NCBI GenBank assembly: GCA_902563055.1
Contig: CACEWE010000013.1
Span: forward strand, 1 to 43,452
Direction: 5' to 3'
DNA length: 43,452 nt
DNA from: an uncultured Gammaproteobacteria bacterium
Lineage (GTDB): Bacteria > Pseudomonadota > Gammaproteobacteria > Francisellales > CACEW01
Part shown: positions 1-43,452 of the stretch, piece by piece
Numbering within the stretch: position 1 is the first letter of the stretch
Layout of the letters: each line of letters opens with the position of its first letter
Program-made: the position numbers and the translations under genes
Notes under the pieces: generated by a model
The model's input: only the letters and a program-made list of their open reading frames with translations
Told to the model about the DNA's origin: nothing
Database searches by the model: none

Positions 1-317
1 TTTAAAGTGAAATTTTTTCAATTACACTATGGATGTTCAAAAAAAAATGCTATATAATTTAAAATTCGATAGTGATTATAGGCTAATGAAGCTTTATTTT
101 TTGTCTGGATTTTTCAATTAAAATAGCTACTTAATCATTTAATGATGGGGAGAAATAATGTCAAAAAAAAAATCTTGTGACGCTATTTACATCCAAGTTA
201 ATCTGTAATATCATCTATGCAAATTTTATCATAAACATAAAACAACAATAATTGGTTTTTGTGTTTTGATTTATGGTTATTTTGGTTTTTTAAATTTACA
301 CACTATAAGGGTATTTT
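1..317. other. AT-rich region upstream of the resolvase-like gene
   Basis: This is an AT-rich stretch with no long reading frame. It holds a 13-base palindrome (ATCATT-T-AATGAT, 134-146) just before a strong Shine-Dalgarno-like run (GGGGAGA, 147-153), which precedes a 16-codon ORF (158-208). An A10 run lies at 163-172. I found no well-spaced -35/-10 pair that I trust. The ribosome binding site of the next gene is AAGGG at 307-311. Confidence 0.5.
158..208 (+). CDS. possible 16-residue leader peptide
   Basis: ATG at 158 follows GGGGAGAAATA, a far better ribosome binding site than most genes here have, and the frame closes at TAA 206-208. The predicted peptide starts MSKKKSCDAIYI and is lysine-rich at the N terminus. 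An A10 run inside it could cause slippage. It lies 109 bases upstream of the resolvase-like gene, so it might be a leader peptide, or simply a chance ORF. No conserved domain can be seen and there is no evidence of expression beyond the ribosome binding site. Confidence 0.25.
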   Translation: MSKKKSCDAIYIQVNL

Positions 318-965
318 ATGATATACAGCTATTTCGCAAAAGAAGATAACTACGAAGTGGACGCGCAGCAAGAGATTGACACTTTTGCACAGAGCCAGGG
401 TTGGACCATTGATCAGCCTTGTCAGGACGAAGATTTCAATAAGGTGCATTGGAGTAAGCGAACCTTATTTTCTATGGTAGGCAACATGAAAGCAGGTGAT
501 AAGCTTTTAACTTATGAAGTAAGTAATCTGGCTTGTTCTACTTTGCAATTACTTGAAATATTAGAACAATTAGTCAGTAAAAAAGTAGAGCTTTATGTCG
601 TAAAATACTCTGAGAGTTTTAAGCCGCTAGAAGAAACCTCTACAAGCGAGTTTCTTAAGTTTATCCAGCATATCGAAGCAGATTTTGTAGCCAAGCGTAC
701 TACTGACGCATTAGCGCGCAGAAGATTAGCCGGCTTGCCACTTGGTCGTCCAAAAGGTCGTAAGAATAAAAGCCGTAAGCTTGATGTCCATAAGCCTGAA
801 ATTAAAAAATACTTAGGCTTAAACATTTCTAAAGCTTCTATTGCAAAACTTGTAGGGTGTCATGCGCAAACACTTTATAACTACATTGATGATATGGGTC
901 TTGTAGAAGAAGTGCAAAAAGAGCAACAAGGCCAATTTAGTCAAGCGGAAAGTCAAGATTCATAA
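318..965 (+). CDS. serine-recombinase-like DNA-binding protein lacking catalytic residues
   Basis: 215 residues. The fold pattern is that of the resolvase/invertase family: an N-terminal catalytic-type domain (about 1-130), a long helix ending in the arm GLPLGRPKGRKNKSRK (139-153), and a C-terminal helix-turn-helix (about 165-192, KASIAKLVGCHAQTLYNYI). Known active members have Y-x-R-V-S near the N terminus and L-D-R-L-G-R-S in the core. Here the serine position is Ala7 (YSYFAKED), the first arginine position is Tyr5, and the core reads V-S-N-L-A-C-S (68-74), so both core arginines are gone. I infer a DNA-binding protein without strand-exchange activity, possibly a regulator of itself or of the arn operon that follows 3 bases later. 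The start has AAGGG 6 bases upstream. A terminator lies just after the gene. Confidence 0.8.
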   Translation: MIYSYFAKEDNYEVDAQQEIDTFAQSQGWTIDQPCQDEDFNKVHWSKRTLFSMVGNMKAGDKLLTYEVSNLACSTLQLLEILEQLVSKKVELYVVKYSESFKPLEETSTSEFLKFIQHIEADFVAKRTTDALARRRLAGLPLGRPKGRKNKSRKLDVHKPEIKKYLGLNISKASIAKLVGCHAQTLYNYIDDMGLVEEVQKEQQGQFSQAESQDS

Positions 966-966
966 A

Positions 967-989
967 TAATGGCCTATTTTCAGCCATTA
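967..989 (+). promoter_or_regulatory. stem-loop enclosing the apparent arnT start codon
   Basis: TAATGGC (967-973) and GCCATTA (983-989) form a perfect 7-bp stem with a 9-base loop, and the ATG at 969 lies inside the left arm. A second hairpin with a U-tract follows 6 bases later. Folded RNA would hide the start codon. Whether this is regulatory or only means that 969 is not the true start cannot be settled here. Confidence 0.4.
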
Positions 990-2702
990 CTATTTAAGCC
1001 ACATGAAGAAAAAACTTCATGTGGTTTTTTTCATTTTGGGCGTGTTCTTGAGCGAACCTGGCTTATAGATTGCTTTTTTTTAGCGTTATTAGCTATGCTC
1101 GCTTATAGCTGCTATGGTCTTGTGCCCTTGTTTACCCCTGATGAAGGGCGGTACGCAGAAATTCCACGAGAAATGCTGGCTTTAAAAGACTTTATCACGC
1201 CGCACTTAAACTATGTGCTGTATTTTGAAAAGCCGCCACTTATTTATTGGATTTGTAGTGGCTTGATGCATATTTTTGGTCAGGGTCTGGCCGTGGTGCG
1301 CTTTGTGAATCCTTTGCTCTCATCTATTGGTATATTGGTGCTTTATGCTATTGCGCGTAAGGTTTTTAATCGTTATGTGGCCTTGCTGTGTGCATGTATC
1401 ACCTTAAGTAGCCTTTGGTATATGGTCTTTGGCCGTCTGCTTACCTTAGATTGTGGTTTAAGTTTTTTCTTGTCTATGAGTTTATTATTTTTTATAAAAA
1501 GTGTGCAGATACATAAAACCAATCCCGAAACCAAGTATTTGCTCATGGCGTATCTTTTTTCAGGTTTTGCTGTGATGACTAAGGGTTTAGTTGGGCTGGT
1601 TTTTCCTATCATGATTATTGGTTTGTGGGTTGTTGTGATGGGCTATTGGCAAATGATCATTCGATTGCGTATGGTCTTGGGTTTGGTGCTTGTGGCACTT
1701 ATAAGCCTGCCATGGGCTTTAATGGTAGAGCATCGTCATCCGGGTTTTATGCACTTTTACTTTATAGAGCAACAATTTTTACGGTTTAGCACACCGATTG
1801 CATCGCGTCATATGGACAAAAGTATATATATAACAAGTTTTGTCTTTGGTTTTTCCCCCTGGTTTGTTTTCTTGTTCCAGGCTATCAAGAGAGCTTTTGG
1901 TTTATTGAAAGATAAGCATGCCCATCGTCTTGAGATCTTCGCCTTGATTTGGGGCGTGGTGATTGTGGTCTTTTTTGGTTTTTCTCATTCTATCTTGCTC
2001 ACCTATTTGCTGCCTACCATAATGCCCTTTGCAATTTTAATTGCATTATATCTTAACGATCGGGGTGAAAAACCATGGGCTTTGGATTTAAGTGCAGCAG
2101 TTTTCGCACTTTTTATTTTTGCAATTGTATTATGCATTGCCCTAATCTATGTGTACGGGCAAGAGACTCTGTTTTATAAAACTAAGTGGAGCAGCGGCTT
2201 GTTTTATGTTAATGCGCTGGTTTTATTGGCCTATGCTGGTTCCTTAATTCATGTCTGGCGTCTTAAGTCTTTACATCGCTTTATTATAGTGAATGTATTC
2301 ATGATGGTGGTGTTTGCCAATACCTTGTGGTTAACGGCGCCTTTTGTGACCCAGAAATCTATTTTGCCACTGGTGCCAGCGGCACAGAAGATTCTCGATA
2401 AGCATCCTGATTTTAAAGTTGTGAGTTACCAAGACTATTTGCAGGATTTACCTTTTTATCTGAAGCGGCGCGTGGTGGTGGTTGGTGATGTAGGTGAGCT
2501 TGCTTATGGTCTTGCGCATCAAGAAGATGCAAAAGATTGGTTGATGAGTAATCAGACTTTTATGGCTTCCTTGGCCAGTGGCATGCATTACATTGTGTTT
2601 GCAAAATACCCCGCGTATAATAGCACAGATTTTCTTAAGCAGAATTTTGATTTGGTACAGCAGGCCAATCAGTTTGTGTTATTAAAACCTAAAAAGGATT
2701 AA
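969..2702 (+). CDS. arnT: lipid A aminoarabinose transferase, ArnT family
   Basis: 577 residues; E. coli ArnT has 550. It is an inner-membrane GT-C (PMT-type) glycosyltransferase that moves 4-amino-4-deoxy-L-arabinose from undecaprenyl phosphate to lipid A on the periplasmic side. The family motif after the first helix is visible: TPDEGRYAEIPREML (about 57-71), with the acidic residues that bind metal and substrate, then FEKPPLIYW. About 12 hydrophobic segments follow, and then a soluble C-terminal domain (about 480-577). The start is doubtful. ATG 969 lies within one hairpin and the frame then runs through a terminator. The only other in-frame ATG (1095, residue 43) would cut into the first membrane helix and has no ribosome binding site. 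The gene is followed after 2 bases by arnE. Membership of the arn operon makes the substrate assignment fairly secure. Confidence 0.85.
   Translation: MAYFQPLLFKPHEEKTSCGFFHFGRVLERTWLIDCFFLALLAMLAYSCYGLVPLFTPDEGRYAEIPREMLALKDFITPHLNYVLYFEKPPLIYWICSGLMHIFGQGLAVVRFVNPLLSSIGILVLYAIARKVFNRYVALLCACITLSSLWYMVFGRLLTLDCGLSFFLSMSLLFFIKSVQIHKTNPETKYLLMAYLFSGFAVMTKGLVGLVFPIMIIGLWVVVMGYWQMIIRLRMVLGLVLVALISLPWALMVEHRHPGFMHFYFIEQQFLRFSTPIASRHMDKSIYITSFVFGFSPWFVFLFQAIKRAFGLLKDKHAHRLEIFALIWGVVIVVFFGFSHSILLTYLLPTIMPFAILIALYLNDRGEKPWALDLSAAVFALFIFAIVLCIALIYVYGQETLFYKTKWSSGLFYVNALVLLAYAGSLIHVWRLKSLHRFIIVNVFMMVVFANTLWLTAPFVTQKSILPLVPAAQKILDKHPDFKVVSYQDYLQDLPFYLKRRVVVVGDVGELAYGLAHQEDAKDWLMSNQTFMASLASGMHYIVFAKYPAYNSTDFLKQNFDLVQQANQFVLLKPKKD
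996..1031 (+). terminator. Rho-independent terminator after the resolvase-like gene
   Basis: CCACATGAAG (999-1008) and CTTCATGTGG (1015-1024) pair perfectly around an A6 loop, followed by seven T (1025-1031). Flanking A and G bases can extend the stem into the T-run. It ends the transcript of the resolvase-like gene, but it also lies inside the open frame of arnT, about 10 codons in, so read-through would be needed unless arnT has its own promoter. Confidence 0.85.
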
Positions 2703-2704
2703 AC

Positions 2705-3067
2705 ATGTTATTTGTATTGATATTAGTAGGGGTGCTTCTTAATGCTAGTGCGCAATTATTGCTCAAGGCTGGCATGGAGCGGATTGGCGACTTTGCTTTT
2801 TCCTTTGAGAATATCTGGCCTATTGCGATGCAGGTTGCAGCTAATCCTTATATCATTATTGGTTTGAGTTTTTATGTGTTGTCGGTTGTGGTATGGCTTT
2901 TGGTACTGTCGCGTTGTGAGGTGAGTTTTGCTTATCCTATGCTCAGTATTGGTTATATTGTAAATGCAATTGCTGCTTATTATCTCTTTAGTGAAAACTT
3001 AAGTGCATTGCGTATTGCAGGAATTGCGGTTATTATTGCCGGAGTTTGTATGGTTGCGAGAACCTGA
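2705..3067 (+). CDS. arnE: ArnE-like small multidrug resistance-type flippase subunit
   Basis: 120 residues with four hydrophobic helices, typical of the SMR/EamA family. The stretch WLLVLSRCEVSFAYPMLS (about 64-81) matches the ArnE/ArnF pattern (WLLVLQxVPVGIAYPMLS in E. coli). ArnE and ArnF together are thought to flip undecaprenyl-phosphate-aminoarabinose across the inner membrane. Only one such gene is present here, so it may act as a homodimer, or the partner may lie elsewhere. AAAAGGA precedes the ATG by 5-6 bases. The gene lies between arnT and arnB with almost no spacing, which supports co-transcription. A generic EmrE-type exporter is the alternative, but the neighbourhood argues against it. 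Confidence 0.78.
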   Translation: MLFVLILVGVLLNASAQLLLKAGMERIGDFAFSFENIWPIAMQVAANPYIIIGLSFYVLSVVVWLLVLSRCEVSFAYPMLSIGYIVNAIAAYYLFSENLSALRIAGIAVIIAGVCMVART

Positions 3068-3068
3068 T

Positions 3069-4229
3069 ATGGAAAAGTTGGACCAGTTTTTAGCATTTGC
3101 CAAGCCCTATATTAATCAAGATATGATCCAAGAAGTTACCGACTCCATGGAGTCTGGTTGGTTAACCACTGGCCCTAAGGTTAAAAAGTTTGAGCAGCAG
3201 CTGCAAGCGTATCTTGGTGCGCCACATGCCTTAACGGTATCCTCTGCAACAGCGGGCTTGCATTTAGCGCTCCTGGCATTGGGGGTGGGTCCAGGGGATG
3301 AAGTCATTACGACGCCCATGACCTTTGCCTGTACCTTAAATGTGATAGAATTGGTGGGGGCAAGTGTTAAGCTTGTGGATGTGGATCCTAGAACCTATAA
3401 CATGAATATAGAGGCCCTTGAAGCGGCCATTACGCCACAAACCAAAGTTATTATGCCAGTGCACTTTGCTGGTTTGCCGGTGGACTTGGATCCTTTGTAT
3501 AAGCTTGCTGATCAATACGGGCTTCGGGTGATTGAAGACAGTGCCCATGCCATTGGTGCACAGTACAAAGAGAAACGTATTGGAAGTTTTGGGGATATTC
3601 AGGTTTTTAGTTTTCACCCAAATAAAAACATGACCACGGGCGAGGGCGGTTGCGTTTGCTGTCGCGATGATGCCTTGGCAGAAAAAATCATGTTATTGCG
3701 CTTTCATGGTATGGATCGTGAAGCTTGGGATCGTTTTGGTAAAAAGGGGCAGCAGCATTATCAAATTATTGCCCCAGGATACAAGTATAATATGATGGAT
3801 ATTCAGGCAGCTATGGGTATCCACCAGCTCCCGCTTTTAGATGATTTTATTGCTAAGCGCACCAAATTGGTTGCAAGATATCTTGAGGCTTTTGAAGATG
3901 TGGAGCAATTTTTGCTTCCGCAGTCAGCCTCCTATGCCCATACTCATGCCTGGCATTTATTTGCGCCTCGTTTAAAAGAGGCACAAAATGGCCAAAGAGA
4001 GCAATTGATGGCAGCACTTAAAATGTGTAATATCGGCACTGGTTTGCATTATCAAGCAGCGCATATATATCCCTACTATCAAAATAAGTATGCTTGGAAG
4101 CCAAATGATTTTAGCCATGCTTATGCGGTAGGGGAGTCTATTCTTAGTTTGCCTTTATTTTATGGTTTAACTGAAGCGGTGCAGGATCAGGTAATTGCTA
4201 TTATCAAAGAACAAGTGAGAAAACTATGA
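3069..4229 (+). CDS. arnB: UDP-4-amino-4-deoxy-L-arabinose aminotransferase
   Basis: 386 residues from ATG 3069. The longer open frame (from 3003) overlaps arnE in another phase and its extra N terminus does not fit the family. ArnB is a cytoplasmic PLP enzyme of the DegT/DnrJ/EryC1 family. It transfers an amino group from glutamate to the 4-keto sugar made by the ArnA dehydrogenase. Visible features: SGWLTTGPKVKKFE (29-42), VSSATAGLHLAL (58-69), the cofactor region IEDSAHAIGA (155-164), and the Schiff-base lysine K186 in SFHPNKNMTTGEGG. C-terminal motifs HAWHLF and GTGLHYQAAH also match. The gene overlaps arnC by ATGA and begins 1 base after arnE. Confidence 0.93.
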   Translation: MEKLDQFLAFAKPYINQDMIQEVTDSMESGWLTTGPKVKKFEQQLQAYLGAPHALTVSSATAGLHLALLALGVGPGDEVITTPMTFACTLNVIELVGASVKLVDVDPRTYNMNIEALEAAITPQTKVIMPVHFAGLPVDLDPLYKLADQYGLRVIEDSAHAIGAQYKEKRIGSFGDIQVFSFHPNKNMTTGEGGCVCCRDDALAEKIMLLRFHGMDREAWDRFGKKGQQHYQIIAPGYKYNMMDIQAAMGIHQLPLLDDFIAKRTKLVARYLEAFEDVEQFLLPQSASYAHTHAWHLFAPRLKEAQNGQREQLMAALKMCNIGTGLHYQAAHIYPYYQNKYAWKPNDFSHAYAVGESILSLPLFYGLTEAVQDQVIAIIKEQVRKL

Positions 4230-5176
4230 AAAAGCCTTATTTAAGCGTCGTTATTCCCATCCATAATGAACAAGAGTGTTTGCCAACATTATTTGAGCGT
4301 TTATTTGCCGTGCTTGATGGTTTAAAGCAGAGCTTTGAAGTGATTATGGTCAACGATGGTAGCAAGGATGAATCTTTTTCCTTATTAGAGGCCAAGCATA
4401 AAGAGCGTAAAGAGCTGATCGTTATTGATTTTAATCGCAACTATGGCCAACACATGGCGATTATGGCGGGTTTTGAGCAAGTTGCAGGTTCGGTGGTTAT
4501 CACCATGGATGCAGATTTGCAAAATTGTCCGGAAGATATTCCTTTATTACTTGAGAAAATTGACGCTGGTCACGATGTGGTTGGTGGTATTCGCACCAAT
4601 CGTCAAGATCATGCATGGCGTAAATTCTTTTCTAGGATGCACAATAAGCTCAGGTTAAAGCTTACCAATATCGATATGGTAGATGAAGGTTGTATGTTAA
4701 GAGCCTATAAGCGCCACATTGTCGATTTGATGGTTGGCTGTGAGGAAAATTCTACTTTTATCCCAGCTTTGGCCAATAGCTTTGCCCATAATCCCACCGA
4801 TGTTCCAGTGACCCATGCAGCGCGCGAGGAAGGTACTTCCAGTTACAACTTTTACAAATTGGTGCGCTATAATTTTGATTTTTTTGCTAACTTTTCAACG
4901 GCGCCACTGGAGTTTTTCACAATTTTTGGTTTTGTGGTGGCATTTTTTAGCTTTCTATTGTTTTTATATTTGATGATTGGGCGCTTGATTCATGGCCCAG
5001 ATGCTCAGGGACTCTTTACCTTGTTTGCGATTTTGTTTTTTTTAGTGGGCATGCTTTTAGCAGGCCTTGGGGTGGTTGGTGAATATATTGGCCGGATTTA
5101 TGAGGAAGTAAGAGGGCGGCCTAAGTTTATCATCAGAGAAGTTTTAAAATCCAAATTACATAAGGAAAAAAAATGA
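4226..5176 (+). CDS. arnC: undecaprenyl-phosphate aminoarabinose (formamido) transferase
   Basis: 316 residues. It is a GT2-family glycosyltransferase with a cytoplasmic catalytic domain (1-225) and two C-terminal membrane helices (about 230-255 and 265-290). Catalytic features: [10 protein letters not shown] (11-20), VNDGSKDES (42-50) and the metal-binding D95-A-D97 in [12 protein letters not shown]. In E. coli it loads the formylated sugar from UDP onto undecaprenyl phosphate. The formylating partner is not in this window, so the enzyme here may accept the free amine or depend on a gene elsewhere. It overlaps arnB upstream and the arnA-like gene downstream, each by ATGA, which indicates translational coupling. 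Confidence 0.9.
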
Positions 5177-6264
5177 GTGTAAAGGTATTAATTTTAGGAG
5201 TAAATGGTTTTATTGGTAGTAGTTTATCTGAGCGTATTTTACATACTACTGATTGGGAAATCTATGGTATGGATATGGGCTCGCATAAAGTGAAGGATTT
5301 TTTAGATCATGATCGTTTTCATTTTGTTGAAGGGGATATTACCATCAACAAAGAGTGGGTGGAATATCATGTTAAAAAATGCGATGTTATTTTGCCTTTA
5401 GTGGCTGTGGCAACACCTAGTGTTTATGTCAGTGATCCACTGTATACATTTGAGTTGGATTTTGAATGTAACTTAGAAATTGTCCGTCAGTGTGTGAAGT
5501 ACAAGAAACACGTAATTTTCCCGTCTACCTCTGAAGTTTATGGTATGAGTGAAGATACGCCCTTTGATGAAACTGCCTCGCGTTTAGTGCTGGGGCCGAT
5601 TGAGAAACAGCGATGGATTTATTCTTGCTCTAAGCAACTTTTAGATCGGGTGATTTATGCTTATGGCGATAAAGAAGGTTTAAATTACACCTTGTTTCGT
5701 CCTTTTAACTGGGTGGGGCCAAAGCTTGATAATATTCTCTCTCCTAAAGAAGGCAGTGCAAGAGTATTGACTCAGTTTATTGGTAATATTATTCGCGGTC
5801 GAGATATCCAATTAGTCGATGGTGGTGCACAGCGTCGTTGCTTTACTGATATTGACGATGGTATAGATGCATTAATCAAAATCATTGAGCGCAGAGAAGA
5901 TCAAGCTAATCGCCAAATATTTAATATTGGTAACCCAGAAAATGACTTTTCTATTAAAGAGCTTGCCCATATGGTTTTAAATATTATCAAGAGCTACCCT
6001 GAGTTTGCACATTTGGCTGAGCAAACCAAGATTATTGAAGTTTCTGCCGCAGAATATTATGGTTCTGGTTATCAAGATGTTTCTTCGCGTGTACCAAAAG
6101 TTGAGCAGGCGAAAAAGTATCTTGATTGGAGTCCAAGTATCAAAATGGAAGATGCCTTGCGTAAAACATTAGATTATCATTTACATCACCAGCAAGAGCG
6201 TTTAACCACTGAGGGGCCAGATATGCCTCTTGGTGAAGAAAAAAAACAGGCGGTAACAGAGTAG
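5173..6264 (+). CDS. arnA: ArnA-type UDP-glucuronate decarboxylase/dehydrogenase, stand-alone domain
   Basis: 363 residues, corresponding only to the C-terminal half of E. coli ArnA (660 residues). It is an extended SDR-fold, NAD-dependent enzyme that oxidises and decarboxylates UDP-glucuronic acid to the UDP-4-keto-pentose. Visible: the nucleotide-binding GVNGFIG (9-15), [13 protein letters not shown] (66-78), S120-E121 in PSTSEVYG, Y150 and K154 in [22 protein letters not shown] (217-231), and R306 in [10 protein letters not shown], equivalent to the catalytic arginine known in E. coli. The N-terminal formyltransferase domain is absent, and the upstream sequence belongs entirely to arnC, so this is not a local truncation. 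The last ~20 residues are a polar tail. The product is the substrate of ArnB. Confidence 0.9.
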
Positions 6265-6274
6265 GGGTTCTAGT

Positions 6275-7657
6275 ATGCGTATTAGTATCTTTGGTTCAGG
6301 CTATGTTGGTTTGGTTTCGGCGGTTGGTTTTGCAGAGCTGGGCAATAATGTAGTTTGTGTGGATGTGGATGAAAAGCGTATTAAAGCCTTAAAGAATGGT
6401 GTTTGTCCTATTTATGAGCCAGGTCTTGAGCCGCTTTTAGCAAAAAATATCGCAGAAAAACGGATTACCTTTAGTACGGATGCTGCTGAGGCTGTTGCTC
6501 ATGGCGAAATTATTTTTATTGCAGTGGGTACGCCTCCTGAAGAGGATGGTTCGGCTGATTTACAATATGTTGTTCAGGTTGCAAAAACCATTGCAGAATG
6601 TATGAGCGATTATACCGTAGTGGTTAATAAATCTACGGTTCCAGTTGGTACAGTCGATTTGGTCACACAGACGATTGCAGATGTTTTAAAGCAGCGCGGT
6701 GTTGATATTCCCTTTGATGTTATCTCTAACCCAGAGTTCTTAAAAGAAGGTACCGCGGTGAACGATTTTATGCGCCCGGATCGTATTGTTATTGGAACGC
6801 AATCGGATCGCGCAATAGCCTTAATCCAGCAATTGTATCGGCCGATAAACCGTCAGCATGACAAGCTAATGGTAATGGATCCACGCTCTGCGGAAATGAC
6901 TAAGATGGCTGCTAATGCTATGCTGGCAACCAAGATTAGCTTTATGAATGAAATGAGCCGACTGGCCGATTATCTTGATGTAGATATCGAGCAGGTGCGC
7001 TTGGGTATTGGCATGGACGCACGCATTGGATACAGCTTTATTTATCCAGGCTGTGGTTATGGCGGTTCGTGTTTTCCTAAAGATATTCGTTCTTTAACCT
7101 ATATAGCCAAACAGGCTGGTTATCAGACACGCATATTAGATGCAGTACATGATACCAATGAGCGTCAAAAAGAGGTTTTACCAGAAAAAGTATTAAGCTA
7201 CTTTGATGGTTCGGTAAAGGGTAAGACTTTTGCGTTGTGGGGGCTTTCTTTTAAGCCAGGAACCGACGATATGCGTGAGGCATCTGCAAGAGTCATCATA
7301 GAAAAGCTCACCGCAGCTGGTGCGAAGATTGTTGCATATGACCCTAAGGCCAAAGAAGAGGCTAGAAAAATTTATAAGGGCCATGATGGCGTATGTATTG
7401 TTGATACGCTGAAAGAAACCGTTGTGGATGCTGATGCTTTAATTATTGCTACAGAGTGGATGGTATTTAGAAGTCCTGACTTTCTATTATTAAAAGCGCA
7501 ATTAAAAACGCCCGTTATTTTTGATGGACGCAATTTATTTGATCCTGCATTTTTAAGACGGCAGGGCTTTGATTATGTTGCGATGGGTCGAAGTAACCTT
7601 CAGCATGATGAGTTTTTATTGCAAGTGCCAGAAAAAAACCATAACATAGAGGTTTAG
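6275..7657 (+). CDS. ugd: UDP-glucose 6-dehydrogenase
   Basis: 460 residues. It oxidises UDP-glucose to UDP-glucuronate with two NAD+, supplying the ArnA dehydrogenase encoded just upstream. The N-terminal Rossmann motif is GSGYVGLV (8-15), the substrate region includes NPEFLKEGTAVNDF (152-165), and the catalytic cysteine is C266 in GYGGSCFPKD. The C-terminal UDP-binding domain follows (about 310-440, WGLSFKPGTDDMREA). Length and order fit the UDP-glucose/GDP-mannose dehydrogenase family. It starts 10 bases after the arnA-like gene, with a GGGG-containing ribosome binding site. Placing ugd at the end of the arn operon makes it self-sufficient from UDP-glucose onward, except for the formylation steps. 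Confidence 0.95.
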   Translation: MRISIFGSGYVGLVSAVGFAELGNNVVCVDVDEKRIKALKNGVCPIYEPGLEPLLAKNIAEKRITFSTDAAEAVAHGEIIFIAVGTPPEEDGSADLQYVVQVAKTIAECMSDYTVVVNKSTVPVGTVDLVTQTIADVLKQRGVDIPFDVISNPEFLKEGTAVNDFMRPDRIVIGTQSDRAIALIQQLYRPINRQHDKLMVMDPRSAEMTKMAANAMLATKISFMNEMSRLADYLDVDIEQVRLGIGMDARIGYSFIYPGCGYGGSCFPKDIRSLTYIAKQAGYQTRILDAVHDTNERQKEVLPEKVLSYFDGSVKGKTFALWGLSFKPGTDDMREASARVIIEKLTAAGAKIVAYDPKAKEEARKIYKGHDGVCIVDTLKETVVDADALIIATEWMVFRSPDFLLLKAQLKTPVIFDGRNLFDPAFLRRQGFDYVAMGRSNLQHDEFLLQVPEKNHNIEV

Positions 7658-7674
7658 TCTGTCTGTGGGGGCAA

Positions 7675-8781
7675 ATGTCTAAGGTTTCTATCGGTAAAAC
7701 ATTCGGTTCCATCTATTTTATACTCGGTACTTCTATTGCTGCGGGTATGCTTGGCTTGCCTATTGTTATGGCGCACAATCATTTTTATACAACAATGGTG
7801 ATGTTATTCACTGCCTGGGCTTTAATGACTACAGGAGCTTGGTGTTTTTTGCAGGTTAATTTAGGTTTTAAAGAAGGCGCCAACATTATTACCATGACCA
7901 GAGCGCTTTTGCCGCGCTATGTGGTTTGGTTTACGTGGTTAGCCTATTTGCTGCTGCTTTATAGTTTGATTTGTGCCTATTTAGCTGCCAGTGGCGATTT
8001 GTTGCAAACCTTGTGTATACATTTTCATATTCAATTACCCAGATGGCTTGCGACGGTTGCAGCTTGTAGTTTATTGGGCGCTATTGTCTATAAAGGTATT
8101 GCCTATGTGGATATGAGTAATCGGGTGCTCATGAGTATCAAGCTGGTGGTTTGTTTAGTCATTATCAGCTTTGTTTTTCCGCATGATAGGCTCTATGCCC
8201 TTACCTTGGGTGATTATAAATGGCGCATGAATGGCTTTTTGGTCATGATTTGTTCCTTTGGTTATGCGGTGATTATTCCTAGCATTCGCTCCTATGTTGG
8301 TGATGCGAGAAGGCAGCTGAATCAGATTGTTATTTTGGGCTCTTTTTTACCATTAGTTTTATATTTATTATGGATCGCGGTGGTTCAGGGGGCGATTGCG
8401 CGCGCAGGAAGCGATGGTTTGATCGCCATGGCCAATGTTGCTAATACCAATTCCTTGTTAATGGCGCAGTTGGTGGCTATTAGCCATCGTCCAGTGCTTG
8501 TATCCTTTAGTGTGGTATTTGTATCTATTTGTTCCTTAACAGGATTTCTTGGGGTATCAGTGGCTCTGATGCATGGTTTGGCAGATGGTTTAAAGGTGGA
8601 TCGAAATAGTAAGGCTAAGCGTTCTTTGGCGCTCTATACCTGGTTATTGCCTATAATAATTGTTATTTACAAGCCGGAAATATTTCTAGCAGCCTTGTCT
8701 TACGCGGGTTTTTGTTGTGTCTATATTTTAATGATTTTGCCAATGGTGCTTTATTATTTACAGTCTAAAAAAAGGGGTTAA
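7675..8781 (+). CDS. aromatic amino acid permease, TyrP/Mtr family
   Basis: 368 residues with about 10-11 hydrophobic helices. The first helix carries the family signature (FILGTSIAAGMLGLPIVMA, about 16-34), which matches the TyrP/Mtr/TnaB pattern GTxIGAGMLAMP, and SFGYAVIIPSIRSYVGD appears mid-protein. These are proton-coupled inner-membrane importers of tyrosine or tryptophan. The exact substrate cannot be read from sequence. It begins 17 bases after ugd with a G5 ribosome binding site and is followed 3 bases later by an aminotransferase, so the two are probably co-transcribed. It may be read through from the arn operon. It is slightly shorter than E. coli TyrP (403 residues). Confidence 0.85.
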   Translation: MSKVSIGKTFGSIYFILGTSIAAGMLGLPIVMAHNHFYTTMVMLFTAWALMTTGAWCFLQVNLGFKEGANIITMTRALLPRYVVWFTWLAYLLLLYSLICAYLAASGDLLQTLCIHFHIQLPRWLATVAACSLLGAIVYKGIAYVDMSNRVLMSIKLVVCLVIISFVFPHDRLYALTLGDYKWRMNGFLVMICSFGYAVIIPSIRSYVGDARRQLNQIVILGSFLPLVLYLLWIAVVQGAIARAGSDGLIAMANVANTNSLLMAQLVAISHRPVLVSFSVVFVSICSLTGFLGVSVALMHGLADGLKVDRNSKAKRSLALYTWLLPIIIVIYKPEIFLAALSYAGFCCVYILMILPMVLYYLQSKKRG

Positions 8782-8784
8782 ACT

Positions 8785-9915
8785 ATGATAGTTAAAACGG
8801 ATGATCACGATAAAGTATGTTTCCATGGTGGGGCTTTTTTTCAAGGAATTGGCGAAGACTGTCAAACGCTTGAGCGACGAAATGATATTATTAATGCCGA
8901 TGTATTAGATGCTTGGTTTGATCCTTCTCCTAAGGTTCTAGAAGCTATAACTGCACATTTGCCTTGGATTGCACGTACTTCTCCACCAACAAATTGCACA
9001 GGTTTAATTGATGCTATTGCAACTGCACGAGGGGTGCCTTCATCTTGTATTTTACCAGGGGCTGGTTCTTCTGATTTGATTTTTTTAGCGCTTAGGCATT
9101 ATATAAAAAAAAGCAGCAAGGTTTTAATTCTTGACCCTATGTATGGCGAGTATGCCCATATTTGCAAACAGGTTATAGGCTGTGACTTAGACTATTTTCC
9201 TTTACATTTGGAAGATCAATTTCAAATAAACATCAAGACTTTATCCCAGCAGTTACTGTCGAAGTCTTATGATATGGTTATCATGGTCAACCCCAATAGT
9301 CCAACGGGGCAATATCTAGATCAGCAAGTTTTTCAGGATTTAATTGCTCAAATTCCTAATAAGACGATGTTTTGGATTGATGAAACTTATATTGAATATG
9401 TTGGTAGTGCATATTCTTTAGAATCTTTTGCGTGTATGCGTGAAAATGTTATTGTGTGTAAGTCGATGTCCAAGGTTTATGCGCTTTCTGGGTTTCGTGC
9501 TGCATATTTATGCGCCAGTGCTGCATTGATAGAGCCTTTGCGTTTATTAAATCCGCCATGGAGCGTAAGCCTTCCTGGACAAATTGCGGCAATATATGCA
9601 TTACAGGACCCATCCTATTACCAAGAGAAGTATCAACAAACCCTTTTGGCAGGAAAGGATATGCAGCAGGAATTAGAGTCTATGGGGATACGGGTTATAC
9701 CGAGTGTTGCAAGTTTTTTATTAATGTTTTTGCCTTCGGCTGGGCCAAGTGCTCAAACAGTGGTTCAGGCAGCACAAAAGCAGGGAGTGTACTTAAGAGA
9801 TGCTTCTAATATGGGTAGAGGTCTAGGTACACATGCATTGCGCAGTGCAATTAAAGGTCCTTTAGAAAATAAGAAAATTATTTCAGTTATAAAATCTGCA
9901 CTTTCTTCAGTTTGA
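8785..9915 (+). CDS. HisC-like PLP-dependent aminotransferase of unknown substrate
   Basis: 376 residues of fold-type I aminotransferase, closest in pattern to histidinol-phosphate aminotransferase and threonine-phosphate decarboxylase (CobD). Visible: N170 in VNPNSPTG, D199 in FWIDETYIEY, the PLP lysine K230 in CKSMSKVYALSGFR, and a C-terminal arginine (LRSAIKGP). The N-terminal extension HGGAFFQGIGEDCQTLERR and the motif INADVLDAWFDPSP (36-49) are not typical of HisC itself and suggest a separate subfamily. No histidine or cobalamin genes are nearby. Directly after an aromatic amino acid permease, a role in aromatic amino acid or related amine metabolism is possible but unproven. The ribosome binding site is AAAGGGG. 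Confidence 0.75.
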   Translation: MIVKTDDHDKVCFHGGAFFQGIGEDCQTLERRNDIINADVLDAWFDPSPKVLEAITAHLPWIARTSPPTNCTGLIDAIATARGVPSSCILPGAGSSDLIFLALRHYIKKSSKVLILDPMYGEYAHICKQVIGCDLDYFPLHLEDQFQINIKTLSQQLLSKSYDMVIMVNPNSPTGQYLDQQVFQDLIAQIPNKTMFWIDETYIEYVGSAYSLESFACMRENVIVCKSMSKVYALSGFRAAYLCASAALIEPLRLLNPPWSVSLPGQIAAIYALQDPSYYQEKYQQTLLAGKDMQQELESMGIRVIPSVASFLLMFLPSAGPSAQTVVQAAQKQGVYLRDASNMGRGLGTHALRSAIKGPLENKKIISVIKSALSSV

Positions 9916-9950
9916 TCATGGACTTTGCTAGCTGGTTTGTATAGAAGGAT

Positions 9951-10946
9951 ATGGGGGCGGTAATGGTAGATATTGCAATAATTGGCGCTGGTCTTTCTGG
10001 ATTAACTTTAGCCCATAAGCTTAAAGGGGTGGGTGATGTAAGGGTTTATGAGCAAGCAGATCGTTGCGGTGGTAGAATGGTCAGCGTGAATGTTGAAGAT
10101 TATGCTTTTGATTATGGTGCGCAGTTTTTCAAGGTTAAGACGGCAGGTTTTGCTGATTTTATCAAACCGATGATTGATCGTGGTGTGATTGCACCATGGC
10201 ATGCGCGTTTTGTAGAGTTTGAGGAGCATCATATCACTTGGCGGCGCCAGTGGGATGACCAGGTTCCAAATTATGTATGTGTGCCCGGGATGGGTGCTTT
10301 AGCGGAGGCTTTAGCACAAGAGGTATCTGTGCAACTCAATACCCAGGTGCATCGTATTGAAAAAGAGCGCACTTGGGCGCTGTATGATCAAGATGGAGGA
10401 CTGATTACAGAGGCGGACTGGGTGGTTTCTACACTTCCGGCAGCAAATGCGCTGCGTTTATTGCCAGCGTGTTTTGCCCATCGTGCGGCTATGGACCGTA
10501 TTGAGATGCAGGCGTGTTTTTCTTTAATGTTGGGTTTTAAAAATCCTTTGGATTTAGACTTTGATGCGGCTTTAGTGCGTGGGGCGGATATTAGTTGGAT
10601 ATCGGTTAATAGTTCAAAGCCAGGGCGTGATAGTGGCTATAGCTTATTGGTACATGCGACCAATCGCTGGGCTGATTGCCATATGAATGACCAAGCATCA
10701 GAGATTATGGCGTATTTGTGTAATCAAACAACTACGGTGTTATCACAAACGGTGGCACATGCTGATCATATGAGTTTGCACCGCTGGCCGTATGCCAATG
10801 TGGCTAAGCACAAACAACAGCAAATTTATATGGATCCTTGTGCCCAGTTAGCAGCATGTGGTGATTGGTGTATTCAGGGGCGTATTGAGGCGGCATATGA
10901 AAGTGCAGCGCTGCTTGGTTTAGAAATAGAAAAAGTTATGCATTAA
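9951..10946 (+). CDS. NAD(P)/FAD-dependent amine oxidase-like protein (renalase type)
   Basis: 331 residues. The N-terminal FAD-binding motif is IAIIGAGLSGLTLAHKL (about 8-24), followed by VYEQADRCGGRMVSV, a GG-R motif of flavin amine oxidases, and FDYGAQFFKVK. The C-terminal flavin-contact region is LAACGDWCIQGRIEAAYESA. The family includes renalase-like oxidoreductases, which act on reduced nicotinamide isomers or amines; the substrate is unknown here. The start is ambiguous. ATG 9951 is only 1 base after AGAAGGA, whereas ATG 9963 (MVDIAIIGAG) has the same element 13 bases away but gives the more usual N terminus. It stands first in a run with an SDR and a photolyase. Confidence 0.8.
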   Translation: MGAVMVDIAIIGAGLSGLTLAHKLKGVGDVRVYEQADRCGGRMVSVNVEDYAFDYGAQFFKVKTAGFADFIKPMIDRGVIAPWHARFVEFEEHHITWRRQWDDQVPNYVCVPGMGALAEALAQEVSVQLNTQVHRIEKERTWALYDQDGGLITEADWVVSTLPAANALRLLPACFAHRAAMDRIEMQACFSLMLGFKNPLDLDFDAALVRGADISWISVNSSKPGRDSGYSLLVHATNRWADCHMNDQASEIMAYLCNQTTTVLSQTVAHADHMSLHRWPYANVAKHKQQQIYMDPCAQLAACGDWCIQGRIEAAYESAALLGLEIEKVMH

Positions 10947-10955
10947 GGCGGGTAT

Positions 10956-11669
10956 ATGAGCAATATTGCAATTATAGGAAGTTCTGGATCTATAGGCTCT
11001 GCTTTACTTAAAGCGCTTTATGAGAAAGATCCAGAGGCAAATCTTTATGGGTTTTCGCGTTCTGATGTTGAAAATACAGACCATTTTCAGCAAGTATGTA
11101 TTGACTATCAAGATGAGGAAAGCATTGCCAAGGCTGCACAGGAGGCTTGTGCATCAGGCCCGCTTGACTTAGTTATAGTGGCAACAGGAGTATTGCATCA
11201 AGGAGATCTCCTTCCTGAGAAGTCTGTAAAGGAAATAAAGGCCAGTCAAATGGCTAAAGTACTAGAGGTTAATACGATTTTTCCAGCTCTTGTAGCGAAA
11301 CACTTTTTACCCAAAATGCAAAAGAAAACACCGGCTACTTTTGCTGCATTATCCGCCCGGGTTGGCAGTATTAGTGATAATCGACTTGGTGGCTGGTATG
11401 CCTATCGTGCATCTAAGGCGGCACTGAATATGACGATAAAAAATTTGGCGATAGAATATGGTCGTTTGTACAAAGCCTTAAAAATAGTATCTTTGCATCC
11501 AGGGACCGTGCAAAGCACTTTATCAAAACCCTATAGTGCTCATGTGGCGCCGGAAAAATACTTTACACCAGAGGAGGCAGCCAGTAAGCTTCTTAATGTT
11601 TTAGAACATTTGCAATTTGAGGATAGTGGCAAGTGTTTTGCTTGGGATCAAAGTGAAATACTTCCCTGA
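10956..11669 (+). CDS. short-chain dehydrogenase/reductase
   Basis: 237 residues, a classical SDR with a Rossmann fold. The coenzyme motif near the N terminus is IGSSGSIGSAL (7-17). The catalytic triad region shows the serine in LSARVGSIS, then YAYRASK with Tyr and Lys, then LHPGTVQS after the active site. It resembles the C-factor (CsgA)-like SDRs often found beside photolyases; that association is from memory of gene neighbourhoods, not tested. The substrate is unknown. It starts 9 bases after the FAD oxidoreductase (GGCGGG ribosome binding site) and ends 36 bases before the photolyase, so the three are probably co-expressed. Confidence 0.85.
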   Translation: MSNIAIIGSSGSIGSALLKALYEKDPEANLYGFSRSDVENTDHFQQVCIDYQDEESIAKAAQEACASGPLDLVIVATGVLHQGDLLPEKSVKEIKASQMAKVLEVNTIFPALVAKHFLPKMQKKTPATFAALSARVGSISDNRLGGWYAYRASKAALNMTIKNLAIEYGRLYKALKIVSLHPGTVQSTLSKPYSAHVAPEKYFTPEEAASKLLNVLEHLQFEDSGKCFAWDQSEILP

Positions 11670-11705
11670 AAACATAGTCTTTGTTTATAAATATAGGAGT
11701 AGTCT

Positions 11706-13133
11706 ATGGATAAGCCTGATGTGCTCTATTGGTTTCGTCAAGATTTGCGGTTGACCGATAATCCTGCCTTGCAAGAAGCAGCCGCAAGAGGGAGGGTATT
11801 GCCGGTTTACATTCTCGATGATCATCATGCTAAAGAATATAAGATGGGTGCTGCAAGTCGTTTTTGGTTACATCATTCTATAAGCGCGCTTAGACAGCAG
11901 CTTGATGATAAACTCTCACTTTTTTCTGGCGACCCTATGGAGTGTATCGCACGGTTGTGCAAACGTTATGCTATTAAAACCGTTGTTTGGAATCGTTGTT
12001 ATGAACCATGGCGTATGGGTCGAGATACAAAAATTAAAGCATCCTTGGCACAGCAAGGTATTGAAGTGCAGACCTATAATGGTTCTTTGTTATGGGAGCC
12101 ATGGCAGGTGTTAAAGCGAGATCAAAGTCATTACAAAGTATTTACACCCTTTTTCAGAAAAGGTGCACTTATGGCTGCTCCTCCCAGGGAGCCACTTAAG
12201 CAGCCAGAGTCTTTAGAATTATTCCAAGATCAAACAGAGAGCGTATCCTTAGAGTCCTTAGGTTTGCTGCCAAAGCATAACTGGGATAAAGGCTTGCAAA
12301 CCCACTGGAATATAGGAGAGAAAGGAGCATGGCAGGCACTGGATGTGTTTCTTAAAAATGGCTTAAGCAATTATAAAAAGGGGCGAGATTTTCCAGCTCA
12401 AAAACATTTTTCTCAGCTTTCGCCGCATTTACACTTTGGTGAAATATCGCCAAATCAAGTGTGGTACAGTACTTTAGCCAATCGACAAGACAGTGATAGT
12501 GACCACTATTGCAGTGAGTTGGCTTGGCGAGAGTTTTCATATTCTCAGTTATATTTTAATCCCAGCTTGCCAAGTGAGAATTTGCAAGTAAAGTTTAATC
12601 GTTTTCCTTGGCAAGAAAATCAAAGCCATCTTAGGGCCTGGCAAAAAGGTTTAACCGGTATTCCTATGGTAGATGCAGGTATGCGTCAGTTATGGCAAAC
12701 AGGTTTTATGCACAATCGTTTGCGAATGATTGTTGGGTCTTTTTTGGTGAAAAATTTAAGATTGCATTGGCATCATGGTAGAGATTGGTTTTGGGATTGT
12801 TTGGTAGATGCAGATTTAGCCAGCAATAGTGCCAGTTGGCAATGGATTGCAGGTTGTGGCGCTGATGCTGCACCCTATTTTAGAGTATTTAATCCAGTTA
12901 CGCAGGGCCAAAAATTTGATCCTGATGGCGCTTTTATTTCCCGGTATATCCCTGAACTTAAAAATCTTCCCGTACCATATTTGTTTAGTCCCTGGCAGGC
13001 GCCAGAGGAAGTATTGCAAAAAGCAGGTGTCGTTTTAGGGCAAACTTATCCCAAACCTATTGTTGATTTGAAGGCTTCTAGGCAGGGAGCATTAGATGCC
13101 TTTGCTTCATTAAAGGCTAATCCTGATGGCTAA
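11706..13133 (+). CDS. phrB: deoxyribodipyrimidine photolyase
   Basis: 475 residues. The enzyme repairs UV-induced cyclobutane pyrimidine dimers using light energy through FADH- and an antenna chromophore. The N-terminal antenna domain begins VLYWFRQDLRLTDNPAL (6-22). The C-terminal FAD domain shows FRKGALMAAP, LAWREFSY, FMHNRLRMIVGSF and the strongly conserved SNSASWQWIAGCGADAAPYF, followed by FNPVTQGQKFDPDG. All fit a class I CPD photolyase. The start has TAGGAGT 7 bases upstream, an excellent ribosome binding site. The neighbours (FAD oxidoreductase, SDR) suggest a light or oxidative stress module. No regulator of the ChrR/RpoE type is in the window. Confidence 0.95.
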   Translation: MDKPDVLYWFRQDLRLTDNPALQEAAARGRVLPVYILDDHHAKEYKMGAASRFWLHHSISALRQQLDDKLSLFSGDPMECIARLCKRYAIKTVVWNRCYEPWRMGRDTKIKASLAQQGIEVQTYNGSLLWEPWQVLKRDQSHYKVFTPFFRKGALMAAPPREPLKQPESLELFQDQTESVSLESLGLLPKHNWDKGLQTHWNIGEKGAWQALDVFLKNGLSNYKKGRDFPAQKHFSQLSPHLHFGEISPNQVWYSTLANRQDSDSDHYCSELAWREFSYSQLYFNPSLPSENLQVKFNRFPWQENQSHLRAWQKGLTGIPMVDAGMRQLWQTGFMHNRLRMIVGSFLVKNLRLHWHHGRDWFWDCLVDADLASNSASWQWIAGCGADAAPYFRVFNPVTQGQKFDPDGAFISRYIPELKNLPVPYLFSPWQAPEEVLQKAGVVLGQTYPKPIVDLKASRQGALDAFASLKANPDG

Positions 13134-13270
13134 ACATATCCTTTTGCCTCAAGCCTTGAACTGATCCTTTCTTTAGGTAATTCTCTTTGCAGGTAAGGTT
13201 TATGTCTAGGTTTGAATTCTATGTATAAGTCATTGAAAAAGTATAAAACAAAAATGGTGTATAAAAGTAC

Positions 13271-13299
13271 TTGCATTTGCCAAAATTAGTTAATAAAAT
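13271..13299 (+). promoter_or_regulatory. candidate sigma-70 promoter of the cyo operon
   Basis: TTGCAT (13271-13276) and TAAAAT (13294-13299) are separated by exactly 17 bases. Transcription would start near 13306, leaving an untranslated leader of about 85 bases before cyoA. The rest of 13134-13390 holds no convincing ORF and no clear terminator for phrB. Confidence 0.5.
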
Positions 13300-13390
13300 C
13301 TAGGCGCTTTTTACACAAAAGATAAATATAGAGGTTTGCTGCTAGAGCTGGCATCAAACGTATGGCGTAAAGCCAAGGGAGATAAAAAAG

Positions 13391-14260
13391 ATGAAAAAGT
13401 TTCTAAGTGTTTTGCTACTAATATTCTTAAGTGCTGTTTGTGTGAACTCTGCATTTGCTGGCTGTGCTGGCGTGGCATGTGCTAAGGGTGTGGTTGCAAT
13501 TCAAGAAAGAAAACTATTATTTAATTCACTTGCCATGATGCTTATTGTGGTGCTCCCGGTTATTTTTATGAGTTTTGCTTTTGCTTATCTTTATCGATCT
13601 TCCAAGAACAAGACAGACTATAAGCCCAACTGGGCACATAATAGTCTTCTTGAGCTTTTTTGGTGGGGCATTCCAACTATTCTCGTTATATTTCTGGGAG
13701 TCATTGTTTGGAAAAAATCTCATAGCCTAGATCCCTATCGTCCCTTAGACATTAAGGGTGATAAAGAAGTTGTTGATGTGGTAGCGCTTAGATGGAAGTG
13801 GTTGTTTATCTATCCCAAAGAGGGTATTGCAACGATTAACGATTTATATTTGCCGGTCAAAAAACAGGTGGAGTTTCATATTACTGCAGATGCTCCCATG
13901 AGTTCTTTTGCTATTCCTCAGCTTGGTGGTCAGATTTATGCCATGGCTGGTATGCGTACCCGATTGCATCTTTATTCAGATGTCATGGGTGCTTTTGACG
14001 GTTTAAACACACAACTTAATGGCGATGGGTTCTCTTACATGCATTTTCCTGCGCATGTGGTAACACAAAAGTCCTTTAATTCCTGGGTGCATAATATGCA
14101 GGATAAAAATAACCCATTAACGCTTCAGGTCTACAAAAAATTATATGATCCGGATATGGATATGCCTGCACAGTATTACTCACAGGTTCCAAAAGGGTTA
14201 TTTATGAAAATTATGATGCAATACATGGAATCAAAAAACTGGTTGCACGAAAAAGTCTAA
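13391..14260 (+). CDS. cyoA: cytochrome bo3 ubiquinol oxidase subunit II
   Basis: 289 residues. It is the periplasmic-facing subunit of the proton-pumping quinol oxidase. It has a signal peptide (MKKFLSVLLLIFLSAV...) and a possible lipidation cysteine at C25 (FAGC, an imperfect lipobox), two membrane helices (about 45-70 and 87-110), then the cupredoxin-like domain. VVALRWKWLFIYP (131-143) and PQLGGQIYAMAGM are typical of quinol oxidase subunit II, which lacks the CuA ligands of cytochrome c oxidases. It is the first gene of cyoABCD with AGGGAGA as ribosome binding site, 16 bases before cyoB. It is shorter at the C terminus than E. coli CyoA (315 residues). Confidence 0.93.
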   Translation: MKKFLSVLLLIFLSAVCVNSAFAGCAGVACAKGVVAIQERKLLFNSLAMMLIVVLPVIFMSFAFAYLYRSSKNKTDYKPNWAHNSLLELFWWGIPTILVIFLGVIVWKKSHSLDPYRPLDIKGDKEVVDVVALRWKWLFIYPKEGIATINDLYLPVKKQVEFHITADAPMSSFAIPQLGGQIYAMAGMRTRLHLYSDVMGAFDGLNTQLNGDGFSYMHFPAHVVTQKSFNSWVHNMQDKNNPLTLQVYKKLYDPDMDMPAQYYSQVPKGLFMKIMMQYMESKNWLHEKV

Positions 14261-14276
14261 GTAAGAGAGGTGACAT

Positions 14277-16292
14277 ATGATATTAGAGACAATTTTACAT
14301 TTGGTTTTCGGTAAGCTCTCCTTAGATGCGCTTCCATCAGATCCTATTACCTTATATGGGGCTGGAGGGGTATTATTTTCGGGCTTGTTTGTCGTTTTAG
14401 CTACGCTTACTTATTTTAAAAAATGGAAATACCTTTGGACTGAATGGATCTGCACGGTAGATCATAAGCGTATTGGTATCATGTACGTTATCTTGGCCTT
14501 TGTGATGTTCTTTAGAGCCTTGGTGCAAGCAATGATGATGCGGGCGCAACAAGCGCTTTCAGTTGGACATGGTCATACAGGCTTTATGGATCCAGCTTAT
14601 TATAACCAGTTTTTCTCTGAGCATGGCGTTATTATGATTTTCTTTGTCGCGATGCCTTTAATATTTGGTATTATCAACATGATTTTGCCTTTACAAATTG
14701 GGGCAAGAGATGTTGCGTATCCTTATCTGAACTCTTTAAGCTTTTGGTTAACAGCGGTTTCTGCTGTTTTAATTATGGCCTCGTTACTCATTGGTAATTT
14801 TGAGCGTGCTGGTTGGCTGGCCTATCCGCCATTGTCTGGCTTAAAGTATAGTCCAGATGTCGGGGTTGATTATTTTATCTGGATACTGCAGATATCCGGG
14901 GTTGGAAGCTTGTTGGCGGGTGTGAACTTTATTGCAACCGTTTTTAAGATGCGCTGTCCGGGCATGACTTGGATGAAAATGCCTATTTTTGTCTGGGCGA
15001 GTTTGGTAGCGATGATTTTAGTTGCATTAGCCTTTCCTATTTTAACGGTGACACTGGGGCTGCTTGCATTGGATAGAATAATGCACATGCATTTTTTCAC
15101 CCAAGACCTCGGTGGTAACATTATGATGTATATCAACATGATATGGGCTTGGGGCCATCCGGAGGTTTATATTCTTATTTTACCGGTTTTTGGCGTGTTT
15201 TCTGAAATTGTTGCAACGTTTTCTAAGAAAAAACTTTTTGGTTATGTGACCATGGTGGTTGCCATTGCTATTATTGGTTTTCTTTCCTTTGTAGTGTGGT
15301 TGCATCACTTTTTTACCATGGGCTCTGGGGCAAACGTGAATGCTTTCTTTGGTATTATGACAATGATTATTGCTATTCCAACAGGGGTTAAGGTATTTAA
15401 CTGGCTCTTTACCATGTTTAGAGGCGATATCCAGTTCTCTACGCCGATGCTCTGGATTATGGCGTTTTTCACAACCTTTGCCATTGGTGGCATGACTGGA
15501 GTTATGATGTCTATTCCACCAGTTGATTTTCAAACCCATAATAGCTTATTTTTGGTTGCGCATTTTCATAATGTTATTATTGGTGGTGTACTGTTTGGCT
15601 TTTTTGCGGGCATTTCTTATTGGTTTCCAAAAGTTTTTGGATTTATGCTTGATGAAAAAAGAGGCAAGTATGCTTTCTGGTTGTGGGTAGTTGGTTTTTA
15701 TCTAGCGTTTATGCCTTTATACCCTCTTGGTCTAATGGGCGCGATGCGCAGAAACTTCCATTTTGAAAATATTGCATACCATCCTTATTTAATCGTAGCG
15801 CTTGTCGGAGCCTTATTAATATTCTTAGGCTTTTTATGTCAGGTTTGGCAGTTGGTGTATAGTTTTATGCACAAAGAGGCATTGCGTGATAAAACGGGCG
15901 ATGCTTGGGGAGTGGGTAGAACACTTGAGTGGTCTGGTTCTTCGCCTATGCCTTTTTACAATTTTGCACATATTCCTACTGTCGAGCAACTTGATGATTT
16001 TTGGTATAAAAAAGAGCATTACAAAGCCCTAGGTCAAGAGTTGCCGGTTCCTGATCACTATGAAGATATCCATATGCCAAAATCTACTTCAGTTGGTTTT
16101 ATTATCTCTGTATTTGCTGCCCTTTTTGGTTTTGCAATGATTTGGCACATGATCATTCCAGGCATTGTTGCAATTTTAGGTATCATCATTACGGTGATTT
16201 TCAAAAGTTATAATCTTGATACTGACTATTATGTCAAAGCTTCAGAGGTTGAAGCGATTGAAAAAGCACATTTGAAGGAGGCACGATCATGA
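14277..16292 (+). CDS. cyoB: cytochrome bo3 ubiquinol oxidase subunit I
   Basis: 671 residues, a heme-copper oxidase catalytic subunit with about 15 membrane helices. Its redox centres are a low-spin heme b, a high-spin heme o3 and CuB. Visible ligands: the CuB histidine-tyrosine pair in [14 protein letters not shown], the double histidine of [11 protein letters not shown], and the heme ligands in [25 protein letters not shown] near the N terminus is also typical. The length matches E. coli CyoB (663). It overlaps cyoC by ATGA, and GAGAGGTGA precedes its start. The heme O synthase gene cyoE that often closes this operon is not found next to it. Confidence 0.97.
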
Positions 16293-16876
16293 GCGCACAC
16301 GCAGTAAGTCATGAAAATCATAGCGACTCAACGGATATCCTTGGGTTTTGGTTGTACCTTTTAACCGATTGTGTTTTGTTTGGTGCATTATTTGCAGCTT
16401 TTGTAGTATTGCACCAGCCTGATTCCTTTGGCCCATCTTTAAAGCCGCTCATTGATCTGCATTATGTATTGGCTGAAACGATGTTCCTATTATTTAGTAA
16501 CTTGTCTTTTGGTTTGGCTATTTTGTCCAGCTATAAGAATAAAAAGTCGGCAACCGTAAACTTCTTAGTGCTCACCTTTATACTTGGGCTCGGTTTTGTT
16601 GCTATGGAGATTAACGAATTTATCCATTTAGTGCATGAGGGCTATGTGTGGACCTCTAGCGCTGCGGCGTCCGCATTTTTCACTCTTGTTGGAACCCATG
16701 GTTTACATGTTTCATTTGGTTTGTTGTGGATTGGGGTGATGGTGGCTCAAGTTTGGAAAATGGGCGTTACGCGTGTTACCAATAGACGATTGACCTATCT
16801 TGGTTTATTTTGGAATTTCTTAGACATAGTATGGATTTTTGTCTTTTCTGTAGTTTATCTATTAGGAGCCTTATAA
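16289..16876 (+). CDS. cyoC: cytochrome bo3 ubiquinol oxidase subunit III
   Basis: 195 residues with five membrane helices, as usual for CyoC (204 in E. coli). Typical features are [19 protein letters not shown] near the N terminus, MEINEF (about 110), and [20 protein letters not shown]. It is the structural subunit III of the quinol oxidase. GGAGG precedes the ATG by 7 bases, and the start codon overlaps the cyoB stop (ATGA). The stop codon overlaps the cyoD start as TAATG. Confidence 0.95.
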
Positions 16877-17220
16877 TGAGCGATTCAAAATCTTCTTTTC
16901 ATAATATTAACTATGGTATGGCGAAAAAAACATTCAAGACCTACATTATTGGTTTTATGCTATGTATCGTGCTCACACTTATTCCTTTTTATTCTATTAT
17001 CTTAAAGCTTGGTGATAAAAAGACTTTGTTGTGGGTGATCGTCTTGTCTGCAATTGCACAATTTTTTGTACAAGTGATATGCTTTTTGAGAATGAATTAT
17101 CAAAACGAGGAAGCAAAAACAAATGTTCTTAGCTTTATTTTCTCAGGTGTTGTACTGCTGGTTATTATTGGTGGCTCACTATGGATTATGACCAGTTTGA
17201 ACTATTTTATGATGCATTAA
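16876..17220 (+). CDS. cyoD: cytochrome bo3 ubiquinol oxidase subunit IV
   Basis: 114 residues from ATG 16876. The longer open frame from 16810 only reads through cyoC in another phase. Three membrane helices (about 20-40, 50-72, 84-106) and KTYIIGFMLCIVLTLIPF fit CyoD, a small subunit that helps assemble the CuB site. The start overlaps the cyoC stop by one base (TAATG), so translation is coupled. No heme O synthase follows; instead there is a 72-base gap and an unknown membrane protein. Confidence 0.93.
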   Translation: MSDSKSSFHNINYGMAKKTFKTYIIGFMLCIVLTLIPFYSIILKLGDKKTLLWVIVLSAIAQFFVQVICFLRMNYQNEEAKTNVLSFIFSGVVLLVIIGGSLWIMTSLNYFMMH

Positions 17221-17292
17221 GATAATACGCGATTCATTTTTATAAAATTATTTGATAAGCTTTCAATAGTGCATTAAACGACAGGGGGAATT

Positions 17293-17694
17293 ATGGATTA
17301 CATTGATGTAACAAGAGCATTTGGTATTGCAACCATCATTATATCATTGGGTTTTTTATTCAATTTACGCCATTATGAAGAAATGGCAAAAAGAATGGTT
17401 GGTGGCCCCACTGGATTTGTGATGGGGGGTATTTTACCGGTCTTAGTTGGATCACTTCTTTTAAATTTTCATCAGGAATGGAGCTTTAGTTGGGCGGCAA
17501 CGCTTACGGTAATTGGCTGGCTACTTTTCCTTGTGGGTATATTTAGGATTTGGTTCGTTGAGCTGTGGGTGAAGCTAATTAAGGCTAATATTCGTTTTGT
17601 CCCAGTATTATTTGCGGTTTTTGGCCTGATCTTTGGCGTTATGCTATGCTTTGCTGGTTATGTAGTTCCTTTGATACACCATGTGTCGCTCTAG
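17293..17694 (+). CDS. four-helix integral membrane protein of unknown function
   Basis: 133 residues with four hydrophobic helices (about 8-26, 42-60, 66-88, 102-126). I do not recognise a domain with a known function. Short conserved-looking patches are LGFLFNLRHYEEMAKRM (19-35), GGILPVLVGSLLLN (45-58) and a conserved-type WFVELWVKL segment. The start has AGGGGGA 5 bases upstream, a strong ribosome binding site. It lies 72 bases after cyoD on the same strand with no terminator visible between, so it may be carried on the cyo transcript. Whether it has anything to do with the oxidase is unknown. Confidence 0.7.
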   Translation: MDYIDVTRAFGIATIIISLGFLFNLRHYEEMAKRMVGGPTGFVMGGILPVLVGSLLLNFHQEWSFSWAATLTVIGWLLFLVGIFRIWFVELWVKLIKANIRFVPVLFAVFGLIFGVMLCFAGYVVPLIHHVSL

Positions 17695-17874
17695 AATATA
17701 ATGGCTCTTTAGTGGGTTCCTCTGGTAAAAGTTCGTATTGTTAAATTTGCTATATTATTTTATGCTTGAGTAAATGTGTTTTTTTGGTTTTTTTAACATA
17801 AAGATGTTGGTCATGTGTGTGTTGTTTAATTACAAATGCATGTCTTTTTTGTATCGTATGTTTAATGTTTTGTT

Positions 17875-17915
17875 TATAATATAATAGTGTGTAATTTTTT
17901 TTTGATGGGGGGGTA
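17875..17915 (+). promoter_or_regulatory. overlapping -10 boxes and homopolymers before the eight-helix protein
   Basis: Two overlapping TATAAT boxes occur at 17875-17880 and 17880-17885, without a clear -35 at 16-18 bases. T9 (17895-17903) and G7 (17907-17913) follow, and the G-run serves as the only ribosome binding element, 2 bases from the first ATG and 14 from the second. Length changes in either run would alter spacing. Confidence 0.4.
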
Positions 17916-17939
17916 ATGCTATATTCAATGCTATATTCA
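17916..17939 (+). repeat. 12-bp tandem duplication containing the start codon
   Basis: ATGCTATATTCA occurs twice in direct succession (17916-17927 and 17928-17939), giving MLYSMLYS and two in-frame start codons after a G7 run. Confidence 0.95.
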
Positions 17940-19061
17940 AGAATTGGTAGGCCTGGAGGGCAGCGTTGGAATTTTGTGAATCGTTGTGCAAATATTACTA
18001 CTAATGTTTTACAGGCTGCATTAAATGTTCTTCTTATTCAGGGATTTATTGAAGACCAAGGTAAGGACACAGACCTTGTTTTAGGGTTTCTTATTTGTGC
18101 GGGTATGATTTATGCTTATGAAGCTACAAACAAATATACGGACCTTTGCAAAGTATACTATCAGGGGGGCGATAGTCATTTTGATTTGCTTACACAGTAC
18201 ATAAACAGAGGAAGTAAGGTGTGTTGTCGTAAAGAAAATATACGTCCTTTGTTTATGGCTGTTGTAGCTGCTTTATTAAACGGTTGTTCTAATGGTATTA
18301 GCTTGTATAAAATCTTACCGTTGTTAAAGGGCCGGGAAAATCAAGCAGAAGATAGGGTCTATTCTTTTGTACTTGGTTTATGTGTTTTTTTAGCGCAATT
18401 TTATTTCTTTAAGCCAGGTGAGAGGCCCATTCCTTTGCTATTTAGTCTAAGCGCTATAATACAGAATTTCGGCAAGGCTAGTTTTCAAACATATACACTT
18501 TATGATGTTATAAAGCCTGAATCAAATAATAGTTCTGATCTTCCTACAAGCAATAGTTCTGATTTTTCTACAAACAATAGTTCTGATCTTCCTACAAGCG
18601 ATGGTCCTGATCTTGGTATGGTTATTGGCCTAATTATTGTTTTCATGCTGATATTTATTACGCATTATAATGCTCGGATACTTCGTCAGCAGGCTTTAGA
18701 TATAGTTCGAAAACTTCAAGATCAGGGTGAAAATACAAACCCCTTTACAGGGGCAAGGCATGCTTTACTTTGGACTAATTTGGCTAGGGTAGCTGCATGT
18801 CTTGTTGCATTCCCTGCTGCATTTTTTACTGTAGAAAAAGCGGCAAAACATGTCGGCTATGATGATGCAGACATATTGTTACTGCAATGCTTTATTTCGC
18901 CTTGCTTATTTATGCTTTGTTTTAGGAACTTTTTACCACTGTTGGAGCTTTATAACACATTGCAAACAAATGATCATGCTCTAAGCCCCTTCTCTTATTG
19001 TTTTGGAAATACTGCTTGTAGTTCTCAGGTCTCACCTTCTAACACAAACGTTATGCCATAA
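17916..19061 (+). CDS. orphan multi-pass membrane protein with Ser/Asn repeat loop
   Basis: 381 residues. No family is recognised. About eight hydrophobic helices can be drawn: near 30-46, 55-72, 108-130, 145-165, 170-190, 232-250, 285-308 and 320-345. The loop between helices five and six contains a tandem eight-residue repeat (NSSDLPTS-like, residues 205-228). Several cysteines lie in loops (SKVCCRKEN) and the tail (YCFGNTACSS). The start is duplicated (MLYSMLYS), so translation may begin at M1 or M5. The composition and lack of conserved enzymatic motifs resemble lineage-specific proteins of host-associated bacteria; secretion as an effector is possible but nothing in the sequence proves it. 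It stands alone and converges on the RND module. Confidence 0.65.
   Translation: MLYSMLYSRIGRPGGQRWNFVNRCANITTNVLQAALNVLLIQGFIEDQGKDTDLVLGFLICAGMIYAYEATNKYTDLCKVYYQGGDSHFDLLTQYINRGSKVCCRKENIRPLFMAVVAALLNGCSNGISLYKILPLLKGRENQAEDRVYSFVLGLCVFLAQFYFFKPGERPIPLLFSLSAIIQNFGKASFQTYTLYDVIKPESNNSSDLPTSNSSDFSTNNSSDLPTSDGPDLGMVIGLIIVFMLIFITHYNARILRQQALDIVRKLQDQGENTNPFTGARHALLWTNLARVAACLVAFPAAFFTVEKAAKHVGYDDADILLLQCFISPCLFMLCFRNFLPLLELYNTLQTNDHALSPFSYCFGNTACSSQVSPSNTNVMP
18528..18614 (+). repeat. in-frame 24-bp tandem repeat
   Basis: Copies at 18528-18551 and 18576-18599 are identical; the copy between them (18552-18575) differs at three positions. A fourth partial copy (18600-18614) is diverged. The unit is 24 bp, so copy number changes keep the frame and lengthen or shorten a polar loop (NSSDLPTS) between membrane helices. 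Confidence 0.95.
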
Positions 19062-19152
19062 GTTTTGGCGTATAATGCAACCTTGAAAAAATATAATTTT
19101 TATTTGGTCTTAGGTGGCAGGATTATAAGTGGAGTGCTTATTTTGGGTGCGC

Positions 19153-19225
19153 TGACTTATACCAGCGCAAGTACTTTTTTTACAAAGGGAATACTAAGGC
19201 GTTTTTTTTGTGATAAGGAGGCAAG
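19153..19225 (-). pseudogene. detached remnant of the hda 3' end
   Basis: Read on the minus strand, this 73-base stretch encodes LASLSQKKRLSIPFVKKVLA followed by LV and TAA, exactly the C terminus of the intact Hda encoded at 23657-24358. It is 72/73 identical to 23653-23725; the one difference (19169) is synonymous. Immediately upstream in this frame the similarity ends and an in-frame stop appears within six codons. It is the left boundary of the efflux islet. A plus-strand open frame across it (19065-19247, TTG start) is probably not a gene. Confidence 0.9.
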
Positions 19226-19311
19226 CTGCGTGAATGATCAAACTTAACCTTCTTTTTATATGGTTTTGCTATTTAAGTAATTCATTCCATTGTATCTATG
19301 CATTTAGTGGC

Positions 19312-22300
19312 TTAGTTTTCAAGAGTCTTAGTGCGGGGCAAATGAACCAAGTCTTTTGCTTTTTTAATGAATAAATACATCAATGGGACAATTAAAAGTG
19401 AGAACACCGTGCCAATAATGAGCCCACCAATGAGGACAATACCCAAGTTTCGTCTGGCTTCAAACATCAGCCCACTACTAAAAACTAATGGCAAGGCTCC
19501 AAAGGTCATGGCCAAGGTGGTCATTAAGATTGGCCTAAATCGTTGATGCGTTGCGGCTAATATGGCTTCTTTGACAGCGATGCCATCTGCAAGTTGCCGG
19601 TTGGCAAATTTGACAATCAATACCCCATGCTTGGTAATTAAGCCAATCAGTGTGATCAGACCGATGGTGCTATAGATGTTAATAGAGCCATTAATCAGAT
19701 AAAGCGCCAAAGCGCCACCGATGACCGAAAAGGGGACGGTGAGCATAATAATCAAAGGGTCTGCGAGGTTTCTAAAGAGGATGGTTAATAAGAAATACAC
19801 AGAGCTTAACCCTAAAATGGCTACCCAGATATTTTCTTTATTGCCTTCAATATAATCACGGGCATTGCCATCATAATAGATCTGTGCCGATGGTGCTTGT
19901 GTTTTGGTGATTTGATTGATATAGGAAATTGCTTCTCCCATGGAATGCCCTGGAGCAAGATTGGCATTGATTTTTACCGTTGCTTGATTGCCAAATGTGC
20001 TTATGGTGGTTGGTTGAGCAATGGTTTTAAGAGACACAAAGGCATTGAGCGGGTATGTTTTGCCATTTGTAGCGCTGGTGATTTGGAGTTTTTCAAAAGA
20101 TCTGGGGTCGGTGAGATCTTGATTGTTAAGCTGAACAATCACCGGCACAGTAAGGCCGGCAATGCTAAAATAATTATCCAAAGTGGTCCCGCCAAAACTT
20201 GCAGAGAGCAGTTGGGTGATTTGTTGGCGGCTGATACCATATTGGATTGCTTTGGCAGTATCAATATCAAAGGCCAGTTGTTTTTTCATTGGATTAACAT
20301 CGTTTTGGGCCATTGAGAATATAGGAGAGTTTTCCATGTGTTTTGTGATGCGTGTGGCCATCTGATCAACTATTGCAGTGCTGTCATTGCTATAGAGGAA
20401 GAAGCCCAGGTCAAAATTACCCGAGCTTGCAGAATTGCCTAAGGTGGCATAGGTATTGGTGATATGCTGATTTTTGATAAACTGATTAATTTTATCAGTT
20501 AACGCTGGTAGTAGTGATAAATATTTGAGTTTATATATAAGCTGAACATTGCTCTGAAGTTGGCCAGAATTTTGATCTTTATCAATGTCAACGGCGTAGA
20601 ATCTAATTTTAGGTGATTGAAAGTATTTTTCAAAAAGCGCTGTTTTGGCTTTGAGGGAGTCAACGGTGTCTGTAGGTTCTCCATTGATAGTGAGCATAAT
20701 ATTGCCATTGGGATCTTGAGGAAAAACGTTTATGGGTAATTTGAGTGCAAAGAAGCCACCGATTGTTAGAAGGATAAAAATAAGGGCTACGGCTGTTTTT
20801 GCATGGTTTAAAATAAACAACAACACTCGGTGATAGTGGTCGATCAGCCGATGAAGTGCTTGCTCAAATTTCTTTTGATAGGCATTTGGTGCTTGGTTTG
20901 AGATAAAGGATTCTGACATCACAGGAGTCAAGGTCAGCGCTACAATGCCTGAGATTAAAACAGCCGCAGACAAGGTTAGGGCAAAGGGTTTTAAAAAAGA
21001 GGATGTATTGGTATTTGTAAAAAGGATTGGGGTATAAACGGCAATTAAGGTCAGGGTGATGCCAATAATGGTGGTGGCAATGTTAGAGGCGCCTTCAATA
21101 ATGGCCTGATATTTCTTTTTGCCCCGTTCAATATAGCAGGTGACGTTTTCAACGACCACGATTGCATCATCCACCACAAGGCCCACGGCAATCACCATTG
21201 CAAGCAAGGTAATTAAATTAATGCTATAGCCGAAAAGGTAGTTGATGGTAATGGCACCAAGCAAGCACACCGGAATGGTGATAATCGGGATAAGAGTGGT
21301 TTTGAGTCGTCCCAAAAAGATCAGTGCTACCAATAAGACTAATATGCTTGCAATGATGATGGTGAAAACCACTTCATTCATTGAAGCTTTCATAGTGCTT
21401 GCTATATCAATCAATGGTTTAATATCTGTATCGCTTGGTAAAGATGATTTGAGTTTGTTGACGATAGCGCGGCTTGATGAGGAAATTGAGAAAGGATTTG
21501 CATTGCTTGTGGTAAGTAGTTTTATTGTTGCGGTGGGTTGATCGTTGAATGTGCTATAGGGTTGATCGTGAATATTTTTGGGCTCAAATGAGAGGGTAGC
21601 TATGTCTTTGAGGAAGATGGGTAAGCCTTTGACATGCGTTGTTGATGGGGCTTGGGTGGAGCCAATGATTAAATTACCCATATCTGGCAATGAGTTGATC
21701 GGGTTGGCGACATTTAAAATATAGGGGCTTTCATTAATCTGTAAGCTGCCCAAAGGTCTTGATTGATAATTGTCATTGATTATTTCGGTCACGGTATTAA
21801 GGTTTAAGTGATACTGAGCTAGCTTGCTAGGTTCTAGGCCGATTTTGATGATAGGATTCATGTCGGATGCGTAAACACTGACTCCAGGCAAAGTATTAAA
21901 CTTGGGTATCAGTTCAGCATGAATAAAGTTAGACATTTCAAATAGGCTCAGTGATTTTGAGCTTAGGATAAAGGTGATTAAACCAATAGTACCGCCATCA
22001 GATAGCTTAATATCTGGAGCAGATACTGAAGCGGGTAAATTTGCTGAAGAAATAGCTTGAGTTACTTGCAATTGCGCTTTGAAGATATCGGCAGTTGTAC
22101 TTGAGTTTAAAGCAATGTTGAAACTAGTCTGGCCCGCTTTTGTAGTTGTAGTAATGTATTCTAAATTGTCAATCGATTCGAGTTTATTGGTGATTTTATT
22201 TACGATTTGATTTTGGACAGTTTGGGCATTGGCACCTGGATAAGAAAGATCAAAAGAGAGGCTATTGCCAGAGATAACGGGAAAGGGGGAGATGGTTGAT

Positions 22301-22392
22301 TGAAGTGTGCAAAATACACCCACCAAGCAAAGTGCTATTGTTGCAAGATAGATCAGCAATTTATTTTTCAGACATGATTGGATCCATTTCAT
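19312..22392 (-). CDS. RND-family efflux transporter permease
   Basis: 1026 residues, the full length of the HAE-1/AcrB-type family. It is an inner-membrane, proton-driven trimeric pump that exports drugs or amphiphiles. One membrane helix near residues 12-30 is followed by a large periplasmic porter domain, then helices two to six with the proton-relay pair in GLVVDDAIVVVENVTCYIERG (two aspartates, equivalent to AcrB D407/D408). A second porter domain follows, and the last helices contain LITLIGLITKHGVLIVKFAN. Its start overlaps the adaptor gene stop by ATGA. No outer-membrane channel gene (TolC type) is in the islet, so a channel encoded elsewhere is needed. The substrate is unknown. It lies inside the hda-flanked islet, so recent acquisition or mobility is suspected. 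Confidence 0.92.
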   Translation of the reverse strand: MKWIQSCLKNKLLIYLATIALCLVGVFCTLQSTISPFPVISGNSLSFDLSYPGANAQTVQNQIVNKITNKLESIDNLEYITTTTKAGQTSFNIALNSSTTADIFKAQLQVTQAISSANLPASVSAPDIKLSDGGTIGLITFILSSKSLSLFEMSNFIHAELIPKFNTLPGVSVYASDMNPIIKIGLEPSKLAQYHLNLNTVTEIINDNYQSRPLGSLQINESPYILNVANPINSLPDMGNLIIGSTQAPSTTHVKGLPIFLKDIATLSFEPKNIHDQPYSTFNDQPTATIKLLTTSNANPFSISSSSRAIVNKLKSSLPSDTDIKPLIDIASTMKASMNEVVFTIIIASILVLLVALIFLGRLKTTLIPIITIPVCLLGAITINYLFGYSINLITLLAMVIAVGLVVDDAIVVVENVTCYIERGKKKYQAIIEGASNIATTIIGITLTLIAVYTPILFTNTNTSSFLKPFALTLSAAVLISGIVALTLTPVMSESFISNQAPNAYQKKFEQALHRLIDHYHRVLLFILNHAKTAVALIFILLTIGGFFALKLPINVFPQDPNGNIMLTINGEPTDTVDSLKAKTALFEKYFQSPKIRFYAVDIDKDQNSGQLQSNVQLIYKLKYLSLLPALTDKINQFIKNQHITNTYATLGNSASSGNFDLGFFLYSNDSTAIVDQMATRITKHMENSPIFSMAQNDVNPMKKQLAFDIDTAKAIQYGISRQQITQLLSASFGGTTLDNYFSIAGLTVPVIVQLNNQDLTDPRSFEKLQITSATNGKTYPLNAFVSLKTIAQPTTISTFGNQATVKINANLAPGHSMGEAISYINQITKTQAPSAQIYYDGNARDYIEGNKENIWVAILGLSSVYFLLTILFRNLADPLIIMLTVPFSVIGGALALYLINGSINIYSTIGLITLIGLITKHGVLIVKFANRQLADGIAVKEAILAATHQRFRPILMTTLAMTFGALPLVFSSGLMFEARRNLGIVLIGGLIIGTVFSLLIVPLMYLFIKKAKDLVHLPRTKTLEN

Positions 22393-23495
22393 GATGATGT
22401 GCTCTGAACTTGTTGGCCTGGGCTTAAGAGTGTCGGGTTGCTTATGATCAGTTGGTCCCCTGGTTGTAAACCTGACTTAGCTACAATAAGCCCAGATGGC
22501 GTTACTTCTCCTGGTTCAAAGTAGCGTTTTAGAACTTTATGATCTTTAAATAGATATACAAAAAAGCCCTGGGTATCAGATTGTGCTAGGTTCTGTGCAA
22601 TTGCCATACTCTGGTGGTTTGGGTTGATCACTTGCTTGATAAGGCCAAATTGATTGGGCATTAGTTGGGTGGGGGTATCAAAAGTTGCAATGAGATCGAT
22701 ACCGGCATTTTGCGGGTTTATTTCTGGGGCGATATAGCTTAAGTGTGCTTCATAGCTTTGTTTGCCAGAGGTGGGTGTGAAATAAACCAGCTCACCAAGG
22801 TGAAGTTCGTTATTGTATTTGCTTGGCAGCTGATAACGGATGGTGAGGTCGTTTTGGTTGATGACTTTAGCTAGGGTGTCTCCTGTGTTAACAACATCAC
22901 CTACGGCGAAGTTGGTGTCGCTGACAATACCGCTGATTGGTGCGTTGAGATGATTGATGCCTTGGGCTTGCTCATAAAGGGCAAGGGTCTTTTGGTAAGT
23001 GCTTTTGACGGTGATGAAGTCTATGTCAGAGAGACTGTCTTTATCGATTTTTCTCAGTTGTAAGGCGCGATCGTAGTGTGCTTTATCCAGTGCTAGTTGT
23101 GCTTTGAGACTATTTAATTGCAAATTGGAGTTGCTGGTTTGAAGCAGGAAAAGTGGGCTCCCTTTTTCTACTTTCTGGCCGGGTTTAAATAAAATTGCAC
23201 TGATCAAGCCTGTTGTTTGAGCCTGTAAAGTGACAGCTGAGGGTGCATAGGTGCTGCCGTAGCTGATGGCTGTTTGAGGCAGGGTGATAAGTTGAAGTGT
23301 TTTTACTTCGACTTTGATTGGATCTTTAGCCGGTGGTGATGTTGGCGTATGGTGAAAGAGTCCAATGCCCAAATAAATCACAAGGATGATTAAAAGGGCA
23401 ATAATAATGCTTAGTCGTAATTTTTTACTTGTTATGAGCTTCATGCCTAAATTGAACTTGTATAAAATTGTTTTTTTATACCATGTAATGGTCAT
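22389..23495 (-). CDS. RND efflux periplasmic adaptor (membrane fusion protein)
   Basis: 368 residues. An N-terminal membrane anchor (about 28-47, SIIIALLIILVIYLGIGLF) is followed by a lipoyl/hairpin domain (SAVTLQ-AQTTGLISAILFKPGQKVEKGSPLF) and a short coiled-coil hairpin (about 120-170). The second lipoyl half is NHLNAPISGIVSDTNFAVGDVVNTGD, and beta-barrel and membrane-proximal domains complete it. It links the inner-membrane pump to an outer-membrane channel. An internal ATG at 23444 (MKLITSKKLRLS) gives a more typical N terminus, and neither start has a good ribosome binding site. It is first in the two-gene leftward operon, with a 157-base region between it and the repeat that holds the presumed promoter. 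Confidence 0.88.
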   Translation of the reverse strand: MTITWYKKTILYKFNLGMKLITSKKLRLSIIIALLIILVIYLGIGLFHHTPTSPPAKDPIKVEVKTLQLITLPQTAISYGSTYAPSAVTLQAQTTGLISAILFKPGQKVEKGSPLFLLQTSNSNLQLNSLKAQLALDKAHYDRALQLRKIDKDSLSDIDFITVKSTYQKTLALYEQAQGINHLNAPISGIVSDTNFAVGDVVNTGDTLAKVINQNDLTIRYQLPSKYNNELHLGELVYFTPTSGKQSYEAHLSYIAPEINPQNAGIDLIATFDTPTQLMPNQFGLIKQVINPNHQSMAIAQNLAQSDTQGFFVYLFKDHKVLKRYFEPGEVTPSGLIVAKSGLQPGDQLIISNPTLLSPGQQVQSTSS

Positions 23496-23536
23496 TATTA
23501 CAAGCGAATACCAAATTCAAAAAAACGTTTTTTCCT

Positions 23537-23642
23537 AGTACAAGAGAGTTTGTTCATGCCAGTACGTAAAGCAGATGGTTATAATTGCAATGAGTGTGTC
23601 AATGTCTAATTTTTGCAACAGGGCAGGCATTGAGTACAAGAG
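23537..23642. repeat. 10-bp direct repeat pair upstream of the RND operon
   Basis: AGTACAAGAG occurs at 23537-23546 and 23633-23642, 96 bp apart, within the untranscribed region before the adaptor gene. A pair of regulator sites is one reading. No regulator gene is adjacent, and I found no well-spaced promoter here. Confidence 0.3.
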
Positions 23643-23652
23643 GTTCTTCTAT

Positions 23653-23725
23653 TGACTTATACCAGCGCTAGTACTTTTTTTACAAAGGGAATACTAAGGC
23701 GTTTTTTTTGTGATAAGGAGGCAAG
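23653..23725 (-). repeat. right copy of the 73-bp direct repeat (hda 3' end)
   Basis: This is identical to 19153-19225 except at 23669. It begins 4 bases beyond the hda stop codon and covers the last 22 sense codons. Outside these limits the two sites have no extended similarity on either side, which defines the repeat boundaries sharply. Confidence 0.97.
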
Positions 23726-24358
23726 GTGCAAAGATTCAAGCTGTTCCAGTAGCGCACTGATGTTTCTGGTGCAGCGCCTGAGCATATAATCGGCCACTTC
23801 TGCCTCTAGATTGAGGCCTAGTAGCTGGGCTCTTTGTTGTAAGATTGCCACAATGAGATCATCATCTGGATTTGGAATTTGAATTTGTAAGGGCCATAAC
23901 AAACGTGAGGAAAGGTCCTCTAGCTCAAGGTCCGTTTGAGCAATGGTTTCTTGGCTGCTAAAAAGACATTGGCACGCGGGGTTGGCATGCACTTGGTTGT
24001 ATAGGTGAAACAGGGCTTCTTGCCATGGGCGATGGTTTTTAAGAGCTTGGATGTTTTCAATCACAATAAGACGGTATGTTGAACTTAATCCCTCGAGCAT
24101 TTGGGGATCTAGGGTGTTAATCTGCGCCAAGTCCAAGTAAAAACACGCCTTGTGTTCTAGTGCGTGGATGGCGCTGTAACATAAATGGCTTTTGCCACAG
24201 CCTGAGGCACCAAGTAACAATAAGAAACGCTCTGATTGCGCCTCTAGCCAATCTTTGAGTTGCTTTGCTAGGTGCTCATGGCCTGAAGGGTCTATAAAAT
24301 ATTTGAAATAAGCAGTTTTCTCATAGCCTAAGGGCATCAACAGTTGCTGGGGGTGCAT
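23657..24358 (-). CDS. hda: DnaA regulatory inactivator Hda
   Basis: 233 residues, the usual size. It is a DnaA-like AAA+ protein that, with the DNA-loaded beta clamp, stimulates hydrolysis of DnaA-bound ATP after replication starts. The N-terminal clamp-binding stretch (QQLLMPLGY, 4-12) precedes the Walker A GASGCGKSHL and a Walker B-like region RLIVIENIQAL. The sensor and lid region ends in SLSQKKRLSIPFVKKVLALV. Its last 22 codons lie in the direct repeat that borders the RND islet, so the present 3' end may derive from the incoming DNA. The start at 24358 has no clear ribosome binding site. A shorter DnaA-like protein of other function is unlikely given the C terminus. Confidence 0.88.
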   Translation of the reverse strand: MHPQQLLMPLGYEKTAYFKYFIDPSGHEHLAKQLKDWLEAQSERFLLLLGASGCGKSHLCYSAIHALEHKACFYLDLAQINTLDPQMLEGLSSTYRLIVIENIQALKNHRPWQEALFHLYNQVHANPACQCLFSSQETIAQTDLELEDLSSRLLWPLQIQIPNPDDDLIVAILQQRAQLLGLNLEAEVADYMLRRCTRNISALLEQLESLHLASLSQKKRLSIPFVKKVLALV

Positions 24359-24461
24359 GACGGGGCCAAAGAAGATAGAATATATGCCAGTATTGTAAAG
24401 ATAAGAGCTGCAAAATACAATTGTGTAACAGCATTAGTTTTTATATAATAATTTTTTTTTA

Positions 24462-24617
24462 ATGAATGGTGGCATGCAAAATAAAGACAAATTTTCTACA
24501 TTATCCCAAGCTAAAGCGGTTGCAATAGTAGAGTTTATATTTGCCATTATATTCTTGTTGGGTAGGGAAATACACTGGGGCATAGATCAAGAATTGTTCC
24601 CTAGCATGCAATGGTGA
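24462..24617 (+). CDS. candidate 51-residue single-helix membrane protein
   Basis: The frame from ATG 24462 to TGA 24615-24617 encodes 51 residues: a polar N terminus (MNGGMQNKDKFSTLSQ), one predicted membrane helix (about 19-34, VAIVEFIFAIIFLL) and a short tail (GREIHWGIDQELFP). The balanced codon use and clear topology look gene-like. However, a T-run rather than a ribosome binding site precedes the ATG. It could be a small membrane protein, a decayed piece of a larger one, or chance. Confidence 0.3.
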   Translation: MNGGMQNKDKFSTLSQAKAVAIVEFIFAIIFLLGREIHWGIDQELFPSMQW

Positions 24618-24698
24618 AAGAGCGTAACAACACTTCGATAGCATTGTAACATATAAACGTATTTGGCAGTGCGCGTTATTTCAATCAAGTGGCTCTAC

Positions 24699-24727
24699 TT
24701 GTTATCTGAGCGATGAGGATACATAAT
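24699..24727 (+). promoter_or_regulatory. candidate promoter of the DUF1338 gene
   Basis: TTGTTA (24699-24704) and CATAAT (24722-24727) are 17 bases apart. Transcription would begin near 24734, giving a short leader that still includes the GTGGAGGG ribosome binding site before ATG 24752. Confidence 0.4.
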
Positions 24728-24751
24728 AAGATCTTTTAGTGGAGGGCACGA

Positions 24752-25558
24752 ATGGATACATTAGATCTTTTTTTTGAGCAGTTATGGCAAGATTACGTGA
24801 TGCGAGCACCACAAGCACAAGAGATTTTTGATTTATTTAAAGCACAAGGTGAGACGCCGCTCAATGATCACGTCGCTTTTCGAACCTTAAACCTTCCGGG
24901 CATGGATATAGAGGCGTGTAGCGCTTATTTTCTAAGCCATGGTTACGTGCAGCAAGGTGAAAAAATGCATTTTGCGCAAAAAAAACTCGATGCTTATTAT
25001 TTTACGCACCCAAAGTCATGCTATCCCAAGATTTTTATTTCTCATTTACTACTTGATGATTTATCAGCTAAAACACAAGAAATATGCAAGGCTATTCATC
25101 AGGCTGTGCTTGCTCAGGCGCCAAGTCCACAGCAGCTTTTACTTGCTGGACGTTTATGGCCCACTTTATGCTATGAGACTTATCAGCAATTACTTCAAGA
25201 GAGTGAATATGCGGCGTGGTTTTATGTTTTTGGCTTTTGTGCCAATCATTTCACTATATTTATTAATGCATTGCAACATTTCGATAGTGTTGCAGCGGTC
25301 AATACTTTTTTGTTAGAAAGTGGTTTAAAGCTTAATGATGCCGGTGGGCTTATTAAAGGCTCGCCATCAGATTATCTTGAGCAATCAAGTACGAAAGCTG
25401 CTAGTGTTACGGTGAAATTTGAGCAAGGTACCTATCAAATTCCAGGCTGTTACTATGAATTTGCCAAGCGATATGCCATGTCAGATGGTCGTTTGTTTCA
25501 GGGCTTTGTGCCAACATCCGCTGATAAAATATTTCAAAGCACCGATAGCAAAAAATAA
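24752..25558 (+). CDS. DUF1338 family protein (VOC-superfamily dioxygenase type)
   Basis: 268 residues, the short form of the DUF1338 family. A longer member (HglS/YdcJ) is an iron-dependent 2-oxoadipate dioxygenase/decarboxylase in lysine breakdown. The likely metal ligands are conserved: His39 in NDHVAFRTLN, a histidine in CANHFTIFIN (about 167-176), and a glutamate in GCYYEFAKRY near the C terminus. The terminal motif GRLFQGFVPTSADKIFQST is also typical. The exact substrate of short members is not established, so a 2-oxoadipate-like keto acid is only an inference. It has a strong ribosome binding site (GGAGGG) and no lysine catabolic genes beside it. Confidence 0.85.
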   Translation: MDTLDLFFEQLWQDYVMRAPQAQEIFDLFKAQGETPLNDHVAFRTLNLPGMDIEACSAYFLSHGYVQQGEKMHFAQKKLDAYYFTHPKSCYPKIFISHLLLDDLSAKTQEICKAIHQAVLAQAPSPQQLLLAGRLWPTLCYETYQQLLQESEYAAWFYVFGFCANHFTIFINALQHFDSVAAVNTFLLESGLKLNDAGGLIKGSPSDYLEQSSTKAASVTVKFEQGTYQIPGCYYEFAKRYAMSDGRLFQGFVPTSADKIFQSTDSKK

Positions 25559-25642
25559 GGGTGTTTTTTATGTAATATCCAGATGCAATCCATTATTGCC
25601 TGTGTTAAAATAATTTTTTTTTGAATGTTCAAGGAGCGCGTG

Positions 25643-25915
25643 ATGTCAAATAAACCTTATCATAATCATTGGGTACAACAAGGTTCAGAAGATGCTGCAG
25701 CGCATAGCCAGCCACGTTTTAGCAGCACTTTTTTGAAGAAGTTTGGTGCCTGTTTAATTGGATTTGCTATTGTGATGATGCTTTGGCATAGTTTTGCAGG
25801 AAACAATACCCATCATAGCAAGGCCCCAGCTGCAACAAATGCACAAAACCAAAAAGTAGCGATGCGTACGATTCCCGTAAGCCTACCAAACGCTCAAAGT
25901 GATAGCGAAGCATAA
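25643..25915 (+). CDS. small single-helix membrane protein before minC
   Basis: 90 residues from ATG 25643, chosen because AAGGAG lies 6 bases upstream; an earlier in-frame ATG (25625) precedes this element. The N terminus is polar (MSNKPYHNHWVQQGSEDA), one membrane helix follows (about 34-53, FGACLIGFAIVMMLWHSFAG), and the rest is a low-complexity periplasmic tail rich in Ala, Asn and Ser. I do not recognise the family. It ends 13 bases before the minC start, whose ribosome binding site overlaps its stop codon region. It is therefore probably transcribed with minC, and a role near the division site is only a guess. Confidence 0.65.
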   Translation: MSNKPYHNHWVQQGSEDAAAHSQPRFSSTFLKKFGACLIGFAIVMMLWHSFAGNNTHHSKAPAATNAQNQKVAMRTIPVSLPNAQSDSEA

Positions 25916-25928
25916 AGGAGACCATTTG

Positions 25929-26648
25929 ATGAGTAACAAGCATTTTCAGGTAAAAGGTTCACAATTTACCTTAACCGTTTTGGAACTATACACCTCGGAT
26001 TTAAAAGCCTTTGAAGCCCAGCTTAAAGAAAAAGTCCAATTAGCACCAAAGTTTTTTCGTTTTGCCCCAGTTGTGGTTGATGTTAAGCATCTTCCCTTGG
26101 AGCAAGAAATAGATTTTAACGCACTAAAAAATTTACTGTGCCAAATTGAGCTCATTCCAGTGGCCATTCGTGGCGCGCATTTAGCATGGCAGCCGCGCAT
26201 TGAAGCAGCTCAAATGGCCATTATGCAATCTAGTGGCGATGGCAAAGAAAGTGCTATCAATCTTAAAGATGCAGAAAAAAATGCAATGCAGCAAAAATCT
26301 TGCCAAGAAATTCGAAGTCAAGGCTCTTTACTTGTTACCCAGCCAGTGCGCTCGGGCCAGCAAATTTATGCCCAAGGCGGCGATTTAGTCGTTATTTCTT
26401 CGGTAAGCCCAGGATCTGAGCTTTTAGCCGATGGCAATATTCATGTTTATGGAACCTTACGTGGTCGCGCGCTGGCAGGCGTGGGTGGCAATGATCAATC
26501 GCGCATTTTTTGCAATAGCTTAGAGGCAGAACTTGTGGCGATTGCTGGTCAGTATAAAATATTTGATGATATTGCCTCTCCTGAGCAGGGTAAGGCCAAA
26601 CAGTTGTATTTAAAAGATGGCTCCTTAATGATTAGCACATTAATGTAG
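25929..26648 (+). CDS. minC: septum site-determining protein MinC
   Basis: 239 residues from ATG 25929, which has AAAGGAG 8 bases upstream; the longer open frame from 25899 would start inside the previous gene. MinC inhibits FtsZ polymerisation away from midcell. The N-terminal FtsZ-binding domain is about 1-105. A linker (about 106-130) follows, then the C-terminal beta-helix domain (VTQPVRSGQQIYAQGGDLVVISSVSPGSELLADGNIHVYG-type repeats). GRALAGVGGND and the SLEAELVAIAGQY segment are MinD-binding hallmarks. The gene is 75 bases upstream of minD, which also has its own -10 element. Confidence 0.93.
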   Translation: MSNKHFQVKGSQFTLTVLELYTSDLKAFEAQLKEKVQLAPKFFRFAPVVVDVKHLPLEQEIDFNALKNLLCQIELIPVAIRGAHLAWQPRIEAAQMAIMQSSGDGKESAINLKDAEKNAMQQKSCQEIRSQGSLLVTQPVRSGQQIYAQGGDLVVISSVSPGSELLADGNIHVYGTLRGRALAGVGGNDQSRIFCNSLEAELVAIAGQYKIFDDIASPEQGKAKQLYLKDGSLMISTLM

Positions 26649-26689
26649 CTTTTTTATTGTGCTTTAGCTGTAATTTAGATAAATTTAGG

Positions 26690-26695
26690 TATAAT
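26690..26695 (+). promoter_or_regulatory. -10 element upstream of minD
   Basis: A perfect TATAAT lies 28 bases before the minD ATG in the minC-minD gap, with a weak GCTGTA at 17-base spacing. An internal promoter for minDE is plausible. Confidence 0.35.
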
Positions 26696-26723
26696 AGTTT
26701 ACTTTCAATAGAAGGAAAAAAAC

Positions 26724-27548
26724 ATGGCAGAAATAGTAGTAGTAACATCAGGCAAGGGTGGTGTGGGTAAAACCACCACAAGTGCTGCAATTGGTACCGC
26801 ATTAGCACTAAAAGGTTTTAAAACCGTAATTGTCGATTTTGACGTGGGGCTTAGAAACTTAGATTTGGTTATGGGTTGTGAAAGACGCGTGGTTTATGAC
26901 TTAATTAATGTCCACAATGGCGAGTCCAAGCTAACTCAAACCTTAATTAAAGACAAGCGGGTTGAGAATCTTTTTATCTTACCTGCCTCGCAAACTCGCG
27001 ATAAAGATGCCTTAAGCAAAGAAGGTGTGGGTAAAATTCTTGATTCCTTAAAAAAAGATTTTGACTATATCGTTTGTGATTCTCCAGCGGGTATTGAGCG
27101 CGGCGCATTCTTGGCTATGTATTATGCCGATCAAGCGATTATTGTCACCAACCCTGAAGTATCCTCAGTGCGCGATTCTGATCGTATTCTTGGTGTGCTT
27201 TCAAGCAAATCTAAACGCGCTGAAGATGGCAAAGAGCCTATTAAAGAACACTTGTTATTAACCCGTTATGCGCCTGAGCGCGTCAAGCGCGGTGATATGT
27301 TAAGTGTGGGTGATGTTCAGGAAATTTTATCTATTCCACTACTTGGTGTGATTCCGGAGTCTAAGTCTGTACTTCGTGCCTCTAACCTTGGTACACCGGT
27401 GAGCTTAGATCGTGAATCTGATGCCGGTCAAGCTTATCTGGATGCAGTGAGCCGCTTTTTAGGAGAAGAGGTTCCAATGCGTTTTGTTGAAGAAGAGAAG
27501 TTTTCTTTTTTGAAAAATATCTTTAGAAAACGGGGGGCAATGGCATGA
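26724..27548 (+). CDS. minD: septum site-determining ATPase MinD
   Basis: 274 residues. It is a membrane-associated ATPase that recruits MinC and oscillates with MinE. The deviant Walker A motif SGKGGVGKTT (9-18) carries the signature lysine K11 as well as K16. Also visible are VDFDVGLRNLDLVMGCERR (38-56) and the switch region YIVCDSPAGIERGA. The C-terminal amphipathic membrane-targeting helix is FSFLKNIFRKRG, close to the end. GAAGGA precedes the start by 8 bases. The stop overlaps the minE start (ATGA). All key residues are present. Confidence 0.97.
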   Translation: MAEIVVVTSGKGGVGKTTTSAAIGTALALKGFKTVIVDFDVGLRNLDLVMGCERRVVYDLINVHNGESKLTQTLIKDKRVENLFILPASQTRDKDALSKEGVGKILDSLKKDFDYIVCDSPAGIERGAFLAMYYADQAIIVTNPEVSSVRDSDRILGVLSSKSKRAEDGKEPIKEHLLLTRYAPERVKRGDMLSVGDVQEILSIPLLGVIPESKSVLRASNLGTPVSLDRESDAGQAYLDAVSRFLGEEVPMRFVEEEKFSFLKNIFRKRGAMA

Positions 27549-27871
27549 GTTGGTGGAAAAAAACAATCCAAAATATTTTCGTTCGTGAAGGATCTGCAAA
27601 TTTAGCTAAAGATCGTCTTCAGGTTATTTTAAACCATGAGCGAGTGGCTAAAAACGGCCCAGATTATCTAAGCGCAATGCGCCGTGAAATCATGGAAGTG
27701 ATTGCTAAATATACCCAAATTTCTCCAGAAGAAGTAAAGGTAGATTTTGAACAACACGATGGTCGCTCAGTTCTAGAGCTTAATGTGGTTTTGCCAGAGC
27801 AAGAAAAAGCCAAGGCAGCAGCTACCAAGGCCAAAACAGCGAAGTCTAAATCTGCAGCCACTGCATCTTAA
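27545..27871 (+). CDS. minE: cell division topological specificity factor MinE with extended tail
   Basis: 108 residues; most MinE proteins have about 88-90. The N-terminal membrane and MinD-interacting region (about 1-30, with AKDRLQVILNHER at 21-33) and the C-terminal topological specificity domain (about 35-86, EIMEVIAKYTQISPEEVKVDFE) are complete. The last 20 or so residues (KAKAAATKAKTAKSKSAATA) are an alanine/lysine-rich, low-complexity extension. MinE stimulates MinD ATPase activity and places the division ring. Translationally coupled to minD by ATGA. Confidence 0.95.
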   Translation: MSWWKKTIQNIFVREGSANLAKDRLQVILNHERVAKNGPDYLSAMRREIMEVIAKYTQISPEEVKVDFEQHDGRSVLELNVVLPEQEKAKAAATKAKTAKSKSAATAS

Positions 27872-27889
27872 GGCATAAGTAGGCCCTCA

Positions 27890-28702
27890 ATGTTTGGCTT
27901 TTCAACTATTTCTGATCCCAAGTGGCGCCATTATTTTGGTGTTGCAGGGATCAGTGTCAAAGAGTCAAAGTCGATACGGTTTTGGGGACATTTTGTGGGT
28001 TATATTTACTTGCTTCTGGCCATTGCTATTTTAGCACTGTGGCAGCTGCTGCTTGATCACCATCTGGTTTTAGCCAATGTTACCTATTACCATGTGTGTG
28101 TGCTCGCTGCCTTAGTAGGGCTTTATAGTAGTTGCCTTTTCTCATGTCGGCTTAAAAAGCGCTTTATGCAGCAAAACTGGATGTTGCCGGTGGTTTCAGT
28201 ATGCTATGCAGGGCTTATAATGGATCACTCCTTGCCGATGTATCATTATCTGGCACCCCTTATTAGTTTAATTTTAATGCTTTACAGTATTCAAACCCTT
28301 TGGGGTTTTTTATTTGATGGCAGTTTGCGTACGACCTTGGTGACGGCAGTAGTGACGGTGATTACTTTTGGTTTATTGGCTGCGGGCATTGATCCTGCTA
28401 TTGATAGTTTGCAAGATGGTATTTGGTGGGCCATTGCTACGGTCTCTACGGTGGGTTATGGTGATGTGGTTCCCGGTTCTCTTTTAGGTCGTATGCTAGG
28501 GGCTTTATTAGTAATGATGGGTTTTATACTGTTTGCTGTTATTACTAAAAACATTCTTGCTATGGTTATTAAAAAAGAATCTGCTCGCGGTCAAGCGCAG
28601 CGTGATCAGCTTGATCATGTGTTTAGTGATATCAAGCAGATAAAAAAACAACAACAAGAGATACTCGATACCTTACAAAAGCTCAATAAGAAAAAAAGCT
28701 AA
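27890..28702 (+). CDS. voltage-gated-type potassium channel
   Basis: 270 residues. About six membrane helices: roughly 33-55, 66-86, 99-112, 119-140, 146-165 and 196-218. The pore loop carries the potassium selectivity filter TVGYGD (187-192). The cytoplasmic C terminus (225-268) is charged and probably a coiled coil (SDIKQIKKQQQEILDTLQKL). An N-terminal soluble stretch of about 30 residues precedes the first helix. There is no RCK/TrkA domain, so gating signals are unclear. It starts 18 bases after minE with AGG upstream and may be expressed with minCDE, although no functional link is known. Confidence 0.87.
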   Translation: MFGFSTISDPKWRHYFGVAGISVKESKSIRFWGHFVGYIYLLLAIAILALWQLLLDHHLVLANVTYYHVCVLAALVGLYSSCLFSCRLKKRFMQQNWMLPVVSVCYAGLIMDHSLPMYHYLAPLISLILMLYSIQTLWGFLFDGSLRTTLVTAVVTVITFGLLAAGIDPAIDSLQDGIWWAIATVSTVGYGDVVPGSLLGRMLGALLVMMGFILFAVITKNILAMVIKKESARGQAQRDQLDHVFSDIKQIKKQQQEILDTLQKLNKKKS

Positions 28703-28714
28703 GGGCTCTGGCTA

Positions 28715-29560
28715 TCAGCGAAGATATATTGCAATGAGAATAATCAGTGCCAAAATATGTTGTTTGGAAAAGATTCGAATATAATCTTCACGATTTTTTA
28801 CAAGGTGTAATTTGCCAATTTGATACATCGCAATGGTAAAGACTGCTGCAAGTATAACAAAGTAGTTGGGGCTAAAATGAAGTAAGTAGCCAATGAGTAC
28901 AAGTAGGGCAATCATCATGGTTTCAAAACAACGAATCATCAAGATACTATGCTGACCAAAAAATAGTGCGGTAGATAAAATGCCAATTGCTTGATCATCT
29001 TGTTGATCGGCCATTGCATAGATGGTGTCGTAGGCTATGGTATAGCAACAGGCGCTGGCAAGGAGTAGAAAACTGAGCACGTTTAATTGTGCCTGTACTG
29101 CGGCAAAGGCCATTAAAATGCCAAGGTTAAAGCTAAAGCCTAACACGACTTGGGGAAAGTGGGTAAAACGTTTGCAAAAGGGATAGAGCGCTGTCATTAA
29201 AACCGCAATGACACTAATAGCAATAGCGAGTGTATTGAGTTGTAAAACTAAGATCAAAGCTATGGATAAGAGCACGAGTATGCATCCTATCGCCTGGCGT
29301 ACACTGAGGGTTTTTGCTGCAAGTGGTCGCGTGGCAGTGCGCGCCACGTGTGGATCGAGCTTGCGATCGATGAGATCGTTTACTGCGGCTCCTGCGCTGC
29401 GCATAATGATGGCACCCAAGGTAAAAATAAGGATGTTTTTTAAAGAAGGCATGCCTTGTGAGGCCAGTACTAAGGCCCAGTACATAGGCCAAAGTAAAAG
29501 TAAAATGGGCCAGGGTTTATCCAGACGCATTAGCTGTATATAGGGAAGCATGGCTTTCAT
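28715..29560 (-). CDS. ubiA: 4-hydroxybenzoate polyprenyltransferase
   Basis: 281 residues with about eight or nine membrane helices. It joins a polyprenyl chain to 4-hydroxybenzoate in ubiquinone synthesis. The first aspartate-rich motif is NDLIDRKLDPHVARTATRPL (62-81) and the second is YDTIYAMADQQDD, both binding Mg-diphosphate. It ends only 12 bases from the channel gene, tail to tail. It starts 9 bases after ubiC on the same strand with AAGGAA as ribosome binding site, so the pair supplies successive steps of the pathway (chorismate to 4-hydroxybenzoate to prenylated product), matching the need of the cyo quinol oxidase for ubiquinone. Confidence 0.95.
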   Translation of the reverse strand: MKAMLPYIQLMRLDKPWPILLLLWPMYWALVLASQGMPSLKNILIFTLGAIIMRSAGAAVNDLIDRKLDPHVARTATRPLAAKTLSVRQAIGCILVLLSIALILVLQLNTLAIAISVIAVLMTALYPFCKRFTHFPQVVLGFSFNLGILMAFAAVQAQLNVLSFLLLASACCYTIAYDTIYAMADQQDDQAIGILSTALFFGQHSILMIRCFETMMIALLVLIGYLLHFSPNYFVILAAVFTIAMYQIGKLHLVKNREDYIRIFSKQHILALIILIAIYLR

Positions 29561-29569
29561 AGCATTTCC

Positions 29570-30130
29570 TTAATATTCCATAGACAAGATAGGCTTGTGA
29601 ACCAGCTTGTCAAAAAAGCATTCTTCTATAACTAATGGCCAATGGCTATAGCTAAACGTTGAGCGGCGCCAAAAATAGTGGTTTTGTTCTGGTGCTCCTT
29701 CGCATATGGGGCTCTTAAGTGCGCTAGATTTGATCTTAGCGTATTCAAAATCACTACGGCTGACTTTGGGATTGTCATACAGCAGTGTTTGACCAATAGG
29801 TTTGTTCTCTAAATCTTCAAGTTCATAACTAAGCTGGGTGTAGGTATCGTGCGGAACGATAACGCGAGCAAACATCACGATTTGATCATCTAAGGTATGG
29901 GTGATTTCGCGAAACCAATGCTCTTGTTGCGCAGCATTTTTTTCAAGCAAGGGTTTTAGGTAATGGAGCTGTTGTGGATGAAGCGTGCTCCAATATTGTT
30001 GTAAGACGTGCATCTGATGGGTTTGTGCACACGCTTGCAGGGCATGGGTAAGGTTTTGTGTGTCAAACATCCAAGGCCGAAGGTGTGGTGGAATATCAAG
30101 AGCGCTTGCTTGGGGTGCAGTATGCCACAT
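29570..30130 (-). CDS. ubiC: chorismate lyase
   Basis: 186 residues. It converts chorismate to 4-hydroxybenzoate and pyruvate, the first committed ubiquinone step. The central pattern HWFREITHTLDDQIVMFARVIVP matches the UbiC signature W-x-R-E-x-x-L...AR-x-V-x-P. ELEDLENKPIGQTLLYDNP (LGxxPLGxxLF) and a C-terminal RRSTFSYSHWPLVIEECF follow, the end segment carrying the product-binding glutamate. Low identity is normal for this family. Placement directly before ubiA supports the call. There is no clear ribosome binding site at ATG 30130, and the upstream spacer is rich in hairpins. Confidence 0.88.
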   Translation of the reverse strand: MWHTAPQASALDIPPHLRPWMFDTQNLTHALQACAQTHQMHVLQQYWSTLHPQQLHYLKPLLEKNAAQQEHWFREITHTLDDQIVMFARVIVPHDTYTQLSYELEDLENKPIGQTLLYDNPKVSRSDFEYAKIKSSALKSPICEGAPEQNHYFWRRSTFSYSHWPLVIEECFFDKLVHKPILSMEY

Positions 30131-30184
30131 AAAGGTATCATAAATGCTAAAGGGCCATTGTAAGAAAAATCTCGCTTAATGTAA

Positions 30185-30221
30185 ATGGGACGGTTGCAAA
30201 TCTTGTTTGCAATCGTCCCAT
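30185..30221. other. 16-bp hairpin upstream of ubiC
   Basis: ATGGGACGGTTGCAAA (30185-30200) pairs with TTTGCAATCGTCCCAT (30206-30221) around a 5-base loop, with only one G-T pair. Neither strand has a T-run after the stem, so it is not a standard terminator. It lies 55 bases before the ubiC start codon on the minus strand. Confidence 0.7.
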
Positions 30222-30244
30222 AAAGGCAAAACCAGTGCTAGAAG

Positions 30245-30281
30245 AGCATAATACAAAAGCAAGAGTGCCTTGTATTGTGCT
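30245..30281. other. second 12-bp hairpin in the same spacer
   Basis: AGCATAATACAA (30245-30256) pairs with TTGTATTGTGCT (30270-30281), with one wobble position and a 13-base loop. It overlaps a 10-base palindrome TGCTATAGCA (30278-30287). It is 32 bases beyond the stop of the orphan membrane protein gene, again with no T-run. Confidence 0.6.
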
Positions 30282-30312
30282 ATAGCATGGTTAAGATAGG
30301 AGGGGGGTGCTA

Positions 30313-31722
30313 TCAGTCACTATGATCCTCACTTAGGGCTTCAGGATCTGCGTCTGTTGACTCGGACACATTTCTATTGAGTATAGCACATTCAAGTGCC
30401 GCCGTTTGTGCAATAGATGGTTCTGTCCTAGGAGGGTTATCTGAATCTCTTAACCAGAAAATGCCACACACTCTCTTAGCTCCTGTTCTTGTTCTCTCAA
30501 CTTTTAGATCATCTTTTAGAACATTAGTGTGTTTTTCTGCCCTCAAACTTGGGAGTATCAAATATTGTAGAGCAACAACAAGCGAGCCACATAATGCATT
30601 CATCATTACGATCCAGGCATTATCATTATCTGCAAATTGAGCACTTGCTGCTGATGAAAGCATCATAAGAATAGTAAATGAAATCATGTTTTCTAAGGAA
30701 ATGTTGCAACCAGATAGCCCGGAGCCCATCCTTTTAGCTATCATTTCCTCTCCATCAACTCCAAATAGATTTATTAACAAGGCTCTAAATCCATCAGATT
30801 TTTCTTGCACCAGCAAAAGCTGGGGAATAAAGGTCATAAACGCACCAGCAAGTATCATACGACGCATAAAAGTACTTTGGTCTTGATCGTTGTAGGCCTT
30901 CGCCTCAGGTGGCCAGGGATTTCCAGCTAAATCATCACAAATAACGGGATTAGTAACTATACTCCCGTTGCTCCAGCAACGGTGCATATTTTGAACATAA
31001 CTTTTTTCATAAAGGTTAAGGCCATAGATTCCTGCTGCGCATATTGAGAAACTAGCTCCAAGTGTAAGTACCGTTCTTTTCGGGGCTGTGGGAGTATTGC
31101 TATGTCTAGCATGGGCTCGATTAAGAAGTACACTAGATAATAGTGATGCGGTGTTTTCTATAACATTACAAGCGCTTATTGCAGTTATTGCAAAGAAGAT
31201 AGCCTCTCTATTGCCAATCACGTCTGTATCTTTTGTATGTATCATTAGACTTCTTGCAAAATACAGGATGGCAAAACGTGCTGGCCATGCAATGAAGCCC
31301 ATTGGGTGCCAAAGGACAGCATTGAAGTCCTGTTCCCGAATAAGCCCCACTCCCTGTAGTCGAAGTTTTTTAAATGCTTGGTTGGCTTTTTCTATACGAT
31401 CAGATGCTAGGTATAGAGAGTAGGCTGACAACGTACCAAAAGCTAAAAAGCGATTCACATTGCCTTTAAGGTCATGCCCAAAATCTTTGGTGCTTGCAGT
31501 TAACCACCCTAATGTTACATAAAATAGGTTAGAAAATATTTTTAGCTGTCTAATTTTCTCGACTTGCCTGGTGTAGCGCTGCAATGATACGAGCTTACCT
31601 GCAAAGTCAGAAACATATCGATTTGTGGGGGGGTGGTATTCAAAGCCTTCCGGTAGCGCTACTGCCTGTGCCATGGGTGCTGCGCCCTCACTTTGTAATA
31701 GAGGTGTTTTTGTTGATGGCAT
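30313..31722 (-). CDS. orphan multi-pass membrane protein with soluble ends
   Basis: 469 residues; no domain recognised. The N-terminal ~65 residues are soluble (MPSTKTPLLQSEGAAPMAQA...). About eight hydrophobic helices follow: near 68-84, 93-110, 140-165, 173-198, 222-240, 290-312, 345-365 and 368-392. The last ~75 residues are soluble and end in an acidic Ser/Glu/Asp-rich tail (SESTDADPEALSEDHSD). A likely non-cytoplasmic loop contains CWSN...VICDD. AAGGAGA precedes the start by 6 bases. The helix count and layout resemble the other orphan protein (17916-19061), but no residue-level similarity is obvious by eye. Secretion or a host role is conceivable but not shown. Confidence 0.68.
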   Translation of the reverse strand: MPSTKTPLLQSEGAAPMAQAVALPEGFEYHPPTNRYVSDFAGKLVSLQRYTRQVEKIRQLKIFSNLFYVTLGWLTASTKDFGHDLKGNVNRFLAFGTLSAYSLYLASDRIEKANQAFKKLRLQGVGLIREQDFNAVLWHPMGFIAWPARFAILYFARSLMIHTKDTDVIGNREAIFFAITAISACNVIENTASLLSSVLLNRAHARHSNTPTAPKRTVLTLGASFSICAAGIYGLNLYEKSYVQNMHRCWSNGSIVTNPVICDDLAGNPWPPEAKAYNDQDQSTFMRRMILAGAFMTFIPQLLLVQEKSDGFRALLINLFGVDGEEMIAKRMGSGLSGCNISLENMISFTILMMLSSAASAQFADNDNAWIVMMNALCGSLVVALQYLILPSLRAEKHTNVLKDDLKVERTRTGAKRVCGIFWLRDSDNPPRTEPSIAQTAALECAILNRNVSESTDADPEALSEDHSD

Positions 31723-31789
31723 TTATTGTCTCCTTATTGTGATGTTTTGTTTGAATTTATTGTTCAATAAAATGTTTTTGAATTTATAA

Positions 31790-31816
31790 GCTATATTATA
31801 TTTACAGTGATGTCAA
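31790..31816 (-). promoter_or_regulatory. candidate promoter of the orphan membrane protein gene
   Basis: On the minus strand a perfect TTGACA (31816-31811) is followed after 15 bases by TATAGC (31795-31790). The spacing is shorter than ideal. The surrounding region 31723-31947 is very AT-rich and holds no other recognisable feature. Confidence 0.3.
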
Positions 31817-31947
31817 TAAAAAGTTTTGGTATATTGTATTTGTAACCGTTATTGTTATATATTTATGTTTCGTGTATTTTTTTGTTAATACCTTGTGGTT
31901 GTTTTTCAAGCATAATCTTTGTTAAGGAGTATGATATTTGCAAAATT

Positions 31948-32451
31948 TTAGGATAATTTTTTCAAGGCATCTAAAAGTGCAATGTTGTGCCCTAATTGAA
32001 TTTTAAGGCGCTTAATTTGTCCTTTAGAGAGTTCAATGGCATATTGAGCTGGTTTAATACTGCTGTAACGTTTTAAGCGGAGAACATAATGAAAGAAGGA
32101 TTCATTTTTTTGCCGCGGGGCTTGTTTTTCCATAGTGTAGGTTTTGACTATAGTGCCCTTGCTATCAAGAAAAAGGATATCTAGATCAATCAAGCAATCT
32201 TTCATCCAAAAGTCTTGAATGCCCTCTTTGTCAAAAATAAAAAGCATGCCTTCCTTGGGTTTTAGGGCGCGAATATGTGATAAGCCTTGTGCTCTAAGTT
32301 CTGGGGTATTGGCAATACGAAGATGAAAGACTTGACCTTTGATATGAAGTGCTAGCGTTGGCGGTTTATTTGCACAAAGGATGCTGCTGGAAAAAAGTAT
32401 TATCATTGAAAAGATAAAACGCAGCGTAGTTTTTTTGAGTATGCTTGGCAT
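31948..32451 (-). CDS. secreted DUF192 family protein
   Basis: 167 residues from ATG 32451. The longer open frame would overlap the start of the divergent hslO, and the chosen start gives a clean signal peptide (MPSILKKTTLRFIFSMIILFSSSILCA, cut probably after CA). The mature part shows the DUF192 pattern: FHLRIANTPELRAQGLSHI, then PKEGMLFIFDKEGIQDFWMKDCLIDLDILFLDSKG. The family is small, periplasmic or secreted and of unknown biochemical role. The C-terminal ~45 residues (KRYSSIKPAQYAIELSKG onward) are usual too. No good ribosome binding site is visible. It is divergently oriented to hslO with a 75-base gap. Confidence 0.75.
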   Translation of the reverse strand: MPSILKKTTLRFIFSMIILFSSSILCANKPPTLALHIKGQVFHLRIANTPELRAQGLSHIRALKPKEGMLFIFDKEGIQDFWMKDCLIDLDILFLDSKGTIVKTYTMEKQAPRQKNESFFHYVLRLKRYSSIKPAQYAIELSKGQIKRLKIQLGHNIALLDALKKLS

Positions 32452-32526
32452 GATGCTATATTTAGTGGTGATTTTATCAGATATCAGTATAATACCTTCT
32501 ATTATGCAAGAAGCAAAGGATAATGG

Positions 32527-33372
32527 ATGCAAAGTGATTTTTCGCAGAATTTTACCTTTCAAAACGCCGCTATTCGTGGCCAATGGATAAACTTAGAGTT
32601 GGTATATCAAAAAGTTGTATCTCAGCAGCCATACCCTGTACTATTAAAACAGCTTCTTGCTGAGTTTTTGCTCGGTACTGCTTTGTTATTAGGTCTGTCT
32701 AAAGAGGAAGGCAAGGTGTCCTTGCAGTTTCAAAGCGATAGCGATTTAGAAATGGTGACGATGCAAGCTAATAGCAATTTTCAGCTTCGCGGTTTATTAC
32801 AATGGCAAGGTGCTTTTGAGAGCCCAGAGGCAATTCAAAAAGCCTTGCAGCGTGGCATGATGGTTATTAATTATTTTCCTAATCACACCGCACAGCATTT
32901 TCAAAGTATTGTCGATATCAAGGGCGGCTCAGTTCCCTTGGCAATGAAACATTATTTTGAACAAAGCGAGCAGCGTGATACAGAAATTTTTATTGCTGCT
33001 GATGAAAACAAAGTGGTTGGCTTATTATTACAAAGAATGCCCAGTGGCAAAAGCCAGGATGAAAAAACCTATCAGGAAATAGTTCAGTTGGCACAAACGG
33101 TTAAACCAGAGGAACTGCTAGAACATACCCCGGCTAAAATGCTTAGTTTACTCTTTAGTGAGCATGATATTAAGCTTCAGTTGCCCAAGGCCTTTACATT
33201 TGGCTGTAACAGTGGTGATAAGCGCTTTGATCAAGCCCTTTTTGCCATGGCAAGAGGCGAAGTAAATGAACTGCTTGAAGAAAAAGGAGAAGTAGTGGTC
33301 ACTTGCGATTTTTGTGGTAAAAAGACAGTATACCATGAAGAGGATATAAAACGCATTCTTGATGAAAACTAA
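32527..33372 (+). CDS. hslO: Hsp33 redox chaperone with incomplete zinc site
   Basis: 281 residues. Hsp33 is a cytoplasmic holdase activated by oxidation: four cysteines (C-x-C and C-x-x-C) bind zinc when reduced and form disulfides under oxidative stress. The N-terminal chaperone domain is typical (LLAEFLLGTALLL, INYFPNHTAQHFQSIVDIKGGS, SEQRDTEIFIAA). In the C-terminal switch the second pair is intact (C260-D-F-C263), but the first reads FGCNSG, so C227 is kept and the second cysteine is Ser229 (AGT). Only three thiols remain at this site. AAAGGA lies 7 bases before the start. The 3' end overlaps the M16 peptidase gene by 11 bases. Confidence 0.9.
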   Translation: MQSDFSQNFTFQNAAIRGQWINLELVYQKVVSQQPYPVLLKQLLAEFLLGTALLLGLSKEEGKVSLQFQSDSDLEMVTMQANSNFQLRGLLQWQGAFESPEAIQKALQRGMMVINYFPNHTAQHFQSIVDIKGGSVPLAMKHYFEQSEQRDTEIFIAADENKVVGLLLQRMPSGKSQDEKTYQEIVQLAQTVKPEELLEHTPAKMLSLLFSEHDIKLQLPKAFTFGCNSGDKRFDQALFAMARGEVNELLEEKGEVVVTCDFCGKKTVYHEEDIKRILDEN

Positions 33373-34732
33373 ACGCGCCGCAACTTTTTCTTTGTTTTTT
33401 TTCTTTTCTTTATTACTTTTTGCCTTACTTCCTACCTTGATGTTTGCAAGCGATCAGACTGTGCAGGTAGATTTGCCTATTAGTTCTTATAAACTTAAAA
33501 CAGGTGCGCATTTGTATGTGGTAAAAGATCCATCTTTACCCATGGTGCAAGTAGCCATTTCATTGCCGGTGGGCTCTATTGATGAACCAGCGGCTTATAA
33601 GGGCGCATCACATGTTTTAGAGCATATGATGTTTCGTGGATCTAAAAACTATCCTGATCGTCTTTTTGCAAAAAATATGGCGATAGGTGGCGCGATTAAT
33701 TCTGCTTTTACGACCAAATATAACACCATTTATCTAGCGCAAATGGCCAAGAACTTTGTGCCGCGTTATCTGCAAATGGAGCAAGATCGATTTAATCATT
33801 TAAGTATTAACCCCAAGGTGCTTATAAAAGAAAAACAGGTGGTTAAGGAAGAGCGGCGCATGCGCATTGAGGATAACCCCATTCAGGTAGCGCTTGAAAA
33901 GCTTAATGCATCCATGTACCCAGGTTCTAGCTTTGGGTATTCTGTTATAGGCTCTATGGCCGATATTGATGCCTTAAGCAGTAGCAAGCTCATAGATTGG
34001 TATCGCTATTGGTATCGTACTCAAAATATATCCTTTTTAGTACAGGGTGATGTGGACCCCAAACAAGTAAAACGCTGGTTTGAGAACTTTACCATTACTC
34101 AAAAGCCGCCCAGTAAAAATTTTCATTATCAAAAGATGCTCAATAAGGCAGCAAAATATCATCCTAGTCATTTGGTCTTGAAGAAACCGTATCATGAGCG
34201 TGCTATTATTTTTGCCTTTGATGTGCCGGCCATTACTAAGAACAATTTTCGTGATGCTTTAAGCTTGAAGCTGCTTGTCAGTATTTTAAATGGTCGGGAA
34301 TATGGCGTATGGCGTGATGATTTTACCCAAAATAAAAATCCTCTAGCCACCTTAATGCAAATACAGTATCAGATGCTACAAGAATATGGCCAATCACAAC
34401 TACTTTTGTTTTTTTATCCAAGCCCTAAGGTTTCCATAAAAATGCTTAAAGCAAAGGTAATAAAAGCACTGGAGGATTTGCAAAAGCAGAACTTTACAGC
34501 GGCACAATTACAAATGGCAAAAATGCAATTACGCAGCCAGTATGTTTTTCAGTTAGATAACAGCTTAAATCGCTTATTTTCTCTGGCCCAATTTATCCAG
34601 TTGGGCCTTGGTAGCAATTATTGGCAGCAGCGTGAGGATGTGCTTGCTGGTATTGATAATCAAGATTTACAGCGCGTTATCAGCCGTTATTTAATGCCTA
34701 AAGATGCCTCTAGTATAGTCTTGACAAAGTAA
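33362..34732 (+). CDS. M16 family zinc metallopeptidase
   Basis: 456 residues from ATG 33362 (an earlier TTG at 33359 is also in frame). A signal peptide (MKTKRAATFSLFFFFSLLLFALLPTLMFA) directs it to the periplasm. The inverted zinc motif is HVLEHMMF, with the second glutamate ligand in VKEERRMRIEDNP about 75 residues on. The substrate-binding R/Y region may lie in the C-terminal half. Many gammaproteobacteria encode two adjacent M16 proteins, one catalytic and one inactive; here only the catalytic type is present. It overlaps hslO by 11 bases and converges on recG with 7 bases between stops, where a short GCCCT-TTTT-AGGGC stem (34733-34746) could weakly terminate both. Confidence 0.88.
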   Translation: MKTKRAATFSLFFFFSLLLFALLPTLMFASDQTVQVDLPISSYKLKTGAHLYVVKDPSLPMVQVAISLPVGSIDEPAAYKGASHVLEHMMFRGSKNYPDRLFAKNMAIGGAINSAFTTKYNTIYLAQMAKNFVPRYLQMEQDRFNHLSINPKVLIKEKQVVKEERRMRIEDNPIQVALEKLNASMYPGSSFGYSVIGSMADIDALSSSKLIDWYRYWYRTQNISFLVQGDVDPKQVKRWFENFTITQKPPSKNFHYQKMLNKAAKYHPSHLVLKKPYHERAIIFAFDVPAITKNNFRDALSLKLLVSILNGREYGVWRDDFTQNKNPLATLMQIQYQMLQEYGQSQLLLFFYPSPKVSIKMLKAKVIKALEDLQKQNFTAAQLQMAKMQLRSQYVFQLDNSLNRLFSLAQFIQLGLGSNYWQQREDVLAGIDNQDLQRVISRYLMPKDASSIVLTK

Positions 34733-34739
34733 GCCCTTT

Positions 34740-36815
34740 TTAGGGCGTATAGGCATATTCACCAGCCTTTTGAACCCAACGGGTGATTAAGCGATTTTGT
34801 AGTACACTGTCTTTGGCAATATGATCGCTCAAATCCATTACAATGCTCCATAAGTCTTTATCGCGCAATAAGTTGGCTATTCTAAAGTCAAATGCACCAC
34901 TTTGTCTGGTGCCTAGAAGATCGCCCTGGCCACGGTATTTTAAATCTTGCTCGGCTAATTCAAAGCCATTTTGCGTATCGCGAATACACTTAAGGCGCAT
35001 CAGTGTGCTTTGGCTAAGTGTCTGGCCATAAAGCAAAACGCAATAGGCTTGAACATCACCTCGACCAACTCGTCCGCGTAATTGATGCAATTGTGAGAGT
35101 CCTAAGCGTTCTGGGTTTTCAATCACCATTAAGTTAGCATTTTTAACATCTAGGCCTACTTCAATGACGGTGGTTGCAATGAGTACATCAATATGACCCT
35201 TGGCAAAGTCTTCCATCACGGCTTGTTTATCCTCGGAGGGCATTTTTCCATGAACCATCGCTATTTTTAAGGGCGCAAGTTGCGGTTTTAAATCGTTAAA
35301 ACATTGCTGACAGGCCTGTAAATCCATTTCTTCGTTTTCTTCAATTAAAGTACACACCCAGTAGACTTGTCCTTTAGCAAGAGCATAGTTTTTGACCCGC
35401 TCGATTAAAGTTTGCCGCTTGCTTTGCGCTAAAAGTGTGGTGATGATCTCTTTGCGCATTTTAGGGCGGCTATTAATGGTGGAGATATCTAAGTCAGCAT
35501 AAAGGCTCATGGCAAGCGTTCTTGGAATGGGGGTGGCGGTCATAATTAAAACATGCGGGCTGAGGGTTTCTTTGGTGCCTTTTTGCTGTAATTGCATTCT
35601 TTGCTCAACCCCAAAACGATGCTGTTCATCAATAACTAATAAGCCTAAGTTCTTAAATACAACATCTTTTTGAAATAAAGCATGGGTGCCCACTGCCAGC
35701 AATGCCTCGCCGCTAACTAAGGCCGCTTTAGCTTGTTTTTTCTCTTGCGCTTTTTGTTTGCCCGATAAAAATACCACCTTTACATTAAAGGGCAATAGTA
35801 GCTCGCTAAGATTATGATAGAGCTGCGTGGCTAAGAGCTCAGTTGGCGCCATCATGGCGCTTTGGATATTTTGTTCAGCAGCTTGGGCAATGGCACAGGC
35901 TGCAACAATGGTTTTGCCACTGCCAACATCTCCTTGTAATAAACGCATCATTGCCTGGTTTTGACTGATGTTATGGCTAATCTCATCTATGACGCGACTT
36001 TGGCAGGGTGTGCAAGCAAACGGCAGTGCCTTTAGCATTTGTGGTACCATGACCAGACTTTTTGCAATAGGCTGGGCTTTTTTGCCCTGTTGTTTTTTAA
36101 ACTGCAGCATAAATAATCGGTGCGCCAAGCATTCTTCAATAGCAAGACGACGTTGTGCCGGGTGCGTGCCTTGTAAAATAGACTGTGGGTCAATATCTTT
36201 AGGCGGCTGATGGACAATGTTGAGTGCATCTTTTAAAGGACACAGCTGGTGTCGTTGCAAAAGTGCACTGGGAATAAGTTCTAATTGATCAAGTTGCTTG
36301 AGATAATCAAGTGCCTGATCCATTGCCTTTTTCCAATGCGCTTGAGTTAGGCCTTGGGTGGAAGCATAGATTGCATTTAGTGTCTGAGGCAGTGGCGGTG
36401 GAGCATCGCTAAAAACACGATATTCTGGATGAATCATCTCTAGTCCATCATAACCCAGTCGCACTTCGCCAAAACAGCGACACTGTTGTCCTTCTCTTAG
36501 TTGCTGGAGTTGAAATGCTTGAAAATAAAAAAACCGTAAAGTAATACTCGAGCTTTCATCTGACAAATGACAGATCAACATTTTACGGCGTTTATATATC
36601 TGTCGAACTTGGGTAATGGTTCCTGAAATAGTAAGATATTGACCAACCTGTATGTTTTTAATTGGGGTAACTTGAGTGCGGTCCTGATAGCCACGAGGTA
36701 GATGAAATAAAAGATCAGCTATATTTTTGATGTCTAATTGTAAAAACTTTTGCGCAAGCTGCGGTCCAATACCCTTGAGCTGCAAAAGAGGCTGAAGTAA
36801 ATTGCCGGTTTCCAT
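34740..36815 (-). CDS. recG: ATP-dependent DNA helicase RecG
   Basis: 691 residues from ATG 36815 (E. coli 693); a TTG further upstream would add 10 residues that do not fit the family. RecG remodels stalled replication forks and branches Holliday junctions. The N-terminal wedge/OB domain begins LLQLKGIGPQLAQKFLQLDI (N-terminal residues 10-29) and LFHLPRGYQDRT. Helicase motifs: I LLQGDVGSGKT, II VIDEQHRFGVEQR, III MTATPIPRT, and later GRVGRGDVQAYCVLLYG. The C-terminal TRG region (FDFRIANLLRDKDL) is present. The gene is complete. Confidence 0.95.
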   Translation of the reverse strand: METGNLLQPLLQLKGIGPQLAQKFLQLDIKNIADLLFHLPRGYQDRTQVTPIKNIQVGQYLTISGTITQVRQIYKRRKMLICHLSDESSSITLRFFYFQAFQLQQLREGQQCRCFGEVRLGYDGLEMIHPEYRVFSDAPPPLPQTLNAIYASTQGLTQAHWKKAMDQALDYLKQLDQLELIPSALLQRHQLCPLKDALNIVHQPPKDIDPQSILQGTHPAQRRLAIEECLAHRLFMLQFKKQQGKKAQPIAKSLVMVPQMLKALPFACTPCQSRVIDEISHNISQNQAMMRLLQGDVGSGKTIVAACAIAQAAEQNIQSAMMAPTELLATQLYHNLSELLLPFNVKVVFLSGKQKAQEKKQAKAALVSGEALLAVGTHALFQKDVVFKNLGLLVIDEQHRFGVEQRMQLQQKGTKETLSPHVLIMTATPIPRTLAMSLYADLDISTINSRPKMRKEIITTLLAQSKRQTLIERVKNYALAKGQVYWVCTLIEENEEMDLQACQQCFNDLKPQLAPLKIAMVHGKMPSEDKQAVMEDFAKGHIDVLIATTVIEVGLDVKNANLMVIENPERLGLSQLHQLRGRVGRGDVQAYCVLLYGQTLSQSTLMRLKCIRDTQNGFELAEQDLKYRGQGDLLGTRQSGAFDFRIANLLRDKDLWSIVMDLSDHIAKDSVLQNRLITRWVQKAGEYAYTP

Positions 36816-37152
36816 AACAAAGCCATACAAGGTTGATAAGAGCAAGTGTATAGAAAAAAACCAAGTCGGTAAAGCGCTTTCAATGCGTGTTTTTTACAGT
36901 AGGGTTTTTAAAGTTTTTTCAGAATATGTAGATTGCCTGGTGTTAAAAGGATAGGTTAAGGTATTGTTTTTTTAAAAAAATGTAGTATATCAGTGCCTTA
37001 CAAGAGATTTGGTTTGTTTTTATACAAATTTTGTGCCTATTTTTTGCAATTTGATTTATTGCTACTATAGTTAGCGGTGCAATTTGTCTTTTTAGGTTTG
37101 CGTGTTGTTGAGCTTATAAAGATTTGCATAACCATAACTAAAGGAGAATACC
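36816..37152. other. intergenic region between recG and the holin-like gene
   Basis: A divergent region of about 340 bases that is AT-rich with several T- and A-runs (for example T8A7 near 36967-36980). Apart from the promoter at 37044-37071 I see no ORF, RNA gene or terminator in it. The recG promoter must lie in the left part, but no clear -35/-10 pair was found. Confidence 0.5.
37044..37071 (+). promoter_or_regulatory. candidate promoter of the holin-like gene
   Basis: TTGCAA (37044-37049) and TATAGT (37066-37071) are 16 bases apart. Initiation near 37078 leaves a leader of about 75 bases before ATG 37153. Confidence 0.45.
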
Positions 37153-37422
37153 ATGAAATTATCATCAGTTAGAGTAGGGGTTGCATTAGGTTTAACAGCA
37201 GGTTTGTTTGCTTTTGTAATTGGTCTACTTGCATTAATACTAGATCTCGGTTGGGCGCATGCTTATGTAATTGGAGCAGTGTCTTCTGGATATGCGGGAT
37301 ACTCAGCTACCTTTTCTGGCTCAATTTTGGGCTTTTTGTGGGGCTTTGCGCATTATTTTGTATTTGGCTATCTATTGGCTTTGCTATACAATTTTATTGG
37401 CAAGTTTGGTTGCTGCAAATAG
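37153..37422 (+). CDS. small holin-like membrane protein
   Basis: 89 residues with two or three hydrophobic helices: about 7-30 (VGVALGLTAGLFAFVIGLLALILD), 36-50 and 54-82. The glycine spacing and the ending FGYLLALLYNFIG match a small-protein family often labelled 'bacteriophage holin' in Legionella-type genomes. That label is by similarity; no lysis genes or phage genes are nearby. AAAGGAG precedes the ATG by 7 bases, an excellent ribosome binding site. A strong bidirectional terminator follows 20 bases after the stop. The function in the cell is unknown. Confidence 0.72.
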   Translation: MKLSSVRVGVALGLTAGLFAFVIGLLALILDLGWAHAYVIGAVSSGYAGYSATFSGSILGFLWGFAHYFVFGYLLALLYNFIGKFGCCK

Positions 37423-37441
37423 AGCAAAACCACGTGATTCT

Positions 37442-37470
37442 AAAAAGCCCGGTTTCCCGGGCTTTTTTTT
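37442..37470. terminator. bidirectional Rho-independent terminator
   Basis: GCCCGG (37447-37452) pairs with CCGGGC (37457-37462) around TTTC, with A5 before and T8 after, extending the stem to 11 bp. It serves the holin-like gene on the plus strand. On the minus strand it overlaps the argS stop codon and terminates argS with the complement of the A-run. Confidence 0.92.
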
Positions 37471-39202
37471 ACATACGAGTTAAGGTTTCAATGCCCAGTA
37501 AGCTAAGGCCTTGGGCGAGGATAATAGCTGTCGCTTGAGCCAGGGCTATTCTGGCAGCCTCTTGAGGGTCACCAATAACTGGGCAGTCTCTAAAAAAGCC
37601 ATTAAAGCATTCTGCAAGTTGGTAAAGATAGTCACACAGACGATTAGGCATAAGATCCTTGGCAACTTTATCGATCGTTTCGGCAAATTGATTAATTTTT
37701 AGCATCAAATCTATTTCACTTTGATGACTAAGTGTGCTGCAAGCGGTGATATTGGCTGTTTGATTTGATTTTTTGAGTATGCTTTGAATGCGCACATAGG
37801 CGTAGAGTATAAAAGCTGCAGTATTACCCTCAAAGCGCAGCATCCGTTCATAGCTAAAGGTATAATCCCCTATTCTATTACAAGAAAGGTCAGCATATTT
37901 TACTGCGCCAATACCCAGCACTTTAGCGCTTTGATCTATCTCGCCTTGGCTCCAATCAACTTTACGTTCATTGAGTAAAGCCTTTGACTTGGAAATTGCG
38001 GTTTCTAGTAGATCTATAAGTTTTTCATTTTCACCAGAGCGGGTTTTGTATTTTTTGCCGTCTTCACCAAGTACAAGGCCAAAGGGAACAAATTCCAGTT
38101 CTACAGGGCTTTTTTCTAGGTAGCCTGCTTCTTTTGCACTGGAAAAAAGCAGCTGAAAATGGCCTGATTGTCCCGCATCCACCACATAGATAATACGATC
38201 TGCTTTTTCTTCTTCAATACGATGCTTTAAGGCGGTAATATCAGTGCTGGCATAATTGTAGCCGCCATCTGATTTTTGAATTAAAAACGGCATAGGCTCA
38301 CCTTGACGGTTTTTGCTATCGTTAGCAAAAATACACCAGGCGCCGTCAGATTCTACCGCAATACCGCGTGATTTAAGATCCTTAATAGTTTGATCTAGCC
38401 ATGGATTGTAGAAAGATTCACCGCGATCTTCAATCTTTACATCTAAAAGACTATAAATATGTTGGTAGGCCTTTTTAGAAATATCGCAAATCATTTTCCA
38501 GGCATCAAGCGCTTGGATATCACCACTTTGCAGGGCAACTACAGCTAACTGGGCCCTTTTTTTAAACGCGGCATCTTGCTCAAAGAGTGCTCTGGCTTCT
38601 TTGTACCAGGCTGCAAGTTGGCTAAGGGTGGCTTTTGAGTCTGGACCGATAACTTCAGGGTGTTGTTCTCTTAAAAAAGCAATGAGCATACCAAATGAAG
38701 TACCCCAGTCGCCAATATGGTTGAGTGCGCACACTTCATGCCCTAAAAATCGCAGTGTTCTAGCCAGTGCATCACCGATAATAGTTGATCTAAGATGGCC
38801 AACATGCATTTCTTTGGCAATGTTAGGGGAGGAGTAGTCAATAACAATTTTTTGGCGATTTTTCTCCTTCATAAATTCTAAACTAGGGTTTTCTAGGATA
38901 TGAATGACACCCTGGCTAAGAAAATCATTACTCAGTGTGATATTAATAAAGCCTGGTCCTTTTATTTCTGCGTTTTGTATCATGGGGTCTTGGCTAATAT
39001 CCATCGCATCAAGCCAGGTGCTTGCAATATCTTGTGGTTTTTGGCGTAATATTTTAGCTAGGGCCATCGCACTGTTAATCTGATAATGGCCAAATTTCTT
39101 AACTGTGGCTGCAGTTATAATCAGCTCATGATCTTTGGCGCTTGGGAAAGCTTTGATGAGTGACTGTTTTGCATGCGTTTTAAGTGTATCAATGAGTGCC
39201 AT
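37469..39202 (-). CDS. argS: arginine-tRNA ligase
   Basis: 577 residues (E. coli 577). It is a class I synthetase charging tRNA-Arg. The N-terminal Add-1 domain (1-110) is followed by the ATP-binding HVGHLRSTIIGDAL (the HIGH-type motif preceded by SPNIAKEM) and the catalytic core. The loop KYKTRSGENEKLIDLLE replaces KMSK, as is normal for most ArgRS. The C-terminal anticodon-binding domain ends LAQATAIILAQGLSLLGIETLTRM. AAAGGGG precedes the start by 6 bases. The stop codon lies within the bidirectional terminator. The gene is intact and conventional. Confidence 0.97.
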   Translation of the reverse strand: MALIDTLKTHAKQSLIKAFPSAKDHELIITAATVKKFGHYQINSAMALAKILRQKPQDIASTWLDAMDISQDPMIQNAEIKGPGFINITLSNDFLSQGVIHILENPSLEFMKEKNRQKIVIDYSSPNIAKEMHVGHLRSTIIGDALARTLRFLGHEVCALNHIGDWGTSFGMLIAFLREQHPEVIGPDSKATLSQLAAWYKEARALFEQDAAFKKRAQLAVVALQSGDIQALDAWKMICDISKKAYQHIYSLLDVKIEDRGESFYNPWLDQTIKDLKSRGIAVESDGAWCIFANDSKNRQGEPMPFLIQKSDGGYNYASTDITALKHRIEEEKADRIIYVVDAGQSGHFQLLFSSAKEAGYLEKSPVELEFVPFGLVLGEDGKKYKTRSGENEKLIDLLETAISKSKALLNERKVDWSQGEIDQSAKVLGIGAVKYADLSCNRIGDYTFSYERMLRFEGNTAAFILYAYVRIQSILKKSNQTANITACSTLSHQSEIDLMLKINQFAETIDKVAKDLMPNRLCDYLYQLAECFNGFFRDCPVIGDPQEAARIALAQATAIILAQGLSLLGIETLTRM

Positions 39203-39283
39203 TTTTCGCCCCTTTAGGCCAATATATTATGGGACCGTATTGTAGCGAATATAGCAAATTTTGCAATGGCTTTTAAGCACAAA

Positions 39284-40699
39284 CTACGCGGTTTGAGTAA
39301 AGGCTTGATAGACTTTTTCAAAAATATAACCCATATGCACTCGGTTGGTAAGATTAAGCTTGTTAATATCAATGTTGATAGAAGGGTTTTTATGAAAGCC
39401 ACATTTTTCAACATCTTCAGCATAGGTCTTGTATAGACGATTTAAAGAGCGAATTTCACTAAACTTCCAGCCGCCATCTACTTCCATTTTACGACCACGC
39501 TGTTGAATGCGTTTCCAGGCAAGTTCAGGCTTGCCATGCAAAACAATAAGTAAATCAGAAGATGGTAGCTCCTGATTAACTTTGTTAAATTCTGTAGTCA
39601 AGAGATCCAGCTCATTGGCAGTTAAAACGCCATCTTGATGAAATTGATGGCAGAAAATAAGGAGATCTTCTGGCAAAGAGCGATCTTTTACGTAGCTATA
39701 ATCACCTCTTTTGCCTGCTTTGCGTTGCCGGGCGCGGATATTGAGAAAGTGTTTTTGTAATTGGTAACAATAGGTTTTTTTATCGCGGAGAAAATCATTT
39801 AGCAAAGGGTTTGCTTCTGGTTTTTCGTAAAGGGCTTTAATGCGAAGGCTTTGGTGCATAATGGCGGTAAGGGTAGATTTGCCAAGACCAACATTACCTG
39901 CGACCGTGATGAGCTTTTTGTTTTTCTTAAGGTAGTCCTCTAAGCGGCGCTCGGCATCAATGGCGCGCAAGGTGCCATCAGTTTCAGACATGCTTACCCA
40001 GTCTTTTAAGCCAGGAGTGGTGACCCGTAAGTTTAGTTCGCGCACCTTATCGGCAATTTGCTTGGCTGCATTGATTAAAAAGGTATCCATTTCTACTTCA
40101 TTGTTGGAGTCAATCACCAGGCATGGGCACTTAATATGTTTTCTAACAAAGCTTTCATAGAGGCCGTTAAGTAGTTCCAGGTAATCACGCGGTACTTCTT
40201 TTTCGCTATCGCGGCCGCGTTTTTTGATACGGTTGATCAAAGTATCAGTGTTGGCGCGTAGATAAACCATCAAGTCTGGTTCGTCAATGCGGTTGGTCAT
40301 AAGGTTGTAATTGTTTTGATAGGAGATAAACTCTGCTTCAGACATGTGCGAGAGCACTTTTTGTGCTTTACCAAAAATATGGTAGTCCTCAAAAATAGTT
40401 CTATCCTCAAGCACAATACCTCTTGCTTGCTCAATTTTGTGTTGCCGTCTAAGGCGGCCGTTTAAAAATTCTATTTGTGCAGTAAAAGCATGCTGGGTAG
40501 GTGCTTTATAGAATGCATCAAGCACCACTGGATCAAATTCCTCAGCAAAGGTGTATATTTCTTCGTCACCATGTTTGTCGGGAAAGCAGTCGAGAAGAAT
40601 GTCGCGTAGGGGGGAGGTTTTGCATGCCTCAATGAAGGTGGATTTTCCGACGCCAATATTACCCAATACGCCAATTCTTAAGTTTTCTGCAGCTGACAT
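39284..40699 (-). CDS. tandem fusion of two deoxynucleoside kinase domains
   Basis: 471 residues, about twice a normal deoxynucleoside kinase (about 210-230). Domain 1 (1-220): P-loop GNIGVGKST (13-21), the D-R motif LEDRTIFEDYHIF (97-109), and the lid RIKKRGRDSEKE (157-168). Domain 2 (about 258-470): P-loop GNVGLGKST (268-276), LQKHFLNIRARQRK, D-R-S at 339-341, and the lid RIQQRGRKMEVD (397-408). These belong to the dCK/dGK/TK2/dNK family that phosphorylates deoxynucleosides for salvage, acting as dimers. Both halves keep their ATP-binding and D-R motifs, so both may be active, perhaps with different substrates. AGGGA is the ribosome binding site. It lies 81 bases upstream of argS on the same strand. 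Specificity cannot be deduced. Confidence 0.83.
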   Translation of the reverse strand: MSAAENLRIGVLGNIGVGKSTFIEACKTSPLRDILLDCFPDKHGDEEIYTFAEEFDPVVLDAFYKAPTQHAFTAQIEFLNGRLRRQHKIEQARGIVLEDRTIFEDYHIFGKAQKVLSHMSEAEFISYQNNYNLMTNRIDEPDLMVYLRANTDTLINRIKKRGRDSEKEVPRDYLELLNGLYESFVRKHIKCPCLVIDSNNEVEMDTFLINAAKQIADKVRELNLRVTTPGLKDWVSMSETDGTLRAIDAERRLEDYLKKNKKLITVAGNVGLGKSTLTAIMHQSLRIKALYEKPEANPLLNDFLRDKKTYCYQLQKHFLNIRARQRKAGKRGDYSYVKDRSLPEDLLIFCHQFHQDGVLTANELDLLTTEFNKVNQELPSSDLLIVLHGKPELAWKRIQQRGRKMEVDGGWKFSEIRSLNRLYKTYAEDVEKCGFHKNPSINIDINKLNLTNRVHMGYIFEKVYQAFTQTA

Positions 40700-40824
40700 T
40701 GCTTTTTCCCTGTGCTTATAATTAAAATCGCACTATTGTACGCTTAGATGATCCATAAAAGAAGGGTGTTATAGAATTTTTTTTGTACTTATTATTCTAC
40801 GTAAATTTGTATTCTTGGATCGTG

Positions 40825-40853
40825 TTGCCTTTGGGGTGAAGAGGCGTTATAAT
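40825..40853 (+). promoter_or_regulatory. strong sigma-70 promoter of glmM
   Basis: TTGCCT (40825-40830) and consensus TATAAT (40848-40853) are exactly 17 bases apart. The upstream ATG at 40852 lies inside the -10 box, so it cannot be in the transcript. This settles the glmM start at 40885. Confidence 0.75.
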
Positions 40854-40884
40854 GGCCCACAATCAAAAACAAGGTAGCTTCAAT

Positions 40885-42240
40885 ATGACAAAAAGTTTTT
40901 TTGGGACCGATGGCATTCGTGAAAAAGTCGGTACTATGCCGATGGATAATAATACGCTAACTCACTTGGGTTGGGCTTGTGGTATGGCATTAAATGATGA
41001 TAAGCCACCGCGTGTGGTGGTGGGTCGTGACACTCGGCGCTCTGGTTATATGCTTCAAGCTTCTTTTATTGCAGGGCTCACCGCCGCTGGAGCAGAAGTA
41101 AAGCAGCTTGGGGTTTTGCCCACGCCTGCTGTAGCCTACCTGACTCGCGCGATGATTGCTCAGGTTGGGGTGATGATTACCGCTTCTCATAATTCCTTTG
41201 AGTATAATGGCTTAAAGTTTTTTAACCACAAAGGTGCAAAAATTTCTGATCAGCGTGAAGAGGCCATTATACACTATTTGGGTCAGGAAATGAAAATGGT
41301 GCCGGTGGATCAGTTGGGTGCTTCTAATCGGATTCGTGATGCCCAGGGGCGATATATCGAGTTTTGTAAGGCATCTTTGCCAAGTTTTTTTAGTCTATAT
41401 GGTTTAAAGGTCGTTTTAGATTGCGCTCACGGTGCTACCACGACGGTGGCGCGTCATGTTTTTAGTGAGTTGGGGGCTGAGGTGATTTGTATTGGTGATG
41501 CCCCGGATGGCTTGAATATTAATCACCAGTGTGGATCGTTGGATATGCGGAGCCTAAAAGATACGGTTTTGGAGCAAAATGCTGATATTGGTATTGCTTT
41601 TGATGGCGATGGAGACCGAGTTTTAATGGTTAATCATCTTGGTCACGAAGTAGATGGGGATCAGATCCTGTATATATTAGCCTGTGATTCACAGCGTGAA
41701 GGCTTGCTTGGTAAAGGTGGGGTTGTAGGTACGGCCATGAGTAACCTAGGCTTGGAAATTGCATTAAACCAGTTGGGTATTCCGTTTGATCGCACCAAGG
41801 TTGGGGATCGATATGTGATGGAACGCTTGCATGAGAAAAATTGGTATATCGGTGGAGAAAGCTCTGGCCATATTATTTGGCTGAGTTCTACCACGACTGG
41901 AGATGGTATTGTAGGAGCTTTGCAGGTTTTAGCAGTGATGATAAAACAAGGCAAATCTTTACAAGACTTGTTGCAGGGGTATCATTCTTGTCCGCAGGTG
42001 CTGATTAATATTGCGCTTAAAGACAAGCTTACTGCTTTGCAATTGGAGGCGGTGCAAGAGGAAGCGAAGAAAATGACAGCGCAGCTTAAAGATAAAGGGC
42101 GCGTTTTAGTGCGGCCTTCTGGTACAGAGCCTTTGTTAAGAGTGATGGTTGAGGCTCATGAGGAAAAAGATGCCAATACCTATGCTAAAGCTCTAGCTGA
42201 AAATATTCAAACTCGTATGACACAAGAGGAGCTCGCATGA
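40885..42240 (+). CDS. glmM: phosphoglucosamine mutase
   Basis: 451 residues from ATG 40885 (E. coli 445). The earlier ATG (40852) falls in the promoter. GlmM converts glucosamine-6-phosphate to glucosamine-1-phosphate for UDP-GlcNAc, needed for peptidoglycan and lipid A. Motifs: SFFGTDGIREKVG at the N terminus, the phosphoserine loop TASHNSFEYNGLKFF, the metal-binding FDGDGDR, the sugar-binding GGESSGHII, and the phosphate-binding RPSGTEPLLRVMVEA. A weaker AAGG lies 10 bases before the start. The gene overlaps tpiA by ATGA, showing tight coupling. Confidence 0.96.
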   Translation: MTKSFFGTDGIREKVGTMPMDNNTLTHLGWACGMALNDDKPPRVVVGRDTRRSGYMLQASFIAGLTAAGAEVKQLGVLPTPAVAYLTRAMIAQVGVMITASHNSFEYNGLKFFNHKGAKISDQREEAIIHYLGQEMKMVPVDQLGASNRIRDAQGRYIEFCKASLPSFFSLYGLKVVLDCAHGATTTVARHVFSELGAEVICIGDAPDGLNINHQCGSLDMRSLKDTVLEQNADIGIAFDGDGDRVLMVNHLGHEVDGDQILYILACDSQREGLLGKGGVVGTAMSNLGLEIALNQLGIPFDRTKVGDRYVMERLHEKNWYIGGESSGHIIWLSSTTTGDGIVGALQVLAVMIKQGKSLQDLLQGYHSCPQVLINIALKDKLTALQLEAVQEEAKKMTAQLKDKGRVLVRPSGTEPLLRVMVEAHEEKDANTYAKALAENIQTRMTQEELA

Positions 42241-42980
42241 GAAAGTCGATTATTGTTGGAAATTGGAAAATGAATGGCAGTAGTGCTCAAAATAAGGCAC
42301 TTGTTAGCGCTATTGTTGCTGCTAAGCGCAAAGGTGAGAGTGCGGTATGTGTGCCTTTTCCTTATTTGGAGCAAGTAAAAAACCTAACTTTGGATAGTTC
42401 AGTTGGTTTTGGTGCTCAGGATGTAAGCGTGCATGAATCAGGTGCTTATACCGGTGAGGTTTCGGCTTCTATGCTCAAAGATATGGGTTGTCATTATGTT
42501 ATTGTAGGGCATAGCGAGCGACGTACCCACCATCAAGAAAGCAGTCAAATGGTTGCACAAAAAGCGCAGCAGGTGATCGATCATGGCATGTGCCCGATTA
42601 TTTGTATTGGTGAGCGATTAGAAGAGCGTGAATCCGGTAGTACCAAACGGGTTTTAAAGGAGCAGCTTACGCCACTCTTGACCTTGCTTGCAACAAGTGG
42701 TATGATTGCGCCCATTCTTGCCTATGAGCCGGTTTGGGCTATAGGTACTGGCTTGGTTGCAACCGTGGGCCAAGTGGCAGATGCGCATCACTTTATTCGC
42801 CAGGAGGTGGCAAAAGTGGATGCGGTACTGGGGGATGGGGTACGGATTTTATACGGTGGTAGTCTCAAGCCGGAAAATGCTGAGGCTATTTTTGCGATAG
42901 AAGACGTGGATGGTGGATTAATTGGTGGCGCATCCCTTGATGCAGCGTCTTTTTTGTCCCTAATAGAACAAGCGAGGTAA
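42237..42980 (+). CDS. tpiA: triosephosphate isomerase
   Basis: 247 residues, the standard TIM-barrel length. It interconverts dihydroxyacetone phosphate and glyceraldehyde-3-phosphate. Catalytic residues are seen in GNWKMNGS (Asn and Lys), IVGHSERR (His) and AYEPVWAIGTG (Glu), with the phosphate-binding ILYGGSLKPENA and GLIGGASLD near the end. Overlaps glmM by ATGA and is followed after 4 bases by secG, a gene order also found in other gammaproteobacteria. Confidence 0.97.
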   Translation: MRKSIIVGNWKMNGSSAQNKALVSAIVAAKRKGESAVCVPFPYLEQVKNLTLDSSVGFGAQDVSVHESGAYTGEVSASMLKDMGCHYVIVGHSERRTHHQESSQMVAQKAQQVIDHGMCPIICIGERLEERESGSTKRVLKEQLTPLLTLLATSGMIAPILAYEPVWAIGTGLVATVGQVADAHHFIRQEVAKVDAVLGDGVRILYGGSLKPENAEAIFAIEDVDGGLIGGASLDAASFLSLIEQAR

Positions 42981-42984
42981 AACG

Positions 42985-43320
42985 ATGCAATCGATTATAC
43001 TGATGATACATATATTGGCAATAATTGCCTTAATAGTCTTAATCTTAATTCAGCAAGGAAAAGGCGCAAACATGGGGGCAGCTTTTGGAAGTGGCTCATC
43101 GGAAAGTTTTTTTGGTAGTGGTGGGGCTGGGTCCTTTATGGTTAAGCTTACTGCTATTTTTGTTTTTATCTTTTTTGCAACGAGTATTTCTTTGGGCTAT
43201 ATGTCTAAGCAGCAATCAAAAATGGAAAACACTATACAGGTTCAGCAAAGTGCGCCTATAAGTCTTCCTAAAGATAGTGCTTTGCCAGTGCAAACGCAAA
43301 ACTCAAAGACGGATAAGTAG
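42985..43320 (+). CDS. secG: protein translocase subunit SecG
   Basis: 111 residues. SecG is the small accessory subunit of the SecYEG channel. The first helix (about 3-22) is followed by the family hallmark LIQQGKGANMGAAFGSGSSESFFGSGGAGSFM. A second helix (about 53-72) and a polar, glutamine/serine-rich C-terminal tail complete it. GCGAGG precedes the ATG by several bases. The next feature is tRNA-Leu, 10 bases after the stop, probably on the same transcript. Confidence 0.95.
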   Translation: MQSIILMIHILAIIALIVLILIQQGKGANMGAAFGSGSSESFFGSGGAGSFMVKLTAIFVFIFFATSISLGYMSKQQSKMENTIQVQQSAPISLPKDSALPVQTQNSKTDK

Positions 43321-43330
43321 ATATCCTATG

Positions 43331-43417
43331 GCCGACGTGGTGGAATTGGTAGACACGCTATCTTGAGGGGGTAGTGGGCGAAAGCCCGTGCCGGTTCGAC
43401 TCCGGCCGCCGGCACCA
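43331..43417 (+). tRNA. tRNA-Leu (anticodon GAG)
   Basis: 87 bases with encoded CCA (43415-43417). The anticodon stem CTATC/GGTAG encloses TTGAGGG, giving anticodon GAG at 43365-43367, for CUC/CUU leucine codons. The long variable arm (GGGC-GAAA-GCCC) marks a class II tRNA. The T arm is GCCGG-TTCGACT-CCGGC and the discriminator is A43414, as required for leucine. The acceptor stem GCCGACG/CGCCGGC has one mismatch, A43335 against C43409 (pair 5-68). Confidence 0.95.
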
Positions 43418-43446
43418 TTTTTTACATACAAATAAAGAGAAAGAAG

Positions 43447-43452
43447 ATGAAC
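43447..43452 (+). CDS. first two codons of a truncated gene (possibly nuoA)
   Basis: The window ends with ATGAAC preceded by a purine-rich ribosome binding site (AGAGAAAGAAG). In related gammaproteobacteria the nuo operon, beginning with nuoA, often follows secG-tRNA-Leu. Nothing in the six bases themselves identifies the product, so the name is not assigned. Confidence 0.3.

Follow-up and report, generated by a model that had tools for sequence, protein, structure and literature searches.

The window, the 43,452-nt stretch of DNA that was analysed, comes from an uncultured gammaproteobacterium of the order Francisellales whose draft assembly comprises 1.74 Mb in 83 contigs and is 92% complete. 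It carries an intact hda gene followed in the same orientation by the two genes of an RND efflux pump and, beyond these, by a second copy of the end of hda. The features of this locus, the hda islet, are:

17916–19061, plus strand: convergent orphan gene, presumed former downstream neighbour of hda; no family found
19148–19176, plus strand: intrinsic terminator TGCGCTG-ACTTATAC-CAGCGCA-AGTACTTTTTTT across the left junction (strict pattern; MFE −11.8 kcal/mol)
19153–19229, minus strand: left repeat copy, an orphan hda tail, presumed to be the native hda 3′ end before insertion (sequence comparison)
19230–19311, no strand: spacer from the permease stop to the orphan tail, with the presumed illegitimate joint at 19229/19230 (sequence)
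19312–22392, minus strand: RND efflux permease, AcrB/AcrD/AcrF family (PF00873, E 1.1e-193)
22389–23495, minus strand: RND periplasmic adaptor, HlyD/MFP (TIGR01730, over the cut-off)
23496–23652, no strand: cargo-side spacer adjoining hda, with no second copy in the genome (sequence)
23653–23729, minus strand: right repeat copy, made up of the final 23 codons and the stop of hda plus 4 bp, joined to the gene body (sequence comparison)
23657–24358, minus strand: hda, the intact anchor gene, encoding the DnaA regulatory inactivator (TIGR03420 DnaA_homol_Hda, 197.3 bits against a cut-off of 194.8; Pfam Hda_lid)

The repeat copies are identical at 75 of 77 positions (97%) and lie exactly 4500 bp apart, start to start, a value for which no meaning was found. 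The initial annotation had described a 73-bp repeat with one synonymous difference at this spacing; it is present (19153–19225 and 23653–23725, with A at 19169 against T at 23669 in a synonymous Leu codon of hda) and extends to 77 bp, with a second mismatch close to the outer edge (19226 C, 23726 G). A DNA search of the 1.74-Mb assembly found only these two copies, which excludes a chance repeat. Also borne out were the identification of the right copy as the coding end of hda, the TIGR03420 match being above the cut-off, and that of the left copy as an orphan piece with a stop codon just upstream, an in-frame TGA being seen a few codons away.

Between the repeats lie the adaptor and permease genes alone, with their spacers and nothing else notable; the absence of a recombinase from the islet, stated at the outset, was confirmed. 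The closest relatives of the permease (54, 51 and 49% identical) occur in other families with a patchy distribution, and plasmid relatives are at most about 31% identical among the matches listed. Megablast of 18000–26000 against plasmid and phage records gave no match. A foreign origin of the pump was also considered on composition and set aside: the GC content of the cargo (0.41–0.43) and its GC3 are both like those of neighbouring host genes, and give no signal. In three other genomes with relatives of the pump (G023, G348 and G089), tail duplication around it was looked for and the pump is not flanked.

The two junctions differ in a way that bears on the direction of insertion. The terminator at 19148–19176 has its left arm mostly outside the repeat and its right arm within it, and 19169 A, at one of the two positions where the copies differ, closes the seventh pair of the hairpin. 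The minimum free energy is −11.8 kcal/mol at the left copy versus −4.3 kcal/mol at the right copy, which has no such hairpin. With both strands counted, 0.27 matches to the strict terminator pattern would be expected in 43 kb; three were found, one of them at the left junction, where it faces the convergent gene 17916–19061. Since this terminator lies across the left junction and has no counterpart at the right copy, it is probably on the left that hda originally ended and met its old downstream flank, the right copy facing newer DNA. This agrees with the earlier proposal that the old hda end was displaced to the far border. The convergent gene, a membrane protein gene, has no relative among 31 genomes of the order; it contains tandem 24-bp units (NSSDLPTS-like) at 18523–18614.

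A scan of genome contigs with Hda returned seven distant gammaproteobacterial loci and no relative of this locus. Of two family members, one has hda beside der and the second has it flanked by hpf and a peptidase-like gene, and no gene order at hda is common to these and the present genome; the scan and the two family members yielded neither an empty site nor a donor for the islet. Because no relative of the locus was found, the direction and age of the insertion are read from the terminator and from the class of similar cases described below. A literature search, which reached a minority of subscription journals, found no paper on hda as an integration site.

Insertions anchored in gene ends form a class in this genome, to which the hda islet belongs; it is no oddity of hda. 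We surveyed 1.20 Mb of the genome's own stretches (0.20 Mb masked, ~1.0 Mb read) for repeats of at least 40 bp and at least 85% identity that occur exactly twice and within 15 kb. There were 17 direct and no inverted pairs (two-sided sign test, p 1.5e-5), and in eight of the pairs one copy forms a gene's 3′ end and the other lies orphaned on the far side of cargo:

hda: 77-bp tail
Trp/Tyr permease gene: 104-bp tail
SDF symporter gene: 318-bp tail
yicC: 292-bp tail, beyond the gene for a 1412-aa ankyrin-repeat protein (L091 19127–20000 and L173 1–4870, contig C6)
ribH: 137-bp tail (99.3%), on both sides of a GGCT gene of ChaC type that belongs to a Francisella-named family (L101 17830–19318, contig C17)
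gdhA-type glutamate dehydrogenase gene: last 296 bp, repeated at 98.3% identity with five synonymous differences on the far side of a convergent 794-aa ORF that has no known family (L106 878–5155, contig C22)
gene for a 194-aa protein: 116-bp tail
ssrA (tmRNA): 295 bp of the 3′ part, repeated 6.5 kb on, around sugar-nucleotide and glycosyltransferase genes with no integrase (L109 1–7104, contig C25); the assignment rests on Rfam, contig C25 beginning inside the gene and ARAGORN finding no tmRNA there

Seven genes besides hda thus have duplicated tails, of 104–318 bp, around unrelated cargo that includes ankyrin-repeat proteins, large proteins without family, the ChaC-type GGCT and glycan genes. 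A gene-head variant was also seen, in which a umuD-like gene has a second, truncated copy (426 bp, 93%) on the far side of O-antigen-ligase-like and Rce1-like genes (L103 1672–5560, contig C19), and one more repeat pair is the region upstream of an aminotransferase gene. Separately, contig C8 (L093 6092–9547) encodes a 986-aa protein with leucine-rich and ankyrin repeats between 105-bp repeats (88%), which suggests a host-associated lifestyle.

The anatomy recurs in other genomes, for which the surveys were small samples giving rough rates. In G089, a gammaproteobacterium of another family that holds one of the closest relatives of the permease, a dusA tail islet lies near that permease: a 100-bp tail is repeated around MFS and cysteine-synthase-like genes (L058 11681–15158), and at the far joint nagA is truncated at the orphan tail. 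The cut nagA is a sign of a random DNA end, and suits a circle as well as linear DNA. Further cases are a Smr gene in G089 and a nhaD-like gene in the Francisella-like genome G007, which is a single contig; ~0.39 Mb of unmasked sequence from G348 held no similar case. The claim of the initial annotation that hda is a special integration target could therefore not be upheld, since the same anatomy lies behind at least seven other genes here and behind genes elsewhere, with tails of 41–318 bp, no shared ends, and no tyrosine integrase beyond XerC and XerD.

The position and divergence of the tails point to how they arose. At the seven coding genes, the cargo-side repeat ends lie 4, 4, 13, 8, 0, −23 and 47 bp from the stop, so that five of the seven tails end 0–13 bp past it. 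The five coding tails with the least divergence show 15 differences in all, 13 of them synonymous; free decay of one copy would give a synonymous fraction estimated at ~0.43 (p 6e-4, with the hda edge mismatch left out). The SDF symporter and yicC tails have the most changes, about half of them nonsynonymous, and small indels, as in older orphans. Clear terminator-like hairpins occur at two of the eight orphan ends, those of hda and of the Trp/Tyr permease gene, the latter strong and just past the orphan end. No stretch of at least 10 bp is common to the ends of the eight islets, which also lack a shared motif and terminal inverted repeats.

These observations are best explained, and we think probably so, if the hda islet is an accessory insertion made by homology-anchored recombination in the hda 3′ end, without a dedicated mobile element. 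A related strain would have supplied DNA in which the adaptor and permease genes came immediately after an hda tail. Recombination in the common tail would have linked this DNA to the chromosomal hda, giving the right copy; the other end of the cargo would have been attached inside hda about 77 bp before its end, pushing the resident tail, with its old downstream flank and terminator, to the far side as the left copy. Two routes could lead there: a single crossover with a circle carrying tail and cargo, or entry of linear DNA through homology-facilitated illegitimate recombination (HFIR), in which one joint is illegitimate. Arrival as a circle, which the initial annotation had put forward, is possible, and linear DNA fits equally. 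A dedicated recombinase would be unneeded, and other genes of the same genome would have served as anchors likewise. The repeats would end near the stop because donor and recipient would have the gene in common but not the sequence beyond it; the synonymous excess between young coding tails suggests two alleles and not a duplicated target; and the lack of a common motif or terminal inverted repeats at the eight ends favours recombination by general homology. We infer in this way the direction of insertion, the donor origin of the right tail and the use of general homology. Genes for ComEC and DprA are present in the genome, so that DNA uptake is possible in principle, a potential and not a demonstration of competence. 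Against this explanation, the synonymous excess rests on 15 differences, just two of eight orphan ends have a clear terminator-like hairpin, and HFIR as usually described deletes recipient DNA and does not duplicate it.

A doubtful alternative is insertion with long target duplication, strictly understood, in which some other mechanism duplicated the resident hda tail and both copies derive from the recipient. Such insertion, with long and variable duplications, has been described for restriction-modification genes of Helicobacter pylori (Nobusato et al. 2000, as related in PMC1643837 and PMC3031569), and the anatomy found here matches that account; the 97% identity of the hda copies also fits. 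Random duplication, however, predicts neither the synonymous excess in the young tails nor the clustering of repeat ends at stops, both of which are expected from homology-anchored recombination between two alleles.

A third reading is that the islet is a site-specific integrative element with the hda 3′ end as attB and its integrase lost or supplied by a helper. Gene 3′ ends are classic attachment sites, and yicC, dusA and ssrA, all three affected in this analysis, are known integration sites. The repeat does end just past the hda stop, five resolvase-fold proteins are encoded in the genome, and an integrase could be missing from view because the assembly is 92% complete. Against this stand the number of targets, eight genes or more in a single genome, the tails of up to 318 bp and the lack of shared ends. 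Only two tyrosine recombinases (PF00589 matches) were found in the assembly, XerC and XerD by size and context; no recombinase occurs in any islet cargo tested, and no dif-like site at the borders of the hda islet, where the best match is no better than in shuffles. As for serine recombinases, one of the five resolvase-fold proteins lies in the window (318–965) and none inside an islet. In an alignment to a relative whose canonical motifs (YLRVSTQDQ and SRLGRS) are intact, none of the five has the first-motif arginine or the first arginine of the second motif, and just one of the five keeps the serine position. With degenerate active sites and a location outside the islets, they are unlikely inserters, though some may still be active. 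A site-specific element is improbable as the source of the islet.

The resolvase-fold proteins form a family with several copies per genome, five here and three and five in two family members. In this family (window 318–965; L184, L186, L187, L189 and L190), conserved catalytic arginines, and often the serine, are replaced, and a C-terminal helix-turn-helix-like part is well kept; they are possibly recombinases turned DNA-binding regulators.

Old local duplication, either a tandem copy of hda tail and pump followed by loss of the second pump or a decayed tandem hda, is very improbable. Duplicated gene fragments are common in bacteria and the repeats are direct and close together, but this history needs a deletion ending within 4 bp of the hda stop, plus similar coincidences at several loci, and the left flank and the tail together make up a terminator, as would be expected of a native end. 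An artefact of this draft, metagenome-type assembly is scarcely credible: 83 contigs, a 77-bp repeat within the range of k-mer sizes and a mixed population could yield chimaeras, but the copies differ at two positions with four distinct flanks on one contig, and many similar cases lie inside contigs, in other assemblies too, including the nhaD-like gene in the single-contig G007.

Homology-anchored insertion also admits a more speculative, and to our minds unlikely, extension to the whole lineage. Strains might share a pool of accessory genes, every one of them linked to the 3′ tail of its own core gene, and exchange them as circles of tail plus cargo, excised and reinserted at the matching gene by RecA only, with core genes as attachment sites and no dedicated recombinase; the hda pump islet would then be one cassette, which may still excise.

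As a single locus the hda islet is ordinary; the class of islets is of moderate interest. The entry of accessory genes into bacterial genomes without a transposase or integrase is poorly documented, and about eight insertions per megabase in one draft genome, with the anchor gene and both joints recorded, provide a set for direct testing of gene-end-anchored recombination. The cases also show that a duplicated gene end around cargo is by itself no evidence for a site-specific element.

Compared with known systems, the islets resemble insertions with long target duplication in having cargo without transposase or integrase between long, variable direct repeats of resident sequence; at hda the visible signs, long resident repeats and recombinase-free cargo, are present as far as the sequence can tell. 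Those insertions mainly concern restriction-modification genes, whereas here a pump, ankyrin proteins, a GGCT and glycan genes lie mostly behind gene 3′ ends, and the young copies differ mostly synonymously, suggesting two alleles. Integrative mobilizable and cis-mobilizable elements (IME/CIME) in gene 3′ ends likewise have the gene-end repeat on both sides of the cargo and restore gene function; unlike these, the islets sit at many unrelated targets, have repeats longer than typical att sites and lack a common core, and no integrase was found. Unlike a Xer-dependent element (IMEX), the hda islet has no dif-like site at its borders.

HFIR was reportedly described by de Vries and Wackernagel in 2002. 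Like it, the islets would need one homologous anchor, one illegitimate joint and no recombinase, a fit judged from the recipient sequence; in most reports of HFIR the joint has cost the recipient some DNA, whereas the resident tail here is kept. HFIR has also been proposed for T6SS effector arrays (PMC5361080). For rhs tips, a circle carrying core plus new tip has been proposed, with end displacement by homologous recombination (2009, PMC2935791). There, as here, new 3′ sequence would arrive via a common core fragment of variable length, leaving the old end orphaned downstream. The rhs process requires an rhs anchor gene with a variable tip, whereas the anchor here is hda and the anchors in general are housekeeping genes with unchanged products, the cargo consisting of separate genes and no new protein tip. 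With these differences, the rhs model appears to be the closest mechanism known for the islet.
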